From contig CAUJDF010000093.1 of assembly GCA_963169045.1 (NCBI GenBank), positions 62,001 through 126,000 of the forward strand: a DNA stretch of 64,000 nucleotides. Direction: 5' to 3'. Under the pieces are notes generated by a model. The model was not told where the DNA came from and did no database searches. It worked only from the letters and a program-made list of their open reading frames with translations. Shown here piece by piece: positions 1 through 64,000 of the stretch (position 1 is the stretch's first letter; each line of letters starts with the position of its first letter). The stretch is from Myxococcota bacterium. Its GTDB lineage: Bacteria; Myxococcota_A; Bradymonadia; UBA7976; UBA1532. A program made the position numbers and the translations under genes.

Positions 1-1613
1 GGGTAGTAGTGCTCGAGGATGCGCCCGTAGTCGTGGCCCTTGGTCGCCATGCCCATCGCCCCGTGCTGGCACATGCCGACACCGTGGCCGAAGCCGCCGC
101 CGGTGAACGTCCAGGCGTCGGCGGGACCGCCCGCCGGACCGCGGCGCTCCACCGTCCACAGGCCGCTCTTGAGGTTCCCGAGCAGGACCCGGTTCGGGTA
201 TTCGCCCTCGTGGACGTACGTGCCCTTCGTGCCGACGTACTCGATGGCCAGGACGCGCCCGCTGCGCCCGCGCCGCAGGGGACGCAGGTCGACGACAGCG
301 CCGATGTCCTTGATCTTGCTGACGGATCGGGTCACGTCGGCGCCGCTGCGCGTCGTCGTCCACCGGAAGACGCCGGCGCCCTGGCCGGTGACCTTGCAGA
401 ACGCCTCGGACGACGAGCGCAGGAAGGTGCCCACCGCGTCCTCGGTGATTGGGGACATGCCGGCCTCGCCGGGGGTGTCGGGCCGGCCCTGCAGGGCGGG
501 GTGCGGGCCACCGCCCCACGTGAGGTCGAACGCCTCGCCGTGGCCGCCGCACGCGGAGCTGTACACGGTGTCCACGAGGCCATGCCCGTCGAAGAGAAGC
601 TCGCCGCGGGTGTCGGCGACCGCCCGCGTGGTGCGGGCGGCGCGCCGGCCCACACCGGCGTAGACCTGGCAGTGGGTCTCCGCGCAGAGCACATAGGGGT
701 CGGCGCGGTGACGCGAGCCGACCTTGGCGAGCAGCTGGCCCCGGGCGGCGACCGCCTGCGCCCGCAGCGCGTCGAGCGGCGCGTTCGGAAAGAGCTCCGA
801 CGGCACCACTGCTTCGAGCAGGCGCTCGGCGCTGAGCACGTTGACGACGGCGAGGCGCCCGCCCTGGCCGATCGTGAAGTACACATCCCCCTCGTAGCTG
901 CGGCTCTCGCGGGTGATGCGCGGCGTGCCGTGGCCCACCTCGAGATCCGGCAGGTCGACGGCGGCGCCGCCTTCGGCGGACAGCCAGAGCACGTCGCGGG
1001 CGCGCACCTCGATGCCGCTGCGGGCCTCGCGGGCGACGATCCAGCCTTGCGGCCACTCGAGCGGCTCGGCGACGACCTCGCCGGGCAGGGGACGGCCGAC
1101 GGAGAGCGCCTGCGCGCGGGCGCGGGCCTCGGCCTCGGTGGGGCGCGGATCGACGGCCACCGTGAGCAGGCGGGTGTCGAGCGTGCGGCCCGCCAGGCCG
1201 ATCAGCGCGCCGGACTCGAACAGGCTCACGTCGTGGCCGTCCTTGCGCCAGCGCTCGCGGGCGGCGGCGGCGCGACCGACGTCGGCGGCGGGGACGCTCT
1301 CGACGGCGACCCAGTAGCGGCGCCTGCCGTCGGTCGGCGCCTCGACGGCGATCGTCCAGCGGGCGCCGGCCGGCGCCTTGACGCGGTGCCCCTCGTCGCC
1401 GCCGGGCAACAGCACGAGCGCCGAGCGGCTCGTCGCCACCACCGGACCCGCGCCCTCGCTGACGCGCACGCTGACGAGCGGCTCGCCCTTGCGATCGAAG
1501 ACGACTGCCTTGGTGTAGAGCGCCGCCAGTCGGTCCTTTCGCGTCATCTCGAACGCGGGCGCGACCGATGGAAGCAGGCAGGCGGCGATGCAGGCGAGCA
1601 AGCGTCGAGTCAA
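1..1613 (-). CDS. SpoIID/LytB-domain secreted protein (C-terminus cut by window edge)
   Basis: The minus-strand frame reads a signal peptide followed by a SpoIID/LytB domain from about residue 255. Diagnostic pieces are VPSELFP, LDALRAQAVAAR, CQVYAG and, near the window edge, GHGVGMCQHGAMGMA followed by ILEHYYP. SpoIID-type domains bind or cut denuded glycan in peptidoglycan, or activate amidases, so this is probably a periplasmic wall enzyme. The start is TTG at 1613: an in-frame TAA lies eight codons upstream, a GCGAGG precedes the TTG, and only this start gives the signal sequence LTRRLLACIAACLLPSVAPA. The next Met (ATG at 1547) would lose it. The first ~250 residues look like a beta-rich region with an SPOR-like repeat character, which I cannot assign firmly. 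About 537 codons are visible and the stop lies outside. It is divergent from the 5'-nucleotidase across 53 bp. The family is best known from sporulation, but nothing else here suggests endospores. Confidence 0.85.
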   Translation of the reverse strand, partial: MTRRLLACIAACLLPSVAPAFEMTRKDRLAALYTKAVVFDRKGEPLVSVRVSEGAGPVVATSRSALVLLPGGDEGHRVKAPAGARWTIAVEAPTDGRRRYWVAVESVPAADVGRAAAARERWRKDGHDVSLFESGALIGLAGRTLDTRLLTVAVDPRPTEAEARARAQALSVGRPLPGEVVAEPLEWPQGWIVAREARSGIEVRARDVLWLSAEGGAAVDLPDLEVGHGTPRITRESRSYEGDVYFTIGQGGRLAVVNVLSAERLLEAVVPSELFPNAPLDALRAQAVAARGQLLAKVGSRHRADPYVLCAETHCQVYAGVGRRAARTTRAVADTRGELLFDGHGLVDTVYSSACGGHGEAFDLTWGGGPHPALQGRPDTPGEAGMSPITEDAVGTFLRSSSEAFCKVTGQGAGVFRWTTTRSGADVTRSVSKIKDIGAVVDLRPLRRGRSGRVLAIEYVGTKGTYVHEGEYPNRVLLGNLKSGLWTVERRGPAGGPADAWTFTGGGFGHGVGMCQHGAMGMATKGHDYGRILEHYY

Positions 1614-1666
1614 CGGCGGCCTCGCGGCGTGTTAAGCTCGGCCGTCGACGTTTTGCAAGGATTTCC

Positions 1667-3184
1667 GTGAGGAACGGGCCCCACGACGACGCAGCCGAAG
1701 GCGAGGGACTGCCGCTGGACCTGACGGGCATGCTCGAGCCCGGCATCCCCAGCGATCCGAAGCGCGGCATCTACGTCAACCGCAACCTCAACATGGCGAA
1801 GATCGCCGCCGTCGGCTTCGACATGGACTACACCGTCGCGCCGTACGACCAGCCGGCGATGAACGAGCTCTCGGTGCGCGCCACGCTCGAGAAGCTCATC
1901 CGCGACCGCGGCTACCCCGAGGAGCTGCGCAGCGTGCGGCTCGATCCGGCGTTCATCATCCGCGGCCTCGCGGTCGACAAGGAGGAGGGCAACATCTTCA
2001 AGATGGACTGCCACCGCCACGTCGGCCGCTGCTACCACGGCTACCGGCCGGTGCCCGACCAGCGCCGCCGCGAGCTCTACGGCACCAAGGCGATCAAGTT
2101 CGGCAGCGGCGAGCGCTTCGCGTGGATCGACACCCTCTTCAGCCTGCCCGAGGCGACGATGCTCGCCGGCATCATCGAGCACTGGGAGGGGCAGGGGCGT
2201 CGCATGCCGTGGACCTACCGGCAGCTCTTCGACGACATCCGCGCGAGCATCGACGAGGCGCACCGCGACAACTCGATGAAGCGCGAGATCGTGGCGCACC
2301 TGCCGCAGTTCATCGAGCGCGATCCCGACCTGCCGCCGACGCTGCACAAGCTGCGCAGCGCGGGGAAGAAGCTCTTCCTGCTGACGAACAGCGAGTTCGC
2401 CTACACGCAGGCGGTGATGAGCTACCTGCTCGACGGCGCGCTGCCGCGCTACCGCAGCTGGCACCAGTACTTCGACGCGGTGGTGGTGAGCGCCGCGAAG
2501 CCGGCCTTCTTCACCGGGGACGCGCCCTTCCAGCTGCTCGACGCCGACGGGCACCCGGTCGGCCAGCCCAAAACGCTGGAGCGCGGCCGCGTCTACGCCG
2601 GCGGCAACGTGCGCGACTTCGAGCGCATGGCGGAGCTGACGGGCGACCGCATCCTCTACGTCGGCGACCACATCTACGGCGACATCCTGCGGTCGAAGAA
2701 GAGCAGCATCTGGCGCACCGCGCTGATCATTCAGGAGATGGAGGAGGCGATCCAGCTCGGCGCCGAGCACCGGGAGGCGCTCCACCGCATCCAGCAGCTC
2801 GAAGACGCGGTGATCAAGCTCGATCAGGAGATCAACTACCACCTGACGCTGGTGAAGTCGCTGGCGCGGCTCGAGGTGCTGACGGGCCCCGAGGCGGTGG
2901 TGATCGAGAGCACCCGCGAGCAGGCGCGCAAGAAGGTGGAGCGCAAGCGCGCCTTGCTGCGGCAGACGCTCCAGGAGCTCGAGGCGCTCGAGGGCACCAC
3001 CGACGCGCACTTCAACCCCTACTGGGGCCGTCTCTTCCGCGAGGAGAACGAGCGCAGCCAGTTCGGCGGTCAGGTCGAGGACTTCGCCGACGTCTACACG
3101 AGCCGCGTCAGCAACTTCCTCGCCTACTCGCCGGTGCAGTACTTCCGCGCCCCCCGCGACGTGATGCCCCACGAGCGCGGCTGA
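1667..3184 (+). CDS. HAD-IG family 5'-nucleotidase (cytosolic purine nucleotidase-like)
   Basis: A 505-residue cytoplasmic HAD phosphatase of the cN-II/NT5C2 type, expected to hydrolyse purine nucleoside 5'-monophosphates. HAD motif I is FDMDYT (residues ~51-56), with the nucleophilic Asp and the family-specific Tyr. Motif II is LLTNSEF (~237). The Lys of motif III is in SAAKPAFF (~277). Motif IV is YVGDHIYGDIL (~331). An HxHVGRCYHGY segment between I and II also fits the family, and the C-terminal third is helical and charged. The chosen start is GTG at 1667, preceded by AAGGA at about six bases. Longer readings up to 1568 run into the start of the divergent SpoIID gene and look unlike protein. 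The assignment to the family is firm; the substrate is inferred from it. Confidence 0.9.
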   Translation: MRNGPHDDAAEGEGLPLDLTGMLEPGIPSDPKRGIYVNRNLNMAKIAAVGFDMDYTVAPYDQPAMNELSVRATLEKLIRDRGYPEELRSVRLDPAFIIRGLAVDKEEGNIFKMDCHRHVGRCYHGYRPVPDQRRRELYGTKAIKFGSGERFAWIDTLFSLPEATMLAGIIEHWEGQGRRMPWTYRQLFDDIRASIDEAHRDNSMKREIVAHLPQFIERDPDLPPTLHKLRSAGKKLFLLTNSEFAYTQAVMSYLLDGALPRYRSWHQYFDAVVVSAAKPAFFTGDAPFQLLDADGHPVGQPKTLERGRVYAGGNVRDFERMAELTGDRILYVGDHIYGDILRSKKSSIWRTALIIQEMEEAIQLGAEHREALHRIQQLEDAVIKLDQEINYHLTLVKSLARLEVLTGPEAVVIESTREQARKKVERKRALLRQTLQELEALEGTTDAHFNPYWGRLFREENERSQFGGQVEDFADVYTSRVSNFLAYSPVQYFRAPRDVMPHERG

Positions 3185-3286
3185 ATCCCATTCATTGGAC
3201 GGTGGAGCCGGAGGGGGATTCCCGAGTAGAATCCCGCGCTCATCGCATGGGTCCGGGTGGCGCCCGGGCCGAGGGGAGACGGGGCG

Positions 3287-5464
3287 ATGCACGTGGGGCG
3301 GGGATGGATCGCAGCGCTGGCGCTGGCTTCAGTGTTCGTGGCCTGCAAGGACGAGAGCGGCGGCGGTGACGACCCCCCGGCGGGCGACACCGACTCCGGT
3401 CCCGGCCCGCGCGGGGGCGGCGCCGGCGGCGACCGTGGGGTCGGCGGCGGCGGCGGGTCCGGCGGCGAGGGCGCCGGCGGGTCCGGCGGCGAGGGCGGCG
3501 CGGGCGGCGGCGGTCCGGTCGGCGGCGCAGGCGGCGAAGGCGGCGGCGGCGGCGGCGGCGCGGGCGGAGCGGCCGGCAGCGGCGGCGACGGCGGGGCCGG
3601 CGGCACGGGCTTCACCTGCGATCCCGGCCAGCAGCGGTGCCTGAACGAGGGCGAGCCGTTCGTCCAGGTCTGCAACGACGAGGGTCGCTGGGCCATCGAG
3701 CCGTGCGCCCCCGGCGGCGTCTGCGTCGGCAGCGCCTGCCTCCCCGATCCGGCGACCTGCGCGGGCGCGGATCGCATCTGCGCCAGCCGCGACACGCCGG
3801 CGGTCTGTCACCCCGGCGAGTCGTGGGAGCTCTTGCCGGCCTGCCCCGACGGCGACGTCTGCTTCGAGGGCGAGTGCGTCACCCGCGCCTGCGCGCAGGC
3901 CGCGGCGAGGCGCAGCTACCTCGGCTGCGACTACTTCGCCGCCGAGCTGCCGAACACGGCCATGGATCCGGCCGCCGGCACCACGCCCGATTCGCCCGTC
4001 GGCGTCGTCATCGCCAACCCCAGCGCCGACGCCCCGGTCGACGTGCGGGTGCTCGGCCCCGACGGTCGCCCGGCGCAGCTCATCGACCGTCGCGTGATCG
4101 GGGTGCCGAACATCCCCGGCGTCTTCATCAACGAGCCGCCGCACACCGTCAGCTCCGAGGTGCGCGACGCGACCGGGCGCGTGGTCGTGCCCGACATCGG
4201 CCGCGCCGATCCGGTGACCATCCCGCCGGGCGGCACAGGGACGTTCCTGCTGCCGCGCAGCGGACCGCCGCCGACGACGTCGGGCGTGTGGCGCTCGGCG
4301 CACCGCATCCGGACGACCGGCCCGGTGGCCGCGTACCAGTTCGCGCCGCTGTGCTGCAACTACAGCTTCTCGAACGACGCCAGCCTGCTGTTCCCCGTGA
4401 CGGCGCTGGGCACGGCATACAAGTTCCTCGGCGTGCCGACGTGGCAGGTGCCCGGCGATCTCGAGGGCAGCTCGTCGACGATCGCGATCATCGGCACCGC
4501 CGACGACACCGAGGTGCAGATCCAGCTCCCGCCCCGGGTCAACATCGTCCCCGAGGGGGGCCGCGCCGGCCGCCTGACGACGGCGGGCAACGGGGTGACG
4601 GCGCGCATCGGCGCCCACGAGGTGCTGCTGGTGCAGTCGGGCTTCGCGCAGGGCTTCGGCGGCAACCCGCCCGATCTGAGCGGCGCGACGATCACCACCG
4701 ACAAGCCGGTGGCCACGTTCAGCAGCCACCTGTGCTCGTTCTACCCGCAGATGCTGTCGGCCTGCGACCACCTCGAAGAGCAGCTCTTCCCCACCGGCAC
4801 GTGGGGCACCACGTTCGTGCTCGTGCCCACGGTGCGGCGGGCGCAGAACAACCGCGCCGCCGAATACACCTACTGGAAGATCATGGCCGAGCGGCCCGGC
4901 ACCCGGGTGACGCTCAGCCTGCCGTTCAACGACCTGCAGCCGCAGCGCCCCGGCTTCCCCGGCGTGCCCGACTGCCGCGACAAGCTCGCCGATCCGACGA
5001 CGCTGGTGCTCGACGGCCCGGGCTTCTGCGAGTTCGGCACGCGCATGCCGGTGCAGATCCAGGGCGACGGCAAGATGATGGTGATGGGCATCATCAGCGG
5101 GCAGGAGTCGACCGGCCTCAACGAGGCGGGCGCCCACGCCGGTGACCCGTCGATCTTCCTCGTCCCACCCGACCTCCAGTACCGCGACGACTACGCCTTC
5201 CTGACGCCGGGTACCTACGCGAACGACTACCTCACGGTGGTGGCCGACGCGGACACCGAGCTCCTGCTCGACGGACAGCCGCTGTCGCTCGCCGGAGGCG
5301 ACACGCAGGGCGTCCCGGGCAGCAACCGCGTGTTCCGCCACGTGACCCTCACGGACGGTCCCCACCGCATCACGGGCACCAAGCCGTTCGCCATCCTGGT
5401 GTTCGCCTTCGATGACTGGGTCAGCTACGCTTTCACGGGTGGGCTCAACCTCGAGAAGCGTTGA
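3287..5464 (+). CDS. IgGFc-binding-domain lipoprotein with Gly-rich linker (first of pair)
   Basis: A 725-residue predicted lipoprotein. The signal MHVGRGWIAALALASVFVAC has its lipobox Cys at position 20. A Gly-Gly-X low-complexity linker follows (~24-115), then Cys-rich motifs of the type CDPGQQRCLN and CVGSACLPD (~118-205). The large C-terminal part (~215-720) matches the IgGFc_binding N-terminal domain family, with YQFAPLCCNYSFSNDASLL, ATFSSHLCSFYP, CDHLEEQLFPTGTWGT and YAFLTPGTYANDYL. The domain is common in Myxococcota surface proteins; its ligand in bacteria is not known and the name comes from the human FCGBP protein. The start is ATG 3287 with GAGGGGAG upstream; the in-frame GTG at 3257 would bury the signal peptide. 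Its 3' end overlaps the paralogue that follows, so the two are probably translated together. Likely exposed on the outer membrane. Confidence 0.85.
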   Translation: MHVGRGWIAALALASVFVACKDESGGGDDPPAGDTDSGPGPRGGGAGGDRGVGGGGGSGGEGAGGSGGEGGAGGGGPVGGAGGEGGGGGGGAGGAAGSGGDGGAGGTGFTCDPGQQRCLNEGEPFVQVCNDEGRWAIEPCAPGGVCVGSACLPDPATCAGADRICASRDTPAVCHPGESWELLPACPDGDVCFEGECVTRACAQAAARRSYLGCDYFAAELPNTAMDPAAGTTPDSPVGVVIANPSADAPVDVRVLGPDGRPAQLIDRRVIGVPNIPGVFINEPPHTVSSEVRDATGRVVVPDIGRADPVTIPPGGTGTFLLPRSGPPPTTSGVWRSAHRIRTTGPVAAYQFAPLCCNYSFSNDASLLFPVTALGTAYKFLGVPTWQVPGDLEGSSSTIAIIGTADDTEVQIQLPPRVNIVPEGGRAGRLTTAGNGVTARIGAHEVLLVQSGFAQGFGGNPPDLSGATITTDKPVATFSSHLCSFYPQMLSACDHLEEQLFPTGTWGTTFVLVPTVRRAQNNRAAEYTYWKIMAERPGTRVTLSLPFNDLQPQRPGFPGVPDCRDKLADPTTLVLDGPGFCEFGTRMPVQIQGDGKMMVMGIISGQESTGLNEAGAHAGDPSIFLVPPDLQYRDDYAFLTPGTYANDYLTVVADADTELLLDGQPLSLAGGDTQGVPGSNRVFRHVTLTDGPHRITGTKPFAILVFAFDDWVSYAFTGGLNLEKR

Positions 5465-7520
5465 GACCGCGCTCGGCGCGGCGCTCCTGCTCTTGACCGC
5501 GTGCGGCGAGTCACGAGACGGCGCGCCCGAGGCGGCCGAGGTCGGCGTCTCCGTCGTCGACGCCGCGCCGGACGCCGCTCCGCCGCCCGACGCGCTGCCG
5601 CTCTGGGACTTCGGGCCCGCCGACGCCGCGCGCCCTGCAGACGCCGCGCGCGACCTCGACTTCGCCCCACGCCCCGACGCCGCTCCGGTCTGCGACCCGA
5701 CGGCCCCGCCGGCGTGCGCGCCCGGCGAACCGAACGTCGTCCGCGGCTGCTCGCCCGACGGTCGCACGATCCTCGACACCGCCTGTCCCGACGGCGAGAT
5801 CTGCCAGGAGGGGATCTGTGCCGTGCCCGGCCGCGACTGCCGTCGCGGACAGCGCACCTGCCTGGCCGACGGCACGCCTGCCGAGTGCGAGGAGGGGTCG
5901 GGGTGGCGACCCGCGGCCGCCTGCGGCGAGGACACACGGTGTTTCCGCGGCGAGTGCCTCACCCACGCCTGCGCCGACGCTGCCGATCGCCGCGCCTACC
6001 TCGCCTGCGACTATTGGCCGGTCGACCTGCCGGCGCTGCGCTACGCCGGCCCCGGCGAGGCCCATCCCGACTCGCCGCTCGGTGTCGTCCTCGTCAATCC
6101 GGACGCGGACCGGCCGGTGCGCGTGTGGGCCTTCGGACCGGACGGCGAGATCGGGTCGCTCGTCGCGAGCTACCTGATGACACCGCCGCGCGGCGACGAC
6201 GACGTCCCCGCCGGCCTGTACCAGGACGTCAACCTGCGCTCGCAGGTGCACGCCACCGACGGCACCGTGCTCGTGGGCGGCCTCGAGCGCGCCGACGGCG
6301 TCGAGGTGCCGCCCGGTGGCATGCTGCGCCTGCTGCTGCCCCGATCGGCGCCCGGCGGTCGCGACTCCGGCGTGGCGCGCACGGCGTGGCACGTGCGCAG
6401 CGACCGCCCGATGGGCGCCTATCAGTTCAGCCCGCTGTGCTGCAACTACAGCTTCAGCAACGACGCCAGCCTGCTCCTGCCCGCGTCGACGCTCGGCGAG
6501 GCGTACCGCTTCATCGGCGTGCCGAGCCAGGGCGGCGCCACGCAGGCGCTGACCATCGTCGCGCTCACCGACGACACCGAGGTCCGGCTGCGCTTCCCGG
6601 AGGCCTCCGTCGTCGCGCCGGATCCGGCCGGGCGGCTCACGGTGGCCGGGCGCGAGTCGGTCCTGCGCCTCGCGGCCCACGAGGTGCTCACGGTGCAGGC
6701 CGGCTTCGGCCCGATCACCGCGCTCCAGCGGGACCTGACCGGCACGCGGATCGAGAGCAGCATGCCGGTGGCGGTCTTCAGCAGCCACCAGTGCGCCCGT
6801 TACCCCGAGGGCGTGCCGGCCTGCGACCACCTCGAAGAGCAGCTCCTGCCGGCGGGCACCTGGGGGCGCGGGTTCGTGCTCACGCCGCCAGCGCCGCGCG
6901 GGCGTCCGGCGCCGGAGACCGAGGCGACCTGGTGGCGCATGCTCGCCGATCGCGACGAGACGAGCGTCACGTTCGCGGTGCCCTACGCCGAGCTGGCGCC
7001 GCTGCCGCCGGGCAACCGCGGCACGCCCGACTGCGCGGACCACCTCGTCGACGAGCGCACGGTGCGCCTCGGACCGGGCGAGTCGTGCGAGCTCGGCACC
7101 CGCGCCGCCGTCCGTCTCGACGCCACCGCGCCGCTGCTCGTCGTCGGGCTGTTCGGCGGGCAGGGGACGACCGGCATCGCCTCGCCCTATGGCGCGCAGG
7201 CCGGCGATCCGTCGCTGTTCGTGGTGCCGCCGGCCCGGCAGTACCGGACCGACTACGCCTTCCTCACGCCGTCGACGTACGCGCGCAACTACGCGACCCT
7301 CATCGTCGAGCCCGGCGCGACGCTGACGCTCGACGGGCGGGACCTGCCGCTCGACGCCGCGCAACCGGTGCCCGGCGACGTCCGCCGCTTCCTGCACGTG
7401 GACGTGCGCCGCGGCGCCCACCGCATCACCGGCAGCCGCCCCTTCGGCATCGTGCTGTACGCGTTCGACGACTTCGTCAGCTACGCGTTCACCGGCGGGC
7501 TCGACCTTCGCAAGGAATGA
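5439..7520 (+). CDS. IgGFc-binding-domain lipoprotein with Asp-Ala-Pro linker (second of pair)
   Basis: Paralogue of the preceding gene, 693 residues. It shares the same order of blocks: YQFSPLCCNYSFSNDASLL, AVFSSHQCARYP, CDHLEEQLLPAGTWG and YAFLTPSTYARNYA. The lipobox is LLLTAC with Cys at 22. Its linker is Pro-Asp-Ala rich instead of Gly rich, so linker type has changed while the domain was kept. The start is either GTG 5439 (chosen, gives a compact signal peptide) or ATG 5412; no good ribosome site is seen for either. The reading frame begins 26 bases inside the end of the upstream gene, which suggests translational coupling. A stem-loop with a T run covers its stop codon (terminator at 7515). 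Function unknown beyond probable surface display; duplication of the upstream gene is the simplest origin. Confidence 0.83.
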   Translation: MGSTSRSVETALGAALLLLTACGESRDGAPEAAEVGVSVVDAAPDAAPPPDALPLWDFGPADAARPADAARDLDFAPRPDAAPVCDPTAPPACAPGEPNVVRGCSPDGRTILDTACPDGEICQEGICAVPGRDCRRGQRTCLADGTPAECEEGSGWRPAAACGEDTRCFRGECLTHACADAADRRAYLACDYWPVDLPALRYAGPGEAHPDSPLGVVLVNPDADRPVRVWAFGPDGEIGSLVASYLMTPPRGDDDVPAGLYQDVNLRSQVHATDGTVLVGGLERADGVEVPPGGMLRLLLPRSAPGGRDSGVARTAWHVRSDRPMGAYQFSPLCCNYSFSNDASLLLPASTLGEAYRFIGVPSQGGATQALTIVALTDDTEVRLRFPEASVVAPDPAGRLTVAGRESVLRLAAHEVLTVQAGFGPITALQRDLTGTRIESSMPVAVFSSHQCARYPEGVPACDHLEEQLLPAGTWGRGFVLTPPAPRGRPAPETEATWWRMLADRDETSVTFAVPYAELAPLPPGNRGTPDCADHLVDERTVRLGPGESCELGTRAAVRLDATAPLLVVGLFGGQGTTGIASPYGAQAGDPSLFVVPPARQYRTDYAFLTPSTYARNYATLIVEPGATLTLDGRDLPLDAAQPVPGDVRRFLHVDVRRGAHRITGSRPFGIVLYAFDDFVSYAFTGGLDLRKE

Positions 7521-7537
7521 AAATCATTCATCTTTTT
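7515..7537 (+). terminator. Rho-independent terminator between convergent genes
   Basis: GAATGA, a three-base AAA loop, TCATTC and then ATCTTTTTG. The stem contains the stop codon of the IgGFc-domain gene, and the T run covers the region just past the stop of the opposing aminopropyltransferase gene. The inverted repeat works in both directions, but the T tract favours the plus strand. The AT content contrasts sharply with the surrounding coding DNA. Confidence 0.75.
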
Positions 7538-9186
7538 GTGTCGCCGGGGAAGAGGTCCGGGCCGGACAGCGGCTCGCCTTCGACGTAGAGCGGCAGCACG
7601 CGCGGGTCGAGCCGCGTGGAGACGACGGGGTCGCCCTCGGGGCGCGCCAGGGAGGGCGCGAAGACCGCGGCGGCGGCGAGGCCCTCGGCCGTGAGCCATC
7701 GCGTGCTCACCGGGGGGGCGCCGGCGGGGCGCGGCACGGCGTCGCGGCGGCCGATCACGAAGCCCCACTCGCCGAAGTTGGGCACCTGCGCGTGCAGGGG
7801 CAGCACCGCGAGATCGGAGGCAGCCATCGTGTCGACGACGCACCAGAAGGCGCGCCGCTGCGTGTACGGGCTGCCCGCCTGCGCCACGATCACGCCGCCC
7901 GGCCGCAGCCGCGCGCGCGCCTGCCGGTAGAACTCGAGGCTGAACAGCTTCGCGAGGTCCGCCGAGCGCGGATCGGGGAAGTCGGCGATGATCGCGTCCC
8001 ACGGTCCGGTGAGGTCGCGCAGGAAGGCGTCGGCGTCGAGGTGGACGACGCGCACCTCCCCGATGGCCGCCTCGCGCCCGCGCAGCGCGTCGCGGGGGCG
8101 TTCGGCGGCCTTCACCACCGGCTCGGCGGCCCCGGCGGTGACGCCCGCGGCGTCGACGTCGACCACCCTCGCGTCGGCCAGCGCGCCGCCGTTGAGCGCC
8201 ACGAGCGGCGGGTACTCGCGCGCCAGCCGCGTCATCTCCGGGTCGAGGTCGACGAGGGTCACCCGCTCCACGGAGGGCCACTTCAGCACCTCGCGGACGG
8301 CGAGCCCATCGCCGCCGCCAAGCACCAGCACGTGCCGCGGCGGCGTCTCGAGCGCCATCAGCGCAGGGTGCACGAGAACCTCGTGGTAGATGTGCTCATC
8401 CTCGCTGTCGAACTGCAGGTGCCCGTTGAGGTACAGGCTCATCCGCGGTCCGCGCCCGGTGATCACGATGTCCTGGTAGGGCGAGCGTGAGTGGTACTGG
8501 ATCGGATCGCGAAACAGCTGCTGTCGGGCCTCATCGATCAGCATCGGACTCGCCGTGGTGAGGCCGACGAGGCCCGCGAGGGCCGCCAAGAGCGTGCCCA
8601 CGAGCAGTCGCCGTCGTCGCAGGCGCTTCCAGAGCACCACCAGGGTCGCCGCCGCGACGCCGAGGTTCGCGAGGCCGAGCAACAGGCCGATGCGATCGAG
8701 CGGGAGCGCCGGGAGGAGGACGAACGCCCATAGGAGCGCGCCGAGGAGCGCGCCGACGTAATCGAGCGAGAAGACGTCGGCCACGTTGTCGCGCAGGTCC
8801 GGCCGCCACTCCTGGTTGATCCGCATGAGCATGGGGATCTCGAGCCCGATGCCGAAGCCGATGGCGAGCGCCAGCGAGTACAGCGCGAGGTGAAAGTGCT
8901 CGAGCCACGCGAAGGCAAGGTACAGCAGCACCGCCGACGAGCCCCCGAGGGCGCCGAGGGCGATCTCGGCGAACACGAACAGGTCGGCGACGTCGTTGCG
9001 CACGGCGCGCTGGGCCCAGCCGGCGAGGCCCATCGCGAACAGCATCAGCGCGATGATCAGGCTGAACTGCTCGACGGAGTTGCCGAGCAGGTGGCTCGCG
9101 AGCGTCGACAGGCAGTACTCGTAGACCAGCCCCGAGCCGCCGAGGAACAGGACGACCCCGGCGAGGAACCAACGGGTGCGGCGCAC
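7528..9186 (-). CDS. membrane-fused polyamine aminopropyltransferase (spermidine synthase family)
   Basis: A 552-residue protein with about six to seven transmembrane segments in residues 1-215, then a class I methyltransferase-like aminopropyltransferase domain. In the enzyme part, YHEVLVHPALM matches the spermidine synthase substrate loop, VLVLGGGDGLAVREVL is the SAM-binding loop, TLVDLDPEMTRLA follows the acidic residue that binds the ribose, and DFPDP stands where soluble enzymes have the catalytic D-x-x-D-P. It should transfer aminopropyl from decarboxylated SAM to a polyamine or another amine at the membrane. The start is GTG 9186, seven bases after the upstream stop. It is the last gene of a four-gene operon with the double DUF350 protein, a coiled-coil protein and a DUF4178 protein. 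No SAM decarboxylase is in view, so the cell must supply decarboxylated SAM from elsewhere, or the product differs from spermidine. Confidence 0.85.
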   Translation of the reverse strand: MRRTRWFLAGVVLFLGGSGLVYEYCLSTLASHLLGNSVEQFSLIIALMLFAMGLAGWAQRAVRNDVADLFVFAEIALGALGGSSAVLLYLAFAWLEHFHLALYSLALAIGFGIGLEIPMLMRINQEWRPDLRDNVADVFSLDYVGALLGALLWAFVLLPALPLDRIGLLLGLANLGVAAATLVVLWKRLRRRRLLVGTLLAALAGLVGLTTASPMLIDEARQQLFRDPIQYHSRSPYQDIVITGRGPRMSLYLNGHLQFDSEDEHIYHEVLVHPALMALETPPRHVLVLGGGDGLAVREVLKWPSVERVTLVDLDPEMTRLAREYPPLVALNGGALADARVVDVDAAGVTAGAAEPVVKAAERPRDALRGREAAIGEVRVVHLDADAFLRDLTGPWDAIIADFPDPRSADLAKLFSLEFYRQARARLRPGGVIVAQAGSPYTQRRAFWCVVDTMAASDLAVLPLHAQVPNFGEWGFVIGRRDAVPRPAGAPPVSTRWLTAEGLAAAAVFAPSLARPEGDPVVSTRLDPRVLPLYVEGEPLSGPDLFPGDTKR

Positions 9187-9193
9187 GGGCGGG

Positions 9194-10129
9194 TCAGAGC
9201 ACGAGGGCGAGCGCGACGGCGAGCCCCAGCAGGGCCGACGTCTCGAGCAGGGCGGCGTTCACGTTGCGATCCTCGTAGATCTCGCGCGCGAGATCGGCCT
9301 TGCCCATGAGCACGTGGTCGACGAACAGGCGCCACACCGGCAGCGCCACCACGCCGACGCCCGCCGCGACTCCGAACCACGTCAGGTTCTGCGGCCAGTT
9401 GACGAAGTCGTGCCGCGCGCCGCTCCACAGGAGCAGACCGATGGCCACGAGGTGCCCGCCGAAGGCCAGCCCCGCGGCCAGGTTGCCGCCGTGCTTGACC
9501 CCGTCCTTGACGTAGTCCCCCTCGATCGCCTTGTGCACGTTCACCTTCGACAGCTTCGAATAGACGAAGCCGTACAGGGCGAGCACCACCTGCCCCAACG
9601 CGAAGAACGCGACAGCCGTCCCCAGCTCGCGCAGGAACACCTCGCCGCGACCCAGGTCCGGCGGCAACACCGACGGGTCGATGCGGCCGGCGAACGCACC
9701 CGCCAGCACGAGCCCCGAGGCGATGTAGGTGCCGCACAACACGGCCCCGGCGCCCACGTTGCGGTCGTCCACCAGCTCCTTGCGGTTCTCGAAGCCCAGG
9801 AGGATCACCTTGTCGTTGATCCAGCCCGAGAGCTTCAGGAGCACGATGCTCACGAGCCCGTACAGGGCGACCTCGACCAGGTCCCAGGCCAGCTCCGCCG
9901 GTTCGTTCGGATCCGCCAGCGACTCGCTGCCGAGCAGCGAGGCGAGCACGATCACGACGCCCGCGAGGAAGCCGAACAGGCTCGTGCCCACCGCCGGGTT
10001 GTCGGCGGTGGTGAGCTCGTGCTCCGCATCGAAGCGGCTCAGGCGCACATACGCCACGCGCGCCGCCAGCAGGAGGCCGGCGGTCAGGAGGACGAGCCCG
10101 GCCGTGTAGGCCGCCATCACGCCGCTCAT
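9194..10129 (-). CDS. DUF350 family multi-spanning membrane protein (two DUF350 units)
   Basis: 311 residues, almost entirely hydrophobic helices. The protein holds two DUF350 units, roughly residues 5-140 and 165-311. Both have the pattern of a long N-terminal helix, an acidic turn and a Gly-rich helix (for example VILLGFENRKELVDDRNVGAGAVLCG in the first and LAREIYEDRNVNAALLETS in the second). DUF350 is the YjfL family of E. coli, whose function is not established. The start is ATG 10129, two bases after the stop of the coiled-coil gene; the open frame extends to 10495 but that part is antisense-like filler. It sits between the coiled-coil protein and the aminopropyltransferase, a gene association I recall from other bacteria. 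It probably forms a membrane complex with them. Confidence 0.85.
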   Translation of the reverse strand: MSGVMAAYTAGLVLLTAGLLLAARVAYVRLSRFDAEHELTTADNPAVGTSLFGFLAGVVIVLASLLGSESLADPNEPAELAWDLVEVALYGLVSIVLLKLSGWINDKVILLGFENRKELVDDRNVGAGAVLCGTYIASGLVLAGAFAGRIDPSVLPPDLGRGEVFLRELGTAVAFFALGQVVLALYGFVYSKLSKVNVHKAIEGDYVKDGVKHGGNLAAGLAFGGHLVAIGLLLWSGARHDFVNWPQNLTWFGVAAGVGVVALPVWRLFVDHVLMGKADLAREIYEDRNVNAALLETSALLGLAVALALVL

Positions 10130-10131
10130 GG

Positions 10132-11514
10132 TCACTTGCCTCCGCCGCCGAAGCTGCCGCCGCGAAAGCGGCTGGATCGGTAGCCTCCGCCGCTGCGCGA
10201 CGTGCTGCCGGACCGGGACGAGGTGGTCGTGTTCGGGGCCGGTCGCCGCGCCGCCCGCGCCGCGCGGTCGGTCATGTAGCGGCTGCCCGCGTAGCGGGAC
10301 CGCGTCGCCGAGCCCTGGGTGCCGTACTCGTTGTTCCGGCCGTAGTAGGGGCGGCCCGCGCGGCGCGAGTCGCGCCAGCCGTCCCAGTCGCCGCGCGGCA
10401 CGGGGCGGTAGTAGCCCGGGCCCCACAGCAGGTCGCGCATCAGCGCGTACTGCCCATAGAACACCCAGAAGCTGTTCGCGCCGCTGCCCTGCCACTGGCC
10501 GTAGCGCGGGTTGCCGACGTATGCGTACCCGGGCGGCGAGGCCACCTCGACGGCGTCCTCTTCGAGCACGCCCTCGGGTTTGCTGTAGATCGACATCCCG
10601 AGGTGGTCCTCGTGCTTGCGGTACGTCGCGGCGTCGACCTCGAGCCAGCCGGTCTCGGTCGACTTGCCGTCCTGGATGACGCGGTACTGGTGGTAGTAGC
10701 GGCCGTCCTCCTCCTTCATGTCGGTGAGGATCTTGTCGGTGCTTCGGCGCAACTCCGCGAAGTCACTGATCAACCCGGCTTTCTGCGCCTGCACCGCCTC
10801 GCCGTTCGCCAAGATGCGATCGGCGAGCCGGCCGACGGCGACGTAGTCGACGGGCTGCTGCGCGGCCAGCTCGTCGAGGTGCGCCCGGTCGGCCTGCACC
10901 TGGGCGGCCCCGGCGGTGAGATCGGCGCGCTTCTTCTCGAGCTTGTCCTTCATCTCGGGGAACTGCGCCCCCGACGTGGCCAGGCCGCCCTCGACCAGCG
11001 GGTCCGCGCCGGCGTTCGCCACCGCCTGGGCCGTCGTGCGCGCGCCCTCGACGATCTTCGCGTGGTCCCGCTTGTACTCGAGCAGTCGCTGGACCGTGGC
11101 CGCCGCGGCGACCGCCTCGTCCTGGCTCTGCAGCGCCTGGACCTTCGCGTTGATCGGCGACACGGCCGAGAGCAGCTCGGCCCGCTCGGAGCTCTTGTCG
11201 CGCTCGAGGATGGGCTTCACCGCGTCGGCGAACGTCGTCTGCAGCGCCTGGACCTGCGCGGCGCGCGCCTCGAGCTGCTGGCGCGCCGCCTTCACCTCCG
11301 GCAGCTCGGAGAGGAACGCCGGGTCCTGCTGGACGATCTCATCGATGCGAGCGCGCTGCGCCTGGACGTCGGCGGCGATCTGTTCGAGCCGCTGCTGCGC
11401 CTGTTGCGCATCGGCGCGGGCCCAGTCGGGCAGGGGACGGCCGAAGAACAGGTAGATGACGAGGCCGAAGGCCGCGCCGAGGAGCAGGAACGAGGCCCAC
11501 GAAGAGCGCTTCAA
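10132..11514 (-). CDS. membrane-anchored coiled-coil protein with Tyr/Arg/Gly-rich tail (DUF350-associated)
   Basis: 460 residues. One transmembrane helix (SWASFLLLGAAFGLVIYLFF, ~5-25) is followed by ~270 residues rich in Gln, Ala, Glu and Arg that should form a coiled coil. A conserved C-terminal block then includes GYAYVGNPRYGQW, FWVFYGQYALMRDLLW, GRPYYGRNNEYGTQGSAT and a Ser/Arg/Gly tail ending in GGSFGGGGK. I recognise this tail from proteins encoded next to DUF350 genes, but know no named function. The start is TTG 11514, with GGAGG eight bases upstream; it overlaps the stop of the DUF4178 gene as TTGA, so the two are translationally coupled. Topology suggests a short cytoplasmic N-terminus and a long periplasmic or cytoplasmic rod; I cannot decide which from sequence alone. 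Confidence 0.75.
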   Translation of the reverse strand: MKRSSWASFLLLGAAFGLVIYLFFGRPLPDWARADAQQAQQRLEQIAADVQAQRARIDEIVQQDPAFLSELPEVKAARQQLEARAAQVQALQTTFADAVKPILERDKSSERAELLSAVSPINAKVQALQSQDEAVAAAATVQRLLEYKRDHAKIVEGARTTAQAVANAGADPLVEGGLATSGAQFPEMKDKLEKKRADLTAGAAQVQADRAHLDELAAQQPVDYVAVGRLADRILANGEAVQAQKAGLISDFAELRRSTDKILTDMKEEDGRYYHQYRVIQDGKSTETGWLEVDAATYRKHEDHLGMSIYSKPEGVLEEDAVEVASPPGYAYVGNPRYGQWQGSGANSFWVFYGQYALMRDLLWGPGYYRPVPRGDWDGWRDSRRAGRPYYGRNNEYGTQGSATRSRYAGSRYMTDRAARAARRPAPNTTTSSRSGSTSRSGGGYRSSRFRGGSFGGGGK

Positions 11515-12179
11515 CGCCGCACCTCCCCACCGGCGTCGTACACCTCCACCTTGTCGGCGTCGATGCTCCACAGGTGATAGACGGGGAACCGGTTCTCGCC
11601 GGCCCACTTCTCGATGGTGATCCAGCGCTTGTCGTCGGCGTCGTGGAACTCCCAGCGGTAGAACGACTCCTTCTGCCGGCCGTCGTTCTCGAACCAGTCC
11701 GTCTCGCGCGCGAGCTCGAAGGACCAGGTGACGCCGTCCCAGGTGAACGAGCCGCGCTGGTCCTCATCGAAACGGATCAGGTCCTCTTCGGTGAGGCCCA
11801 GATCGGCGAGGGTGGGGTTCTCGTCCTCGTAGCCGGCGGTCACGAACAGCTCGCCGCCGTCGCGGACCCACTCGACGAGCAGGTCGCGGCCGGCCTGGTC
11901 GCAGACGAGCTCGAACCAGGGCCGCTCGGGGAAGTCGACGTCGGCGTAGCGGTGGCGCTGGTGCACGTACGTCTCGACGCCCAGCGTGTTGCGACCGAAG
12001 CCGGGCAGGCGCAGGACCCCGCCGGCGCGCACGGCGGTGAGGTCGTTCGTCACGTTGGCCCCCGTGCGCGCGCGGGCGCGCTCGGCCTGCGCCTCGGCGA
12101 GGCGATTGCGGCGGTTCATCCACCAGGCGACGAGGGCCGCGACAGCGACCCCTGCGGCGATGTACACGAGGAGTCTCAT
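11511..12179 (-). CDS. DUF4178 domain protein with N-terminal membrane anchor
   Basis: 222 residues. The N-terminal helix LLVYIAAGVAVAALVAWWM is followed by a charged segment and a DUF4178-like beta-rich domain (~45-215) with ELVCDQAGRDLLVEW, LTEEDLIRFDEDQRGSFTWDGVTWSFE, and WRWxxFxDADDKRW-type aromatic strands ending in VEVYDAGGEVRR. DUF4178 has no established biochemical role; it recurs with DUF350 and polyamine enzymes. It is the first gene of the operon. The start is ATG 12179; the 56 bp before the divergent SGNH gene must hold both promoters. The identification of DUF4178 rests on the pattern and context, and the operon strengthens it. Confidence 0.7.
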   Translation of the reverse strand: MRLLVYIAAGVAVAALVAWWMNRRNRLAEAQAERARARTGANVTNDLTAVRAGGVLRLPGFGRNTLGVETYVHQRHRYADVDFPERPWFELVCDQAGRDLLVEWVRDGGELFVTAGYEDENPTLADLGLTEEDLIRFDEDQRGSFTWDGVTWSFELARETDWFENDGRQKESFYRWEFHDADDKRWITIEKWAGENRFPVYHLWSIDADKVEVYDAGGEVRR

Positions 12180-12235
12180 GCCGCGGTGTTACCTGCATGC
12201 GTCGGCGATGGCAAGGGGGGGGCGTGCGACCTGAG

Positions 12236-13531
12236 ATGCGTCTCATGCGGTGGGGAGCGCGATACGCCGGCGTCGTGGCGGGCGCGATGGCAGGGTGGCT
12301 CGCGGGTTGCGGCGAGGGGGGGACGCGCACGGCGCCGGTCGCCGACGGGGCCCTCCGCGACGCGCTCTTCGCGACCGACGCCGGCCCCGTCGCCGGCGAC
12401 GCGCGGCCCGTCGGGGGGGACGGGGGGCCGTCGGTCCCCGACGCCGGTCCGCCGGACGCGGCGCCCGACGCGTCGCCGATCGCACCGGACGCGTCGCCGC
12501 CCGACGCCGCGTCGCCGCCCGACGCCGCGTCGCCTCCCGACGGCGCGTCGCCGGACGCCGCGCCGCCGGACGCCGCGCCGTCCGTCCCCGACGGAGGCCC
12601 GCCCACGGCGGCGTCCTGCTTCGACGACGCCTTCGAGAACCCGAGCCCCATCGGCCCGGACTACGACCAGTTCCAGCCCGTCGTGGGGCGCCACTGCCGC
12701 GGGACGAACCACCAGGACATCCGCGACGTCGAGCGCGTCGTGTTCCTCGGCGACTCGGTGACCGTCGGCACGCCACCGACGCCGGCGCCGCAGTTCTACC
12801 GTTCGCTGCTCGCCGAGCGGCTCGCCGCCCGCTTCCGCCTGCCGCCGCCGGCCGCCCTCTGGAAGGAGGTGAACCTGATCGACGGGACGGCCCTCGTCCC
12901 CGACGACGGGACGTACGCCTCGTGCGCCCGCTACGGCGCGCGCACCGACGACTTCCTCGAGGATGGCGACATGATCCTGCGCTGCTTCCCCGAGGCGGAG
13001 CGCCATCGCCGCACCCTGGTGGTGATCACGATGGGCGGCAACGACGTCTCGTCGATCACCCGCGCCGGCATCGAGGGGCGCCCGCTCGACGAGATCTGGC
13101 AGCAAACTCGTGAATTTGTTGAAAAAATGCGGGACGCTATCCGCTGGTTCCGCGAGCCGGGCCGCTTCCCGAACGGCGTCTTCGTCGTCTTCGCCAACAT
13201 GTTCGAGTTCACCGACGGCACGGGGGACGTGCAGGCCTGCCCCGCCGCCGGCCTCGCCGGCTTCGGCGCCGCCTGGGAGGATCCGCAGGCGCTCGCCGAC
13301 ATGGTGATCTGGGCCAACGAGCAGTTCCTGTCGATCGCCGTGGAGACCGGCAGCGACATGATCTTCATGCTCGAGAGCTTCTGCGGGCACGGCTTCAACG
13401 CCAACGATCCGAGCGCGCCGTGCTACCGCGGTCCGGGTACCGAGACTTGGTTCGACCTCACCTGCATCCACCCCAACCCCACGGGCCACGTGGCGATCGC
13501 CGACCTCTTTTTGTCGGTCATCGAGGACTGA
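12236..13531 (+). CDS. SGNH/GDSL-type hydrolase lipoprotein
   Basis: 431 residues with lipobox GWLAGC (Cys 25) and a Pro-Asp-Ala linker (~45-125) built partly from an 18-bp tandem repeat. The catalytic domain shows the SGNH blocks: VFLGDSVTVG (block I, nucleophile Ser), ITMGGNDVSS (block III, Gly-Gly-Asn-Asp) and CIHPNPTGHVAIAD (block V, with the His). The family hydrolyses esters in lipids or acetylated glycans. Attachment to the membrane suggests work on extracellular or envelope substrates. The start is ATG 12236 behind a G-rich stretch; ATG 12245 is possible and keeps the signal peptide. Its 3' end overlaps the end of the convergent lipoprotein gene by 14 bp. Substrate unknown. Confidence 0.85.
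   Translation: MRLMRWGARYAGVVAGAMAGWLAGCGEGGTRTAPVADGALRDALFATDAGPVAGDARPVGGDGGPSVPDAGPPDAAPDASPIAPDASPPDAASPPDAASPPDGASPDAAPPDAAPSVPDGGPPTAASCFDDAFENPSPIGPDYDQFQPVVGRHCRGTNHQDIRDVERVVFLGDSVTVGTPPTPAPQFYRSLLAERLAARFRLPPPAALWKEVNLIDGTALVPDDGTYASCARYGARTDDFLEDGDMILRCFPEAERHRRTLVVITMGGNDVSSITRAGIEGRPLDEIWQQTREFVEKMRDAIRWFREPGRFPNGVFVVFANMFEFTDGTGDVQACPAAGLAGFGAAWEDPQALADMVIWANEQFLSIAVETGSDMIFMLESFCGHGFNANDPSAPCYRGPGTETWFDLTCIHPNPTGHVAIADLFLSVIED
12491..12544 (+). repeat. 18-bp tandem repeat, three units, in the lipoprotein linker
   Basis: Three consecutive 18-base units (12491, 12509, 12527; the third with two changes) encode a repeated Ala-Ser-Pro-Pro-Asp-Ala in the SGNH lipoprotein linker. 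It could vary in length between strains without a frameshift. Confidence 0.8.
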
Positions 13532-15698
13532 CGAGGCGCTCGCGCAGCGACGGGTCGGCGGCGAAGACGAAGACGCGGGCGGGGCGGTCGTCGTCGAGCG
13601 GGAGCCCGGGAAAGGTGACCGTTCGGCCCTCGACGACGTGCGGCAGCGACAGGTCGCGCACGTCGCCGTCGACCACCTCGAACGCGTCGGCGACGGCGAG
13701 GTCCTCGGGGATGTGCACGCGCACCTCGGGGCTGCGCGCGGCGAAGTGCCAGTGCGGGCTCTCCGCGCCGTCGGCCTCCGCCTGCAGGCACGAGACGTCG
13801 TCCGGTCCCGACTCGGCGGCGACGTCGATGGCCACCAGCACCAGCGCGTCGCGGGCGCGGATGGCCTCGACGATGGTGTCGGCGTCGGCGCTGGCGCCCC
13901 CGGTGGGATCGCCCTCGCGCAGCAGGTCGCGCAGCGCGCCGATCGTGCGGCTCGCCGCCGCGAGCGCCGCCCACCGGTCCGGGGCCAGCGCCGCCTCGGT
14001 CTGGTTGGTCTGGAACCACATGAGGCCCTTGCCCCCCGCGGCGAGCACGCTGTAGGCCTGGACGGCGATCTCCTGCGGATCGGGCTGCCAGTGGAGCGTC
14101 AGGCCGCGGTGCCGCCGGTTCCACGCGGGCGCCAGGCCCTGGGCGTACAGCCACGTCGGCAGCGGCCGATGGTTGTCCCGCGTGTTGCGGAGGTAGTCGA
14201 ACGCCGCGCGCGGCGGCGGATGGTGGCCGGGCTCGGTGACGTGCGGCGCGCAGGCGGCCACGAAGAGGTTCATGCCCTGCACGTCGGCGGTGCCGGCGAA
14301 CGTGCCGACGTGCCCGTTCGTCCGGCCGCCGCTGAAGGTCGGCACCTGGGGGAAGCGCGCCCACGCCTGGCGCGATTGCTGCGCCTTCCGCGCGGCATGA
14401 GGCACGCCCGCGTCGTCGTAGAGCTCGCCGTCGGACTCGTCCCCGGTGGCGATGCCCGCGAGCGCCGTGGCGTCGAACGGCGGCCGGTCGCCGGGGATCA
14501 CCGCACCCCACGTGACGAGGGCCCGGTAACCTTCGGTGGCGGCGACGGCGGCCATCAGCGTGGGCAGGTCGCACCCGCACTGCGCGCAGGTGCCCTCGTG
14601 CAGGTAGAACGTGTCGATGCCGGCGTCGACGTGGCGCGCGAAGCTCATGGCATCGCCGCCAGGGAACGGGCAGTCGGTCGTGGTGTTCCAGGCCTCGACG
14701 GGGAAGCGCTCCGGCAGCACGCGGCCGGCGCCGACCGAGGGCGGCGCGTCGGCCCACTCCGCAACCACCGTCCAGGCCTGGCCGGCGATCAGCGGCGCGC
14801 ACTGCGGCACCGTCCACAGGGCGGCGGCGCCGGGCGCCAGGGTGCGGGTCGGCACGCAGGCGACGCCGGTGGCATCGCGTCCGTTCACGACCAGGCGAGC
14901 GAGCGTGTGGGGGACGTCGTCGTCGTTTCGCACGTGCACGAGCAGCGTGGCGCCGTCGTCGGCGGTGGTGACGTAGGTGAGTGGCGCCGGCGCCGTGTGC
15001 ACGGCGAAGCGGCCCGACACCGCGACGCCGTCGGTCGTCTCCACCTCCACCTCGGCCGGCTCGCCGTCGTCCCACCGCGGATCGCGGCTGTGGAAGCTCA
15101 CCCAGAGGGGCTCGCCGGCGACCGCGACCTGCGGCCAGACGTGCCACCACTCGAAGGGCGGGCGCTCGCCCTCGGGCGGCGGCTGCTCGGCGACGTCGAC
15201 CGGGATGCCGTCGATGGTGACGGCGGTGACCGGGCCCGAGGCCGCCGCCACCGCCGCGACCTGGACGCGCCCGCCGTCGACGGGCGGATCGGTGTACTCC
15301 GGGTAGCGCGCGTCCGGGAAATAGAAGTCTTTTCGATAGCTTGCGGCCGGGGCCGGGTCGGCGGCGGGCAGGGCGCAGGGGTCGGCCTCGGGGGCGGCGC
15401 AGGCCATCGCGGCGGCGAGACGCGGCGGTGGGCCGACCGCCGCGTCGGCCGTGCCGTCGGGGGCGCGCGCGTCGACGGCGCCGTCCATCGGCGCGGCGTC
15501 GGGCAGCGTGGCGTCGCCCTCGAAGGCGTCGGCGGCGTACGCATCGCCGGGGTCGGCGTCGACCGCGGGCGCCGCGTCGGGCGCCGCGCCGTCGGGCCTG
15601 CCGCCGTCGTCGTCACGGGCCAGGTCGCCGCCCCCGCCCTCGCAGGCGGCGGCGAGCGCCAGGAACATCGGCGCGAGGTGCCGGATGGCGCGCTTCAT
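13518..15698 (-). CDS. lipoprotein of unknown function, possible glycoside-hydrolase-like barrel
   Basis: 726 residues. The lipobox is LALAAAC (Cys 19), then an Asp-Ala-Pro linker (~25-110), then beta-rich domains (~135-290) and a C-terminal alpha/beta part. That part includes DTFYLHEGTCAQCGCDLPTLM, LVTWGAVIPGD, ATGDESDGELYDDAG and GGKGLMWFQTNQTE, which read like the strands and loops of a TIM-barrel carbohydrate enzyme. I do not recognise the family. Several Cys pairs (CxxCxC) suggest disulphides, fitting an exported protein. The start is ATG 15698 with GGGGGG six bases upstream; longer readings to 15815 are not supported. It follows the alpha/beta-hydrolase lipoprotein on the same strand across a 231-bp gap in which I see no clear terminator or gene. 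Confidence 0.7.
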   Translation of the reverse strand: MKRAIRHLAPMFLALAAACEGGGGDLARDDDGGRPDGAAPDAAPAVDADPGDAYAADAFEGDATLPDAAPMDGAVDARAPDGTADAAVGPPPRLAAAMACAAPEADPCALPAADPAPAASYRKDFYFPDARYPEYTDPPVDGGRVQVAAVAAASGPVTAVTIDGIPVDVAEQPPPEGERPPFEWWHVWPQVAVAGEPLWVSFHSRDPRWDDGEPAEVEVETTDGVAVSGRFAVHTAPAPLTYVTTADDGATLLVHVRNDDDVPHTLARLVVNGRDATGVACVPTRTLAPGAAALWTVPQCAPLIAGQAWTVVAEWADAPPSVGAGRVLPERFPVEAWNTTTDCPFPGGDAMSFARHVDAGIDTFYLHEGTCAQCGCDLPTLMAAVAATEGYRALVTWGAVIPGDRPPFDATALAGIATGDESDGELYDDAGVPHAARKAQQSRQAWARFPQVPTFSGGRTNGHVGTFAGTADVQGMNLFVAACAPHVTEPGHHPPPRAAFDYLRNTRDNHRPLPTWLYAQGLAPAWNRRHRGLTLHWQPDPQEIAVQAYSVLAAGGKGLMWFQTNQTEAALAPDRWAALAAASRTIGALRDLLREGDPTGGASADADTIVEAIRARDALVLVAIDVAAESGPDDVSCLQAEADGAESPHWHFAARSPEVRVHIPEDLAVADAFEVVDGDVRDLSLPHVVEGRTVTFPGLPLDDDRPARVFVFAADPSLRERLVSPR

Positions 15699-15929
15699 GG
15701 CGTTCCCCCCGAACGCGGATCGCAGGCAGCGTGGGCCCGGGCCCCCCCCGCCGTCAACGGCCGGCGCGCGCTGGTGGCCTGACAGCGAAGTTCGCGCGCC
15801 CGAGGCGCGAGCCATCGGCCCCCAGAGCGAGGCGGGCCGACGAACGCGTCGCCTCGTCCTACACGGAGGAGGTCCAACGCAGACCTGGGGGCCGCGAGAC
15901 GAAGCGTGCGGAACTTCGGGGTCAGGCGA

Positions 15930-17975
15930 CTAGAAGATCTGCGGGGGACGGCGGCTGGCGAGGCTCTTGAGGAAGTTCGCGTACCGTGTCTGGGCGCTGG
16001 CGTCGTCGAAGATCACGAAGTGGCCCTGGTTCTTGTACTGGGCGATGCCGGCGCTCGCCGCGCCGCCGGCGACGTTGCGGTCGTAGGGCGGCAGCTTCGG
16101 CTCGAGTCCCTGCAGCGTGAGCGCCTCGACCTCCTGGGCCACCGGGTCGATGATCGGCACGCCGGCGGCCGCCGCGAGCACGTGGGCGCCGTCGGGCGTC
16201 GCGTACTCGTCCAGCAGCCCCACGGTCATGAAGACGCTCTTGGGCGCGTAGCCCTCGGGCGGCTCCCGGAACCAGTAACGCGCGTAGTTCTGGCTGTCGG
16301 CGGGCTCGATGAAGGTCTGCAGCAGCATCGCCACCGGGTGCCAGCGGTCGAGCGGCTCGCCGGACGGCAGCCGTAGCACCGTGCGCACGACGGTGTTGAT
16401 GTCGATGGGCTTCTTCTTCTGCTCGAGCGTGATGGCGAAGTTCGCGCCCGCGCCCGAGAGCATGCCGCCGCGCAGGTCCTTCTCCACCGCAAGGAAGAGC
16501 GGCCCGTTGAGGCTGCCCTGGCTGTGGCCCATGAACATCACGTCGCTCGTCTTGAGCTTGATCTCGCGGCCGCTGACGCTCAGGTCCGCCGGGATCTGCA
16601 GGTGGCGCACGAACTTGAGCAGCGAGATGTAGTCGATGGCCGCCTGGCGGACGTTGTCGCGGCCCGCCGTCGGCACCAGGAAGTTGAAGAACGCCAGCGC
16701 GACGCAGGAGTCGGGGTCGGCCTTGCCGGTGCAGGCCCCGTTGTCGCGGGTGCCGTGGTGGATCTGGTCGATGGCGATGCAGGCCACGCCGTCGCGGCCG
16801 AGCACCGAGGCCGTCTTGCCCGAGACGTAGCTGTGCCAGTCGCCGCCCGTGCCGTGCGCGTACATCACCACCGGCCAGCCGTCGGGGGGCGCCTCGCCGA
16901 GCGGGACCGACATCGAAAAGCGGATGGTCTCCTCGCCCTGGACGATCGGCTTGCCGCCGGCGTCGAAGACGATGCGGCCGTCGTTCTCGGGGTCCGCGCG
17001 GTTGGCGGCCGGGTCGTAGGGGATGACGCCGCGCTGGAATCGGGGCGCCCTGTACTCGCCCTCGATCAGCTCGAAGCGACTGAGCTTCTCGCCCTGGGTG
17101 CGAATGTCGACCAGCGCCGGCGGCGGCTGCGAATTCACGAAGTCGCGCAGCGCGAACATCTCGCTGACCGGGTCCTGCGTGGTGAAGACGGCGGCGCCGG
17201 CCAGCGATGGCGGCGCGGACTGCGCCGCGAGCCAGGCGCGGAGCGGCGCGTGGACCTCCCAGGCGCGGCGGAGCGCGGCGTCGTCGGGCGCGCTCTCGGC
17301 CAGCGTCGCGGCGAAGCGCTCGTCGGGGATCGCCGCGGCGTCGGTCATCACGAGGGCATACGTGGTCGCGGGGCGCAGGACGACGCCCTCGACGAGGCGC
17401 ACGGCCAGGTGGTGCTCGGGCAGGTACGTCGTCTTCTCGGCGCCGAAGCGCCAGCGCACGGGCAGGCGCTCGCCGAAGGACGGGGAGTCCTGGTCGACGT
17501 CGACGACGAACAGCGCCGATCCCGGCGCGAGGGAGGCCCCGCCGTCGGCGGGCAGCGCGGCCTCGGAGAGCGGCCCGGCGAACGCGACGTACATCGTGCC
17601 GCTCGTCGCGAAGCCGCCGGCCTCCTCCTCGACGACGGCGATGTATTGCTCGAGGAGCGGCGTGTTCGTCGGCGGCCGCGTGAAGCCGCGCAGGTCGAGG
17701 TTCCCGTCGGCCTTGCGGTACAGGTCGCTGGGGAAGGGGATCGCCGCGAGCGGCGTGGCGGGGCCATCCTCGGCGGGCTCGAAGCGAAGCAGCGGGCGCT
17801 CGACGTCCTGGTGCGCGCCGCCACCGCCGCCGCCGGGGCCGCCGCCACCGCCCGCGCCGCCGTCGCCGCCCGCGCCGCCGGCGCCGCCGGCCCCCTCGTC
17901 GGCGGGGCCGCCGCCTCCGCCCGAGCCGCATCCCGAAAGCAGCAAGACGAGGACCGCCCCCAGCGCGCGCTTCAT
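15930..17975 (-). CDS. alpha/beta-hydrolase lipoprotein with Gly-rich linker
   Basis: 681 residues. The signal MKRALGAVLVLLLSGC has Cys 16 as lipobox and is followed by a Gly-rich linker. The N-terminal half includes FPSDLYRKADGNLDLRGFTRPP, a pattern common to large exported hydrolases of Myxococcota that carry an Ig-like or propeptide region. The C-terminal half is an alpha/beta hydrolase: VVMYAHGTGGDW (oxyanion loop region), MFMGHSQGSLNGPL (nucleophile elbow, Ser near residue 482) and YKNQGHFVIFDD (candidate catalytic His near 651). It probably acts as an esterase or lipase outside the cytoplasm. The start is ATG 17975 with GGGAGG nine bases upstream. It lies 44 bp downstream of the HAD phosphatase gene on the same strand and could be read through from plsX. 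Confidence 0.8.
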   Translation of the reverse strand: MKRALGAVLVLLLSGCGSGGGGGPADEGAGGAGGAGGDGGAGGGGGPGGGGGGAHQDVERPLLRFEPAEDGPATPLAAIPFPSDLYRKADGNLDLRGFTRPPTNTPLLEQYIAVVEEEAGGFATSGTMYVAFAGPLSEAALPADGGASLAPGSALFVVDVDQDSPSFGERLPVRWRFGAEKTTYLPEHHLAVRLVEGVVLRPATTYALVMTDAAAIPDERFAATLAESAPDDAALRRAWEVHAPLRAWLAAQSAPPSLAGAAVFTTQDPVSEMFALRDFVNSQPPPALVDIRTQGEKLSRFELIEGEYRAPRFQRGVIPYDPAANRADPENDGRIVFDAGGKPIVQGEETIRFSMSVPLGEAPPDGWPVVMYAHGTGGDWHSYVSGKTASVLGRDGVACIAIDQIHHGTRDNGACTGKADPDSCVALAFFNFLVPTAGRDNVRQAAIDYISLLKFVRHLQIPADLSVSGREIKLKTSDVMFMGHSQGSLNGPLFLAVEKDLRGGMLSGAGANFAITLEQKKKPIDINTVVRTVLRLPSGEPLDRWHPVAMLLQTFIEPADSQNYARYWFREPPEGYAPKSVFMTVGLLDEYATPDGAHVLAAAAGVPIIDPVAQEVEALTLQGLEPKLPPYDRNVAGGAASAGIAQYKNQGHFVIFDDASAQTRYANFLKSLASRRPPQIF

Positions 17976-18019
17976 GGTGCCCTCCCGCAAACCGCCGGAT
18001 CCTAACGGCTTCCGAGCCG

Positions 18020-19039
18020 TCAAAGCCAGCCGCGCCGCTGCTTGCGCCGCAGCTTCTCGATGCGGTGACGCTCGAGCTCCCGACGCAGGAGCGCCGGGTA
18101 GTCGGGCAGCTCGCTGGGCCGGGCCGGCGGCAGCGAGACGTTGCGCTCGTCGGCCTCGCGGGCGAACAGGTCGATCACGTCGCCGCGGATGCCGAGTCCG
18201 CGCGCCTGCTCTCCGAGCCGCCCCGCCGCCTCGTAGCTCATCGCGCCGCGCCGCAGGACGTCCTGGAAGCTGCGCAGCAGCATCGGCAGCGTGAACTGGT
18301 ACCGCTCGATCAGCACGGAGCCGAGCCGGCCGACGGCCTCGGCCTGGAGCCGCCCGTCCTCGTACAGCACGAGCGCCGCCTGGAAGTAGTTGTGCACCGG
18401 CACGAGCCGGGGGCCGTAGACGTCGAAGTGGACCGGCGGCGACTTGCGGTCGAGGTGGATGAGGATGCGGCGCACGGGGTCCTGCCGCGGCAGGGCCAGC
18501 AGGGTGTCCATCACCAGGGCGCGGCTGTCGGGGTAGACGCCGGCCACATCGAGCACCTGCGCGAGCACGTCGCGGCCCACGCGGCGCGCCAGCAGGTCGG
18601 CGTACAGCGAGTAGACGAACGCGTCGCGCTCGGCGTCGTCGCCGAAGAGCGTCTCTTCGGCCTCGACCGGCGCCTCGGCGCGGGCCTCGAGCAGGGCCGG
18701 CAGCTTGTAGCCCACCTGCTCGCGCAGCGCGCGGAACCGGCCCTTGAGCAGGTTGCCGAGGTTGTCCTTGAGGATGAAGCCGTCGAAGTGGATGCCGTCG
18801 AGGCGCAGCTTCTCGGCGAGCACGTTGCGCATCTGCCGCGGACTGCCGCTGACGAAGTAGATCAGCACGTGCCCCGCCGAGGCGACGCGCAGCTCCCGCA
18901 GCAGCTCGGCGCTGCCGGGCACGTTCGTCTTGTCGGCGGGCTTCTGGAAGGCCGTCCGCAGCAGCGCCCCGAACGAGTCGAAGTCGGTCTGCAGGTAGGT
19001 CTTGTCGAGGTCCCAGCGGTAGATGTGGGGCGCGGACAT
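18020..19039 (-). CDS. HAD phosphatase, App1/DUF2183-like (possible phosphatidate phosphatase)
   Basis: 339 residues. It has HAD motif I WDLDKTYLQTDF (two Asp in D-x-D-x-T), motif II FVSGSPRQM, a Lys in FILKDNLGNLL, and a late acidic motif LFGDDAERDAFVYSLYADLL. Spacing and the last motif resemble App1/DUF2183 proteins, which dephosphorylate phosphatidate in yeast. The C-terminal third is helical and Arg-rich, ending RIEKLRRKQRRGWL. The start is ATG 19039, four bases after the plsX stop, so it is almost certainly co-transcribed with plsX. The partner makes acyl-phosphate for phospholipid synthesis, and the pairing suggests a role in lipid head-group turnover. The family call is good; the lipid substrate is inferred. 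Confidence 0.75.
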   Translation of the reverse strand: MSAPHIYRWDLDKTYLQTDFDSFGALLRTAFQKPADKTNVPGSAELLRELRVASAGHVLIYFVSGSPRQMRNVLAEKLRLDGIHFDGFILKDNLGNLLKGRFRALREQVGYKLPALLEARAEAPVEAEETLFGDDAERDAFVYSLYADLLARRVGRDVLAQVLDVAGVYPDSRALVMDTLLALPRQDPVRRILIHLDRKSPPVHFDVYGPRLVPVHNYFQAALVLYEDGRLQAEAVGRLGSVLIERYQFTLPMLLRSFQDVLRRGAMSYEAAGRLGEQARGLGIRGDVIDLFAREADERNVSLPPARPSELPDYPALLRRELERHRIEKLRRKQRRGWL

Positions 19040-19043
19040 CGCT

Positions 19044-20075
19044 TCAGGCCGCTTCGGTCTTTCCGGCCAGCTGGGCCTCGATCTCGCGGCACAGCCCGCT
19101 GCCCGCAGCCTTGGCGGCGACCTTGATCGCGTTGGCGATCGCGCGCTCGTTGCTGCGGCCGTGGGCCTTGATGAACAGGTGGTCGAACCCGAGGATCGGC
19201 GCGCCGCCATACTGGCGCCAGTCGGTGAGCTGCTTCAGCTGCATCACGCCGCCGCGCATCATCCACAGACCGATGCGCCAGGCCAGCCGGCTGCGGTAGG
19301 CGTAGCGCGCGACGTTCAGCGCCGTCTCGCTGATGCCCTCGAGCGTCTTGAGCAGCACATTGCCCGTGTAGCCCTCGGTGACGATCACGTCGGCCACGCC
19401 CTTCGGCAGGTCGACGCCCTCGACGTTGCCGACGAAGTGCAGGCACGGGTCGGCTTGGAGGCGCCGGTGGGCCTCGACGACCTCGGCGGGGCCCTTGTAG
19501 GGCTCGGCGCCGTTGGAGAGCAGGGCGACGCGCGGCTTGGGGTTCTTCGAGATGCGGGCGGCGTAGGCGGCGCCCATGTGCGCGAAGCCGACGAGCGCGT
19601 CGGCGTCGGTGTGCTGGGTGGCGCCCACGTCGAGGACGAGGCTGAACGGGTCGTCCTTCTCGCCGCGGCGCTGCTCGGTCGGGAAGACGGCGGCGAGCGC
19701 GGTGCGCGGCACGCCCGGCAGCTTGCGGAAGTGGCGCGCGCAGGCGAGCACCGCGGCGCCGGTGTTGCCGGCGCTGACGAGCGCGTCGGCGGCGCCCTCG
19801 GCGACGAGGCGCGCGCCGACCAGCAGCGAGGCCTCGGGCTTGCCCTCGATCGCCTCGCGCGGCGACTCGTCCATGCCGATCACCTGCGGCGCGTGGTGGA
19901 TCGAGAGCTGCGCGGCGTCGTAGCGCGAGCGCTGCAGGACGGCCTCGATGCGCGCCCGGTCGCCGACCAGCAGCACCGCCGGGCCGTTCTTCTGCAGGGA
20001 GACGCTCGCGGCGGCGCGGACCGCCGTCTCGACCCCGCGATCGCCGCCCATCGCGTCCAGGGCAATCGTGACCAT
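19044..20075 (-). CDS. plsX: phosphate acyltransferase PlsX
   Basis: 343 residues, the usual length for PlsX. It opens with the family signature IALDAMGGDRG and has VSAGNTGAAV, LVLDVGA, MGAAYA, LLSNGAEPYKG and VTEGYTGNVLLKTLEG in order. The enzyme makes acyl-phosphate from acyl-ACP, the donor for PlsY in glycerophospholipid synthesis, as a peripheral membrane protein. The start is ATG 20075 with a GAAGG-like site. In many bacteria plsX sits with rpmF and fabH. Here it lies 10 bp behind a GH36-like lipoprotein gene and in front of the HAD phosphatase, an unusual neighbourhood. Confidence 0.97.
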   Translation of the reverse strand: MVTIALDAMGGDRGVETAVRAAASVSLQKNGPAVLLVGDRARIEAVLQRSRYDAAQLSIHHAPQVIGMDESPREAIEGKPEASLLVGARLVAEGAADALVSAGNTGAAVLACARHFRKLPGVPRTALAAVFPTEQRRGEKDDPFSLVLDVGATQHTDADALVGFAHMGAAYAARISKNPKPRVALLSNGAEPYKGPAEVVEAHRRLQADPCLHFVGNVEGVDLPKGVADVIVTEGYTGNVLLKTLEGISETALNVARYAYRSRLAWRIGLWMMRGGVMQLKQLTDWRQYGGAPILGFDHLFIKAHGRSNERAIANAIKVAAKAAGSGLCREIEAQLAGKTEAA

Positions 20076-20085
20076 GGGCCCCCTT

Positions 20086-22131
20086 CTACTCCAACGCGCG
20101 GAGCAGAACCACCACGTCCCGCGGGGGCACGTCGACGGGCGCGCCGTCCCCGTGGCGGCCGTCGTCGAAGAGCGACGTCGCCGGCCCGAAGTCCCCCGTC
20201 TCGAAGCGGATCGGCGCGTCGGTCCAGTTGAAGAGCGCGAGGGCGCGCTCGCCGGCGCGCCAGCGCGCGGGCGGGTGCTCGACGGCGTCGAACAGGTCGA
20301 GCGGACGCGCCGGCACGCCGATGGGCGCCCGGATGGGCGCGAGGGCGAGGGCGGCGCGCGCCGGGTCGAGCGCGAGGGCGCTGTCGCCGAGCAGGTAGGG
20401 GCCGCCGGCGAGCGCCGCCAGCGCGGCGGCCTGCCGGGCCTCGCCGGCGGCCCGCGGGGGGCCGACGAGGACGGGGCCCGCGTCCAGGGCGCCCAAGACG
20501 CCGGCGTGGTGCCAGCGCGCCGCCAGGGCCCTTGCGCGGGCCCGCAGCGCCACGGTCGAGGGGCGCGCGGCGGCCATCTCGGGCGAGAGGTCGCGCAGCG
20601 CCCTGGCGCAAGCCGCGTCGCGCGGTCCGGAGGCGGCGCGCTCGCGGGCGGCGCAGTCGCTGCCCAGGTCCGACAGCTCGGCGGGGCCGACGACCGTCAC
20701 GTCGGCGGTGCCGGCCAGCGCCCAGTCGCCGGGGGCGCACAGCCGGGCGTCGCCCGCGCCGTCGCGCAGGGTGGCCACTGCCTCGCGGAGCGCCGGGCCG
20801 CCGGCGCCCGCCGCCGAGCCGAGACCCTCGAGCAGGAAGAGCACGGCGCCCTCCGCCCGCAGCGCGGCGGCGACCCGTCCGAGGTGCTCGCGGGCGTCGG
20901 GGCGCGACGGATCGAGGACGCCGCACGCCGCGCCGTCCGGCGCGCACGGCGCCTCGCCCCCGTCGGCGGCGCGCAGGAGCCACTCCGGGCGCTCCGCGTG
21001 CAGCGCCGCTTCGTCGGCGACGAGCGTCGCGGGCCAGGCGAGCCCGAGCCGGGCGCCCTCGAGGGCCGTCGCGCGCAGGCCCTCGGGGAAGCCTTCGCCG
21101 GCGGCCCAGTCACCGAGCGCGCGATACCAGAGGCCGTCGGCGACGAGCCACGCCGGCGGGTCGACCCCATGCGCCTCGGCCAGGCGGCGGAGCGCGCCCG
21201 CCTCGGCGGCGAGGACCCCGGCATTGACGAGCGCGCCGTAGGCGGCGCCGGACCGCCAGCCCCAAGCCGGCCGGATGACCGGGGCCACACCGGCGCGCGC
21301 GGCGACGTCGGCGGCGTGCGCGGCCATGAGGTCGAGGGCGTCCGGGCCGACGCGCAGCGCCGCCGTCGGGGCGCGCAGGCGTGTGCCCGGCGCGAGCGTC
21401 GCGGTGGGCTCGGCGCGTGAGATCGTGAGTCCTTCCGCGGAGATGGCGATCGAAAGGTCCCCCTCCGCCGGCACGAGCGCGCCGGCGAGACGCGCGCCCT
21501 CGGGGCACTGGACGGCCTGCTCCGTGCGGCGCGCCACTGGCGGCGGGACGACGGGCCCGTCGCCGGCCGGCAGCGCGCGACACGCGGCGGGATCGACGCC
21601 GAGGAAGGCCGCGCCCGGCCCCTCGAGGGTGACGACGTCCACGCCCTCCACGCGCAGTGGAGGCGTGTCGTCGGCGGACTCGAGCCAGACGTCGACATAG
21701 AGCGCGGCGTCGACCGTGAGCCAGAGCACGAGGTCGGGCACGCCCGCGAGCCCCGAAAAGCGCGCCTGGACGCGCCGCTCGTCGAGCACGCGCCAGGCCA
21801 CCTCCGGCCAGTCCCGCGCGGTGAGGCGGCGGCCCTCGACGACGGCGGCGGCGGTGGCGCCGAGCAGAAAGGGCGCCGCGTCGGCGGCGGCGACGGCATA
21901 GCGGACGCCGTCGCCGCAGCGCAGGAGGCGCATCGACCCGGTGTCGAGGAGCGTGTCGTCGCAGTCGGGGACCGGCGGGAGCGCGCCGTCGGCGGGCGGA
22001 CCGTCGGCGGATGTGGCGGCGTCCGCCGGCGACGGGGCGGCGTCCGCCGGCGACGGGACGGCGCCTTCGCCGTCGCACGCGCCCAGCGCGACCGCTCCCC
22101 AGAGTCCCAGGACTCGCCCCGCCGCGCGCAT
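20086..22131 (-). CDS. GH36/melibiase-like lipoprotein, catalytic residues apparently altered
   Basis: 681 residues. The lipobox is VALGAC (Cys 19), with a short Ser-Pro-Ala-Asp linker and an N-terminal beta-sandwich region. A region then resembles the alpha-galactosidase barrel: RPAWGWRSG, LVADGLWYRALGDWAAGEGFPEGLR, LGLAWPATLVADEAALHAERPEWLLR. In GH36 the nucleophile lies on a strand reading L-K-x-D; here the equivalent strand is VLFLLEGLGS, and the Arg-x-Ser-x-Asp acid region reads LVGPPRAAGE. The enzyme may therefore be inactive, or the family may differ. The start is ATG 22131; the long open frame continuing upstream to 23892 is the antisense of the transglutaminase gene. It is followed by plsX after 10 bp. 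Confidence 0.65.
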   Translation of the reverse strand: MRAAGRVLGLWGAVALGACDGEGAVPSPADAAPSPADAATSADGPPADGALPPVPDCDDTLLDTGSMRLLRCGDGVRYAVAAADAAPFLLGATAAAVVEGRRLTARDWPEVAWRVLDERRVQARFSGLAGVPDLVLWLTVDAALYVDVWLESADDTPPLRVEGVDVVTLEGPGAAFLGVDPAACRALPAGDGPVVPPPVARRTEQAVQCPEGARLAGALVPAEGDLSIAISAEGLTISRAEPTATLAPGTRLRAPTAALRVGPDALDLMAAHAADVAARAGVAPVIRPAWGWRSGAAYGALVNAGVLAAEAGALRRLAEAHGVDPPAWLVADGLWYRALGDWAAGEGFPEGLRATALEGARLGLAWPATLVADEAALHAERPEWLLRAADGGEAPCAPDGAACGVLDPSRPDAREHLGRVAAALRAEGAVLFLLEGLGSAAGAGGPALREAVATLRDGAGDARLCAPGDWALAGTADVTVVGPAELSDLGSDCAARERAASGPRDAACARALRDLSPEMAAARPSTVALRARARALAARWHHAGVLGALDAGPVLVGPPRAAGEARQAAALAALAGGPYLLGDSALALDPARAALALAPIRAPIGVPARPLDLFDAVEHPPARWRAGERALALFNWTDAPIRFETGDFGPATSLFDDGRHGDGAPVDVPPRDVVVLLRALE
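22016..22057 (-). repeat. 21-bp direct repeat, two units, in the GH36-like lipoprotein linker
   Basis: Two identical adjacent 21-base units (22016-22036 and 22037-22057) encode a repeated seven-residue Ser-Pro-Ala-Asp-Ala-Ala-Pro segment next to the lipidated Cys. It is the same kind of linker growth as seen in the other lipoproteins. Confidence 0.8.
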
Positions 22132-22203
22132 CGTCGCGCAGTCTAACAGCGTCGGCGGGCGCGCCCGAAGCCGAACTGCGGCGCGACGAGGTAGGATGCG
22201 CGC

Positions 22204-23925
22204 ATGCGTCGTCTCGCCCTCGCGCTGCCGGTCCTGGCCGTCGTCGCGCCGCTCGCGCTCCGCGCCGGCGGCGGGCCGCGCCTGCGCCACGAGTACGTGC
22301 CGCCCTCTTTCTTCGCCGCCTATCCCGTCGGCGGCGACGAGGCGCCGGTGCTCGAGCCGGGCGAGCCGCTGCCGGCGGCCCTGCGGCAGGACGGCGTCCG
22401 CCTGCCGGCCCCAGGCGATCAGGCGCCCGACGCCCCGACGTTCCGGCCTGACGACCAGCCCGTCCCACCGCCGCCAGGCGACATCATCCGCCCATCGGCC
22501 GCCTCGCCGGATCGCCAGACGGGCGCCGACGCGCGCCTCACCTACAACGCCGTCTTCAACCCCGAGGTGGCGCCGCTCCGGCGCAACGTCGCCTTCGATC
22601 TCGTGGGCGCCGACTACCGCATGAGCATCGCGCCCGGACCGCTCGCCCTGGTGCCGCTGTCGCCGCGGCGGGCGGCGCCGGACCGCGAGATGTTCTGGGG
22701 CGACGTGACGATCGACACCGCGCCGGGCCGGCCGTCGCCGATCCCCTCGGTGGCGCCGGACATGGGCGTCGTCGCCGTACGGACGGAGCCCGCGGGCGTG
22801 GCGGTGACGTTCCTCAAGGACGGCGCCGACAACTATTACGTCCGCAGCGAGCACCAGGGGACGCTGCGGGTCGTGTTCCTGGCCGACGCGCACCGCGCCT
22901 ACTTCTCGGCGCCGGTGCCCGACAACGTGCCGCTCGGCGCGGGCGCGGGCGATCCGGCGACGGCGCTGCCGCCGGGCGCGCGGGCCGCCGCGGCGCGCGT
23001 GCTGCCGCGGCTCGGCCTCGAGCCATCGATGGCCTTCGCCGCGGGCCTCGACCGGCTCGTCGAGTATTTCCGTTCGTTTCGCGCCGGGCCCCCGCCGGAG
23101 GCCGGCGGCGACATCTTCGAGGATCTGGCGCTCGGGCAGGTGGGCGTCTGCCGGCACCGCGCATTCGCGTTCCTGGTGGCGGCGCGGGCGCTCGGCGTGC
23201 CGACCCGCTACGTCCAGAACGAAGCGCACGCGTTCGTCGAGGTGCGCGCCCCCGACGGGCGCTGGCGGCGCGTGGATCTCGGCGGCGAGGCGCCGAGCCT
23301 GGACGTGAAGGGCGCCGACCGCGTGCGCCTGCACACGCCGCCGCCGGACCCGTTCCCCAAGCCGCAGAGCTACCTCGAGAGCTACAGCGCCGCGGTCGCC
23401 GGCGCGGGTGGTCCGCCACGCCCGGCGGCGGGCGACGAGGTCGCGGCGGGGGGCGGACCGTCGTCCGCCGGGTCGGGGAAGGGGCCGCGCGTGCCGCTGC
23501 CCGTGGACGGCGCGGACGGCGGCCTGCCGGGCGCGCCGGAGGCCCCGCCGGGGCCCACCTCGGGTGGACCGGGCGCCGGGGGCGCGGCGGCGCCCGCCTC
23601 GGCGCTGCGCGCCGTCACCGTCGTGCTCGAGGCGGGGGACGGCGACCACGAGGCCTTCCGGGGCGAGGCGTTGCCCTTCGACGTCGCCGGCCGGGTCACG
23701 GCCGCCGACGAGGACGAGCCCGCCGCCGGCGTGCCCGTACAGCTCTACCTCTTGCCGTTGGCGGGCGGCCGACCCGTCGGCGTCGGCGTGGAGTTGGCCA
23801 CCGACGCGTCCGGCCGGTTCCGCGGTACGGTCACGCTGCCGCCCTCCGTCCCCCTCGGACGCTATCGCGTGGTCGCCGCCACCGGCGCCCACGGCGGCTG
23901 GGCGCCGGGCCGCTCCGGCCCGTAG
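22204..23925 (+). CDS. exported transglutaminase-like domain protein
   Basis: 573 residues with an N-terminal signal or anchor (MRRLALALPVLAVVAPLAL). A transglutaminase-like core carries the Cys in VGVCRHRAFAFLVAARALGVPTRYV (~C313), the His in NEAHAFVEV (~H340) and the Asp in WRRVDLGG (~357), the expected Cys-His-Asp order of papain-like transglutaminase folds. A Gly/Pro/Ala linker follows (~395-465), and then a C-terminal beta domain that looks Ig-like (FDVAGRVTAADEDEPAAGVPVQLYL). In bacteria such cores are often proteases or amidases of the envelope rather than crosslinking enzymes. The start is ATG 22204; no ribosome site is visible and a -10-like TAGGAT ends six bases before the ATG, so the mRNA may be leaderless. 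It converges with the dockerin-bearing peptidase gene (three bases between the stops). Confidence 0.8.
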   Translation: MRRLALALPVLAVVAPLALRAGGGPRLRHEYVPPSFFAAYPVGGDEAPVLEPGEPLPAALRQDGVRLPAPGDQAPDAPTFRPDDQPVPPPPGDIIRPSAASPDRQTGADARLTYNAVFNPEVAPLRRNVAFDLVGADYRMSIAPGPLALVPLSPRRAAPDREMFWGDVTIDTAPGRPSPIPSVAPDMGVVAVRTEPAGVAVTFLKDGADNYYVRSEHQGTLRVVFLADAHRAYFSAPVPDNVPLGAGAGDPATALPPGARAAAARVLPRLGLEPSMAFAAGLDRLVEYFRSFRAGPPPEAGGDIFEDLALGQVGVCRHRAFAFLVAARALGVPTRYVQNEAHAFVEVRAPDGRWRRVDLGGEAPSLDVKGADRVRLHTPPPDPFPKPQSYLESYSAAVAGAGGPPRPAAGDEVAAGGGPSSAGSGKGPRVPLPVDGADGGLPGAPEAPPGPTSGGPGAGGAAAPASALRAVTVVLEAGDGDHEAFRGEALPFDVAGRVTAADEDEPAAGVPVQLYLLPLAGGRPVGVGVELATDASGRFRGTVTLPPSVPLGRYRVVAATGAHGGWAPGRSGP

Positions 23926-23928
23926 CCG

Positions 23929-25764
23929 TCACCACCCCGCGCCGAATTGCTCGCGCACGGCGCGCGCGTCGAACGCGTCCACCGCGCCGTCGCGGTTGAC
24001 GTCCACGCGGTCGTCCCAGGCCGGATCCGGCGCCTCGCGGCCCTGCGCGAAGTGCACGTCGAGCAGGTCCATGCCGTCGACGACGCCCGAGAGGTCCACG
24101 TCGCCGGCGGGATCGGGACGCACGCGGCGGAACATCGTCAGGTCGGGGTCGACCTCGATCCACTGCACGGGCCCGGCGCGCAGGCGGTAGTCGGGCCCGT
24201 CCTCGAGCGCCACCGACACGGTGTCGACGGCGCCGTCGGCGAGGTGGAGCCGCAGCGGGAGCGGACCGGCGAAGGCGCCGGCGCCCTCGATCCGCAAGGC
24301 GATCGCGTCGCTCGCGCCACGCGCCGGCGCGGCCGAGAGGCGGAGCTCGGGGTGGCCCTCGCCGAAGACCCACTGGTCGAAGAACGGCCGGAGGGACGCG
24401 CCGGTGGCCGACTGCCAGAAGTCGACCAGCTCCGGTGTGGTCGCGATCTGCCCGGCGAACGCCTCCACGTAAGCGGCCATCACCGCGTCGAAGACGTCGC
24501 CGCCCAGGCGCCGTCGCAGCTGCTCGAGGACGGCGCTGCCCTTCTGGTAGGCGATCTCGAAGCGGTACGGCCCGTCGAACGCGTCGGTGCTCCACAGCGG
24601 TGCGTCGCCGACGGCGGGGACGCGCTGCAGGTAGGCCCAGTAGTTGGTGCGGAAGTGCGCGTCCGTTCCGGTGAGGCGCTCCGAGTAGCGCGTGGCGGCG
24701 AACTCGGCGAACCCCTCGGAGAGCCACAGGTCGCGCGTGTCGGCGATGGCCACCAGGTTGGCGAACCACTGGTGACCGATCTCGTGGGAGGCGACACGGC
24801 GCACGATGTCGTAGCGCGCCTCCTCGGGCGACGTCGCCCACTCGCGCTCGCGCAGGAAGATGTTGGCCTGGGGCCCGATGCCGACGCCCGCCGCGTCGTC
24901 GATCGGCGTCACGGCGAGGCGGCCGAACGGGTACGGGCCGAACATCGTCTCGAACGCGCGCATCGCGTCGGCGGCGAGCGCGCCCATCGGCGCGCCGTTC
25001 CCGGCCGCGGTCGAGGGCACGAGGAGCTCGATCGGCGCCGGCCCGTCGTCGACGCGGTGCGCGACGTACGGGCCCTGCGCCAGCGCGACGAGGGTCGTGC
25101 GCTGCTCCGTGGCGAAGCGGACGACGCGGCGGTCGCCTTCGGCGCGTTCCGACACGCGCAGCCCGATGCCCGAGGGGGCCTCGCCGCCCGGCGCCGAGAT
25201 CGTCAGGTCGACCGTGAACCGGTCGCCGAGGGGGAACTCGCCGCTCATCGGGTACCAGCCGTACTCGACGACGTGACGGAGGGCGGCGCCGGTCACGCAC
25301 GCCGAGGCGTCGGCGCAGCTCGGCGAGAACGGCGCCTCGATCGTGAAGCGGACCACCTCGCCGGCGTCCACCCGCCGCGCCAGGCCGACGAGCAGCTCGC
25401 CGCTGCCCGGATCCCGCCGGAACTCCAGGAGGTCGCCCTCCGGCGAGCGCACGGCCTCGGGCTCGAAGAAGGCCGCGAGCAGGACGAGCGCGCCCTCGAG
25501 CGGCCGTGACGCGATCAGCGACACCTCGAAGCGCGCCTCGGTCGGCAGCTCGCCGGGCCCGCCGCCGTCGAGCTCGATGGCGACGGACTGCAGGTCGTAG
25601 TCGCCCGTCTCGTCGGCCTTCCGGCGCGCGCCCTCCACGGGGGCGGGGAGGGGCCAGCGGTGGTCGAGGAGGCGCGCCCGCTCCGCCTCGGTCGCGCGCA
25701 CCGCGTCGTCGGCGCGGGCCGGCGTCGGGAGCAGCGCCAGCGCGGCGAGCGTCCACGCCCTCAC
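23929..25764 (-). CDS. M1-type metallopeptidase with C-terminal type I dockerin
   Basis: 611 residues with a signal peptide (RAWTLAALALLPTPARA). The gluzincin core shows HEIGHQW, then 18 residues, then the Glu of LSEGFAEF, the HExxHx18E zinc site of family M1. Tyr in IAYQKGSAVLEQL fits the transition-state Tyr. The exopeptidase motif GxMEN is not seen; the corresponding strand reads AAGVGIGPQANIF. The last ~60 residues are a dockerin-like pair of calcium loops: AGDVDLSGVVDGMDLLDV and RVDVNRDGAVDAFDARAV. The start is GTG 25764, overlapping the stop of the cohesin-like gene as GTGA, and it directly precedes the signal peptide; the open frame upstream of it is antisense-like. Secreted, it should dock onto a cohesin; the neighbour encodes a candidate. 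Confidence 0.85.
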   Translation of the reverse strand: MRAWTLAALALLPTPARADDAVRATEAERARLLDHRWPLPAPVEGARRKADETGDYDLQSVAIELDGGGPGELPTEARFEVSLIASRPLEGALVLLAAFFEPEAVRSPEGDLLEFRRDPGSGELLVGLARRVDAGEVVRFTIEAPFSPSCADASACVTGAALRHVVEYGWYPMSGEFPLGDRFTVDLTISAPGGEAPSGIGLRVSERAEGDRRVVRFATEQRTTLVALAQGPYVAHRVDDGPAPIELLVPSTAAGNGAPMGALAADAMRAFETMFGPYPFGRLAVTPIDDAAGVGIGPQANIFLREREWATSPEEARYDIVRRVASHEIGHQWFANLVAIADTRDLWLSEGFAEFAATRYSERLTGTDAHFRTNYWAYLQRVPAVGDAPLWSTDAFDGPYRFEIAYQKGSAVLEQLRRRLGGDVFDAVMAAYVEAFAGQIATTPELVDFWQSATGASLRPFFDQWVFGEGHPELRLSAAPARGASDAIALRIEGAGAFAGPLPLRLHLADGAVDTVSVALEDGPDYRLRAGPVQWIEVDPDLTMFRRVRPDPAGDVDLSGVVDGMDLLDVHFAQGREAPDPAWDDRVDVNRDGAVDAFDARAVREQFGAGW

Positions 25765-26603
25765 GGCGCGCTCCGGACGCGGACGCTGCCGCCCGACCAC
25801 TCGAGCCCCGGCAGCGGGCGGTTGTCGCGATTGCGCAAGGTGCGGTTCCGCAAGGGGAATTCGATGCGGCCCTCGCCCCGTCCCACGAGGCGGAAGCGCA
25901 GCGTGCACAGCGGATCGACGACCTCGCCGTCGAGGAGGCGGCCGACGGCGAGGCGGCCGGCGCCGATCTCCATCGCGAGGAAGCGATCGTCGACGGCGGG
26001 CTCGGCGCCGATGAAGCGCAGGACATTGCCGTCGTAGGCAAGGTGGAAGGCGGCGCCGCCGAGGGGCGGGAGGTCGCGCGGCAGGCGCACCTCGAGCCGG
26101 AGCTCGCCGGGGGCGGCCGGCGCGGGGATGAGCGCTGCGCCCGCGCCGACCGGGTCGGGCGTGAACTCGGCGACCAGGCGCGGGCCGGCATCGGGCGGGC
26201 CGCCGTCGAGGGGGCCGCCGTCCGGGAGCGGGACGCCGCCGTCGGGGAAGCGGTGCGGGCGGTCGGGACGGGGCGCGCCGCCGATGACCTCGAGGGCGGC
26301 CGGCGGCGTCGGGCGGCCCCGCAGCGTGACGACGACGACCTGCACGCCACGGGGCGTGTCCTCGGGGAGGCGGATGCGGATACGGTCCGACGTCCACCCG
26401 ACGGCGGGCGCCGGCAGGCCGCCGACGGACACCGCGCCGTCGCCTCCCCGGTGGTCGCCGAAGCCGCGACCCTCGACGTCGACGAGGTCGCCGGGCGCCG
26501 CGCGTTCGGGCACGAGGCGGAGGATGCGCGCTCCGCCGTCGTCGCCGCCGTGACAGGCGACGGCCAGCAGGGCGGCGATCGAGAGGAGGGTGGGGGCCCG
26601 CAT
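25761..26603 (-). CDS. lipoprotein with TIG domain and cohesin-like domain
   Basis: 280 residues. The lipobox is LLAVAC (Cys 17). Residues ~25-110 form an IPT/TIG Ig-like domain (ILRLVPERAAPGDLVDVEGRGFG). A Pro-Asp-Gly linker follows, and residues ~150-278 read as a cohesin-type beta-sandwich: LRLEVRLPRDLPPLGGAAFHLAYDGNVLRFIGAEP, an alternating middle, LCTLRFRLVGRGEGRIEF and a final GGSVRV strand. The AxFxLxYDxxVLxF pattern is the hallmark of the cohesin family. The start is ATG 26603. The gene lies 13 bp after the DUF4091 gene and overlaps the dockerin peptidase gene by four bases. It should display a docking site on the outer membrane. That the adjacent dockerin binds this cohesin is inference. 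Confidence 0.75.
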   Translation of the reverse strand: MRAPTLLSIAALLAVACHGGDDGGARILRLVPERAAPGDLVDVEGRGFGDHRGGDGAVSVGGLPAPAVGWTSDRIRIRLPEDTPRGVQVVVVTLRGRPTPPAALEVIGGAPRPDRPHRFPDGGVPLPDGGPLDGGPPDAGPRLVAEFTPDPVGAGAALIPAPAAPGELRLEVRLPRDLPPLGGAAFHLAYDGNVLRFIGAEPAVDDRFLAMEIGAGRLAVGRLLDGEVVDPLCTLRFRLVGRGEGRIEFPLRNRTLRNRDNRPLPGLEWSGGSVRVRSAP

Positions 26604-26616
26604 GCGCGAGGCGAGT

Positions 26617-28641
26617 CTACTGCAGCGCGCGGGTCCGGCGCGCGGCCGCCGTGCGACGACGCCGCAGGAGGAGCCCGAGCAGGAGGGCCGGCCAGACCGG
26701 GCCGGCGGCGCCGGTGGTCGCGCAGCCGCCGTCGGCGGGCGTGTCGTCGGCGGGCGGCGGGCCGTCGGCTGGGGGCGCGCCGTCGGCGGACGGCGGGCGG
26801 TCATCGGTCGGCGCGGCCAACCGATCGGCGATCTCGTGCCGGGCGGCCTCCCAGACGCGCGGATCGCGGCTCCACGCGCCCGGTCGCTCGTCGTCCACGA
26901 GGCCGTCGTCGAGCGCGCGCGGCACCACCGACGCGGCCACCTCGGCCGCCGCATCCCCGTCCACCACCGCCAGCAGCCGCAAGTACTCGTGGTCCTGGGC
27001 TCCGCGCCGCAGGTTCTTGAGCCGGATCGACGGCACGGGCCGCCCGTGCAGGCCCACGAAGTCGCCGCTGTAGACCAGGTACGAGTCGCCGTTGATGCGC
27101 TCGCCCACGCAGTCCGGCGACCGCCAGCACGATGGCTGCAGGCGGTCCCACTCCCAGTTCACGACGCCCGTCAGGCCGTAGCGGTAGCCCACCCAGCCCC
27201 ACGTCCGCGGCCCGAGCGCAGCGCCCTCGAGGGCGAGGCTGCCGATGGCCGGCTCGCCCGCCGTGCACGAGCTGTAGACCCAGAACTCCTCGTCCGGGTG
27301 CGCCGCGATCCGCGCGCGCGTCGCCGCCGCGTCGACGTGCCGCGCCGACGCGTTCTCGTTCCACACGTCGACGAACGCCCCGATCTCGCTGAAGATCCTC
27401 GCGACGTCCCAGCCAGGCACCTTCTCGGCCACCGTCTTGAAGTAGCCGGCGTCCAGCCGGAACTTCACGCGACCCCGCCGCGAGCCGAGCGCGTCGTCGA
27501 TCAGCCGGCCGTACGCCGCGATCAGGCCGTACGTGGCCTCGTCGCGAGGCTCGTCGAGGTTGTTCACGAAGAGGTGGGCTTCGACGCGATCGAAAGGCGG
27601 CACCGAGAGGAGGTCGACCACCTCGGCGAGCCTGCGCTTCCAGAGGTCGGGGTCCGCCGGCAGGCCGTCGACCGCCACGGGACCCGGCCAGTTGCTGTCG
27701 TGCGGCAGCACGAGCCGGCGGACCGGCGCGCCCGGCGATGGCCCCCAGTAGCCGGCCTCCGCGGTGAAGGCCTCGCCCGTGACATAGGGGCGCCACAGCG
27801 CCCGGAAGGCGTCCCAGTCGACCGTACCGGCCCGCGGGTCCGCCGGCGGCCAGAGCCACAGCGGGTCGAGCTCGAAGCGGTGCGCGTGCCCGAGCTGGAA
27901 CCACGGCCGCAGCGCCTCGGCGCCGCGCCGCCGGTAGACCTCGAACGCCAGCCCCGAGTAGCTCACGGAGCCCACGCCGGCGTGGTTCTCGCGCGGGAGC
28001 GTCACGTCGTCGACGCGGAGCTCGAGCGGCAGCGCCTCCCGGCCTTCGGCGCTCGTGACCTCCACCGCGCCGCGGTACGTGCCGGGCCGCGTCCCCTCGG
28101 GCACCAGCACGTCCACCCAGACGGCGCCGGCGGTCTGGCCGGGGATGGCGTTGTGCGCGTCGGGCACGTCGAACGGCTCGCCGAACCCCGCCGCGAGCGG
28201 CCCCTCGTCGAGCGGGATCAGCGCGTCGGGGTACCAGCCGAGACCGAGTGACGACACCCGGTGGATGCGGTCGTCGCAGAACTCCGACTCGCGCGTCACC
28301 GGCACGAACCACTCGCGGAAGCGTCGGACGACGTCGGCGGCCCGCAGGGTCGTCGGCCCCGAGAGATCGCCGACGCGGACGCGCACGCCGGTCCGGTGCG
28401 GCGCGCCGACGAGCACCTGGAACGCGACCACCTCGTTGCGAGCCGCGCGCAGACGGACCGCCCCGTCCCGCCATACGGGGTTGTCGTCGCCGTAGCCGGC
28501 GTCGACGCCGTCGCCGCGCGCCTCGTGCAGACCGCCGGTGACCGGGTCGAGGCGCACGGCGTCGTCGACGACCGTCACCTCGGCCAGGGCCGGTCCGCCG
28601 GCGGCCAGCGCGAGCGCAATCAGGGGCATGCGGATCGCCAT
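26617..28641 (-). CDS. DUF4091 glycoside-hydrolase-like protein with MYXO-CTERM tail
   Basis: 674 residues. The signal peptide is MAIRMPLIALALAAGGPALA. The body has the DUF4091/GH-like features: an N-terminal beta-sandwich (VVAFQVLV, WVDVLVPEGTRPGTYRGAVEV), then a barrel with FDRVEAHLFVNNLDEPRDE (acidic strand end) and FWVYSSCTAGEP, GVVNWEWDRLQP, and YSGDFVGLHGRPVPSIRLKNLRRGAQDHEYL, the conserved DUF4091 ending. The extreme C-terminus, after a Pro-Ala-Asp linker, is GGCATTGAAGPVWPALLLGLLLRRRR, a MYXO-CTERM-type Cys, helix and Arg cluster, which in Myxococcota directs cell-surface anchoring. The start is ATG 28641 with GGGAGG eight bases upstream. First gene of a three-gene operon with the cohesin-like lipoprotein and the dockerin peptidase. 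Confidence 0.82.
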   Translation of the reverse strand: MAIRMPLIALALAAGGPALAEVTVVDDAVRLDPVTGGLHEARGDGVDAGYGDDNPVWRDGAVRLRAARNEVVAFQVLVGAPHRTGVRVRVGDLSGPTTLRAADVVRRFREWFVPVTRESEFCDDRIHRVSSLGLGWYPDALIPLDEGPLAAGFGEPFDVPDAHNAIPGQTAGAVWVDVLVPEGTRPGTYRGAVEVTSAEGREALPLELRVDDVTLPRENHAGVGSVSYSGLAFEVYRRRGAEALRPWFQLGHAHRFELDPLWLWPPADPRAGTVDWDAFRALWRPYVTGEAFTAEAGYWGPSPGAPVRRLVLPHDSNWPGPVAVDGLPADPDLWKRRLAEVVDLLSVPPFDRVEAHLFVNNLDEPRDEATYGLIAAYGRLIDDALGSRRGRVKFRLDAGYFKTVAEKVPGWDVARIFSEIGAFVDVWNENASARHVDAAATRARIAAHPDEEFWVYSSCTAGEPAIGSLALEGAALGPRTWGWVGYRYGLTGVVNWEWDRLQPSCWRSPDCVGERINGDSYLVYSGDFVGLHGRPVPSIRLKNLRRGAQDHEYLRLLAVVDGDAAAEVAASVVPRALDDGLVDDERPGAWSRDPRVWEAARHEIADRLAAPTDDRPPSADGAPPADGPPPADDTPADGGCATTGAAGPVWPALLLGLLLRRRRTAAARRTRALQ

Positions 28642-28719
28642 GGATGCGACCTCCCTCGGGAATTCGGCCCGGGGACGCTACCGTCCCGGGCCGGGGAGGG
28701 CGAATGGCGGCGCGGGCGG

Positions 28720-29109
28720 TCAGTCGCGGTCGGGGCGGTCGCGGCGCAGCGCCTTGGTGGCGCCGCGCGCCTTCTTCTCGTTCACGCGGCGCGCCTTGGC
28801 CGCCCGGGAGGGCTTCGTGGCGACGCGCCGCTTCGGCACGTAGGTGAGCGCCTTCAGGCGGACGCGCATGCGCTCGAGCGCCACCTCGCGGTTCTGCGCC
28901 TGGCTGCGGCGCTCCGTGGCGGTGACCAGCACGCCGGTCGCCGGGTGGCGCATGCGCACGCCCGACTCCGTCTTGTTGCGGTGTTGCCCGCCGGGACCGC
29001 TCGCGACGTAGACCTCGATCTCGCACTCGGCCGCGAGCGCCTCGTCGTCGAGCGCGAGCGCCCGCCGCGCCGCCTGCCGGATCACCGCCGGCGCCACCTC
29101 GTCGGCCAT
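28720..29109 (-). CDS. peptide chain release factor-like protein (ArfB/YaeJ type)
   Basis: 129 residues. The class-I release factor catalytic domain contains SGPGGQHRNKTESGVRMRH, with the GGQ at 40-42 that triggers peptidyl-tRNA hydrolysis, and a C-terminal basic tail (RRVNEKKARGATKALRRDR). No codon-recognition domain is present, so it is like ArfB or the RF-H family, acting on stalled or nonstop ribosomes. The basic tail is suited to entering the empty mRNA channel, as in ArfB. The start is ATG 29109 with GAAGGAG upstream; readings beyond this are antisense to tatD. Divergent from the TatD gene across 45 bp. Confidence 0.88.
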   Translation of the reverse strand: MADEVAPAVIRQAARRALALDDEALAAECEIEVYVASGPGGQHRNKTESGVRMRHPATGVLVTATERRSQAQNREVALERMRVRLKALTYVPKRRVATKPSRAAKARRVNEKKARGATKALRRDRPDRD

Positions 29110-29154
29110 CGGACTCACTCCTTCGCGCGGGGCGAGCGGGTAACATACGCCGCG

Positions 29155-29970
29155 ATGTACGTCGATGCCCACGACCACCTCGACGACGCGTCCTTCGACG
29201 CGGACCGCGACGCCGTCTTCACGCGCGCGCACGCCGCCGGCGTGACGGGGTTCGTGGTGGCCGGCGTCGATCCGGCGTCGTGGGCGCGGCAGCGGGCGCT
29301 CGCCCGGGCGCGCGACGACGTGCGGTGGACGGCGGGGCTGCACCCGATGCGCTGCGGCCAGCTCGACGATCCGGCCTGCGACGCGGCGTTGGCGGCGCTG
29401 CCCGACTGCTTCGCGGGGGATGCGCCCGCCAGCGGCGTGGGCGAGACCGGCCTCGACACGCACTTCGTCCCCAGGGACACGCTTGATCGTCAGCTGCGCT
29501 GCTTTCGCGCCCAGATCGACCTCGCGCGTCGCCTGGACCGGCCGATCGTCCTGCACATCGTCGGTCCCGGCACGCACGGGCGCGTGCTCGACACCCTGCG
29601 GGCGGACGGCGTCCCCGCGGCGGGCGGCATGGTCCACATGTATGGGGGCTCGGCGGAGCTCGTCCGCGCGTACGTGGGGCTCGGGCTGTGCCTGAGCTTC
29701 GGCGGCCCGGTGGCGCATCCGAAGGCCCGGCGCCTGCGGGCGGCGGCGGTGGAAGTCCCGCCGGACCGCCTGCTGTTGGAGACGGACGCACCCGATCTCG
29801 CCCCGGCCGGCTTCGGGCCGCGCAACGAGCCCGCGTCGCTGCCGATCGTGGCGGCGGCGCTGGCGGCGTTGCGCGGCGAGCCCGCCGAGGTCATCCTTGC
29901 CCGCGCCGCGGCGCGCACCCGCGCCCTGTTCGGCGCCCCCTTGCATCCCGGCAATTTCGGCCGAAGTTGA
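29155..29970 (+). CDS. TatD family metal-dependent hydrolase
   Basis: 271 residues. The metal-binding motifs of the amidohydrolase-like TatD fold are in order: DAHDHLDD (His 6, His 8), GVGETGLDTHF (Glu), a His in IVLHIVGPGTHG, a His in GGMVHMYGG and Asp in LLETDAPDLAP. TatD enzymes are cytoplasmic 3'-5' exonucleases or DNases; the exact activity here is not certain. The start is ATG 29155; a -10-like TAACAT lies eight bases upstream. It precedes tcdA by eight bases, so the two are co-transcribed. Usual family length is 255-270. Confidence 0.85.
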   Translation: MYVDAHDHLDDASFDADRDAVFTRAHAAGVTGFVVAGVDPASWARQRALARARDDVRWTAGLHPMRCGQLDDPACDAALAALPDCFAGDAPASGVGETGLDTHFVPRDTLDRQLRCFRAQIDLARRLDRPIVLHIVGPGTHGRVLDTLRADGVPAAGGMVHMYGGSAELVRAYVGLGLCLSFGGPVAHPKARRLRAAAVEVPPDRLLLETDAPDLAPAGFGPRNEPASLPIVAAALAALRGEPAEVILARAAARTRALFGAPLHPGNFGRS

Positions 29971-29978
29971 AGGAACCG

Positions 29979-30797
29979 ATGGAAGCCACCGCCACCGTCA
30001 CCGAGTACAAGCTCCACCGCCGCTTCGACCGCATGGCGCGCCTCGTCGGCGATCCCGGCATGGAGCGGCTGATGAACGCGTTCGTCGTGGTCGTCGGCCT
30101 CGGGGGCGTCGGCAGCTTCGCGGCCGAGTCGCTGGCCCGCAGCGGCGTCGGCCGCCTGCGCGTCGTCGACTTCGACCTCGTGTGCGTGACGAACACCAAC
30201 CGGCAGCTCCACGCGCTCAAGGGCAACATCGGCAAGCCGAAGTCGAAGCTCATCGCCGAGCGCCTGGCGCTGATCAACCCGCAGGCCGAGATCGATCCGC
30301 ACGCCATCCCCTACGAAGAGGGCTCGAGCGAGCTGCTGCTCGGCGACCGCCCCGACTTCGTCGTCGACGCCACCGACCAGTTCACGGCCAAGTGCCACCT
30401 GATCGCGACGTGCAAGCGGCGCGGCATCCCGCTCGTCACCTCCATGGGCGCCGCCGGCAAGATGGATCCGACGCGCATCCGCGTGGCGGACCTCAACAAG
30501 ACGCACCACGACCCGATGGCCGCGCATGTGCGCAAGATCCTTCGGGAAAAGTTCGAGTTCCCCCGCACCGGCGAGTGGGGCGTCCCCGCCGTGTACAGCG
30601 ACGAAGAGATGCGGACGCCGCGGCAGCTCGCCTACGAGGCCGGCGAAGGCTTCCGCTGCGTCTGTCCGCAGGGCGAGAACGACTTCCTCACCTGCGACCG
30701 GCGCGCGCGCATCGACGGCAGCGCCTCGTTCGTCACCGGCACCTTCGGCCTCGCTGCGGCGTCGGTCGTCGTGCGCACGCTCACCGAAGGACTGTAG
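29979..30797 (+). CDS. tcdA: tRNA threonylcarbamoyladenosine dehydratase (ThiF/E1-like)
   Basis: 272 residues. A ThiF/MoeB-type fold with nucleotide motif VVVGLGGVGSFAAE (~38-50), then VDFDLVCVTNTNRQLHA and KSKLIAERLALINP, characteristic of E1-like adenylating enzymes, and VVDATDQFTAK for the Asp that binds ATP-Mg. CsdL/TcdA forms the cyclic form of t6A at position 37 of tRNAs. The start is ATG 29979 with AAGGA seven bases upstream. It is coupled after TatD and before nadA. A generic ThiF-like function cannot be ruled out; the length and order of motifs favour TcdA. Confidence 0.85.
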   Translation: MEATATVTEYKLHRRFDRMARLVGDPGMERLMNAFVVVVGLGGVGSFAAESLARSGVGRLRVVDFDLVCVTNTNRQLHALKGNIGKPKSKLIAERLALINPQAEIDPHAIPYEEGSSELLLGDRPDFVVDATDQFTAKCHLIATCKRRGIPLVTSMGAAGKMDPTRIRVADLNKTHHDPMAAHVRKILREKFEFPRTGEWGVPAVYSDEEMRTPRQLAYEAGEGFRCVCPQGENDFLTCDRRARIDGSASFVTGTFGLAAASVVVRTLTEGL

Positions 30798-30806
30798 GAG
30801 CTTCCG

Positions 30807-31781
30807 ATGGACTCGTTGCCCGTCCTCGACGAGACCCAGGTCCCTGCCGATCTCGACCTGTTCGACGAGATCGACCGCCTGAAGAAGGCCAGAAGCGCGG
30901 TGGTCCTGGCGCACTACTACCAGGAGGGCGACATCCAGGACGTGGCCGACTTCGTCGGCGACTCGCTCCAGCTCAGCCAGGCCGCGGCGAAGACCGACGC
31001 CAGCGTCATCGTCTTCGCCGGCGTCCACTTCATGGCCGAAACGGCCAAGATCGTGAACCCGGACCGCACCGTGGTGCTGCCGGACCTCTCCGCCGGCTGC
31101 TCCCTGGCCGATCAATGCCCCGCCGACAGGTTCGCGGCCTTCATCGCCGCTCACCCCGGCCACAAGGTCATCAGCTACATCAACTGCTCGGCCGAGGTGA
31201 AGGCGCTCAGCGACGTGATCTGCACGTCGAGCAACGCCGTCGACATGGTGAACCTGTTCCCGAAGGACCAGCCGCTGATCTTCGCCCCCGACCGCAACCT
31301 GGGGAAGTATGTGATGCGGCAGACCGGCCGGGAGATGGTGCTGTGGGACGGCACGTGCCAGGTCCACGAGATCTTCAGCGAGAAGAAGCTGGTCCAGCTC
31401 AAGGTGCGCCACCCCGATGCCAAGGTGATCGCGCACCCGGAGTGCGAGCCCCAGGTCCTTCGCCACGCCGACTTCATCGGCTCGACGGCGGCCCTGTTGC
31501 AGTACGCCGTCAAGCACTCCGACCCCGCTTTCATCGTGGTCACGGAGTCGGGCATCCTGCACCAGATGCAGAAAGCCGCGCCCGACAAGCAGTTCATCCC
31601 GGCGCCGCCGGAAGGGAACTGCGCGTGCAACGACTGCCCCTACATGAAGCGCAACACCCTCGAGAAGTTGTACCTCGCGCTGCGCGACCTGCGGCCGGTG
31701 GTCGACGTGCCCGAGCCGGTGCGGCGCGCCGCCCTGAAGCCCCTCACGCGCATGTTGAAGCGGGACCTGAACGCCGCCTGA
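30807..31781 (+). CDS. nadA: quinolinate synthase NadA
   Basis: 324 residues. It forms quinolinate from iminoaspartate and dihydroxyacetone phosphate, the [4Fe-4S] step of de novo NAD synthesis. Signatures: [69 protein letters not shown] and the C-terminal [20 protein letters not shown] that carries cluster Cys residues. The start is ATG 30807 with AGGAG six bases upstream. In operon with tcdA (nine bases between). nadB and nadC are not in the window. Confidence 0.97.
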
Positions 31782-31794
31782 GACCCGGGGGACG

Positions 31795-31824
31795 TTGAGA
31801 CGCTTGCCCCGACTCGGCTACCTT
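31795..31824 (+). promoter_or_regulatory. possible sigma-70 promoter for the Cys-rich lipoprotein gene
   Basis: TTGAGA (31795-31800), an 18-base spacer and TACCTT (31819-31824), placed 28 bases before the ATG at 31852. The -35 matches consensus well, the -10 poorly. It lies just past the nadA stop. Confidence 0.45.
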
Positions 31825-31851
31825 CGCGCCGAAGACTCCGGGGAGGTGGGC

Positions 31852-33309
31852 ATGGGGCGGGTGACGACGCGACTGGCGCTTGCGGCGCTGGCGCTCGCGG
31901 CGGGCTGCACGGCGGACAACGAGGACGCGGGCGGCGGCGGTGCCGGCGCCGATCCCGACGCCAGCGCATCGGTCGACGGCGGGGCCGGCGGTGAGGGAGG
32001 CGCGGGTGGCGCCGGCGGCGCCCCGAACGACGCGGCGGCGGGCGACGCGGGCGCCGACGCGGGGCCGGTCCCGGACGCCGACGCGTCGCTGCCCGAGGAT
32101 CCCTGCGCCGCCCCGTGCGCGCGCTTCGTCGGCTGCGCGGTCGATCTGTGCGACGGCTTCGAGGATCCCGATCGCGGCACCCTCGAGGGCCTGTGCCAGG
32201 CCGCGTGCGGCGCGAACGCCTCCTTTCCGGTGGTCGTCGGCGGCATCGAGACCTGCGAGGATCTCGTCGCCTACGGTCGCCAGGCGGTGGCCGGCGACTT
32301 CGCCCAGCGGTGCCCCGCCGGCCCGCCCGTCGTCCGTCAACACCCCGAGTGCGCGGTGTTCGGCCGGCGCATCGCCGAGTGCCTCGTCGACGCCTGCGCG
32401 CCGGTGGGCGATCACGTCGACCTGTTCTCGGCGGTGACGGCCGACTTCTGCGACCAGGCGATCGCCCAGGGCGCGACGAACCCGGAGCAGATCGCCCAGC
32501 TCGTCGGTCCGAACACCCCCTGCGACCACCCCTACCTCGCCCAGGTGGTGCGGGAGCAGTACGTCGACTCGCCGGAGAACGCGAACGACGGCTACCTCGC
32601 CGGCTTCTGCGCCAACGGTCCCTACACGCCGCTCGAGACGTGCCGCGAGGCTTGCCGGGTCGTCGGCGCGTGCATCGAGCCGGGCTCCGAGAACGATGTC
32701 CTGCGCAACCCCGATCGGTGCGCGCACCTGTGCCTCGCCGCCAGCAACCCGCCGGCGTACGGATGGGCGTGCACCGCCGAGCTCGAGCCGAACCAGTGCG
32801 CACAGTTCGGCGCCTGCTTCGCGCCTCCGGCCGTACCCGCCTGTGAGCCGTACGCGGCGCGCCTCGCCGCCTGCACCGCCGCGACCTGCGAGGCCGTCGC
32901 GCCCGTCGCCGCCGGCCTGACGGGCCAGCTCGTGAACTACTGCAACGGCGAGGTGGCCGCGGGCCGCCTGACCGCGGAGCTCATCGCCGACGTCGCTCCG
33001 GACACCGACTGCGCCGACCCCCGCCTCGCAACGCCCGTCGCCGCGCTCACCGCGCCCCCCGCCCAGGGCGCGGAGGGCGGCCCGCTCGGCGCCATCTGCC
33101 GCGAAGGGCTGCCCCGCGATCCGTCGCTGTGCACGGGCGCCTGCGAGAACGTCGGGCCGTGCATCCCCGAGAACGACGACAGCGCAGCGCTGCGCGATCT
33201 CGAGACGTGCCGCTGGTTCTGCGCGACGACCGTCGAGGTGCCCGACGCGCTCTGGCAGTGCCTCGATCGCGCCGACGGCGGATGCGCCCAGGTGGGGACG
33301 TGCTTCTGA
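31852..33309 (+). CDS. Cys-rich repeat lipoprotein of unknown function
   Basis: 485 residues. The lipobox is LALAAGC (Cys 19), with a Gly/Asp/Ala linker up to about residue 80. The rest consists of Cys-rich helical units: CAAPCARFVGCAVDLC, CAVFGRRIAECLVDAC, CREACRVVGACIEP, CEPYAARLAACTAATC and CTGACENVGPCIPE. Cys spacing of C-x3-C-x6-C recurs, suggesting at least four related disulphide-bonded modules, perhaps an internal duplication. I do not recognise a named domain. The start is ATG 31852, with GGGGAGG upstream. Convergent with the E1-alpha gene, with a hairpin over the two stops. Confidence 0.75.
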   Translation: MGRVTTRLALAALALAAGCTADNEDAGGGGAGADPDASASVDGGAGGEGGAGGAGGAPNDAAAGDAGADAGPVPDADASLPEDPCAAPCARFVGCAVDLCDGFEDPDRGTLEGLCQAACGANASFPVVVGGIETCEDLVAYGRQAVAGDFAQRCPAGPPVVRQHPECAVFGRRIAECLVDACAPVGDHVDLFSAVTADFCDQAIAQGATNPEQIAQLVGPNTPCDHPYLAQVVREQYVDSPENANDGYLAGFCANGPYTPLETCREACRVVGACIEPGSENDVLRNPDRCAHLCLAASNPPAYGWACTAELEPNQCAQFGACFAPPAVPACEPYAARLAACTAATCEAVAPVAAGLTGQLVNYCNGEVAAGRLTAELIADVAPDTDCADPRLATPVAALTAPPAQGAEGGPLGAICREGLPRDPSLCTGACENVGPCIPENDDSAALRDLETCRWFCATTVEVPDALWQCLDRADGGCAQVGTCF

Positions 33310-33320
33310 ACGCCGTTCAG
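33306..33320. terminator. stem-loop over the convergent stop codons (weak terminator)
   Basis: CTGAAC, three-base GCC loop, GTTCAG. The stems contain both stop codons (TGA at 33307-33309 on the plus strand, TCA at 33317-33319 on the other). There is no T run, so it may block readthrough only partly. Confidence 0.4.
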
Positions 33321-34399
33321 GCGTAGACGCCGTCCCTCTGGGTGGCGGGGGCGGGCTGGTGCGTCTCACGGCGGGCCACGGCCTCGCGCGCCGCCGCCTC
33401 GATGCGCGCCGTCACGTCGGCCTCGATCGCCTCGAGGTGCGCGGTCCCGACGCCGCGCCCCACCAGCCACTGCTCGTAGCAGCCCACCGGGTCGCGCTGC
33501 CCCCAATGACGAAAGACCGAGGCGTCGAAGAGCTCGCGCGCCTCGCGCTCGTCGTGCGTCGCGTGGCCCCCCATGCGGAACGTGCGCGCCACGAGCAGCA
33601 CGGGGCCGCGGCCCTCGCGGCAGCGCCGCACCGCCAGCGCCGTCGCCGCGTAGCAGTCGAGGACGTTGTTGCCGTCCATCGTCCACGAGGGCACGCCGTA
33701 CGCGCGACCCAGATCTTCATAGTTTCCGCGGAAGTGCAGCTCGCCCGGCGTGCCGAGCGCCACCTGGTTGTCCTGCACGACGCACACGAGCGGCGCGCCC
33801 GTGGACGCTGCCATCCGCATGCCCTCGTGGAACGCGCCCGTCGCCGTCGAGCCGTCGCCCGTCCACGTCAGGGCGACGCGGGGCTGCCGCCGCAGCCGGA
33901 ACGCGAGGGCGCAGCCCGCCATGACCGGCACCAGGTCCGCGACGTGGGAGATCGGCGGGATCACGCCCTTCGCAGCGTCGCCGATGTGCATGTCGCGGCC
34001 GCCGGTGATGGTGTCGGTGGTGCCGAGGTACGCCGCGAAGCAGGCGAGGAGCGGCATGCCGCGCTCGATGCACGCCGCCGCGTTGCGGATCATCGGGCCG
34101 ACGACGTCGTCCGGGCCGAGCGCGGCGCAACCGCCGACCGTGACCGCCTCTTCGCCGCTGCCGAGCCACGCCTTGCTGATGACCCCCTGCTTCACCCAGC
34201 GCTTGAGCTGGATGTCGTGTAGGCGCGCCGCCAGCAGGCCCTCGTAGAGCTTCAGCAGCGCCGCCTCGTCCAGGGCCTCGATGGCCTCGGCCCGCTCGGC
34301 GTCGACGCCCGCCGCGGTGCGCGCGAACTCCGCCTGCACCTCGGGATCGGGCCGCCAGTCGACGTACTCGGGGAATTCGAACGCGGGATAGCGCTTCAT
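33317..34399 (-). CDS. thiamine-diphosphate 2-oxoacid dehydrogenase E1 alpha subunit
   Basis: 360 residues. The TPP motif GDGSTATGAFHEGMRMA ... CVVQDNQ is complete. Other features of pyruvate or branched-chain 2-oxoacid dehydrogenase E1 alpha are YEGLLAARLHDIQLKRWVKQG, GSGEEAVTVGGCAALGPDD, GGRDMHIGD, and the phosphorylation-loop-like RMGGHATHDE. It would work with an E1 beta subunit to decarboxylate a 2-oxoacid, but no E1 beta, E2 or E3 gene follows. The next gene downstream is on the other strand. The start is ATG 34399; readings further upstream collide with the divergent dnaJ. Substrate (pyruvate, branched-chain acid or acetoin) is not decidable. Confidence 0.85.
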   Translation of the reverse strand: MKRYPAFEFPEYVDWRPDPEVQAEFARTAAGVDAERAEAIEALDEAALLKLYEGLLAARLHDIQLKRWVKQGVISKAWLGSGEEAVTVGGCAALGPDDVVGPMIRNAAACIERGMPLLACFAAYLGTTDTITGGRDMHIGDAAKGVIPPISHVADLVPVMAGCALAFRLRRQPRVALTWTGDGSTATGAFHEGMRMAASTGAPLVCVVQDNQVALGTPGELHFRGNYEDLGRAYGVPSWTMDGNNVLDCYAATALAVRRCREGRGPVLLVARTFRMGGHATHDEREARELFDASVFRHWGQRDPVGCYEQWLVGRGVGTAHLEAIEADVTARIEAAAREAVARRETHQPAPATQRDGVYA

Positions 34400-34428
34400 G
34401 CCCGCGTTATAGGCCAACGCGCCCGCTG

Positions 34429-34456
34429 TTGCCACGGTCCGGGGTGTGGTTATCTT
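34429..34456 (+). promoter_or_regulatory. predicted sigma-70 promoter, possibly leaderless, for the DnaJ-like gene
   Basis: TTGCCA (34429-34434), 16-base spacer, TATCTT (34451-34456). The ATG begins seven bases after the -10 end, where transcription would be expected to start. No ribosome site fits between, so the mRNA may begin at the A of the start codon. Confidence 0.5.
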
Positions 34457-34462
34457 GCCGCC

Positions 34463-35383
34463 ATGGCGAACAAGGACCTGTACGCGGTGCTGGGCGTCTC
34501 GCGCGACGCCTCGCAGGACGACATCAAGAAGGCCTACCGCGAGCTGGCCAAGAAGCACCACCCCGACCGCAACCCCGGCGACAAGGCCGCCGAGGAGAAG
34601 TTCAAGGAAGCGAACGCCGCGTTCGCCGTCCTCGGCGACGAGCAGAAGCGAAAGACCTACGACGAGTTCGGCATCGACGGCCTGCGCGAGGGCTTCGACC
34701 CCGAGGCGGCGCGGAACTGGCAGCGCTGGGCCTCGCGAGGCGCCGGGGGCGGCGCGCGGCCCGGCGGGGTGCGCTTCGAGTTCGGCGGGGGGGGGCCCGG
34801 CGGGGGCTTCGACTTCGGCGGCTTCGGCGACCTCGAGGAGCTGCTCGGCGGCCTCTTCGGCGGCGGCCGGCGCGGCGGCGCCCACCGCGCCCACAAGGGG
34901 CGCGACGTCGAGCGCGACGTCACCCTGAGCGTGCGGGACGCCCTCCAGGGCGCCGAGCTCCAGCTCTCCGACGGCACGCGCGTCAACGTGCCCGCCGGCG
35001 TCTCCGACGGCCAGAAGGTGCGCGTCCGCGGGAAGGGCACCGAGGGCCCCGCCGGCAGCGGCGACCTCTTCCTCAAGGTGCACGTGGCGGCGCCGCCGGG
35101 CTTCGCGCGGGACGGCGACGACCTGACGCTCGACCTGCCGCTCACCGTCCGGCAGGCGCTGGCGGGCGACACCGTCCCCGTTCCGACCCCCGAGGGCACG
35201 ACACTGCAGCTCAAGGTGCCGGCGCGCACGAACAGCGGCCAGCGCCTGCGTCTGCGCGGCAAGGGGATGCCGGCGAAGGGCGGCGGGCGCGGCGATCTCT
35301 ACGCGCGTGTGATGGTGCAGATCCCGCAGTCCGGCGATCCGCGCGCCGTCGAGCTCGCCGAAGAGCTCGACAAGTTCTACTGA
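34463..35383 (+). CDS. DnaJ/CbpA-type Hsp40 co-chaperone (no zinc finger)
   Basis: 306 residues. The J domain (~5-68) has HPD at 33-35 to stimulate DnaK ATPase. A Gly/Phe-rich linker (~88-150, with FDFGGFGDLEELLGGLFGG) follows, then the two C-terminal substrate-binding beta domains (~155-300) with DVTLSVRDALQGAELQL and LPLTVRQALAGDTVPVPTPEG. The four CxxCxGxG repeats of true DnaJ are absent, so this is a type II co-chaperone like CbpA. Isolated from dnaK in this window. Start ATG 34463; see the promoter entry. Convergent with an unknown gene four bases past its stop. Confidence 0.93.
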   Translation: MANKDLYAVLGVSRDASQDDIKKAYRELAKKHHPDRNPGDKAAEEKFKEANAAFAVLGDEQKRKTYDEFGIDGLREGFDPEAARNWQRWASRGAGGGARPGGVRFEFGGGGPGGGFDFGGFGDLEELLGGLFGGGRRGGAHRAHKGRDVERDVTLSVRDALQGAELQLSDGTRVNVPAGVSDGQKVRVRGKGTEGPAGSGDLFLKVHVAAPPGFARDGDDLTLDLPLTVRQALAGDTVPVPTPEGTTLQLKVPARTNSGQRLRLRGKGMPAKGGGRGDLYARVMVQIPQSGDPRAVELAEELDKFY

Positions 35384-35387
35384 CCGC

Positions 35388-35696
35388 TCAGAACGGCTCG
35401 AGCAGCATCTTCTCAGTGATGCGGCCCTCGTCGAGCTGGAAGGCGTCGACGATCTGGCGGTAGCGCACGTTCGAGAGCCGGGCGGTGCCGTAGTAGCCGA
35501 TCACGATGCGGTCGGTGTCGACGTCGCAGGTCACCTTGCCACGCAGGATGGCGTCGTAGCGGGGTCCGCTGCTCGGCAGGCCCATCCGCTCGAACCACAT
35601 GACGTGGTCGAGCTCGGGGCCGTCCTGGAAGTGGTGGACGAGCTCGCCGTCGACGAAGCAGAACAGGCCCTGGCGGGGTGCGGCCGATTCGCGCAT
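35388..35696 (-). CDS. small hypothetical protein (102 residues)
   Basis: No family recognised. The protein is compact and probably cytoplasmic, with a beta-rich pattern (GLFCFVDGELVHHFQDG, KVTCDVDTDRIVIGYYGTARL) and a short C-terminal helix (YRQIVDAFQLDEGRITEKML). The start ATG 35696 is chosen for its perfect GGAGG seven to ten bases upstream; the open frame extends to 35768 but that would overlap the divergent gene. Divergent from the alanine-rich helical gene across ~50 bp. Confidence 0.6.
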   Translation of the reverse strand: MRESAAPRQGLFCFVDGELVHHFQDGPELDHVMWFERMGLPSSGPRYDAILRGKVTCDVDTDRIVIGYYGTARLSNVRYRQIVDAFQLDEGRITEKMLLEPF

Positions 35697-35745
35697 TCGG
35701 TGTGCCTCCGGGCGCGGATTGTGCCCGGCCGGGGTCCATGTTGTC

Positions 35746-36432
35746 ATGCCTCCGATGACGGCGTTCACCTACGAGGGGCGTCCGGTGCCGCCCGACGCGC
35801 GCGAGGCGCTGCTCGGCGACGCCGCGACGCGCGCCTGGATCGTGCGCGCCGCGGTCGCGCACCCCGGCGTCGCGGCGGCGGTGGTCGCCGCGGCGGTGTC
35901 CCTGCTCGACGATCCGGCGGCGGGGGCGCGCGCGGCGGCCCTGCTGGCGCTGCGGGCGCTCTCGGCCCGCCCGCAGGTGAGCGCGGTGTGCGACGCGTTC
36001 TTCGCCGCCCCCGCGGCCTTCGTGGGCGTGGCCGATCCCCTGGCGCCCGGGCGCACGCTGGCGCAGTCGGCGCTGGCGTTCGTGACCGGGGCGGCGCCGC
36101 GCACGCACGCGGGCGCGCGCGATCTGCTCCGCCGCGGCCTGGCCATCGCGGAGCTGCGGGCCGAGGCCTGGCGCGCCCTGGCCGCCGACGACGGCGAGAG
36201 CCCGCTGCCGCACCTCGCCGACCTCCTCCGCGAGCACCCCCGCCTCGCCGGCCCGGTGGCGACGCAGTACGCCCTCGTTCACACGGCGTTGTGCGAGCGC
36301 GCGGCGCAGGCGGTCGCCGACCTGCCCGACGAGCCGAAGCGCGCGTTCGCCGCCGCGCTGCAGAAGCACCTGCTGCGCATCCACGCCGTCAAGCGGTGGG
36401 TGGCCTGCCGGCGAGCGCTCTTCGGGCGGTAG
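35746..36432 (+). CDS. Ala-rich helical hypothetical protein
   Basis: 228 residues (ATG 35746; ATG 35755 is an alternative nine bases on). Composition is Ala/Arg/Leu-rich with amphipathic helices of a HEAT- or ARM-like look (PGVAAAVVAAAVSLLDDPAAGARAAALLALRALSARPQ). No signal, no membrane span, no motif I can name. Third-codon positions are nearly all G or C, as in its neighbours, and opposing frames are poorer, which supports it as coding. No good ribosome site. Stops four bases before the convergent aminotransferase stop. Confidence is limited by compositional bias. Confidence 0.55.
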   Translation: MPPMTAFTYEGRPVPPDAREALLGDAATRAWIVRAAVAHPGVAAAVVAAAVSLLDDPAAGARAAALLALRALSARPQVSAVCDAFFAAPAAFVGVADPLAPGRTLAQSALAFVTGAAPRTHAGARDLLRRGLAIAELRAEAWRALAADDGESPLPHLADLLREHPRLAGPVATQYALVHTALCERAAQAVADLPDEPKRAFAAALQKHLLRIHAVKRWVACRRALFGR

Positions 36433-36435
36433 GCG

Positions 36436-37704
<1,269 letters not shown>

Positions 37705-37725
37705 GGCGCGCACGTTACACGGGCT

Positions 37726-38073
37726 TCAGGGCGCGTCAACCCTCGCGGGGCGGCCGCGCGACCGCTCGCCGACGGCGACGAGCGCCGCGCGCGGTCGCGG
37801 CGAGGGTCGGTCGAAGCTCTCGAGCAGGTGCCCGCACGCCGCCCGGATCGGCCCGGCGTCCAGGTGGTGCAGCTTCTCGCGCCCGCGCCACTCCGTGCGC
37901 ACGAGCCGCGCCTCCTCGAGCACGGCCAGGTGGCGGCTCAGCGCCTGGCGCGTCATGTCGAAGCCGGTCCAGAGCTCGGTCAGCGTGCGGCCGTCCTCGC
38001 CGCGCAGGCGGTCGAGCAGCAGACGGCGGCAGGGGTTCGCGAGCGCCTCCAGCACCCGGTCGATCTCGGCCAT
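37726..38073 (-). CDS. ArsR-family winged-helix transcriptional regulator
   Basis: 115 residues. The winged-helix core reads RVLEALANPCRRLLLDRLRGEDGRTLTELWTGFDMTRQALSRHLAVLEEARLVRTEWRGREKLHHLD, typical of the ArsR/SmtB fold; there is no obvious metal-site Cys pair in the recognition helix, so it may respond to something else. The start is ATG 38073 behind AGGAGGT, a near-perfect ribosome site. It precedes the aminotransferase gene by 21 bp. A possible operator TTCGG-CCCG-CCGAA lies at 38102-38115 in the divergent intergenic region. Confidence 0.85.
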   Translation of the reverse strand: MAEIDRVLEALANPCRRLLLDRLRGEDGRTLTELWTGFDMTRQALSRHLAVLEEARLVRTEWRGREKLHHLDAGPIRAACGHLLESFDRPSPRPRAALVAVGERSRGRPARVDAP

Positions 38074-38101
38074 GCGGCACCTCCTTCCCCGAGGTCGCGC
38101 C

Positions 38102-38115
38102 TTCGGCCCGCCGAA
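38102..38115. promoter_or_regulatory. inverted repeat, possible operator of the ArsR-type regulator
   Basis: TTCGG, CCCG, CCGAA. It sits between the ArsR-type regulator and the divergent CxxC gene, just upstream of a -10-like TACAAT (38129-38134) of the latter. Autoregulation is plausible; short length makes this tentative. Confidence 0.3.
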
Positions 38116-38159
38116 CCCGCAACCCTGTTACAATCCGCCGCCGAACGCAGGGAGGGACC

Positions 38160-38429
38160 ATGAGCGAAGGCATCATCATCGACGTGCGCGTGCACGGTCG
38201 CGGCGTCGTGCGGGGAGAGACGGTCGTCGAGGACACGGGCATCGCCGCGGTCTGCGCCGAGTGCGATGTCGAGAAGGAAGCGGTGGCCTCGGTCGGCACC
38301 AAGGGTTACTTCCTGTGCGCCGACTGTCTGCGCGCCCGCCTCGACGCCCTCAGCGTCGCGCGCTTCGTCCTGCGTTCGGACGCGCGGTCCGCGCCCACGG
38401 GGCTGCCCTGGGGCAAGATCAGCGGCTGA
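38160..38429 (+). CDS. small CxxC...CxxC protein (probable zinc ribbon)
   Basis: 89 residues. A beta-rich start (IIIDVRVHGRGVVRGE) is followed by CAECDVEKEAVASVGTKGYFLCADC, two CxxC pairs 17 residues apart, suited to hold one zinc ion. No DNA-binding element seen. The start ATG 38160 has GGAGGGA upstream. Function unknown; possibly a regulatory or nucleic-acid-associated ribbon. Divergent from the ArsR-type gene. Confidence 0.65.
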   Translation: MSEGIIIDVRVHGRGVVRGETVVEDTGIAAVCAECDVEKEAVASVGTKGYFLCADCLRARLDALSVARFVLRSDARSAPTGLPWGKISG

Positions 38430-38496
38430 CCGCGGCGCCCGGGCCCACGCCGCCGGCGCGCTGAAACGATGGCCGCGCCGGCGACGCCGGGCCAGA

Positions 38497-39975
38497 ATGA
38501 GCCCCATGCGCGCGACGGCCGCCCTGCTGTGTCTCATGCTCGCCGGCGCCTGCGCCGGGGGCGACACCGAAGGCGCCCACACCCTGGCCGTGGACGACGC
38601 CGCGGTTCCCCCCGCGACGTCCGACGTCGCGCCGCCCCCGCCGCCCGTCCGCGACGCCGGCCCTGGACCCGACGCCACGCCCCCGGCCGACCGCTGCTCG
38701 CCCGAGGCTGCCGAAGCCGTCGTCGCCGCGCTGGGTCGCTCGATGACCGAGGCCGGGGCCCCCGGCGCCGCCGTCGCCATCGCCTGCGACGGCCGCCTCG
38801 TCCTCGAGAGAGGCCTCGGGACGACGCGCGCCGGCGGAGCGCCGGTCACGGCCCGCACGCGCTTCCAGCTGGCGTCCACGACGAAGATGCTCACCGGCGC
38901 CCTCGGCGTGGCCCTCGCCGAGGACGGTCGCGTGGACCTCGACGCCCCGATCGAGCGGCACGTGCCGGAGCTGGGGCACGGCGCCCTGACGCTGCACCAG
39001 CTCCTGACCCACACCTCGGGCTACCCCACCGAGTTCCCGCGCCACGACCCCGATCTGCTCACCGTCGTGCGGCAGAACGGCGAGACGCGCATGTGGTCGA
39101 CGCCCGGCGCCGTCTGGAACTACAGCAACCCCGGTTTCGCGGTCGCTGGCGCCGTGATGCAGGTCGCCGCCGGCGAGCCGTTCGGCCCGCTCGTCGAGCG
39201 TCGCGTCCTTCGGCCCGCGGGGATGATCGGGGCGACCTTCGACACGCGCGTCGTCCTCGCGGGCGAGTACGCGCCCGGCCACAGCCGCGAGTGGCCCTCG
39301 CCGATCATCCAGCCCGAGGACGCCTACTTCCACACCACGTACTACGGCCCGATGGGCGGCGCCTGGGGCACCGCCGGCGACCTGGCGCGATGGGGCCTGG
39401 CGCTCGGCGCGCGCCCCGCGGCGTTGTTCTCGGCCGGAGGCTTCGCGCGCCTGCTCGCCCGCCACACCCGCACGACGTACCCCGGCCGCGACTACGGCTA
39501 CGGCCACTTCGTCGACCAGGGCGTGACGCCGGCGCTCGTCAGCCATTCGGGCGGCGCGCCCGGCTACGTGGCCTACCTCGTGGCGGTGCCGGACGCCGGC
39601 TTCGCGATGGCCGCCGTCACCCACTGCGACTGGTGGTGGCCGGGGGAGGTGCTCGACGAGGCGCTCGCCGGCTTCGTCGAGCTGCGCGACGACCCCTCGT
39701 CGGTTCACCCGACCGCCGAGGGTCCGCACCGCTACGTCGGCGCCTACGTCGACCCGTTCACCTTCGGCCGCGTCGAGGTCTCCGGGGTCGCGGGCGGCCT
39801 GAGCGCCCGCTTCGCCGACCGCGGCGTGACGGCTGCGCTCGAGCCGCTGTACGGCGACACCTTCCTCGTCGACTATCCGCCGATCGGCGAGGTCGACTTC
39901 ACGTTCTGGCACGAGGCCGGCGCCGACGCGGGGTGGATGGTCTCGCCCTGGGGCGTGGCGCGCCGGGCGCCCTGA
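38497..39975 (+). CDS. serine beta-lactamase-like lipoprotein (class C/DD-peptidase fold)
   Basis: 492 residues. The lipobox is MLAGAC (Cys 19), with a Pro-rich linker. The penicillin-binding-fold motifs are S-x-x-K as QLASTTKMLTG (~127-130), Y-x-N as WNYSNPGF (~209), and H-S-G-G in place of K-T-G (SHSGGAPGYVAY, ~350). LHQLLTHTSGYPTEF is the common loop after motif I. This family includes esterases, D-aminopeptidases and low-activity beta-lactamases, so antibiotic resistance should not be assumed. The C-terminal ~100 residues form a lipocalin-like tail (YVGAYVDPFTFGRVEV). Start: ATG 38497, or ATG 38506, both keep the signal. Convergent with maf. Confidence 0.85.
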   Translation: MSPMRATAALLCLMLAGACAGGDTEGAHTLAVDDAAVPPATSDVAPPPPPVRDAGPGPDATPPADRCSPEAAEAVVAALGRSMTEAGAPGAAVAIACDGRLVLERGLGTTRAGGAPVTARTRFQLASTTKMLTGALGVALAEDGRVDLDAPIERHVPELGHGALTLHQLLTHTSGYPTEFPRHDPDLLTVVRQNGETRMWSTPGAVWNYSNPGFAVAGAVMQVAAGEPFGPLVERRVLRPAGMIGATFDTRVVLAGEYAPGHSREWPSPIIQPEDAYFHTTYYGPMGGAWGTAGDLARWGLALGARPAALFSAGGFARLLARHTRTTYPGRDYGYGHFVDQGVTPALVSHSGGAPGYVAYLVAVPDAGFAMAAVTHCDWWWPGEVLDEALAGFVELRDDPSSVHPTAEGPHRYVGAYVDPFTFGRVEVSGVAGGLSARFADRGVTAALEPLYGDTFLVDYPPIGEVDFTFWHEAGADAGWMVSPWGVARRAP

Positions 39976-39985
39976 CGCGCCGAGC

Positions 39986-40554
39986 TCAGGCGAGCGGGTC
40001 GACGCCGAATCGACGGAGCAGGCGCGCGGTGACCACCAGCGGCAGGCCCACGATCGCGGAGTCGTCGGCGCCGCGGACGTCGTCGAACAGGCACACGCCC
40101 ACGCCCTCGTACAGGTAGCCCCCGACGCTGCCCACCGGATGGTCGACGGACAGGTACGCGGCGATCTGCGCTTCGGAGAGCGGCCGCATCGTCAGCTCGA
40201 CGTGCGCCACGTCCGCTTCCATCCGATCGGTGTCCACGTCGTACACGGCGACGGCCGAATGCAGCGTGTGCGTGCGCCCCGCCAGCTGGCGGAGCTGCGC
40301 GGCCACCGCGTCCATCGTGAGCGGCTTCGGCAGCGAGACGCCGTCGAGCTCCGCCGTCTGGTCCGCGCCGATCACGAGCGCCCCCGGCCGGCGGACGCTG
40401 CGCGCCTTGCCCTCGGCGAAGCGCCGCGCCACCTCGGCGGGCGCGCCTTCGGCGGAGGCGGCCTCCTCGTCGAAGTCGGGCCGCGCCGCCTCGAACGCCA
40501 CGCCGAGGCGCGACAGCAGCGCCGCGCGGTGCTTCGCCGTCGACGCCAGCACGA

Positions 40555-40558
<4 letters not shown>
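39986..40558 (-). CDS. maf: Maf-family nucleoside triphosphate pyrophosphatase
   Basis: 190 residues. The family start LASTAKHRAALLSRLGVAFEAARPDFDE, GADQTAELDG and KPLTMDAVAAQLRQLAGRTHTLHSAVAVYD, and VGGYLYEGVGVCLFDDVRGADDSAIVGLPL are characteristic of Maf. These enzymes hydrolyse noncanonical or ordinary NTPs and were linked to septum inhibition. The start is GTG 40558, which overlaps the upstream VWA gene's stop as GTGA, so translation is coupled. Being third after MoxR and the VWA protein is not its usual setting. Confidence 0.92.
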
Positions 40559-42590
<2,032 letters not shown>

Positions 42591-42609
42591 TTTGCCGAAT
42601 CTCCGCGAT

Positions 42610-42626
42610 AATGAATCGCGTTCATT
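42610..42626. promoter_or_regulatory. 17-bp palindrome in the divergent MoxR / unknown-gene promoter region
   Basis: AATGAATCGCGTTCATT, pairing seven of eight positions around a central G. A -10-like GATAAT for the plus-strand gene overlaps its left arm. Position between divergent genes and AT-rich arms in GC-rich DNA suggest an operator. No adjacent regulator gene is evident. Confidence 0.45.
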
Positions 42627-42645
42627 CTGCCACAGGAGCGCCGCC

Positions 42646-43185
42646 ATGTCCGACCGCCCGAGCTGGCGCGACATCGACAAGAAGCGGGACGGGAGCGCCC
42701 ACCGGCGCGAAGAGAAGAAGCCGGGGGGCGGCAGGCCGCAGCGCATCGAGAGCGCAACGGCGGCCTACAAGAAGGAGCTCGACCGGCTGTTCCGTGAGGG
42801 CGGCCTCGCCGACAAGCTGAAGGACCGCCTGCCCCACCCGGAGGCCGAGGAGACGACCCCCAAGGATCCGGCGGCCGGCGAGCGGCAGCGCCGCATCCGC
42901 GCCGTGATCAAGGCCGCCGGCGGCCCGGAGCTCACCCGGGCGCTCGACGAGCTCCGGACGCACCACGGGCTGCCCGACGACCTCGCGGTCCTGCTGCGTG
43001 CGCTCGAGCACCCCCGCGACGAGGTGCTGCGCGAGGCGCTGACGTTCATCGAGCAGCACGTCGAGATGGGCGACAAGCTGCCCAACAAGAAGGTGTTCGT
43101 CGAGCGCCTGAAGGGCGTCGAGGTGTCGTCCTTCGACCCGTCCGTCCAGAAACGCGCCGCGACCCTCGTGGCGAAGCTCAGGTAG
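42646..43185 (+). CDS. hypothetical protein, charged, cytoplasmic
   Basis: 179 residues. It starts SDRPSWRDIDKKRDGSAHRREEKK, a highly charged and probably unstructured N-terminus, then helical regions rich in Arg, Glu and Leu (ELTRALDELRTHHGLPDDLAVLLRALEHPRDEVLREALTFIEQHV). I do not recognise the family; HEAT-like or death-domain-like helical folds are possible. Start ATG 42646 has CAGGAG nine bases upstream. Divergent from moxR and sharing the palindromic region; its last eight bases overlap the end of the convergent esterase gene. Confidence 0.6.
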   Translation: MSDRPSWRDIDKKRDGSAHRREEKKPGGGRPQRIESATAAYKKELDRLFREGGLADKLKDRLPHPEAEETTPKDPAAGERQRRIRAVIKAAGGPELTRALDELRTHHGLPDDLAVLLRALEHPRDEVLREALTFIEQHVEMGDKLPNKKVFVERLKGVEVSSFDPSVQKRAATLVAKLR

Positions 43186-44167
43186 GCGAGAGCGCCCGCG
43201 CGAGCAGCGGCAGGGACGCCTTGTAACGGTAGTTGATGCCGGCGTGGCCATCGTCGAACGCCTCGTAGGTGTGTTCGACGCCAGCGTCGGTCAGGCGCCT
43301 GGCGAGGATGCGCGCGCCGTGCTGCAGGTGGAGCTCGTCGTTGTTGCCGCAGTCGAAGAACAGCAGGCGAAGCGAGGCGAGCGCCGCCCGCCGCGCCTCG
43401 ACCAGGTTCACGGGGTCGCGTCGTCGCCAGCGCTCGAAGACGTCCGCTCGCACCTCGCCGGTCTTCGGCTCGAACGGCAGCACGAAGCCGTGCTTCGCCT
43501 CGGGGTCCGGGCTGTAGAACGCCGCCATCGCCACGATCTCGACGAGCGGCGAGCTCCACGAGGGCAGCCTGTCGTAGCCGCGCCAGGTGTGGAGCCACTT
43601 CGTCAGGCCGCCGGCGCGCCGCAGGGCCTGCACCGACTTCGGGAAGAACGGCCAGTAGCAGTACTCGAAGTAGGCGTCGCCCGAGTGGCTGACGATCGCG
43701 CCGAAGACGTCGGCGTGCTCGAGGCCCATCATCAGCGCGCCATAGCCGCCCGACGACTTGCCGAAGCAGCCGCGGTGCTCGCGCCCGCCGAGGCATCGGA
43801 ACCGCGCCTCGGCCCACGGCACCAGCTCGTCGCAGACGTGCGCCGCCCAGGGCCCCACCGCCGGGGAGTCGATGTACTGGTTGCCGCCGAGGCCGGTCAT
43901 GCCGTCGACCATCACCACGATCACCGGCGGCATGCCGCCCTCGATGAGGGCGTCCAGCATCTGGGGCAGGTTCGGCTGGTAGTAGTTGTAGTTCAGGTAG
44001 GTGAGGCCCGTCCCCTGGAAGCCCGCCATCGCCACGAGCAGCGGATAGCGCCGCGTCGAGCGCTCGTAGCCGGGCGGCAGATAGACGGGGACGCGCCGCA
44101 GCGTCGGATCGCCGAGCGGGTTGCCGGCCAGGAGCCGGCTGTCGAGCTCGTGGATCTCGACGGTCAC
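43178..44167 (-). CDS. esterase-family alpha/beta hydrolase (enterochelin esterase / esterase D type)
   Basis: 329 residues. The nucleophile elbow is CFGKSSGGYGALMMGLEH (Ser ~137), with FDCGNNDELHLQHG giving the Asp and FDDGHAGINYRY the His. Oxyanion-region residues PLLVAMAGFQGTGLTYLNYN precede. No signal peptide, so it is probably cytoplasmic. The start is GTG 44167, which overlaps the stop of the SDR gene as GTGA. Substrates in the family range from S-formylglutathione to siderophore esters; none is indicated here. Confidence 0.82.
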   Translation of the reverse strand: MTVEIHELDSRLLAGNPLGDPTLRRVPVYLPPGYERSTRRYPLLVAMAGFQGTGLTYLNYNYYQPNLPQMLDALIEGGMPPVIVVMVDGMTGLGGNQYIDSPAVGPWAAHVCDELVPWAEARFRCLGGREHRGCFGKSSGGYGALMMGLEHADVFGAIVSHSGDAYFEYCYWPFFPKSVQALRRAGGLTKWLHTWRGYDRLPSWSSPLVEIVAMAAFYSPDPEAKHGFVLPFEPKTGEVRADVFERWRRRDPVNLVEARRAALASLRLLFFDCGNNDELHLQHGARILARRLTDAGVEHTYEAFDDGHAGINYRYKASLPLLARALSPT

Positions 44168-45045
44168 CCGCCGCCCTTCTTGAACGGCAAGAGCCCGGTC
44201 CTCCTCAGGATCTCGGTGCTGTACTCGCCGGTCGTGCGGCCCTGGCGCAGCTCGACGAGCCGCCTGGCCGACTCACCGACGACCGTGCGCAGCGGCACGT
44301 GGTCGGCCTCCACGGCGTCGGCGACCGCGCGCGCCACCTCTTCGGGATCGCCGTCGGCCTCGGCCTCCTCGGCGCGCAGCGCCTCGGCGCAGGCCACGAG
44401 CTGGTCCTGGTAGGCCTCGAGGCGGTCCCCGTCGCCCACGGGCTTCACCGGCGGACCCCCGAGCTCGTCGCGATAGGCGGCAGGCTCGATGATCGCGACG
44501 TCGACGCCGAAGGCGGCCGCCTCGTAGGACAGCACCTCGGCGAAGCACTCCTGCGCCCACGCCGACACCGCGTAGGGGCCCATGAAGGGGACGGCCGCGC
44601 GGCCGAGGCCGCTCGTGATCTGCACGAAGCGCCCGCGTCGCCGGTCGCGCATCGGCGGCAGCACGCCGCGCAGCAGTCGCAGCGCGCCGACCACGTTGGT
44701 GTCGAGCTCGGCCAGCAGCTGCGCGGGCGGGCAGGCCTCGAGCGGCCCCATCACGCTGTAGGCCGCGCTGTTCACCACCGCGTCGAGCGCGCCGCCGGTC
44801 CACTCGAGGCCCCGCCCCACGGCCTCGCCGACGGAGTGCTCGCTGCCGACGTCCAGCCGCACCACGAGCACGCGGTCGAGGAGCCCCTCCGCCAGCTCCG
44901 CGGCCCGCCGGTGGTGCGGATCGCGGAAGCCGGCGACGACGGTGTGTCCGCGGCGCGCGAGCTCCCGCGCCGCGCGGAAGCCGAATCCGCTGCTGCAGCC
45001 GCTGACGAGCACGGCGCGTCGTGCAGTTCCGGTGGCGCTTTGCAT
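44164..45045 (-). CDS. short-chain dehydrogenase/reductase-like protein lacking the catalytic Lys
   Basis: 293 residues. Rossmann motif VLVSGCSSGFGFRAARELARRGH fits SDR nucleotide binding, VVNSAAYSVMG stands for N-N-A-G, and the catalytic Ser lies in VQITSGLG. The Tyr is in PYAVSAWAQECFAEVL, where the usual Y-x-x-x-K has Ala at the Lys position. Without this Lys the Tyr pKa and cofactor binding should suffer, so activity is doubtful or uses another residue. The start is ATG 45045 (ATG 45056 is an alternative). Coupled to the esterase by a GTGA overlap. Divergent from the DUF3857 gene. Confidence 0.8.
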   Translation of the reverse strand: MQSATGTARRAVLVSGCSSGFGFRAARELARRGHTVVAGFRDPHHRRAAELAEGLLDRVLVVRLDVGSEHSVGEAVGRGLEWTGGALDAVVNSAAYSVMGPLEACPPAQLLAELDTNVVGALRLLRGVLPPMRDRRRGRFVQITSGLGRAAVPFMGPYAVSAWAQECFAEVLSYEAAAFGVDVAIIEPAAYRDELGGPPVKPVGDGDRLEAYQDQLVACAEALRAEEAEADGDPEEVARAVADAVEADHVPLRTVVGESARRLVELRQGRTTGEYSTEILRRTGLLPFKKGGG

Positions 45046-45188
45046 GGGCGGCAGCATAACCGCGGCGCTCGGCGGGGCGATCGAGAATCGGCGCTTCCCC
45101 GGCGTTGCCGCCCCGGCGACCGTGCGGCATGGTGACCGCGGAATGGGCCGGCGCGCGAGCGCGGTTGGCCGCCGACGGAGGTGCGAGG

Positions 45189-48100
45189 GTGGCACGGCGC
45201 GCGACGTTCCTGGTCTTCACGGTCTTGCTGGTGGCCTGCGGTGCGCAGCGGCCCGCGCTCCGACTGCCCGAGGTGTCGCCGGCGAGGGACGAGCCGGCGC
45301 TGCGCGCGGCGGCCGACGCGTACTACGCGGCGACGGACGCCGCCGGGCTCCGGGCCGCCGTGGCGCGGGCGAAGGCTGCGGGCGCGGACGCGGCGACCCA
45401 CCACGAGATCGCCGCCGACCTGGCGCGTCTCGAGGGGCGCCCCGACGACGAGTTCGAGCACCTGCTCGCCGCGTTGCTCGATCCGGTCGACGACGCCGCG
45501 ATCCTGCACCTGCACCAGCTCGAAGCGCTGAGCTGGACGCTGGACCAGCGGGCCCGGGCAGAGGATCTGTACCACGCGCTGGTCGAACAGCACCCCGACG
45601 CAGCCGTTCGGGGCCTGGCCGCAACGTTCCTGGCGGCATCGCTGCACCTGCGCGGAGACGTCGCCGGACGCGACGCCGCGCTGGCCGCCACGGGCCTGCG
45701 CCTTCCGTGGGCCGTGATCGGCACGTGGGACAACGACCAGGGCAAGGGCTTCGACGCCGAGCAGCCGCCCGAGCGGTCCGTCGACCTCGCGGCGACGTAC
45801 CGCGGTCGTCTCGTCGACGTGGGCTGGCGCACGGCCTACCCCGTCGACCCGCGCGGCCACGTGGACCTCGCCGCCGTGCTGGAGCCCGACCGCTGGCAGG
45901 TGGCCTACGCGGCGGCAGCGGTCGAGGTGCCCGAGGCCGGCCCGTACGAGCTTCGCCTCTCGACCAGCGACCCGGTGAAGGTCTGGGTGAACGACGCGCT
46001 CGTCCTGGCCGAACGTCGCGTCGCCGCGTGGCTGCCGGAGGGCTTCGTCGTGCCGGTGTCGCTGCGCGCCGGCGTGAACCGGATCGTCGTGAAGTCTGCG
46101 CAGGAGGAGGGCGGCTGGTACCTCGCCGGGCGCCTCACGCGGCCCGGCGGCGGGTCGCCGTCGGAGGCGCGTGTCGTCGCGGCGGGGGCGCCCTACGCGG
46201 CCGAGGGCCCGGCGAGCGCAACGCTCGCGGCGGCGGCGCTGTTGGCCGCCCGCATCGCCGCCCTGCCGGAGGACGGCGCGCGCCGGGCGTTCCACGACGC
46301 GCTGTGGGCCGAGCTCACCGGCCTGCGCGTGCCCGCCGTGGAGCGCGCCGACGCCTTTCTCGGCGCCCACCCGGGCAGCCTTCCGGGCCGGTACCGCCTC
46401 GCCGCCGCCGCCTGGAACAATCAGGAGCGCGACCGCACCGCCGACCTGCTCGGCGACCTCGTGCGCGACGCGGGAGCGGACCTCGTCTACTTCCCGCTGC
46501 AGCAGGCGCGCTTCTGGCGCCAGCAGAGCCTCGACCAGAAGGCGCGCGACCTGTTGCTCACGCTGCGCGAGAAGCACCCGGACCGCCCCGAGGTGTGGCT
46601 CCGCCTCGCCGACGTCTTCGACAGCGAGGGCTGGCACGAGGACCGCTGCGCCACGCTCGAGGAAGCCGACCGCCGTTGGCCGCGCTGGCCCGCCGTCCGG
46701 CTGGAGCTCGCCGCCTGCCTGCAGTCGCTGCGCTTCGAGGACCGCGCCGCCGCGATCTACCGGGAGGTCCTCGAGGCGATGCCCAACAGCCAGACGGCGC
46801 TCACGGCGTTGCAGGGCATCCACCAGGGCGACGCGGACTTCGCCGGCGCCCTCGACCTCGCCGAGCGCCTCGCCGCCGCCTGGCCGCACCTGCTGTCGGC
46901 CTGGGAGCGCATCGGCGAGACACGCCGGCGCATGGGCGACGCCCCCGGTGCCGAGGGAGCGCTGCGGCGCCTCGTCGACCACGCGCCGACCGATCCGGTC
47001 GGCTACGCCCGCCTCGCCGAGCTCGCCTACCAGGGCGGCCGCCGCGACGACGCGGTCGCGCTCTGGCAGCGCGCGCTCGAGCGCGATCCGGAGAACGACA
47101 AGCTCGCGAATCGACTGGCATTTTTGGCGCCCGACGAGCGCGGGCCGTGGACGGCGGACGTCCCCGGCGAGCAGGCGCTCGAGCAGATCATCGCCGGCCG
47201 CGAACGCCTGCAGGTCGCGCCGGGCGCCAACGTCGTCTACCTGCTCGACGACGAGGTGACCGAGCTCAAGCCCGACGGCAGCACGATCAACGTCATCACC
47301 CAGGTGGCCTACGCCGCCAACGACGCCGGGCGCGACTCGCTGACGCAGCAGACGATGCGCGGCGGTGGGCGCGCGCGGCTGCTGCACGCCTATGCGGTCG
47401 GTCCCGACGGCCGGCGCCTCGAGGCGGCCTCCATCCGCGGTCGCGAGGTCCGCTTCCGCCAGCTCAAGGTCGGCTCGATCGTGGTGCTGCAGTATCGCCT
47501 CGACTCGCCGCCGGACGGCTACCTCGCCGCGCACCTGGCGCGGCAGTGGTGGTTCCAGGGCAACGGCGTCCAGACGGTGACCGGCCGCTGGGTGCTCTGG
47601 GCCCCGAAGGGCACCCCGCTGAACGAGTCGGTGGTCGGCGACGTGCGCCGCGAACATCGCGAAGAGGGCGGACGCCTGCGCGTCGCCTGGAGCGTCGCCG
47701 GCACGCCGCCGCTCGTCGCGGAGCCCGCGATGCCCACCGTCCACGAGTTGATGGCGCACGTGCTCGTGAGCACCGTGCCCGACTGGGACACCTTCCTGAA
47801 GTGGGAGGAGGCCCTGCTGCAGGACGTCTTCCGCGACGGCCCCGAGCTCTCGGCGCTCGCCAGGAAGCTGTTCGAGGGCGCGGCGACGAAGCAGGAGAAG
47901 GTCGAACGGGTGCACGCGTACCTGATCGATGAAATCCGCTATCAGCAGGACTACGAACGACCCATCGCCGGCGTGAAGCCGCACGCCGCGCCCGTCGTGC
48001 TCGAGCGCCACTACGGCGACTGCAAGGACAAGGCGGTGCTCTTCATCACGCTGGCGCGCCTCGCCGGCATCGACGTGCACTTCGCGCTCGTGCGCACGCG

Positions 48101-48980
48101 CGACGCCGGCCCGGTGTGGCGCGACGTGCCGATGCAGCAGTTCAACCACGCGATCGTCTACGTGCCCGCGCAGGAGGGCCTGCCGGAAGGCCGCTTCTAC
48201 GACCCGACGGTCGACGCGCTCGACGTCGACGTCCTCCGCCAGGACGACCAGGGCACGTGGTCCGTCGTCTATGACCCGCGGAGCGGCGCGCACGCCTGGC
48301 GGCAGATTCCCTTCCAGCAGCCGGACATCGACTACTCACGGATCGACTCGGTGCTCCGGCTCTCCGCCGACGGCAGCGCCGAGGGGGCGTCCGAGGTCAC
48401 GGGCCACGGGGGCACCGGGTCCACGCTGCGCCGGTCCGCGCGCAACGCCGAGCAGTTCGCCCAGTTCCTGCAAACGCAGCTCGCAGGCACCTATCCGGGC
48501 GTCCGCGTCGAGGCCAGCGAGCCGGTGCAGGTGACCGACATCCGCCAGCCCGCGCGCGTCCGCGCCCGCTTCCGCGCTCCGGCCGTCTCGCGCCGCGAGG
48601 GGGAGACCCTCCGCCTGCGCGTGCCCATCGGCTGGTCGCCGCAGAACCTCTTCTCGCTGGCGAAGCGCCGCTTCCCGCTGCTGCTCGGCGTGCCGCGCAC
48701 CTTCCACTGGCGCGTCGAGATGGCGCCGCCGCCCGGCGCGACGGTGGCGCGCCTCCCCGACGCCGGTGAGGTGGTCGGCCCGTGCCTTGCCCTCGCCCGC
48801 AAGGTCACGCCGTCCGAGGGCAAGGTCGTGGTCGAGCAGTCGGTGCGCATCCTCTGCGAGCGCATCGACCCCGCCGACTACGCCGAGCACCGCGCGGTGG
48901 CGGAGCGCATGAGCCGACTGCTGGACTCGGAGTTGGTGCTGGGATTGCCGGGGACGCCGGACCGCCAGGCCCGGCGCTGA
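45189..48980 (+). CDS. large DUF3857/transglutaminase-like lipoprotein with TPR-like region
   Basis: 1263 residues. Lipobox LLVAC (~17). The N-terminal half is helical with TPR-like pairs (EERLAAAWPHLLSAWERIGETRRRMG style repeats) and a jelly-roll-like insert (VEVPEAGPYELRLSTSDPVKVWVND). A DUF3857-type domain (~660-830) is followed by a transglutaminase-like core: Cys in HYGDCKDKAVLFITLARLAGID (~944), His in FNHAIVYVP (~986) and Asp in FYDPTVDALD (~1004). The C-terminus has a DUF3858-like beta domain. Such proteins may act in envelope proteolysis or glycan crosslinking, but no substrate is known. The start is GTG 45189 with GGAGG eight bases upstream. Its stop forms a hairpin with the stop of the convergent subtilase. 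Confidence 0.82.
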   Translation: MARRATFLVFTVLLVACGAQRPALRLPEVSPARDEPALRAAADAYYAATDAAGLRAAVARAKAAGADAATHHEIAADLARLEGRPDDEFEHLLAALLDPVDDAAILHLHQLEALSWTLDQRARAEDLYHALVEQHPDAAVRGLAATFLAASLHLRGDVAGRDAALAATGLRLPWAVIGTWDNDQGKGFDAEQPPERSVDLAATYRGRLVDVGWRTAYPVDPRGHVDLAAVLEPDRWQVAYAAAAVEVPEAGPYELRLSTSDPVKVWVNDALVLAERRVAAWLPEGFVVPVSLRAGVNRIVVKSAQEEGGWYLAGRLTRPGGGSPSEARVVAAGAPYAAEGPASATLAAAALLAARIAALPEDGARRAFHDALWAELTGLRVPAVERADAFLGAHPGSLPGRYRLAAAAWNNQERDRTADLLGDLVRDAGADLVYFPLQQARFWRQQSLDQKARDLLLTLREKHPDRPEVWLRLADVFDSEGWHEDRCATLEEADRRWPRWPAVRLELAACLQSLRFEDRAAAIYREVLEAMPNSQTALTALQGIHQGDADFAGALDLAERLAAAWPHLLSAWERIGETRRRMGDAPGAEGALRRLVDHAPTDPVGYARLAELAYQGGRRDDAVALWQRALERDPENDKLANRLAFLAPDERGPWTADVPGEQALEQIIAGRERLQVAPGANVVYLLDDEVTELKPDGSTINVITQVAYAANDAGRDSLTQQTMRGGGRARLLHAYAVGPDGRRLEAASIRGREVRFRQLKVGSIVVLQYRLDSPPDGYLAAHLARQWWFQGNGVQTVTGRWVLWAPKGTPLNESVVGDVRREHREEGGRLRVAWSVAGTPPLVAEPAMPTVHELMAHVLVSTVPDWDTFLKWEEALLQDVFRDGPELSALARKLFEGAATKQEKVERVHAYLIDEIRYQQDYERPIAGVKPHAAPVVLERHYGDCKDKAVLFITLARLAGIDVHFALVRTRDAGPVWRDVPMQQFNHAIVYVPAQEGLPEGRFYDPTVDALDVDVLRQDDQGTWSVVYDPRSGAHAWRQIPFQQPDIDYSRIDSVLRLSADGSAEGASEVTGHGGTGSTLRRSARNAEQFAQFLQTQLAGTYPGVRVEASEPVQVTDIRQPARVRARFRAPAVSRREGETLRLRVPIGWSPQNLFSLAKRRFPLLLGVPRTFHWRVEMAPPPGATVARLPDAGEVVGPCLALARKVTPSEGKVVVEQSVRILCERIDPADYAEHRAVAERMSRLLDSELVLGLPGTPDRQARR

Positions 48981-48993
48981 GGCGGGTTCAGCG
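48975..48993. terminator. stem-loop over the stops of two convergent genes (weak terminator)
   Basis: CGCTGA, a seven-base GGCGGGT loop, TCAGCG. It includes the stop codons of both genes. No T run. Confidence 0.35.
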
Positions 48994-51789
48994 GCCGCGG
49001 CGACGCCGCAGCAGCCCGATCAGGCCGATCGCCAACAGCGGGAGCGGCCCGATCGGCGCCACCTGGCACCCGCCGCTGCTCTTCTTCGACGACTCGTCGT
49101 CCTCATTCGTGCCGGCGTCGGGCTCGGCGACCGCGGCGTCGGGCGCCGGCACCGCCGCGTCCGGCTCGGCTTGCCGCGCGGCGCACTGGTTCTCGACGCA
49201 AGCCACTTCGTCGCAGTCACCGTCCTCGAAGCAGCGTCCCTCGACGCCGCAGCGGTAGGCGCGCGGGCAGTAGCCCTTGCGTCGCCAGTCGGGATTGACG
49301 CACATCCGGCCGACGGGGCCGGGGAGGTCCGAGCACTCGGTGTCGCCGGGGCACGCGCCGTCGGCGCCGCAGGGCGCCACGCAGAAGCGGCCGCGGGGCA
49401 GATCGGCGCACGTCTCGCCGTCGCGGCAGTCGCCGTCCTCGCCGCACGCGGCGCAGACGTCGCAGCCGCCCGGCGCCTTGTCGGGCGCGCACGTGCCGTC
49501 GATGCAGAAGAGGCCGACCGGGCACTCGCGGTGCTCGCCGCACGGGCGCCGGAAGTTCGGGTCGGGCACGCACTGCGGCAGATAGTTCGCCTGGCGCGGA
49601 CTGTCGACCGCGTCGCAGAAGATGCCCTGGCGTGTGCGCTCGCAGGCGACGTTCGCGCAGACGAAGCCGTCGGGGCACGCCCCCGGCTCGCCGGGCACGC
49701 AGTCGCACGAACAGAAGTCCTGGCCGTTGCCCTGGACGCGCACGTCGCTCTGACAGCGCACCTCGCCCCAGCGCGCGCCGCACTCGGCGTTGCCGGGGAT
49801 GCACGCCTTGCCCGCGGCGGCGCTGAGCGTGCGACAGTCGAAGCCGAACGGGCAGTCTTCGTCGGTCTCGCAGTTGACGGTGCAGATGCGGGCGTCGTCG
49901 AACTGGCTGTCGACGGTGGTGATGCAGCGGTCGCAATCCTCGGCGCAGGGCTGGCCGGCGGCGGTCGGCGCCGGGTGGGGGATGCGGCAGCCCTTGCCGC
50001 CGTCGGGCAGGTCCAGGCAGCGGGCCGCGCCCGGGCAGTCGGCGTCCGCGGCGCACTCGGGCGCGCAGCGGCCCTCGACGCACCGCGCGCAGTCCTCGCC
50101 GCACACGCCCCCGACGGACGGCGGCGCGTCCAGCGCCATCGCCACCGCGCGCGCGGCGTTGATGCGGCCGTACCCGAAGCCCTTGCTGAAGCCGTGCTCG
50201 TCGTAGGCGAACTCCTCGACGAGGTTCACGCCGAGCTGCTGCTGCCACGGGTTCTTGTCGGCGACGATCTTGTCGGCCGAAGCCTGCAAGATGAGGCGCA
50301 CCTGCTGCGCCGTGAGCTCGGGGTTGGCCGACAGCACGAGGCCGGCGAGGCCCGCAACGACCGGCGAGGCGGCGCTCGTGCCGCTGAAGCCGGTCGTGAA
50401 GTCGCCGCCGCCATAGCCTTCGTTGCCCGCGTAGTCCGTCGTGGCGATACCCGGTTCGCCGTCGAAGCAGCCCTGGCTCGGCGCCGCCACCGCGATCACG
50501 TCGCCGTAGTTGCTGTAGCAGGCGAAGTCGTCCTTGCGCGTGCTCGCCGCCACGGTGATGACGCCGGGATTGGCGGCGTAAGGGTTCGCCGTCGCCGGCG
50601 TGAAGTAGTCGTTGCCGGCGGCGAACACGAGCACGACGCCCTTGCCGTCGCGCCCCTCCGTCGTGATGCGCTCGAACGTCTCGCGCTCCGACTCCGAGAG
50701 CGGGAAGAAGCGCGTCAGGCCCGGCCCCCACGAGTTGTTGACGACATCGACGCCCTCATCCGTCGCGCGCTGGAACGCAACGGAATTCGACAACGAACGC
50801 AGCCCGCCGCCGCCGCCGAGCAGGCGCACCGGAAAGAGGCTGCACTGCGGGCACACGCCTGCGCCGAGGATGCCGTTGTCGCCGCGCGCCGCCGCCACGC
50901 CCGCGACCGCCGTCGAGTGGCTCTCGCGGAACGGCCGGTTCGCCGGGCAGCTGCGCGCCGGACCGAGGCCGTCCTGCTCCGCGCCGCACTCCGCTTCGGG
51001 GTTGTCGTCGCCGCCCGCCGCGTCGAAGCCGCCGACGATCGCCGGCAGCAGGTCCGGGTGATCCATGTCGATGCCGGTGTCGAAGATGCCGATCACGACC
51101 GATGGATCGCCGTAGGTGCGATCCCAAGCCGTCGCGGCGTCGATGGAGCCGGCGCCGTCGTCGTTGGCGAGGTGCCACTGGCGGCCGACGTCCGGGTCGT
51201 TCGGCACGCTCAACGGCTTCACGTGCCGGATGAGATCGGGCTCGGCCCAGCGCACCTCGGGCCGCCGCTTCAGGGCCCACGCCGCGCCGATCGCGTCTCC
51301 GTCGGCCGCGACGGCGGCCCAGGTGCCCGGCAGTCGCGTCCGCTCCACGAGCCGGATGCCCAGCTTCGCGAGCGCCGCCAGCGGCGGCCGACCCTCGAAA
51401 CGGACCGCGACCCGCTCGTCGACGAACGCCACGCCGCCGTTGCGCTCGAGCGCCGGCCAGGCGCCGGTGACGACGCCCATCTCCACGAGCGCGTCGGCAA
51501 CGTCGCGCAGCCCGTCGGCGTCGACCCCTTCGACACAGAGGCGATGCCGACCGGGCAGCAGCGGCGAGACCTCGGCCACCACCGCGCCGGGCGCGGCCTT
51601 CTCGACCACCTTCTCCCAGCCGGCGGGCGGCTCGTCGCCGGGGAACGCGACGAGCAGGTGGTCCTGTGCGAGATCGAAGGCGATCCGTCGCTCACCGTTA
51701 GGATACGCACGCCACTCCCACGGAGACGCGGCGTCGGCGGCGGGCGGGAGCGTGAGCAATGCGAGCGCGAGCACGAAGAGACGGCGCAA
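48988..51789 (-). CDS. secreted subtilase (S8) with Cys-rich repeats and MYXO-CTERM tail
   Basis: 933 residues. Signal peptide (TTG 51789 start, GGGGAGG just upstream). The S8 catalytic triad: Asp in IGIFDTGIDMDHPDL (~235), His in ESHSTAVAGVAAA (~290) and Ser in GFSGTSAASPVVAGLAG (~470). From ~570 to ~890 run Cys-rich repeats with C-x2-C and C-x5-C pairs (CGEDCARCVEGRCAPEC, CAADADCPG, CGEHRECPVGLFCIDGTC), of the kind found in many Myxococcota surface proteins. The C-terminus, GGCQVAPIGPLPLLAIGLIGLLRRRRGR, is a MYXO-CTERM signal. Probably a surface-displayed protease. Confidence 0.92.
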   Translation of the reverse strand: MRRLFVLALALLTLPPAADAASPWEWRAYPNGERRIAFDLAQDHLLVAFPGDEPPAGWEKVVEKAAPGAVVAEVSPLLPGRHRLCVEGVDADGLRDVADALVEMGVVTGAWPALERNGGVAFVDERVAVRFEGRPPLAALAKLGIRLVERTRLPGTWAAVAADGDAIGAAWALKRRPEVRWAEPDLIRHVKPLSVPNDPDVGRQWHLANDDGAGSIDAATAWDRTYGDPSVVIGIFDTGIDMDHPDLLPAIVGGFDAAGGDDNPEAECGAEQDGLGPARSCPANRPFRESHSTAVAGVAAARGDNGILGAGVCPQCSLFPVRLLGGGGGLRSLSNSVAFQRATDEGVDVVNNSWGPGLTRFFPLSESERETFERITTEGRDGKGVVLVFAAGNDYFTPATANPYAANPGVITVAASTRKDDFACYSNYGDVIAVAAPSQGCFDGEPGIATTDYAGNEGYGGGDFTTGFSGTSAASPVVAGLAGLVLSANPELTAQQVRLILQASADKIVADKNPWQQQLGVNLVEEFAYDEHGFSKGFGYGRINAARAVAMALDAPPSVGGVCGEDCARCVEGRCAPECAADADCPGAARCLDLPDGGKGCRIPHPAPTAAGQPCAEDCDRCITTVDSQFDDARICTVNCETDEDCPFGFDCRTLSAAAGKACIPGNAECGARWGEVRCQSDVRVQGNGQDFCSCDCVPGEPGACPDGFVCANVACERTRQGIFCDAVDSPRQANYLPQCVPDPNFRRPCGEHRECPVGLFCIDGTCAPDKAPGGCDVCAACGEDGDCRDGETCADLPRGRFCVAPCGADGACPGDTECSDLPGPVGRMCVNPDWRRKGYCPRAYRCGVEGRCFEDGDCDEVACVENQCAARQAEPDAAVPAPDAAVAEPDAGTNEDDESSKKSSGGCQVAPIGPLPLLAIGLIGLLRRRRGR

Positions 51790-51852
51790 TGGGGCCTCCC
51801 CACGACGATTTTGCGGGCGGCCGAGACAGCAAGCGCCGTGCCGTGAACGCGG

Positions 51853-52800
51853 CTAACGCCCTTCGTCCCGCAGCGACTGACAGATGCGCAGGTAGGACTC
51901 GTACCGATCCGGATCGATCTCGCCGGCCTCGGCGGCCTCGATGACGGCGCAGCCGGGCTCGTGCTCGTGCGTGCAGTCCGCGAACCGACAGGCGCGCGCC
52001 AGCTCCACGAACTCGACGAAGTGGTGTCGGACCTCGCGCGGGTCGATGCCCCAGAGGCCGAAGCCGCGGACGCCCGGGCTGTCGATGATCTCGCCGCCGC
52101 CGGGCAACGTGTACAGCGCCGACGTCGTCGTCGTGTGCCGCCCGCGCATCGAACCCCAGCTGAGCTCCTGCACTCGCTCGCCGAGGCCGGGGTCGAGCGC
52201 GTTGAGCAGGCTCGTCTTCCCCACGCCGGAGTGGCCGACGAAGATGCCCGTCTGCCCCGCGATCGCCGCCCGCAGCTCGTCGACGCCGCGGCCGTCGTGG
52301 GCGGAGACGTAGTGCACGGGATAGCCGATGGGCGGATACACGCCGAGGCGCGTGCGCACCTCCTCGTCGAGCTCCGGATCCCCGTCGAGCAGGTCCAACT
52401 TGTTGTAGACGATCTCGGCGTCGACGCCGGCGCGGTGCGCCGCGACGAGGTACCGGTCGACGAGACCCTCGCGCAGCGGCGGCTCGACGGCGCAGACCAC
52501 GAAGATGCGCGTGAGGTTCGCGGCCAGCACCTGCGCCCGCCGGTTGAGCGCGTCGGCGCGTACGAGCTCGCTCCGGCGCGGCGCCACCCCCACGACCACC
52601 GTCTTCGACGGATCGAGGAAGACGTCGTCGCCGACGACTGCGCCCTTGCCGGCGCCACTCGCCTCGCAGCCGCGTCGCCGACCGTCGGCGGTGGCGACGG
52701 TGAGGACCGGCCCGTAGCGGGCGACGACGCGGCCGTCGGCCTCGCGGCTCCCTCGCTCGCGACGCGGCGTCGTCGGTCTCGGTGCGGGTCTGCGCCTCAT
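51853..52800 (-). CDS. rsgA: ribosome small subunit-dependent GTPase A
   Basis: 315 residues. The circularly permuted GTPase order is present: G4 NKLD, then G1 GHSGVGKTSLLNAL, then G3 DSPGVRGFGLWG, with the zinc-binding CRFADCTHEHEPGCAV near the C-terminus. RsgA checks late 30S assembly. The first ~40 residues (RRRPAPRPTTPRRERG) are Arg-rich and longer than usual. The start is ATG 52800, divergent from the radical SAM gene across 117 bp. Family call is secure. Confidence 0.95.
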   Translation of the reverse strand: MRRRPAPRPTTPRRERGSREADGRVVARYGPVLTVATADGRRRGCEASGAGKGAVVGDDVFLDPSKTVVVGVAPRRSELVRADALNRRAQVLAANLTRIFVVCAVEPPLREGLVDRYLVAAHRAGVDAEIVYNKLDLLDGDPELDEEVRTRLGVYPPIGYPVHYVSAHDGRGVDELRAAIAGQTGIFVGHSGVGKTSLLNALDPGLGERVQELSWGSMRGRHTTTTSALYTLPGGGEIIDSPGVRGFGLWGIDPREVRHHFVEFVELARACRFADCTHEHEPGCAVIEAAEAGEIDPDRYESYLRICQSLRDEGR

Positions 52801-52917
52801 CGGATTCGTCCATTGCCGTGCGGCCGGCGGTGTTTATCTCCCATCCACGCCCCGCGATCCACCGTCTGTACCCCGAGCCCGGCGCGCCGCGCCCCCCTGG
52901 GGTCCGAGGAACCGAAC

Positions 52918-53982
52918 GTGAACTTCCCCGCCCGCTGGTGGCACCGGCTCGACGACGGCCGCATCCAGTGCGACCTCTGCCCGCGCCACTGTCAGCTCCG
53001 CGAAGGCCAGCGCGCCTTCTGTTTCGTCCGCCAGGTCGAGGCGGACGCCCTCGTCCTGACCACCTATGGACGCAGCACCGGCTTCTGCGTCGACCCCATC
53101 GAGAAGAAGCCGCTCGCCCACTTCCTTCCCGGCACGCCCGTGTTGTCGTTCGGCACGGCGGGCTGCAACCTCGGCTGCCGCTTCTGCCAGAACTGGGACA
53201 TCTCGAAGTCCCGCGAGGTCGAGCGCCTGAGCGCCGAAGCCACACCGGAAGCGATCGCCCGCGCCGCCGCCGCCTCCGGCTGCCGCAGCGTGGCGTTCAC
53301 CTACAACGATCCGGTGATCTGGGCCGAATATGCCATCGACACCGCGATCGCCTGCCGCGAGCGCGGCGTGAAGAGCGTTGCCGTCACTGCCGGCTACATG
53401 GGTTCCGAGGCGCGCGCCGACTTCTACCGGCACATGGACGCCGCGAACGTCGATCTCAAGGCCTTCACCGAACAGTTCTACAAGAAGCTGTGCTTCGCCG
53501 CGCTCGCGCCGGTGCTCGAGACCCTCGAGTACGTTCACCGCGAGACCGACTGCTGGCTCGAGGTCACGACCCTGCTGATCCCCGGCCAGAACGACACGGA
53601 CGACGAGATCGAGCGGCTCTCCGCCTGGTTCGCTGATCGGCTCGGATGCGACGTGCCGCTGCACTTCACGGCCTTCCATCCCGACTACAAGCTGAACGAC
53701 CGCTCGCCGACGCCGGCGGCGACGCTCCGACGCGCACGCGACATCGCCCGTCGCCACGGTCTGCGCTACGTCTATACCGGCAATGTGCACGGCGCCGAAG
53801 GTGACACCACGTTCTGCCCGGGTTGCGGGGCCGCGGTCATCGAGCGCGACTGGTACCGCCTCATCGGATGGAACCTCCGGGCCGGCCGGTGCATCGAATG
53901 CGCCCATCCCGTCGCGGGCATCTTCGAAGACCGCCCCGGCAGCTGGGGGCCTCGTCGCCAACCCGTGCGCATCTCTACGTAA
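52918..53982 (+). CDS. amrS: AmmeMemoRadiSam-system radical SAM protein
   Basis: 354 residues. The radical SAM motif is GTAGCNLGCRFCQNWDISKSRE (Cys ~82, 86, 89). N-terminal CDLCPRHCQLREGQRAFCFVR and C-terminal FCPGCGAAV carry further Cys pairs, matching AmrS. The RFCQNWD-IS and DLKAFTEQFYKKLCFAALAPVLETL segments are typical of it. The start is GTG 52918 with GAGGA eight bases upstream. AmrS is named for co-occurrence with AMMECR1 and Memo proteins; neither is in this window, so the other parts are elsewhere or absent. Function unproven. Confidence 0.88.
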   Translation: MNFPARWWHRLDDGRIQCDLCPRHCQLREGQRAFCFVRQVEADALVLTTYGRSTGFCVDPIEKKPLAHFLPGTPVLSFGTAGCNLGCRFCQNWDISKSREVERLSAEATPEAIARAAAASGCRSVAFTYNDPVIWAEYAIDTAIACRERGVKSVAVTAGYMGSEARADFYRHMDAANVDLKAFTEQFYKKLCFAALAPVLETLEYVHRETDCWLEVTTLLIPGQNDTDDEIERLSAWFADRLGCDVPLHFTAFHPDYKLNDRSPTPAATLRRARDIARRHGLRYVYTGNVHGAEGDTTFCPGCGAAVIERDWYRLIGWNLRAGRCIECAHPVAGIFEDRPGSWGPRRQPVRIST

Positions 53983-54051
53983 TCAATCAGGAATTTAGGG
54001 CGAGGTCGGGCCGTTGATGGGGCGAACCGAGCGGGCTCCATACCGAAGGCC

Positions 54052-54079
54052 TTGAAATCGGGCCGCTTCTTCGTAAACT
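54052..54079 (+). promoter_or_regulatory. predicted sigma-70 promoter for the EF-G gene
   Basis: TTGAAA (54052-54057), 16-base spacer, TAAACT (54074-54079). ATG follows 33 bases after the -10, leaving room for a short leader. The 130-bp gap after amrS is AT-richer than the neighbourhood. Confidence 0.55.
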
Positions 54080-54112
54080 CCGCGCCTCGCTTCGCCCTTG
54101 GAGTGTCAACCG

Positions 54113-56191
54113 ATGATCACCGACCTGTCCCGGGTGCGCAATATCGGCATCAGCGCCCATATCGATTCGGGCAAGACCACGTTGTCCGAGCGCATCCTCT
54201 TCTACACGCAGAAGATCCACGCCATCCACGAAGTGAAGGGCAAGGACGGCGTCGGCGCCACGATGGACTCGATGGATCTCGAGCGCGAGCGCGGGATCAC
54301 CATCCAGTCGGCGGCCACCCACTGCGAGTGGAAGAAGCACCACATCAATCTGATCGACACCCCGGGACACGTCGACTTCACGGTCGAGGTGGAGCGTTCG
54401 CTGCGCGTCCTCGACGGCGCCATCCTCGTGCTGTGCTCCGTCGCCGGCGTGCAGAGTCAGTCGATCACCGTCGACCGGCAGATGCGCCGCTACAACGTGC
54501 CGCGCCTGGCGTTCGTCAACAAGTGCGACCGCTCCGGCGCGAACCCGTACCGCGTGGCCCAGCAGCTCCGTGAGAAGCTCGCCCACAACGCGGTGATGGT
54601 CCAGATCCCGATCGGCCTCGAAGACAAGCACGATGGCATCGTCGACCTCGTCGAGATGAAGGCGTACTTCTTCCACGGCCCCAACGGCGAGGACATCGAA
54701 ATCAAGGACATCCCGGCGGACCTCGCCGGCACGGCGGCCGAGTACCGCGAGAAGCTGCTCGACGCCGCCAGCATGTTCGATGACAACCTCATGGAGGCGG
54801 TCCTCGAAGAGCGCGTCACCACCGAGCTGCTCAAGGGCGCGATCCGCAAGGGCGTGCTCTCCCTGCAGCTCACCCCGGTGTTCTGCGGCTCGGCTTACAA
54901 GAACCGCGGCGTGCAGAAGCTCCTCGACGGCGTTCTGGACTACCTCCCGAACCCGACCGAGGTGAAGAACACGGCGGTCGACATCGACAACAACGAGGCC
55001 AAGGTCGAGCTCAGCAACGACCCGAGCGCCCCGCTCGTCGCCCTCGCGTTCAAGCTCGAGGACGGCCGCTACGGTCAGCTGACCTACGTGCGCGTGTACC
55101 AGGGCACGCTGTCCAAGGGCGGCATGATCTACAACACCCGCACCGGCAAGAAGGTGAAGGTCGGCCGCCTCGTGCGCATGCACTCCAATCAGATGGAGGA
55201 CATCGACTCGTCGTGCTCCGGCGACCTCGTCGCGCTCTTCGGCGTCGACTGCGCCTCGGGCGACACCTTCACCGACGGCACGGTCAACTGGGCCATGACC
55301 TCGATGTACGTCCCCGAGCCGGTCATCCGCCTGATGATCAAGCCGGTCGACAACAAGTCGCAGATCAACATGTCGAAGGCGATCGGCCGGTTCACGCGCG
55401 AGGATCCGACGTTCCGCAGCTTCGTCGATCCCGAGTCGGGCGAGACGATCATCTGCGGCATGGGCGAGCTGCACCTCGACGTGTACGTCGAGCGCATGCG
55501 CCGTGAGTACCAGTGCGAGGTCACCACGGGCGCGCCCCAGGTGGCGTACCGCGAGACCATCAGCAAGAAGGCGGCGTACGACTACACGCACAAGAAGCAG
55601 ACCGGCGGCTCGGGTCAGTACGGCAAGGTGCAGGGCTGGATCGAGCCCTGGTCCGAGGCCGACTACGAGTTCGAGTCGAAGATCGTGGGCGGGACGATCC
55701 CGAAGGAGTTCGTCCCGTCGTGCGACAAGGGTTTCCGTTCGATGCTCGAAAAGGGCATGTTGATCGGCTTCCCGGTGGTCAACATCAAGTGCGTGGTCGA
55801 GGACGGCGCGTACCACGCGGTCGACTCGTCCGACATCGCCTTCCAGGAGGCCGCCCGCGGCGCGTTCCGCCAGGCCTACCCGGCGGCGAAGCCGATCGTC
55901 ATGGAGCCGGTCATGAAGGTGGCCGTGGAAGGTCCGACCGAGTTCCAGGGCGGGATTGTGCGGACGCTCATGCAGCGCCGCGGTATGATCATCGGGACGA
56001 CCGAGCAGGACGGCTTTGCGGCCATCGAGGCCGAGGTCCCGCTCGCGGAGATGTTCGGCTACTCCACCGACCTCCGGTCGGCGACGCAGGGCAAGGCCGA
56101 GTTCACGATGGAGTTCGCGCGCTACGCGCCCGTGCCCGGCGAGATCGAAGCGGAGCTGCGGAAGAAGTACGCCGAGCAGTCGAGGATGTAA
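54113..56191 (+). CDS. fusA: elongation factor G of the spd/mitochondrial EFG1-like type
   Basis: 692 residues with all five EF-G domains. G1 is [18 protein letters not shown], where standard bacterial EF-G has AHIDAGKTT. Other features, [28 protein letters not shown] and [39 protein letters not shown], resemble mitochondrial EFG1 and the spdEFG1 group found in some bacteria, including Myxococcota. G3 DTPGH, G4 NKCD. It should drive tRNA-mRNA translocation. The start is ATG 54113. It is not in a str operon (no rpsL, rpsG or tuf here). Downstream 42 bp lies a RecA-like ATPase. Confidence 0.9.
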
Positions 56192-56233
56192 TCCATCGAC
56201 GGCGGCCGGGCGGGCCGCCAGGGAGGCGCTCCC

Positions 56234-56917
56234 ATGCTCCAGGAGTCCAACAAGTACAGCCCCCTGCGGGTCATCGACCACGACAGGGGGCGCCTCGAGC
56301 CCGGCCAGCTCGGCGTCGTCCTGGCGCCGACGGGCACGGGCAAGACCACCTGCCTCGTTCAGATCGGCCTCGACCACCTCATCCACGGCCGCCGCGTCGC
56401 GCACGTCGCGCTCGACCTCTCGGTCGACCGGGTGCGCGACTGGTACGACGAGGGGCTCAAGGAGCTGGCGGACGTGTGGGCGCCTCTCGACTTCACGATC
56501 GAGAACCGCATCGACATGGAGCGGCGGCGTCACATCTTCTCCTACCAGCAGTACAGGTTCAGCGCCGACCACTTCGGGCGGCAGCTCGATCTCATGGCCA
56601 CGCACCAGGAATTCCGTCCCGAAGTGGTCATCGTCGACGGCTTCGACTTCGGCGTCGCCACGAAGCACGACGTGGCGGGGCTGAAGGCCATGGCCGGGGA
56701 GCGCCGCGCGACCCTGTGGGTGGCGGCGGCGACGCACGGGCGTCCCGTTGACGGTCGCTTGCCGGCGCCCGTCGACGCATTCGCCGATCTCATCGACGCC
56801 GCTCTCTGCATCGACGTCGATGACCAGGGGGCCCGCCTCACCGTCCTGCGCGACCTGACCGGCAAGAGCGGCCACACTGCGCAGCTCGATCCCCGGACAC
56901 TCCTCCTCCGCGCCTGA
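56234..56917 (+). CDS. RecA/KaiC-like P-loop ATPase of unknown role
   Basis: 227 residues. The Walker A VVLAPTGTGKTTCLVQIGL (~29-47) and Walker B PEVVIVDGFDFG (hydrophobic strand and Asp) mark a RecA-like ATPase; a Gln/Glu-rich helix and AATHGRPVDGR sensor-like loop follow. It is shorter than KaiC or DnaB and lacks an obvious partner domain. A cysteine-free, compact protein, cytoplasmic. The start ATG 56234 has GGGAGG nine bases upstream. Lies 42 bp after fusA and may be co-transcribed. I do not know its function. Confidence 0.72.
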   Translation: MLQESNKYSPLRVIDHDRGRLEPGQLGVVLAPTGTGKTTCLVQIGLDHLIHGRRVAHVALDLSVDRVRDWYDEGLKELADVWAPLDFTIENRIDMERRRHIFSYQQYRFSADHFGRQLDLMATHQEFRPEVVIVDGFDFGVATKHDVAGLKAMAGERRATLWVAAATHGRPVDGRLPAPVDAFADLIDAALCIDVDDQGARLTVLRDLTGKSGHTAQLDPRTLLLRA

Positions 56918-56974
56918 GCCCCGCTCGTTCCCTCCGAAGTGTTCGGCGCCGCCGCGCCCTGGGCGAGGCGGTCG

Positions 56975-57004
56975 TTGCGTCCCTCGCGCGGTCGTGGTGA
57001 TACT
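56975..57004 (+). promoter_or_regulatory. possible sigma-70 promoter for the cytochrome lipoprotein gene
   Basis: TTGCGT (56975-56980), 18-base spacer, GATACT (56999-57004). It lies 33 bases before the ATG 57038. Moderate match. Confidence 0.4.
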
Positions 57005-57037
57005 CGGTGCTTTCACTCTGGGGGGTGGGCAGTGGCG

Positions 57038-57946
57038 ATGACGTTCCGTCCACGGATCGTGGCGGTGGTTCTGGCCTTTCTCTGGGTCTCCGCTTGTGAC
57101 GATGCGTCAGAGGACGGCGGTTCCGGGGGAGGCGGGGCCGGTGGCGCGGGCGGTGTCGGCGGGGCCGGTGGCGCCGGCGGGGTCGGTGGGGTCGGTGGCG
57201 CCGGCGGGGTCGGCGGGGCCGGTGGCGCGGGCGGTGCCGGCGGGGCCGGTGGCGTCGGGGGGGCCGGTGGCGTCGGGGGAGCCGGTGGCGCCGGCGGTGC
57301 CGGCGGTGCCGGTGGCGCGGGCGGTGCCGGCGGTGCCGGTGGCTCGGGCGGTGCCGGTGGTGCCGGTGGCTCGGGCGGTGCCGGTGGTGCCGGTGGCTCG
57401 GGCGGTGCCGGTGGTGCCGGTGGCTCGGGCGGTGCCGGTGGAGCAGGCGGCGCCGGCGGCGCCGGCGGAGCAGGCGGCGTGGGCGGAATCGGCGGCGCAG
57501 GCGGAGCCGGGGGAGCAGGCGGCGCCCTGCCGCCCGCGGAGGCGGTTTGCGACGACCAGGCCGACGAGGATGGTGACGGCGCGATCGACTGCGACGACAG
57601 CGACTGCGCCGAGTCGCCGAGCTGCCAGCCGCCCCAAGGACTGACTCAGGACGACATCCAGGCGATCTTCGAGGCCGAGTGCACGCCCTGTCACATCCGG
57701 AACACGACCTTCGGCCTCAACCTCGCCAACGACTTCACGGCCACCACGTTCAACGTGCCGTCGCGCCAGTCGGAGCTCGACTACATCGAGCCGGGCGATC
57801 ACACCCGCAGCTTCCTCTGGCACAAGATCAACGGCAGCCAGCGCGACGTCGGAGGCGGCGGGCGCATGCCCGACAATGGACCGCCTTTCCTTGACCAGGA
57901 GACGATCGATGCGATCGGCGCCTGGATCGACGCCCTGCCGCACTGA
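57038..57946 (+). CDS. Gly-rich lipoprotein with C-terminal cytochrome c-type domain
   Basis: 302 residues. Lipobox WVSAC (Cys 20), then ~140 residues of Gly-Gly-Ala/Ser/Val repeats (~27-165), then a short Asp-rich segment (DEDGDGAIDCDDSDC) reminiscent of calcium-binding repeats. The C-terminal ~95 residues hold a heme c motif CTPCH (Cys 215, Cys 218, His 219) and GGGGRMPDNGPPFLD, whose Met can be the sixth ligand, as in class I cytochromes. The Gly-rich segment may extend the heme domain from the membrane, or be a nanowire-like spacer; that is inference. Start: ATG 57038 (GTG 57032 possible). Confidence 0.75.
   Translation: MTFRPRIVAVVLAFLWVSACDDASEDGGSGGGGAGGAGGVGGAGGAGGVGGVGGAGGVGGAGGAGGAGGAGGVGGAGGVGGAGGAGGAGGAGGAGGAGGAGGSGGAGGAGGSGGAGGAGGSGGAGGAGGSGGAGGAGGAGGAGGAGGVGGIGGAGGAGGAGGALPPAEAVCDDQADEDGDGAIDCDDSDCAESPSCQPPQGLTQDDIQAIFEAECTPCHIRNTTFGLNLANDFTATTFNVPSRQSELDYIEPGDHTRSFLWHKINGSQRDVGGGGRMPDNGPPFLDQETIDAIGAWIDALPH
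57341..57441 (+). repeat. 27-bp tandem repeat (about 3.7 units) in the Gly-rich linker
   Basis: Units begin at 57341, 57368 and 57395 and are identical; the fourth (57422) matches for 20 bases. Each encodes nine residues, Gly-Gly-Ser-Gly-Gly-Ala-Gly-Gly-Ala in phase. The whole Gly-coding stretch at 57119-57530 is a minisatellite-like tract of related 9- and 27-base units and could change length in frame. Confidence 0.8.
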
Positions 57947-57953
57947 TCAGGCC

Positions 57954-58379
57954 TCAACCCAGGTCCTCGCCGCGAATCTCCACCAGCGGCTGTCCCGCCT
58001 CGACGCGTGCCCCCGGCAGGCAGAAGTGCTCGCCGACGAAGCCGCCGGCACCGGCTCGATGAGCGCGGACGGCACCCTCGTGGTCCACCAGGGCGATGAG
58101 CGTCGTGACGCCGACCGGCCCGAGTGTCGCGATCCAGCGCACGCGGCCCGCGCACGTTGCGAGCACCACCCGTCGCAGGCCGATGACCTGCGCGTACGGT
58201 GGAGCTTCGCGACGCCGCAGTCGCACGATCGACACGAGGGCGTCGAACGGCGCGATCATCTCCTCGACGGGGCCGGCGGCGGGGTGAACGCGCGCGAGGA
58301 GCGCCCCGCAGCGCACGACGTCGCCCACCCGTGCGACGGGCTCGATACGACCGCCCGCGACGGTGGGTAGGTGGATCAT
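57954..58379 (-). CDS. small beta-rich protein, biotinyl/lipoyl-like fold suspected
   Basis: 141 residues, no named family. The N-terminal part, RIEPVARVGDVVRCGALLARVHPAAGPVEEMIAPFDALVSI, and the C-terminal HFCLPGARVEAGQPLVEIRGE both have the GD/Gx-V-xxG-x-x-L pattern of biotinyl/lipoyl domain halves, but the usual M-K-M or D-K-A Lys hairpin is missing, as in membrane-fusion adaptor halves. Perhaps a duplicated hammerhead fold. The start ATG 58379 lies 13 bases after the methyltransferase stop. Function unknown. Confidence 0.5.
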   Translation of the reverse strand: MIHLPTVAGGRIEPVARVGDVVRCGALLARVHPAAGPVEEMIAPFDALVSIVRLRRREAPPYAQVIGLRRVVLATCAGRVRWIATLGPVGVTTLIALVDHEGAVRAHRAGAGGFVGEHFCLPGARVEAGQPLVEIRGEDLG

Positions 58380-58392
58380 GGGCCGAATTCAA

Positions 58393-59145
58393 TCACGCCG
58401 CGGCGTGATGGCGCCAGACGGCGTAACGCAACCGCCGCGTCCAGACCACTTCGGGAGGTGGGAGCCCGGCGCCCGCGGGCGGCGTTTCGGTCGGGGCGAG
58501 CTTCACGATCACACGGCGGCGAGCCACTCGGAGGGCGTCGGCCACCAACGCGGCATCGGGACGCCGGCATGGTGCGACGCTGCGCAGCAGTGTGAACGTC
58601 GGTGTGCTTCCCGCATCCTCGTCGGGGAAGGGCGGGTCCAGGTACACGTGGTCGACCGAGGCCGGGGACGCGGAGGCGAGCCACGTTGCGTGATCGGCGC
58701 GGCGCGCCGTGATGTGGCGCGCCAGCGGGCGCGCATGGCGCCAAAGCCCGTCGAGCGTGAACCAGGCGACGATGCCGAGCGCCTCGAGGCCGAGGACGCG
58801 CGCTCCGGCGGCCGCGAGCACCATCGCGTCGTAGCCGAACCCGAGCGTCCCGTCGATGACGGACTCGCCCGGCCGCAGGTCCAGCGCGCGCACGAGCAGA
58901 TCGGCGTGGGGCGCCTGAAGCCGCTGCGTCGTGAAGTTCGGGTGCCACCAACGGGGCGCCTCGCCCGGTACGTGCAGGCGGGGGCCGGTGGCAGTCAGCA
59001 CCAAGCCAGGGCGATCCGCTGGGAGGGGGCGCCGGAGCCACACCTCCGCTTGCGTCCAGAGAGCCAGCGCGTGCAGCCCACCGGACTCACGCGGTCCGCG
59101 CCGGCTCGCGGCGACGTAGAAGCGGGGACCTGCCTGGCCATTCAT
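58393..59145 (-). CDS. class I SAM-dependent methyltransferase, RsmJ-like
   Basis: 250 residues. Motif I VIDGTLGFGYDAMVLAAAGARVLGLEALG and motif IV DHVYLDPPFPDED fit SAM-dependent enzymes acting on nucleic acid bases; DPPFP with this DGTLGFGYD is similar to RsmJ (16S rRNA G1516). No signal. The start is ATG 59145, which follows the T tract of the predicted terminator by 29 bases. An upstream open extension to 59424 would cross the hairpins and is rejected. It precedes the small beta-rich gene by 13 bases. Exact target unproven. Confidence 0.65.
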   Translation of the reverse strand: MNGQAGPRFYVAASRRGPRESGGLHALALWTQAEVWLRRPLPADRPGLVLTATGPRLHVPGEAPRWWHPNFTTQRLQAPHADLLVRALDLRPGESVIDGTLGFGYDAMVLAAAGARVLGLEALGIVAWFTLDGLWRHARPLARHITARRADHATWLASASPASVDHVYLDPPFPDEDAGSTPTFTLLRSVAPCRRPDAALVADALRVARRRVIVKLAPTETPPAGAGLPPPEVVWTRRLRYAVWRHHAAA

Positions 59146-59486
59146 CTGTTGGGCGTCGGAGGTACCGAAGGGGAAAAAATGGGGACGGCAACGTCGGGCA
59201 TCCGCTGCCGTCCCCGGGGGGTGGAGGGCCGTCGCCGGGACAGCGTCGGCAACCTCCGTCGGTCCGAGTGTCGGGCATCCACTCGGACCGATGAAACGGC
59301 GTTGCCGGGCAGACAACGCCGCTTCGGGGGTTGGGCCCGCCTGCTGGCTGTCGGGCACACAGGACAGCAGGGGTGAGTGGGCCCGGAGCCAACATTGGAC
59401 AATCGTCCGAACGAAAGCAAGCAAAAATCCCCGATGCCGCGGCGCGCAAGAGCGCGCCTGGAACAGATCGCTGCTAGACTCGATTC
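59146..59486. other. 340-bp intergenic region between methyltransferase and fliN
   Basis: Contains the hairpin array (see ncRNA entry) and, at 59441-59458, a separate perfect hairpin GGCGCGC-AAGA-GCGCGCC shortly before fliN. Between them, 59391-59436 is AT-richer and may hold the promoters for both directions. No protein-coding signal seen. Confidence 0.7.
59174..59384 (-). ncRNA. candidate structured RNA: five hairpins with matching 9-base CCCGR loops and a terminator
   Basis: On the minus strand the RNA would show, in order: H5 (59340-59371, with an outer GGGCCC pairing), H4 (59297-59321), H3 (59259-59291), H2 (59223-59257) and H1 (59181-59215), then A and T6 (59174-59179). Each hairpin has a loop of exactly nine bases closed by G-C: TGTGCCCGA, TCTGCCCGG, GATGCCCGA, CTGTCCCGG, GATGCCCGA. 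The last five positions always read CCCGR. H1 with the T tract has the form of a Rho-independent terminator; its only non-canonical pair is a G-U on this strand and A-C on the other, favouring minus. It may be a small RNA, or the attenuating leader of the methyltransferase gene 29 bases on. I see no clear promoter. Confidence 0.65.
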
Positions 59487-59873
59487 ATGTCCGACATCCT
59501 GTCCAAAGAAGAGCTCGACGCCCTCCTCAGCGAAGTGCGCCGCGATGAGCCTGAAGAGGATCTCCCCGACGCGCCGGCGGTGCTCGCGCCGACCCCCGCC
59601 GTCGAGGCGCCCGAGCCACCAAACCTGCGCCTCATCCTCGAGATCCCGGTCGAGTTGCGCGTCGAGCTCGGCCGCACACGGATGACGGTCCACGAGGTGC
59701 TGCAGCTCGGGCAGGGCTCCGTCATCGAGCTCGACCGCCTCGCCAACGACGCCATCGACCTCACGCTCAACGGGCGCGCGATGGCGCAGGGAGACGCGGT
59801 GGTCGTGAACGAGAACTTCGGCATGCGAATTCTCGAGGTGGATTCGGTGCGCGACCGCATCCGAAAGCTTTGA
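59487..59873 (+). CDS. fliN: FliN/FliY-like C-ring protein with FliM-like N-terminal motif
   Basis: 128 residues. The C-terminal half (~50-128) is the SpoA/FliN domain (LEIPVELRVELGRTRMTVHEVLQLGQGSVIELDRLANDAIDLTLNG). The N-terminus reads MSDILSKEELDALL, the motif with which FliM, and FliY in some species, binds phospho-CheY. FliN normally forms the lower ring of the flagellar switch or the cargo pod of a type III secretion system. No other flagellar gene is in the window. The start is ATG 59487; a -10-like TAGACT ends six bases upstream and there is no ribosome site, suggesting a leaderless mRNA. Confidence 0.88.
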   Translation: MSDILSKEELDALLSEVRRDEPEEDLPDAPAVLAPTPAVEAPEPPNLRLILEIPVELRVELGRTRMTVHEVLQLGQGSVIELDRLANDAIDLTLNGRAMAQGDAVVVNENFGMRILEVDSVRDRIRKL

Positions 59874-59899
59874 ACGGCGCACCTACATCCTGATACAGT
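59870..59899 (+). promoter_or_regulatory. predicted sigma-70 promoter for the lytic transglycosylase gene
   Basis: TTGAAC (59870-59875, overlapping the fliN stop), 18-base spacer, TACAGT (59894-59899). The ATG at 59938 is 39 bases on, with AGGAGG before it. Confidence 0.55.
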
Positions 59900-59937
59900 G
59901 TCTCCACTCGACGTCGTTGTACGACAGGAGGGTGGAG

Positions 59938-61149
59938 ATGGGCGCGATGCGATTCGCCATCCCGTTGCTCGTCGCCGGTCTCTCCGGCGCCGCCTGGGCG
60001 GCCCCGAAGGGGGCCGCGCGGTCCGAGGCCAAGGCGCCCGATCGGGTGGCCGCGCTCGAGCAGCGTCTCGAGCGGCTCGAGGCCGAACTCGCCCGCCGAC
60101 CGCGTGACATCAGCGCCTACTCGCTGCCCGAGAAGCTCGAGCTCTGCGGCCAGACGATCGATCTGACGAACCCCGACGTCCGCGAGCGCATGGAGCACGC
60201 GTTCTACCTGATGCTGGGTGATCGCGCGCAGGTCGTCCTCTGGACGAAGCGAGCCCGCCGCTTCTTCCCGGTGGTCGACGCTGAGACGAAACGGCAGAAC
60301 GTCTGCCGCGACGTGCGCTACCTCGCCGTGATCGAGAGCGGCCTGCGGCCCGGCGTCACGAGCCACGCGAGCGCCCACGGCTGGTGGCAGTTCATGTCGG
60401 CAACGGGCCGGGCTTATGGCCTCGACATCGACGGCCACTGGGACGAGCGGGCGGATCTCGAGGCCTCGACGCGCGCCAGCGTGCGCTACCTCAGCGACCT
60501 GCACCGCCAGTTCGGCGACTGGCACCTGGCGTTCGCGGCGTACAACACCGGCCCGGGCCGCCTGCAGAACGCGATCGAAGCGCAGGGAGCGAAGGACTTC
60601 TGGCGTCTCGATCTGATCACGGAGGCCGAACGGTACGTGCCCCGCATGGCCGCCGCCAAGGTGATCCTCGAGAACCTCGAGCACTATGGCTTCGCGATCG
60701 ACGTCGACGATGGCTGGGCGCCCGAGCCGGTCGCCGCGGTGGAGGTCGAGGTGCCCGGCGGGCGGCAGGGCATCTTGGACGTCGCGCGCCGCAGCGGCAT
60801 CGACTACCGCGACCTGCGGCGCCTCAACCCGGAGCTCGGAGGCGACGCTCTGCCCTCGGGCCGCACGATCGTCCTCGAGGTGCCGAAGGGGAAGGAGGCG
60901 AGCCTGCGGGCGGCGATCGCGAACGGCGAGGCGCGCGGCGAGCGTCGCGAGCCGTCGAGGACGGCGAAGCGGGCCGACTCGCCCAAAGGCACTTCGGCGA
61001 AGGCCAAGCACTACACCGTCCGAGCCGGCGACAGCCTGTGGGGTATCGCCAAGGCGCACAGCGTCTCCATCGACGAGCTGCGGCGCTGGAACGGCCTCGG
61101 CCGTAAGGATGCTCTCAAGGCCGGACAACGGATCGTAGTCAAGCGTTGA
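59938..61149 (+). CDS. MltD-like lytic transglycosylase with LysM domain
   Basis: 403 residues. Signal peptide (MRFAIPLLVAGLSGAAWA). A coiled-coil (~35-60) precedes the catalytic SLT domain: VRYLAVIESGLRPGVTSHASAHGWWQFMSATGRAYGL, with the catalytic Glu near residue 133, and FAAYNTGPGRLQNAI. The C-terminus is a LysM module (HYTVRAGDSLWGIAKAHSVSIDELRRWNGLG, ~355-402) for peptidoglycan binding, with a possible degenerate LysM in the middle. Acts on glycan strands in the periplasm. The start is ATG 59938 with AGGAGG; ATG 59947 is possible. Its neighbours do not form a known wall operon. Confidence 0.93.
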   Translation: MGAMRFAIPLLVAGLSGAAWAAPKGAARSEAKAPDRVAALEQRLERLEAELARRPRDISAYSLPEKLELCGQTIDLTNPDVRERMEHAFYLMLGDRAQVVLWTKRARRFFPVVDAETKRQNVCRDVRYLAVIESGLRPGVTSHASAHGWWQFMSATGRAYGLDIDGHWDERADLEASTRASVRYLSDLHRQFGDWHLAFAAYNTGPGRLQNAIEAQGAKDFWRLDLITEAERYVPRMAAAKVILENLEHYGFAIDVDDGWAPEPVAAVEVEVPGGRQGILDVARRSGIDYRDLRRLNPELGGDALPSGRTIVLEVPKGKEASLRAAIANGEARGERREPSRTAKRADSPKGTSAKAKHYTVRAGDSLWGIAKAHSVSIDELRRWNGLGRKDALKAGQRIVVKR

Positions 61150-61176
61150 CCGCGCGGGTGGCGTTGCGGCTAGGAT
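61146..61176 (+). promoter_or_regulatory. possible sigma-70 promoter for the NUDIX gene
   Basis: TTGACC (61146-61151, in the stop codon area of the transglycosylase gene), 19-base spacer, TAGGAT (61171-61176). The spacer is long, so this is tentative. Confidence 0.35.
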
Positions 61177-61203
61177 GGGCGCCTTCGTGGGGAGGGTCGC
61201 GGG

Positions 61204-61602
61204 TTGGGCGAGAAACGGTGCATTCGAGTGGTCGCCGCCGAGATCGAGCGCGACGGCCGGTTTCTCATTACACAGCGGCGGCCGACGGCCACGCTCCCGC
61301 TGCTCTGGGAGTTCCCCAGCGGCAAGGTGGAGCAGGGCGAGACGGACGGTGAGGCGCTCGTCCGCGAGATCAAAGAGGAAATGGACATCGAGATCCGCGT
61401 CGGACGGCTCTCGATGTTCATCAAGCACGAGTACGCCGACTACTCGATCGACCTCTGCGTCTACCGCTGCGAGCTGCTCAGCGACGAGATCAAGCCCCGC
61501 CGCGTGCACGACTGGCGGTGGGTGACGCCGGCCGAGATGGACCGCTACGAGTTCCCACCCGCCGACGCGCAGACGATCGAGAAGCTCCTCGCCGGCAAGT
61601 AG
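61204..61602 (+). CDS. NUDIX hydrolase (MutT-like)
   Basis: 132 residues. NUDIX box: GKVEQGETDGEALVREIKEEMDIEI, with G-x5-E-x7-R-E-x2-E-E as required; the G after E-E-x is Asp. RGRFLITQRRP and EFPSGKVE are typical of MutT-like 8-oxo-dGTP hydrolases, though other NUDIX substrates are possible. The start TTG 61204 is supported by GGGGAGG nine bases upstream. It follows the transglycosylase gene and converges with the HEAT-repeat gene. Confidence 0.88.
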   Translation: MGEKRCIRVVAAEIERDGRFLITQRRPTATLPLLWEFPSGKVEQGETDGEALVREIKEEMDIEIRVGRLSMFIKHEYADYSIDLCVYRCELLSDEIKPRRVHDWRWVTPAEMDRYEFPPADAQTIEKLLAGK

Positions 61603-61603
61603 C

Positions 61604-62344
61604 TCAGACCCTCGCGAGTCGCCCGTCGTCGCCGATCGCGTAGCCCTCGGGGATCCACTCCGCGAGATCGGCGGCGCGCTCGCTGAGCTCCACGCCGAGC
61701 ACGCGCAACGTCTCGGCAGCGCGGCGGCGGATGCGGCTGCTCGCTGTCGCGTCCTTCAGCACGCCGACGAGGCCCTCGATGGCGGCCTGGTGGCCTTCCG
61801 CTTCGGGCTTCGACTTCGTCTCGACGACCTCGCACACCTTGATGCGCACGTCGTCGTCGTGGTCCGCGAGGTAGGGGACGACGGCGGGCAGGATGCGCGG
61901 GTCGTCGAGGTCGGCCAGCGCGTCGACGATCTGGACGCGGGCGGAGATCGTCCGGTGGTCCTGCGGCGCGTGGCTCTGCAGCGTCGACAAGAGCACCTCG
62001 ACGAGGCGCTCCTTGCCGACGAGGCGCGCGAGGACGCGGATCGCCGCCGAGATGCTCTGCTCTGCGCGGATGAATGCGATCAGGGGCTCGACCGCGCGGT
62101 CGCCGAACTTCTCGACGAGCGTGTCGGACACCCACCGCTTCTCTTGTTCGTTGACGATCGTGTCGCGGAAGTTCACGCCGAGTCGGCGGATGAGCGCCTC
62201 CGCCGCCTCCGGCGTGTCGATGGAGGCGAGCTCTTCGAGCGACTCCTGGCGCACCTGCGCCTGGTGATGTTCGTTGAGCATGCGCCCGGCCAGCTTGTCG
62301 ATGCGGCCGCGCGATTTGCGGGAGAAAAGATCGAAGAGGCCCAC
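61604..62344 (-). CDS. HEAT-repeat protein
   Basis: 246 residues made of repeated helical pairs (SLEELASIDTPEAAEALIRRLG, QIVDALADLDDPRILPAVVPYLADHDDDVRIKVCEVVE, RRRAAETLRVLGVELSER). HEAT repeats mediate protein binding; the partner is unknown. The N-terminus GLFDLFSRKSRGRIDKLAGRML looks amphipathic. The start is GTG 62344 with GGGGGAG upstream. Lies between a histidine kinase gene on the same strand and the NUDIX gene. No membrane segment. Confidence 0.75.
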   Translation of the reverse strand: MGLFDLFSRKSRGRIDKLAGRMLNEHHQAQVRQESLEELASIDTPEAAEALIRRLGVNFRDTIVNEQEKRWVSDTLVEKFGDRAVEPLIAFIRAEQSISAAIRVLARLVGKERLVEVLLSTLQSHAPQDHRTISARVQIVDALADLDDPRILPAVVPYLADHDDDVRIKVCEVVETKSKPEAEGHQAAIEGLVGVLKDATASSRIRRRAAETLRVLGVELSERAADLAEWIPEGYAIGDDGRLARV

Positions 62345-62396
62345 GGCGCTCCCCCTGGAAGAAAGGCGCGGCAGTGTATCACAGCGTCGCTTCGGA

Positions 62397-64000
62397 TCAG
62401 GAGCGGCGCTTTCGCGTCCCCGCCGGCGGTGTGATGCCGGGCGACGTGAGCAGCGCCGGATCCTTCGGCAGCGAGACGATGAAGGTGGAGCCCGTGCCGG
62501 GGGCGCTGTCGACCGAGAGCGTGCCGCGGTGCTCCTCGATGATGCGCCGCGCGAGGTTCAGGCCGGTGCCGCTGCCGGCGAACTGACCCTGGTGGTGCAG
62601 GCGGCCGAACAGCTCGAATATCTGCTGGTGGTATCGCGGGTCGATGCCGATGCCGTTGTCGATGACCTTGAACTCCCAGTAGACGCCGAGGTCCTCGTAG
62701 CGGACCTCGACGCGCGGCGGCCGGCTCTCGTTGAACTTCAGGCCGTTCGTGACGAGGTTCACGAACACCAGCAGCAGGCGCTGGCGGTCGGCGTAGACCT
62801 CGGGCAGTCCCGGCGGCAGGACGACCTCGCCCGGATAGCGCTCGAGGGCCCTGTCCCGGGCCTCCCGCAAGAGCTCGCCCATGTCGAAGCGCGTGCTGGC
62901 GCTCCGCTCGCGCTCGTGCTCGACGAGTCCGATCAGGTCGTCGGCGAGTTGGTTGATGCGATTGACGTTGCCGATGATGGAGCGGACGAGGTCGTTGCCT
63001 TCGTCGTCGAGGCGCTCGGCGTAGTCCTCCTGGAGGAACGTCGAGAAGGCCTCGATGCCGCGCAGGGACTTCTTCAGGTCGTGCGTGATGGCGTACACCA
63101 TCGCGTCGAGCTCCTGATTGGCCACCTCGAGGTTTCGGCTGTACGCGTCGAGCTCGCGACGGTTGCGCAGCAGGTTCTCGCCCATCTCGTTGAAGGCGCC
63201 GGCGAGGCGACCGAGCTCGTCGCCGATGTGCGACGACAGCTCGATGCGATAATCGAGGGCCCCGGCGCCGATCATCTCCGAGCCGCGCTCGAGCTCCTGG
63301 ACGGGGCGGAGGAGCACCGTCGTGAGGTGGTCGGCCAGGAGCAGCACGAAGGCGAACGTCAAGAGGATCACGACCGTGAGCATCCACGTCAGGGCGTAGA
63401 TGTCGCGGTAGGCCAGGTCGGCCGGGCTCATGAACATCACGTACCAGTTGCGGCGTCCGACCTCGGCGCGCGCCACGAGGTAGCGGGCGCCGTCCAGCTC
63501 GTGCTCGCTCGTGCCCGGCGAGCGCAGCGCGTTGAGCTCGTCCGGGATGGGCAGGCCTACGAGCTCCCGGCGTGTGTGCGCCGCGAAGCGACCGTCCGGG
63601 CTGACGAGCGCCACCTGCTCCGGAACGTCGCCTCGGGCCGGCTGGCGCGCGCCCGCCGTCAGCGTCCGCTCGAGGATGCCGTCGAGGCGATCCCGCGCGA
63701 GGATGACGCCGAGCCAGCCGCGAGGACCCTCGGTGCCGAGGACCTCGCGCATCGCGATGATGCCGGGGCGGTTGGTCAGGGGCGGCAGCTCCCCGAGCGC
63801 GATGGGCGATTGCCGATCCAGCCTCGTGAACCAGTCGAACTGCCCGAGCGGGGTGGCGATGGGCTGGTTCGTCGACGACGCGTTGAAGATCGTGCCGTCG
63901 GGGAGCGCGAGGAACGTCGCGTATCGCTGTCCGAGCTGCGAGAGAACCCAGAGCAGGGGCGCGTCGGGCACGGCGGGGGCGGCGCGCACGGCCAGGCTCG
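62397..64000 (-). CDS. sensor histidine kinase with Cache-like sensor and HAMP (N-terminus cut by window edge)
   Basis: The visible ~534 residues continue past the window end. An extracellular Cache-like region (YATFLALPDGTIFNAS, WLGVILARDRLDGILE, AHTRRELVGLP) is followed by a membrane helix (TWMLTVVILLTFAFVLLLADHL), a HAMP linker (PVQELERGSEMIGAGALDYRI) and a HisKA domain with the phospho-acceptor His in MVYAITHDLKKSLRGI. The HATPase shows the N box NLVTNGLKFNE, G1 DNGIGID, F box FELFGRL, and G2 GSGTGLNLA. A small stretch of the N-terminus is missing, and no response regulator is adjacent in view. Signal unknown. Confidence 0.9.
   Translation of the reverse strand, partial: SLAVRAAPAVPDAPLLWVLSQLGQRYATFLALPDGTIFNASSTNQPIATPLGQFDWFTRLDRQSPIALGELPPLTNRPGIIAMREVLGTEGPRGWLGVILARDRLDGILERTLTAGARQPARGDVPEQVALVSPDGRFAAHTRRELVGLPIPDELNALRSPGTSEHELDGARYLVARAEVGRRNWYVMFMSPADLAYRDIYALTWMLTVVILLTFAFVLLLADHLTTVLLRPVQELERGSEMIGAGALDYRIELSSHIGDELGRLAGAFNEMGENLLRNRRELDAYSRNLEVANQELDAMVYAITHDLKKSLRGIEAFSTFLQEDYAERLDDEGNDLVRSIIGNVNRINQLADDLIGLVEHERERSASTRFDMGELLREARDRALERYPGEVVLPPGLPEVYADRQRLLLVFVNLVTNGLKFNESRPPRVEVRYEDLGVYWEFKVIDNGIGIDPRYHQQIFELFGRLHHQGQFAGSGTGLNLARRIIEEHRGTLSVDSAPGTGSTFIVSLPKDPALLTSPGITPPAGTRKRRS

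Follow-up and report, generated by a model that had tools for sequence, protein, structure and literature searches.

Two adjacent genes on the minus strand of the window (the whole 64,000-nucleotide stretch of Myxococcota DNA that was analyzed) encode a lipoprotein and a secreted metallopeptidase. The genes and their features are listed here with window coordinates, strand, and the evidence for each.

25761–26603, minus strand: cohesin lipoprotein gene, 280 aa (open reading frame and match to the cohesin family profile)
26553–26603, minus strand: lipoprotein signal peptide with its lipobox, the last residue of which is Cys17 (AVAC) (sequence and lipobox rule)
26328–26525, minus strand: IPT/TIG domain, lipoprotein residues 27–92 (PF01833, E 3.9e-4; TIG-type matches in the PDB)
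25764–26180, minus strand: cohesin domain, lipoprotein residues 142–280, assigned at the family level (25-member alignment A1, whose profile matches PDB cohesins)
25761–25764, minus strand: four-nucleotide overlap, GTGA, of the lipoprotein and peptidase genes (open reading frames; the same overlap in most relatives)
23929–25764, minus strand: secreted M1-family metallopeptidase with a C-terminal dockerin, 611 aa (open reading frame and Pfam)
25711–25764, minus strand: Sec-type signal peptide of the peptidase (by eye from the sequence)
24370–24966, minus strand: Peptidase_M1 catalytic domain, residues 267–465 (PF01433, E 6.6e-24)
24874–24876, minus strand: Gly297, in the alignment column where ordinary M1 aminopeptidases have the GxMEN Glu
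24772–24786, minus strand: HEIGH zinc motif, residues 327–331 (alignment A2)
23932–24114, minus strand: dockerin, peptidase residues 551–611 (PF00404 and alignment A3)
24067–24102, minus strand: first calcium loop, DVDLSGVVDGMD (alignment A3)
23968–24003, minus strand: second calcium loop, DVNRDGAVDAFD (alignment A3)

The original prediction placed a lipoprotein gene and a peptidase gene here, overlapping by GTGA, and read the latter as a metallopeptidase with a C-terminal pair of dockerin loops. Both open reading frames are present and share positions 25761–25764, and the Pfam matches agree with that reading: PF01433 covers the catalytic domain, and Dockerin_1 (PF00404) matches residues 553–605 at 27.6 bits, above its cut-off of 22.9. 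In the surroundings of the pair, a GH123-like protein with a MYXO-CTERM-like end is encoded on the same strand (26617–28641, minus strand), 13 nt upstream of the lipoprotein gene; this gene is absent from the corresponding position in the one relative checked. On the other side, a transglutaminase-like protein (PF01841; 22204–23925, plus strand) that also matches MG2 weakly is encoded by a gene that converges on the peptidase gene at a distance of 3 nt.

The lipobox of the window lipoprotein reads MRAPTLLSIAALLAVAC followed by HGG, with the Cys at residue 17. Among the lipoproteins encoded beside M1 genes in the genomes searched (described below), a lipobox is found by rule in 48 of the 49 with a visible N-terminus and by eye in the 49th; two further proteins, cut at their start, are excluded from this count. 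Near the N-terminus, the sole Pfam assignment is the TIG domain, which the original prediction did not name and which falls 0.1 bit short of its cut-off (20.8 bits vs. 20.9). As this domain is confined to residues 27–92 and is separate from the cohesin at residues 142–280, the possibility that the beta-domain is a TIG repeat only was ruled out.

The C-terminal part of the lipoprotein, which contains AFHLAYDGNVLRF, has no PF00963 match of its own in a Pfam search and is too diverged for Pfam alone; the cohesin call on this protein therefore rests on a 25-member family. The members of this family are cohesin-like domains taken from the neighbors of M1-dockerin homologs in other genomes, and these were aligned (A1). 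A comparison of the A1 profile with the PDB gave 3l8q (ScaB, cellulosomal scaffoldin adaptor protein B) as the best match, at E 6.6e-8. Each of the 19 chains with an E value no higher than 0.7 comes from a scaffoldin or cohesin entry, and the unrelated OspA appears from E 0.8 upward. Additionally, PF00963 matches 15 of the 25 family members at E values up to 5 (best 3.9e-7), and three of them exceed Pfam's cut-off of 24.1 bits. Single-sequence structure models have a low pLDDT, both for the cohesin domain alone (34) and for the whole peptidase (38), so the fold expected of a cohesin, a nine-stranded jelly roll, rests here on the sequence profiles. The cohesin of the original prediction thus stands at the level of the family, although not from a profile match to the window protein by itself, and on the same evidence, the HMM check for an unrelated fold at this C-terminus that was proposed with the prediction favors a cohesin at the family level. 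Within the window's own genome (9.0 Mb in 109 contigs), the family profile has a single strong match, the window lipoprotein (E 3.6e-29), and it detects no second cohesin there.

In the window dockerin, both calcium loops are intact, and DVDLSGVVDGMD and DVNRDGAVDAFD each fit the dockerin calcium pattern. The first loop has the form D-x-x-x-x-G-x-x-D-G-x-D, in which the Asp and Gly positions are invariant in 24 of 24 sequences (alignment A3); in the second loop, the first and last Asp are invariant, and the remainder is degenerate in many relatives. The recognition residues of cellulosomal dockerins sit between the loop aspartates, and the invariant Gly found there in this family suggests a common binding mode that would be led by the first loop. 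A search of the window's own genome for further dockerin proteins, as had been proposed along with the original prediction, yielded two more above the cut-off: a 948-aa secreted protein (L011:7438-10281) and a 361-aa lipoprotein-like protein (L012:9291-10373), each with an internal dockerin.

The peptidase gene begins with a GTG start codon, and its product retains the M1 zinc site (HExxH with a distal Glu) as well as the catalytic Tyr. These residues, comprising the zinc ligands, the catalytic Glu, and the Tyr of the YxKG motif (H327, E328, H331, E350, and Y406), are invariant in 25 relatives (alignment A2) and are shared with the M1 aminopeptidases (PF01433), from which the window enzyme differs in its added C-terminal dockerin and in the loss of one residue. 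GxMEN is the name of a motif in M1 aminopeptidases, the Glu of which binds the free N-terminus of the substrate. This Glu is absent from all dockerin-bearing M1 family members tested (0/28 and 0/20, a total of 0/48), which have Gly, Ser, or Ala instead, whereas it is present in 84 of 85 control M1 enzymes (83 of 85 in a second alignment). The test was run without two loci in which a simple motif search missed the HExxH segment and one in which the M1 gene is cut, and on the control side it covers 85 of 87 loci, the other two having no usable segment. Because the zinc site and the catalytic Tyr are kept while the GxMEN Glu is gone, an ordinary aminopeptidase is improbable, and an ordinary M1 exopeptidase was rejected as a candidate on the absence of this Glu in 48 of 48 enzymes. 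The dockerin-bearing M1 enzymes are probably not ordinary aminopeptidases, and a probable altered specificity, of which endopeptidase activity would be the simplest form, is suggested by the alignments. These enzymes mark a branch of M1 in which the aminopeptidase signature has been lost.

We analyzed the distribution of the gene pair over several rounds of search. The first used each protein as a query against 142 relatives, and a cohesin lipoprotein gene adjoins the M1 gene in 24 of 24 M1 loci of the dockerin family in other genomes (in one of these loci, the M1 gene is truncated ahead of the dockerin). The cohesin profile alone recovered 28 of the 142 genomes, namely the 25 from which it was built and three new ones, and in all three the cohesin is beside an M1 gene. 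The third round covered 377 evenly drawn Myxococcota genomes, the 28 included, and the cohesin profile matched 53 places in 51 of these genomes. Twenty-five of the places were new, with an adjacent M1 gene in 23; one of the other two (L255) is at a contig end, and the second, which is the weakest match (L256:4960-10493 in genome G187; E 1.9e-4), has no M1 gene; there, a cohesin protein of the PEP-CTERM type is encoded next to a protein of 1645 aa whose dockerin is C-terminal. In total, an M1 gene is directly adjacent and on the same strand at 51 of the 53 cohesin places, and all 48 adjacent M1 proteins with a visible C-terminus bear a dockerin there, a count that leaves aside three M1 genes cut by a contig end as well as L255.

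The arrangement of the two genes is similarly conserved. A four-nucleotide overlap occurs in 41 of the 51 pairs (40 by script and one by hand), an overlap of one nucleotide in four, and a distance within 12 nt in six; start codons were taken as those nearest to the neighbor's stop, which biases these values toward small ones, but not to four specifically. The cohesin gene comes first in 33 pairs (families f1, f2, f11, f37, f39, and f40) and the M1 gene in 18 (families f9, f13, f15, f35, f42, and f59), and with both orders found, the adjacency has survived one or more rearrangements. Two genomes, G265 and G334, have two cohesins each, every one of them beside its own M1-dockerin. The retention of the pair in so many genomes excludes chance, with the proviso that these genomes are related to one another and do not give independent counts. 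Comparative genomics thereby greatly strengthens the original reading of a secreted peptidase with a lipoprotein receptor outside the cellulosome, and the conservation of the pair lay beyond what that prediction could know.

As controls, we used seven Myxococcota M1 loci without a dockerin and 80 M1 loci that are nearly all from other phyla, and neither a cohesin nor a dockerin was found at E<0.01 in any of these 87 loci. Furthermore, the 16 other M1 matches in the 28 genomes are all located on contigs other than that of the cohesin. In the reverse direction, the family dockerin profile (A3) was searched over the same 377 genomes, and it recovered the linked genes, a cut fragment in G250, and the C-terminal M1 part in G130, where a contig end truncates the linked M1 gene. 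It also located five additional M1-dockerin genes, in G224, G212, G108, G160, and G334. For those of G224, G212, and G334, there is no cohesin on the visible expected side, and for the other two, that side is cut by a contig end. The occurrence of unlinked M1-dockerins in at least three genomes indicates that specificity is not always one to one, and in some lineages a single cohesin may be shared by two or more enzymes. The other matches of the dockerin profile are weaker (E 1e-8 and above), and in the three weak matches inspected (G191, G302, and G243), the match to the M1 profile is limited to the dockerin end.

From these sequence comparisons, we infer that the two genes probably form a dedicated, non-cellulosomal cohesin–dockerin module that would tether the peptidase to the lipoprotein. 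The lipoprotein would be exported and lipid-anchored, with its cohesin domain as the socket, and the M1 peptidase, exported via its signal peptide, would plug its C-terminal, calcium-loaded dockerin into this cohesin. Binding would be calcium-dependent and, for the linked enzymes, predominantly one to one, and it would keep the peptidase at the membrane, with the outer membrane as the most likely location. Translation of both genes would be coupled by the four-nucleotide overlap. The enzyme is a zinc gluzincin which, having lost the Glu that in ordinary M1 aminopeptidases holds the free N-terminus of the substrate, would probably act as an endopeptidase or with an otherwise changed specificity. 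A broader and more tentative proposal is that a minimal peptidase-docking module might extend over much of the Myxococcota, in which a lipid-anchored single cohesin could act as an exchangeable surface socket for M1 endopeptidases without GxMEN; each socket would usually hold a single enzyme of its own and, in certain lineages, unlinked paralogs with the same dockerin as well.

The unlinked M1-dockerin paralogs of G224, G212, and G334 also bear on a different arrangement, in which the dockerin would bind several cohesins or other partners, and the lipoprotein next to it would be only one component of a larger multi-enzyme scaffold. The two other dockerin proteins of the window's own genome and the other large cohesin proteins of G088, G108, G100, and G130 could be accommodated in the same way. 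We consider such a scaffold unlikely, however, given that in the own genome the family profile finds one cohesin and PF00963, at E 0.05, finds none, that each lipoprotein inspected has a single cohesin, and that the other dockerins of the own genome have different residues between their loop aspartates. Alternatively, the lipoprotein could be a regulator of the peptidase and not its anchor; by binding either the dockerin or the enzyme body, it would inhibit the peptidase, help it to fold, or protect it while it is exported. Pairs of an enzyme and its chaperone or inhibitor also typically have overlapping, adjacent genes, and the mostly one-to-one pairing and the paired duplication agree with such a role. 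Yet the known role of cohesins with this fold is to receive dockerins, all 48 visible enzymes have a dockerin, and a chaperone role needs no lipid anchor, which together make regulation a distinctly improbable explanation.

It is also conceivable, if very hard to credit, that the adjacency reflects common descent only and that the C-terminal loops are structural calcium sites to which the beta-domain does not bind. The relatedness of the genomes and the sequence-based nature of all the evidence are compatible with this explanation, but the adjacency persists despite a gene order that differs between families, duplicated cohesins are accompanied by duplicated M1-dockerins, and the M1 enzymes that lack a dockerin have no cohesin neighbor.

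The tethering module proposed here resembles the clostridial cellulosome (type I/II, e.g., ScaB) in that its cohesin belongs to the same sequence family, with 3l8q as the best PDB match, and its dockerin has two loops (PF00404). In contrast to the cellulosome, it has one cohesin per lipoprotein, a lipid anchor, and an M1 peptidase as the enzyme, and no scaffoldin, cellulase, or carbohydrate-binding module is seen in the pair. Identification of the pair as a cellulosome was ruled out on the cohesin counts of the own genome given above and on a dockerin partner that is a peptidase. Cohesins and dockerins outside the cellulosome, in archaea and in other bacteria, are reportedly the subject of work by Peer et al. 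from 2009, which is cited in a later article (PMC9012536). As that article states, non-cellulosomal cohesins and dockerins occur in archaea and many microbes, and their presence in a genome alone leaves their meaning unclear (PMC9012536). The modules it covers are, like the present pair, outside cellulose breakdown and without large scaffoldins; the difference here is a fixed two-gene unit of enzyme and receptor that is kept over many families of one phylum. A second article presents the planctosome of freshwater Planctomycetes, a hypothesis in which peptidases are tethered through cohesin–dockerin contacts (PMC6461901). That model, as described there, involves M12B and M14 peptidases, large anchor/adaptor proteins, and a lamin-tail anchor, whereas the M1 enzyme is proposed here to bind a small lipoprotein directly.

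Given the planctosome proposal, the docking of peptidases via cohesin and dockerin is not a new idea; it is the conserved two-gene module of enzyme and receptor that was not found in the open-access literature searched. By title and abstract, this literature (most subscription papers are outside its scope) contained no apparent report on a pair of an M1-dockerin and a cohesin lipoprotein, or on such pairs in Myxococcota. Since the gene pairing identifies both partners at 51 places, direct tests of specificity, calcium dependence, and orthogonality are feasible, and natural variants of the pair could become new orthogonal docking pairs.

Other cohesin proteins were also observed in these genomes. 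Larger PF00963 cohesin proteins are encoded away from M1 genes in G100, G130, G088, and G108 (L217, L218, L211, and L219, respectively). In family f16 (L212:5839-6887 in G124 and L213:5051-6176 in G089), an 80-aa secreted protein that is nearly a dockerin only is encoded directly upstream of a protein of the PEP-CTERM type that matches cohesin weakly. Judging from these predicted domains, this arrangement is another type of gene pair that combines a dockerin with a cohesin.

Follow-up and report, generated by a model that had tools for sequence, protein, structure and literature searches.

A family of candidate small RNA genes built from hairpins with a repeated UGCCCRA loop in uncultured Myxococcota

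The CsrB, RsmX, RsmY, and RsmZ RNAs are terminator-ended hairpin arrays in which a short loop motif, GGA, is repeated. Their number of sites varies, they occur in more than one copy per genome, and they titrate CsrA or RsmA. Small intergenic RNAs with C-rich loops on at least two hairpins include 6C RNA of actinobacteria (two hairpins, with runs of about six Cs in their loops) and the cuckoo/ar14-type RNAs of alphaproteobacteria; these loops are thought to act by pairing. ANTAR elements, and the small RNAs that carry them, consist of two neighboring hairpins that present one and the same loop, with a terminator near the second. ANTAR loops have six nucleotides with A1 and G4. Among Myxococcota, the small RNA Pxr of Myxococcus xanthus is likewise built of stem-loops, of which it has three, and is detected by the published probe ACCGGAAGTGCTGAAGGGGTGGGGGG (PMC5568312).

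Here, we describe a predicted RNA that shares features of these systems and differs from them in its motif. It was found in a 64,000-nucleotide stretch of DNA (the window) from an uncultured Myxococcota genome. Its loops have nine nucleotides and carry UGCCCRA, which sets them apart from the six-nucleotide ANTAR loops and from the stretch of Pxr covered by the probe, where UGCCCRA does not occur. Unlike CsrB and the Rsm RNAs, it has no repeated GGA in its loops (21 loops inspected). Unlike 6C and cuckoo/ar14 RNAs, its loops hold only three Cs, in a fixed UGCCCRA context and at a fixed length, and they accompany a different 5' unit in a different phylum. None of the 4227 Rfam families matches, and the window has no match at the gathering score. 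With the threshold relaxed to E values up to 1, six loci returned a single unrelated snoRNA-type chance match outside the array, and none to a Csr/Rsm model. We found no description of this RNA in the open-access papers searched. It is a new family, with a new motif, within the known class of hairpin-array RNAs.

The array comprises five hairpins on the minus strand (Table 1). Along that strand, from 5' to 3', the loops read UGUGCCCGA, UCUGCCCGG, GAUGCCCGA, CUGUCCCGG, and GAUGCCCGA, all closed by G-C. All five had been recognized in an earlier note, made from the sequence alone, as hairpins with nine-nucleotide loops ending in CCCGR; that note overlooked the mismatches of H2, the internal loop of H5, and the outer stem around H5. 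Its observation that two identical loops sit on differing stems (H3 and H1) holds. In the 5' unit, a 6-bp outer stem (GGGCCC/GGGCCC; 59384-59379 paired with 59338-59333) encloses a seven-nucleotide strand, ACUCACC (59378-59372), which faces a single C (59339), and the inner hairpin H5, with its loop UGUGCCCGA at 59359-59351 and a UC/C internal loop in its stem. H1 is followed by A and U6, forming an intrinsic terminator (A6 on the plus strand at 59174-59179). The note had read this run correctly, but the gap to the methyltransferase ATG at 59145 is 28 nucleotides, not 29.

Table 1. Features of the hairpin array and its surroundings, in window coordinates.
Feature	Position	Strand	Details
Putative sigma70-like promoter	59392..59420	minus	TTGCTT (59420-59415), 17 nt, CAATGT (59397-59392), 7 nt to GG start
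Whole small-RNA gene (predicted)	59174..59384	minus	about 211 nt, from a predicted 5' end near 59384 to U6 at 59174
Conserved 5' unit	59333..59384	minus	outer stem, 7-nt strand, inner hairpin H5
Hairpin H4	59293..59325	minus	12-bp stem, one G-U; loop UCUGCCCGG at 59313-59305; R1 model 31.2 bits
Hairpin H3	59259..59291	minus	perfect 12-bp stem; loop GAUGCCCGA at 59279-59271; R1 model 29.5 bits
Hairpin H2	59223..59257	minus	imperfect stem with mismatches; loop CUGUCCCGG at 59243-59235; R1 model 24.1 bits
Hairpin H1	59174..59215	minus	13-bp stem, one G-U; loop GAUGCCCGA at 59202-59194; R1 model 30.2 bits
Methyltransferase gene (PF04445, SAM_MT)	58393..59145	minus	directly downstream; Pfam E = 4.3e-16; not part of the RNA
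fliN-like gene (PF01052, FliMN_C)	59487..59873	plus	divergent; marks the conserved junction; Pfam E = 9.3e-24; orthologues in relatives

Such an array is not expected by chance. Folding of the minus strand gives -129.3 kcal/mol (z = -7.8), a value equaled by none of 200 shuffles, while the plus strand of the same region folds only moderately well (z = -2.95). Hairpins with nine-nucleotide loops of this class arise at an estimated 0.06 per 211 nt in the rest of the window. In the array region, five candidates pass the loop-class filter (four of the named hairpins and one spurious; H5 fails the stem filter), against at most three such hairpins in 5000 Markov shuffles.

Using covariance models, we detect nine such genes, with two to five hairpins each, in six genomes from four genera, all within the uncultured Myxococcota family to which the window belongs. 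The earlier note had called for a covariance search of Myxococcota genomes, and the homologues lie both at the same junction and elsewhere. Four of the nine occupy the fliN/methyltransferase junction (the window genome, G000, together with G002, G009, and G007), and five are found at other loci (G000:C56, G002:C437, G009:C297, G008:C171, and G012:C77). A single-hairpin model (R1) retrieved the window array, a strong second site in the window genome (C56:5956), and the junction sites of G002 and G009. A two-hairpin model, based on the common form read from these first matches, added the G007 junction, C437, and C297, and a third model added C171 and C77. Within the window array, covariance-model matches span 59284-59384 (76.9 bits) and 59173-59257 (36.9 bits). 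The 5' unit (outer stem, seven-nucleotide strand, and inner hairpin) is common to seven of the nine genes and is followed by one to four further hairpins, the last of which doubles as the intrinsic terminator. The window's own unit recurs at the G002, G009, and G007 junctions and at C56, and in tandem in the four-hairpin copies C437 and C297; C171 and C77 represent a divergent three-hairpin form.

A DNA search of 38 relatives with the whole region returned only short matches apart from itself, so the RNA evolves too quickly to be traced by sequence similarity. Covariance searches of 379 genomes from the phylum and 57 from the class gave no further match at E 0.01, under stricter filters that distant members could escape. 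The FliN-neighbor loci of 80 named genomes yielded only the G002 and G009 copies already known, and a single-protein scan of genome contigs yielded nothing. Weak R1 matches in other genomes (L065 and L067-L069) looked like chance on inspection, most of those in the window genome fell inside coding frames, and the motif was absent on reading from two weak matches to the two-hairpin model (G280 and G063). As far as searched, the predicted family thus appears restricted to one family of uncultured Myxococcota. In G005 and G011, the methyltransferase gene lies next to fliN and the array is absent. Just before the methyltransferase ATG at the array-free G005 junction (L006, about 1948-1960) stands GGTCCACTC, nine bases that also form the 5' end of the C56 copy; this could be chance or the trace of an array since lost.

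The stems of these RNAs vary by compensatory change. In an alignment of eight units, 17 of 27 base pairs have changed on both sides and 97.1% of cells are paired; with 12 units, these values are 21 of 27 and 97.4%. The pair counts are somewhat inflated by the fitting of both alignments to the structure of the model; the covarying helices also form in folds of individual sequences. The covariation score for 12 units is 0.615, compared with 0.242 for shuffled alignments (0 of 500 shuffles reach it) and at most 0.167 when the partner is slid, and both helices of the 5' unit (1 and 2) covary. The loops, by contrast with the freely changing stems, are fixed. Nearly every hairpin carries the consensus NNUGCCCRA on a G-C closing pair, and among 21 aligned loops the columns count U3 19, G4 20, C5 21, C6 21, C7 20, R8 21 (16 G and 5 A), and A9 17. 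Looser variants fall outside this count: CCGCCCUA, the last loop of both C437 and C297, and, in the G008/G012 form, two loops (UGCCCAA inside a longer loop, and GCCGCCCAU). A search by eye for a conserved internal partner of the loops found no GGGC kept in all copies. Related sequences hold 12 G-U pairs on the array strand versus one A-C, which identifies the minus strand as the one that is read; the earlier note had seen a one-strand preference of this kind in H1.

Promoter-like hexamers precede the first stem by 5 to 9 nucleotides in all nine copies. Their scores range from 6.5 to 9.5, with seven of the nine at 7.5 or above; among random sites, 6.5 marks the 95th percentile and 7.5 the 99th, and the weakest copy (G007) sits at the 95th. 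The window site, for which an overlapping register (TTGCTT-15-TCCAAT) can also be read, scores 7.5, level with the 99th percentile of random sites in the window. When G008 is compared with G012, conserved sequence runs from the -10 region to just past the U run, with an A-rich block upstream, diverging flanks, and compensatory differences within stems. C437 and C297 show the same pattern. At five of the nine copies (C56, C437, C297, C171, and C77), the next gene downstream is convergent and encodes a Mpo1-like, acyltransferase, or asparaginase-ankyrin protein, so the RNA would be a gene of its own. Judged from these sequences, the locus has the makeup of a small RNA gene ended by an intrinsic terminator: a promoter-like site, a conserved structure, a terminator, and a free-standing position. 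We hold with high confidence that this is a conserved RNA gene.

Several further elements were observed around these genes. Upstream of C437 and C297 (L079, about 3655-3690; L080, about 1095-1128), a conserved block, AAAGTAGATNNTGTAAACAT, stands where a clear TTG -35 element is expected; it may mark another type of promoter or the site of an activator. The G008 and G012 copies (L086/L087) share an identical stretch, CAATAGAAGAAAAAGAG, about 100 nt upstream amid diverged sequence; this stretch resembles the UP element of a strong promoter. At window positions 59465-59487, fliN orthologues carry a CTAGAATG-like sequence near the start codon, which suggests a -10 element with a very short leader. 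Elsewhere in the window (56939-57946, plus strand), a gene encodes a long glycine-alanine-valine repeat of the GGAGGVGG type, followed by a cysteine-containing C-terminal region.

We propose that the RNA acts in trans as a multivalent binder. Each loop would offer one binding site, and valence would be set by the number of hairpins (two to five). The partner would most likely be a putative RNA-binding protein that recognizes UGCCCRA and is titrated by the RNA, much as CsrA is by CsrB or RsmZ but through a different motif. At the window locus, where the array happens to precede the methyltransferase gene, read-through of the terminator may incidentally contribute to expression of that gene. A titrating RNA would need just such a design, with the same loop repeated two to five times on stems that are unrelated. 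CsrA is encoded in the window genome, but we set it aside as the partner because no GGA is conserved in the loops. We found no mRNA in which this loop recurs as a target site, and most of the remaining single-hairpin matches fall within coding frames. The earlier note's picture of a terminator-ended RNA presenting repeated sites is strongly supported as regards the repeated loop and the terminator, given the homologous arrays, covarying stems, fixed loops, and promoter-like sites; that the loops bind a partner is something we infer. We give about even credence to a stand-alone small RNA with a repeated recognition loop that acts in trans, most likely by titrating a putative RNA-binding protein. 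Our more specific and tentative suggestion is a multivalent titration RNA for a putative UGCCCRA-loop-reading regulator; this would give Myxococcota a second protein-sponge system, independent of CsrA.

Base-pairing RNAs, too, typically have C-rich loops, which counts against titration. The RNA could instead be a trans-acting base-pairing RNA whose loop, UGCCCRA(C), is a seed shown several times that pairs with (GU)YGGGCA in targets; we regard this as possible, if short of probable. The loop is unpaired and rich in C, its conservation reaches into the closing C to give an 8-nt block, and the alternation of G and A at position 8 would suit a target U. In the start regions of 943 heuristically predicted genes (1.26 Mb, about 14% of the genome), TCGGGC and CGGGCA rank fifth and seventh lowest of 60 same-composition 6-mers, which weakly fits avoidance of stray pairing. 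Yet start regions show no excess of the loop complement (TCGGGCA, 4 observed versus 10.3 expected; TTGGGC, 3 versus 4.0), and the G-rich YCGGG complements that the earlier note proposed to seek there are depleted. The ribosome-binding sites of the genome are GGGAGG-like rather than GGGC, and broad targeting of translation starts by the loops is unsupported. Hfq (PF17209) is absent from all 14 genomes searched, with controls positive, which does not fit an Hfq-dependent small RNA; M. xanthus also lacks Hfq (PMC5684412). A protein partner is therefore favored over broad mRNA pairing, since the complement is not enriched near starts and Hfq is absent.

The remaining explanations deny the RNA an independent role. 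In four genomes, the array ends about 10 to 30 nt before the start of the same-strand methyltransferase gene, leaving little room for another promoter, as would suit a cis-acting leader or attenuator whose transcript ends in H1 unless termination is prevented. But we see no pairing that would compete with the terminator, G005 and G011 keep the methyltransferase beside fliN without an array, and five of the nine copies have no adjacent same-strand gene downstream. Because the next gene at these five is convergent, attenuation of the methyltransferase operon, which the earlier note had raised, is not supported as the main function, and we consider it unlikely. The modular array, its variable copy number, and its presence at unrelated loci might also point to an element acting as DNA, such as a repeat, a protein-binding cruciform, or a mobile cassette. 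This is highly improbable, as G-U pairs are retained on a single strand, which also holds the U run and the promoter-like sites, the stems are not copies of one another, and the two strands fold differently. Lastly, an open frame (59424-58393; 343 amino acids from TTG) runs through the array and into the methyltransferase, and it could be read as an N-terminal extension of that protein. Between relatives, the number of hairpins varies and the linkers show gaps of a single base, so the array is not coding; copies at other loci lack such a gene, and substitutions track base pairing. We attach a negligible probability to a coding function.

The preferred reading is thus a trans-acting, probably protein-titrating RNA, and the family is an undescribed one with unusually clean evolutionary evidence. 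Its hosts have large, uncultured Myxococcota genomes without Hfq, in which almost nothing is known of post-transcriptional regulation. With its loop fixed while the stems change freely, the RNA offers a defined bait for finding the partner, whether protein or RNA. If the partner is a protein, these RNAs would add another example of the hairpin-array sponge design, one that uses a new recognition motif.
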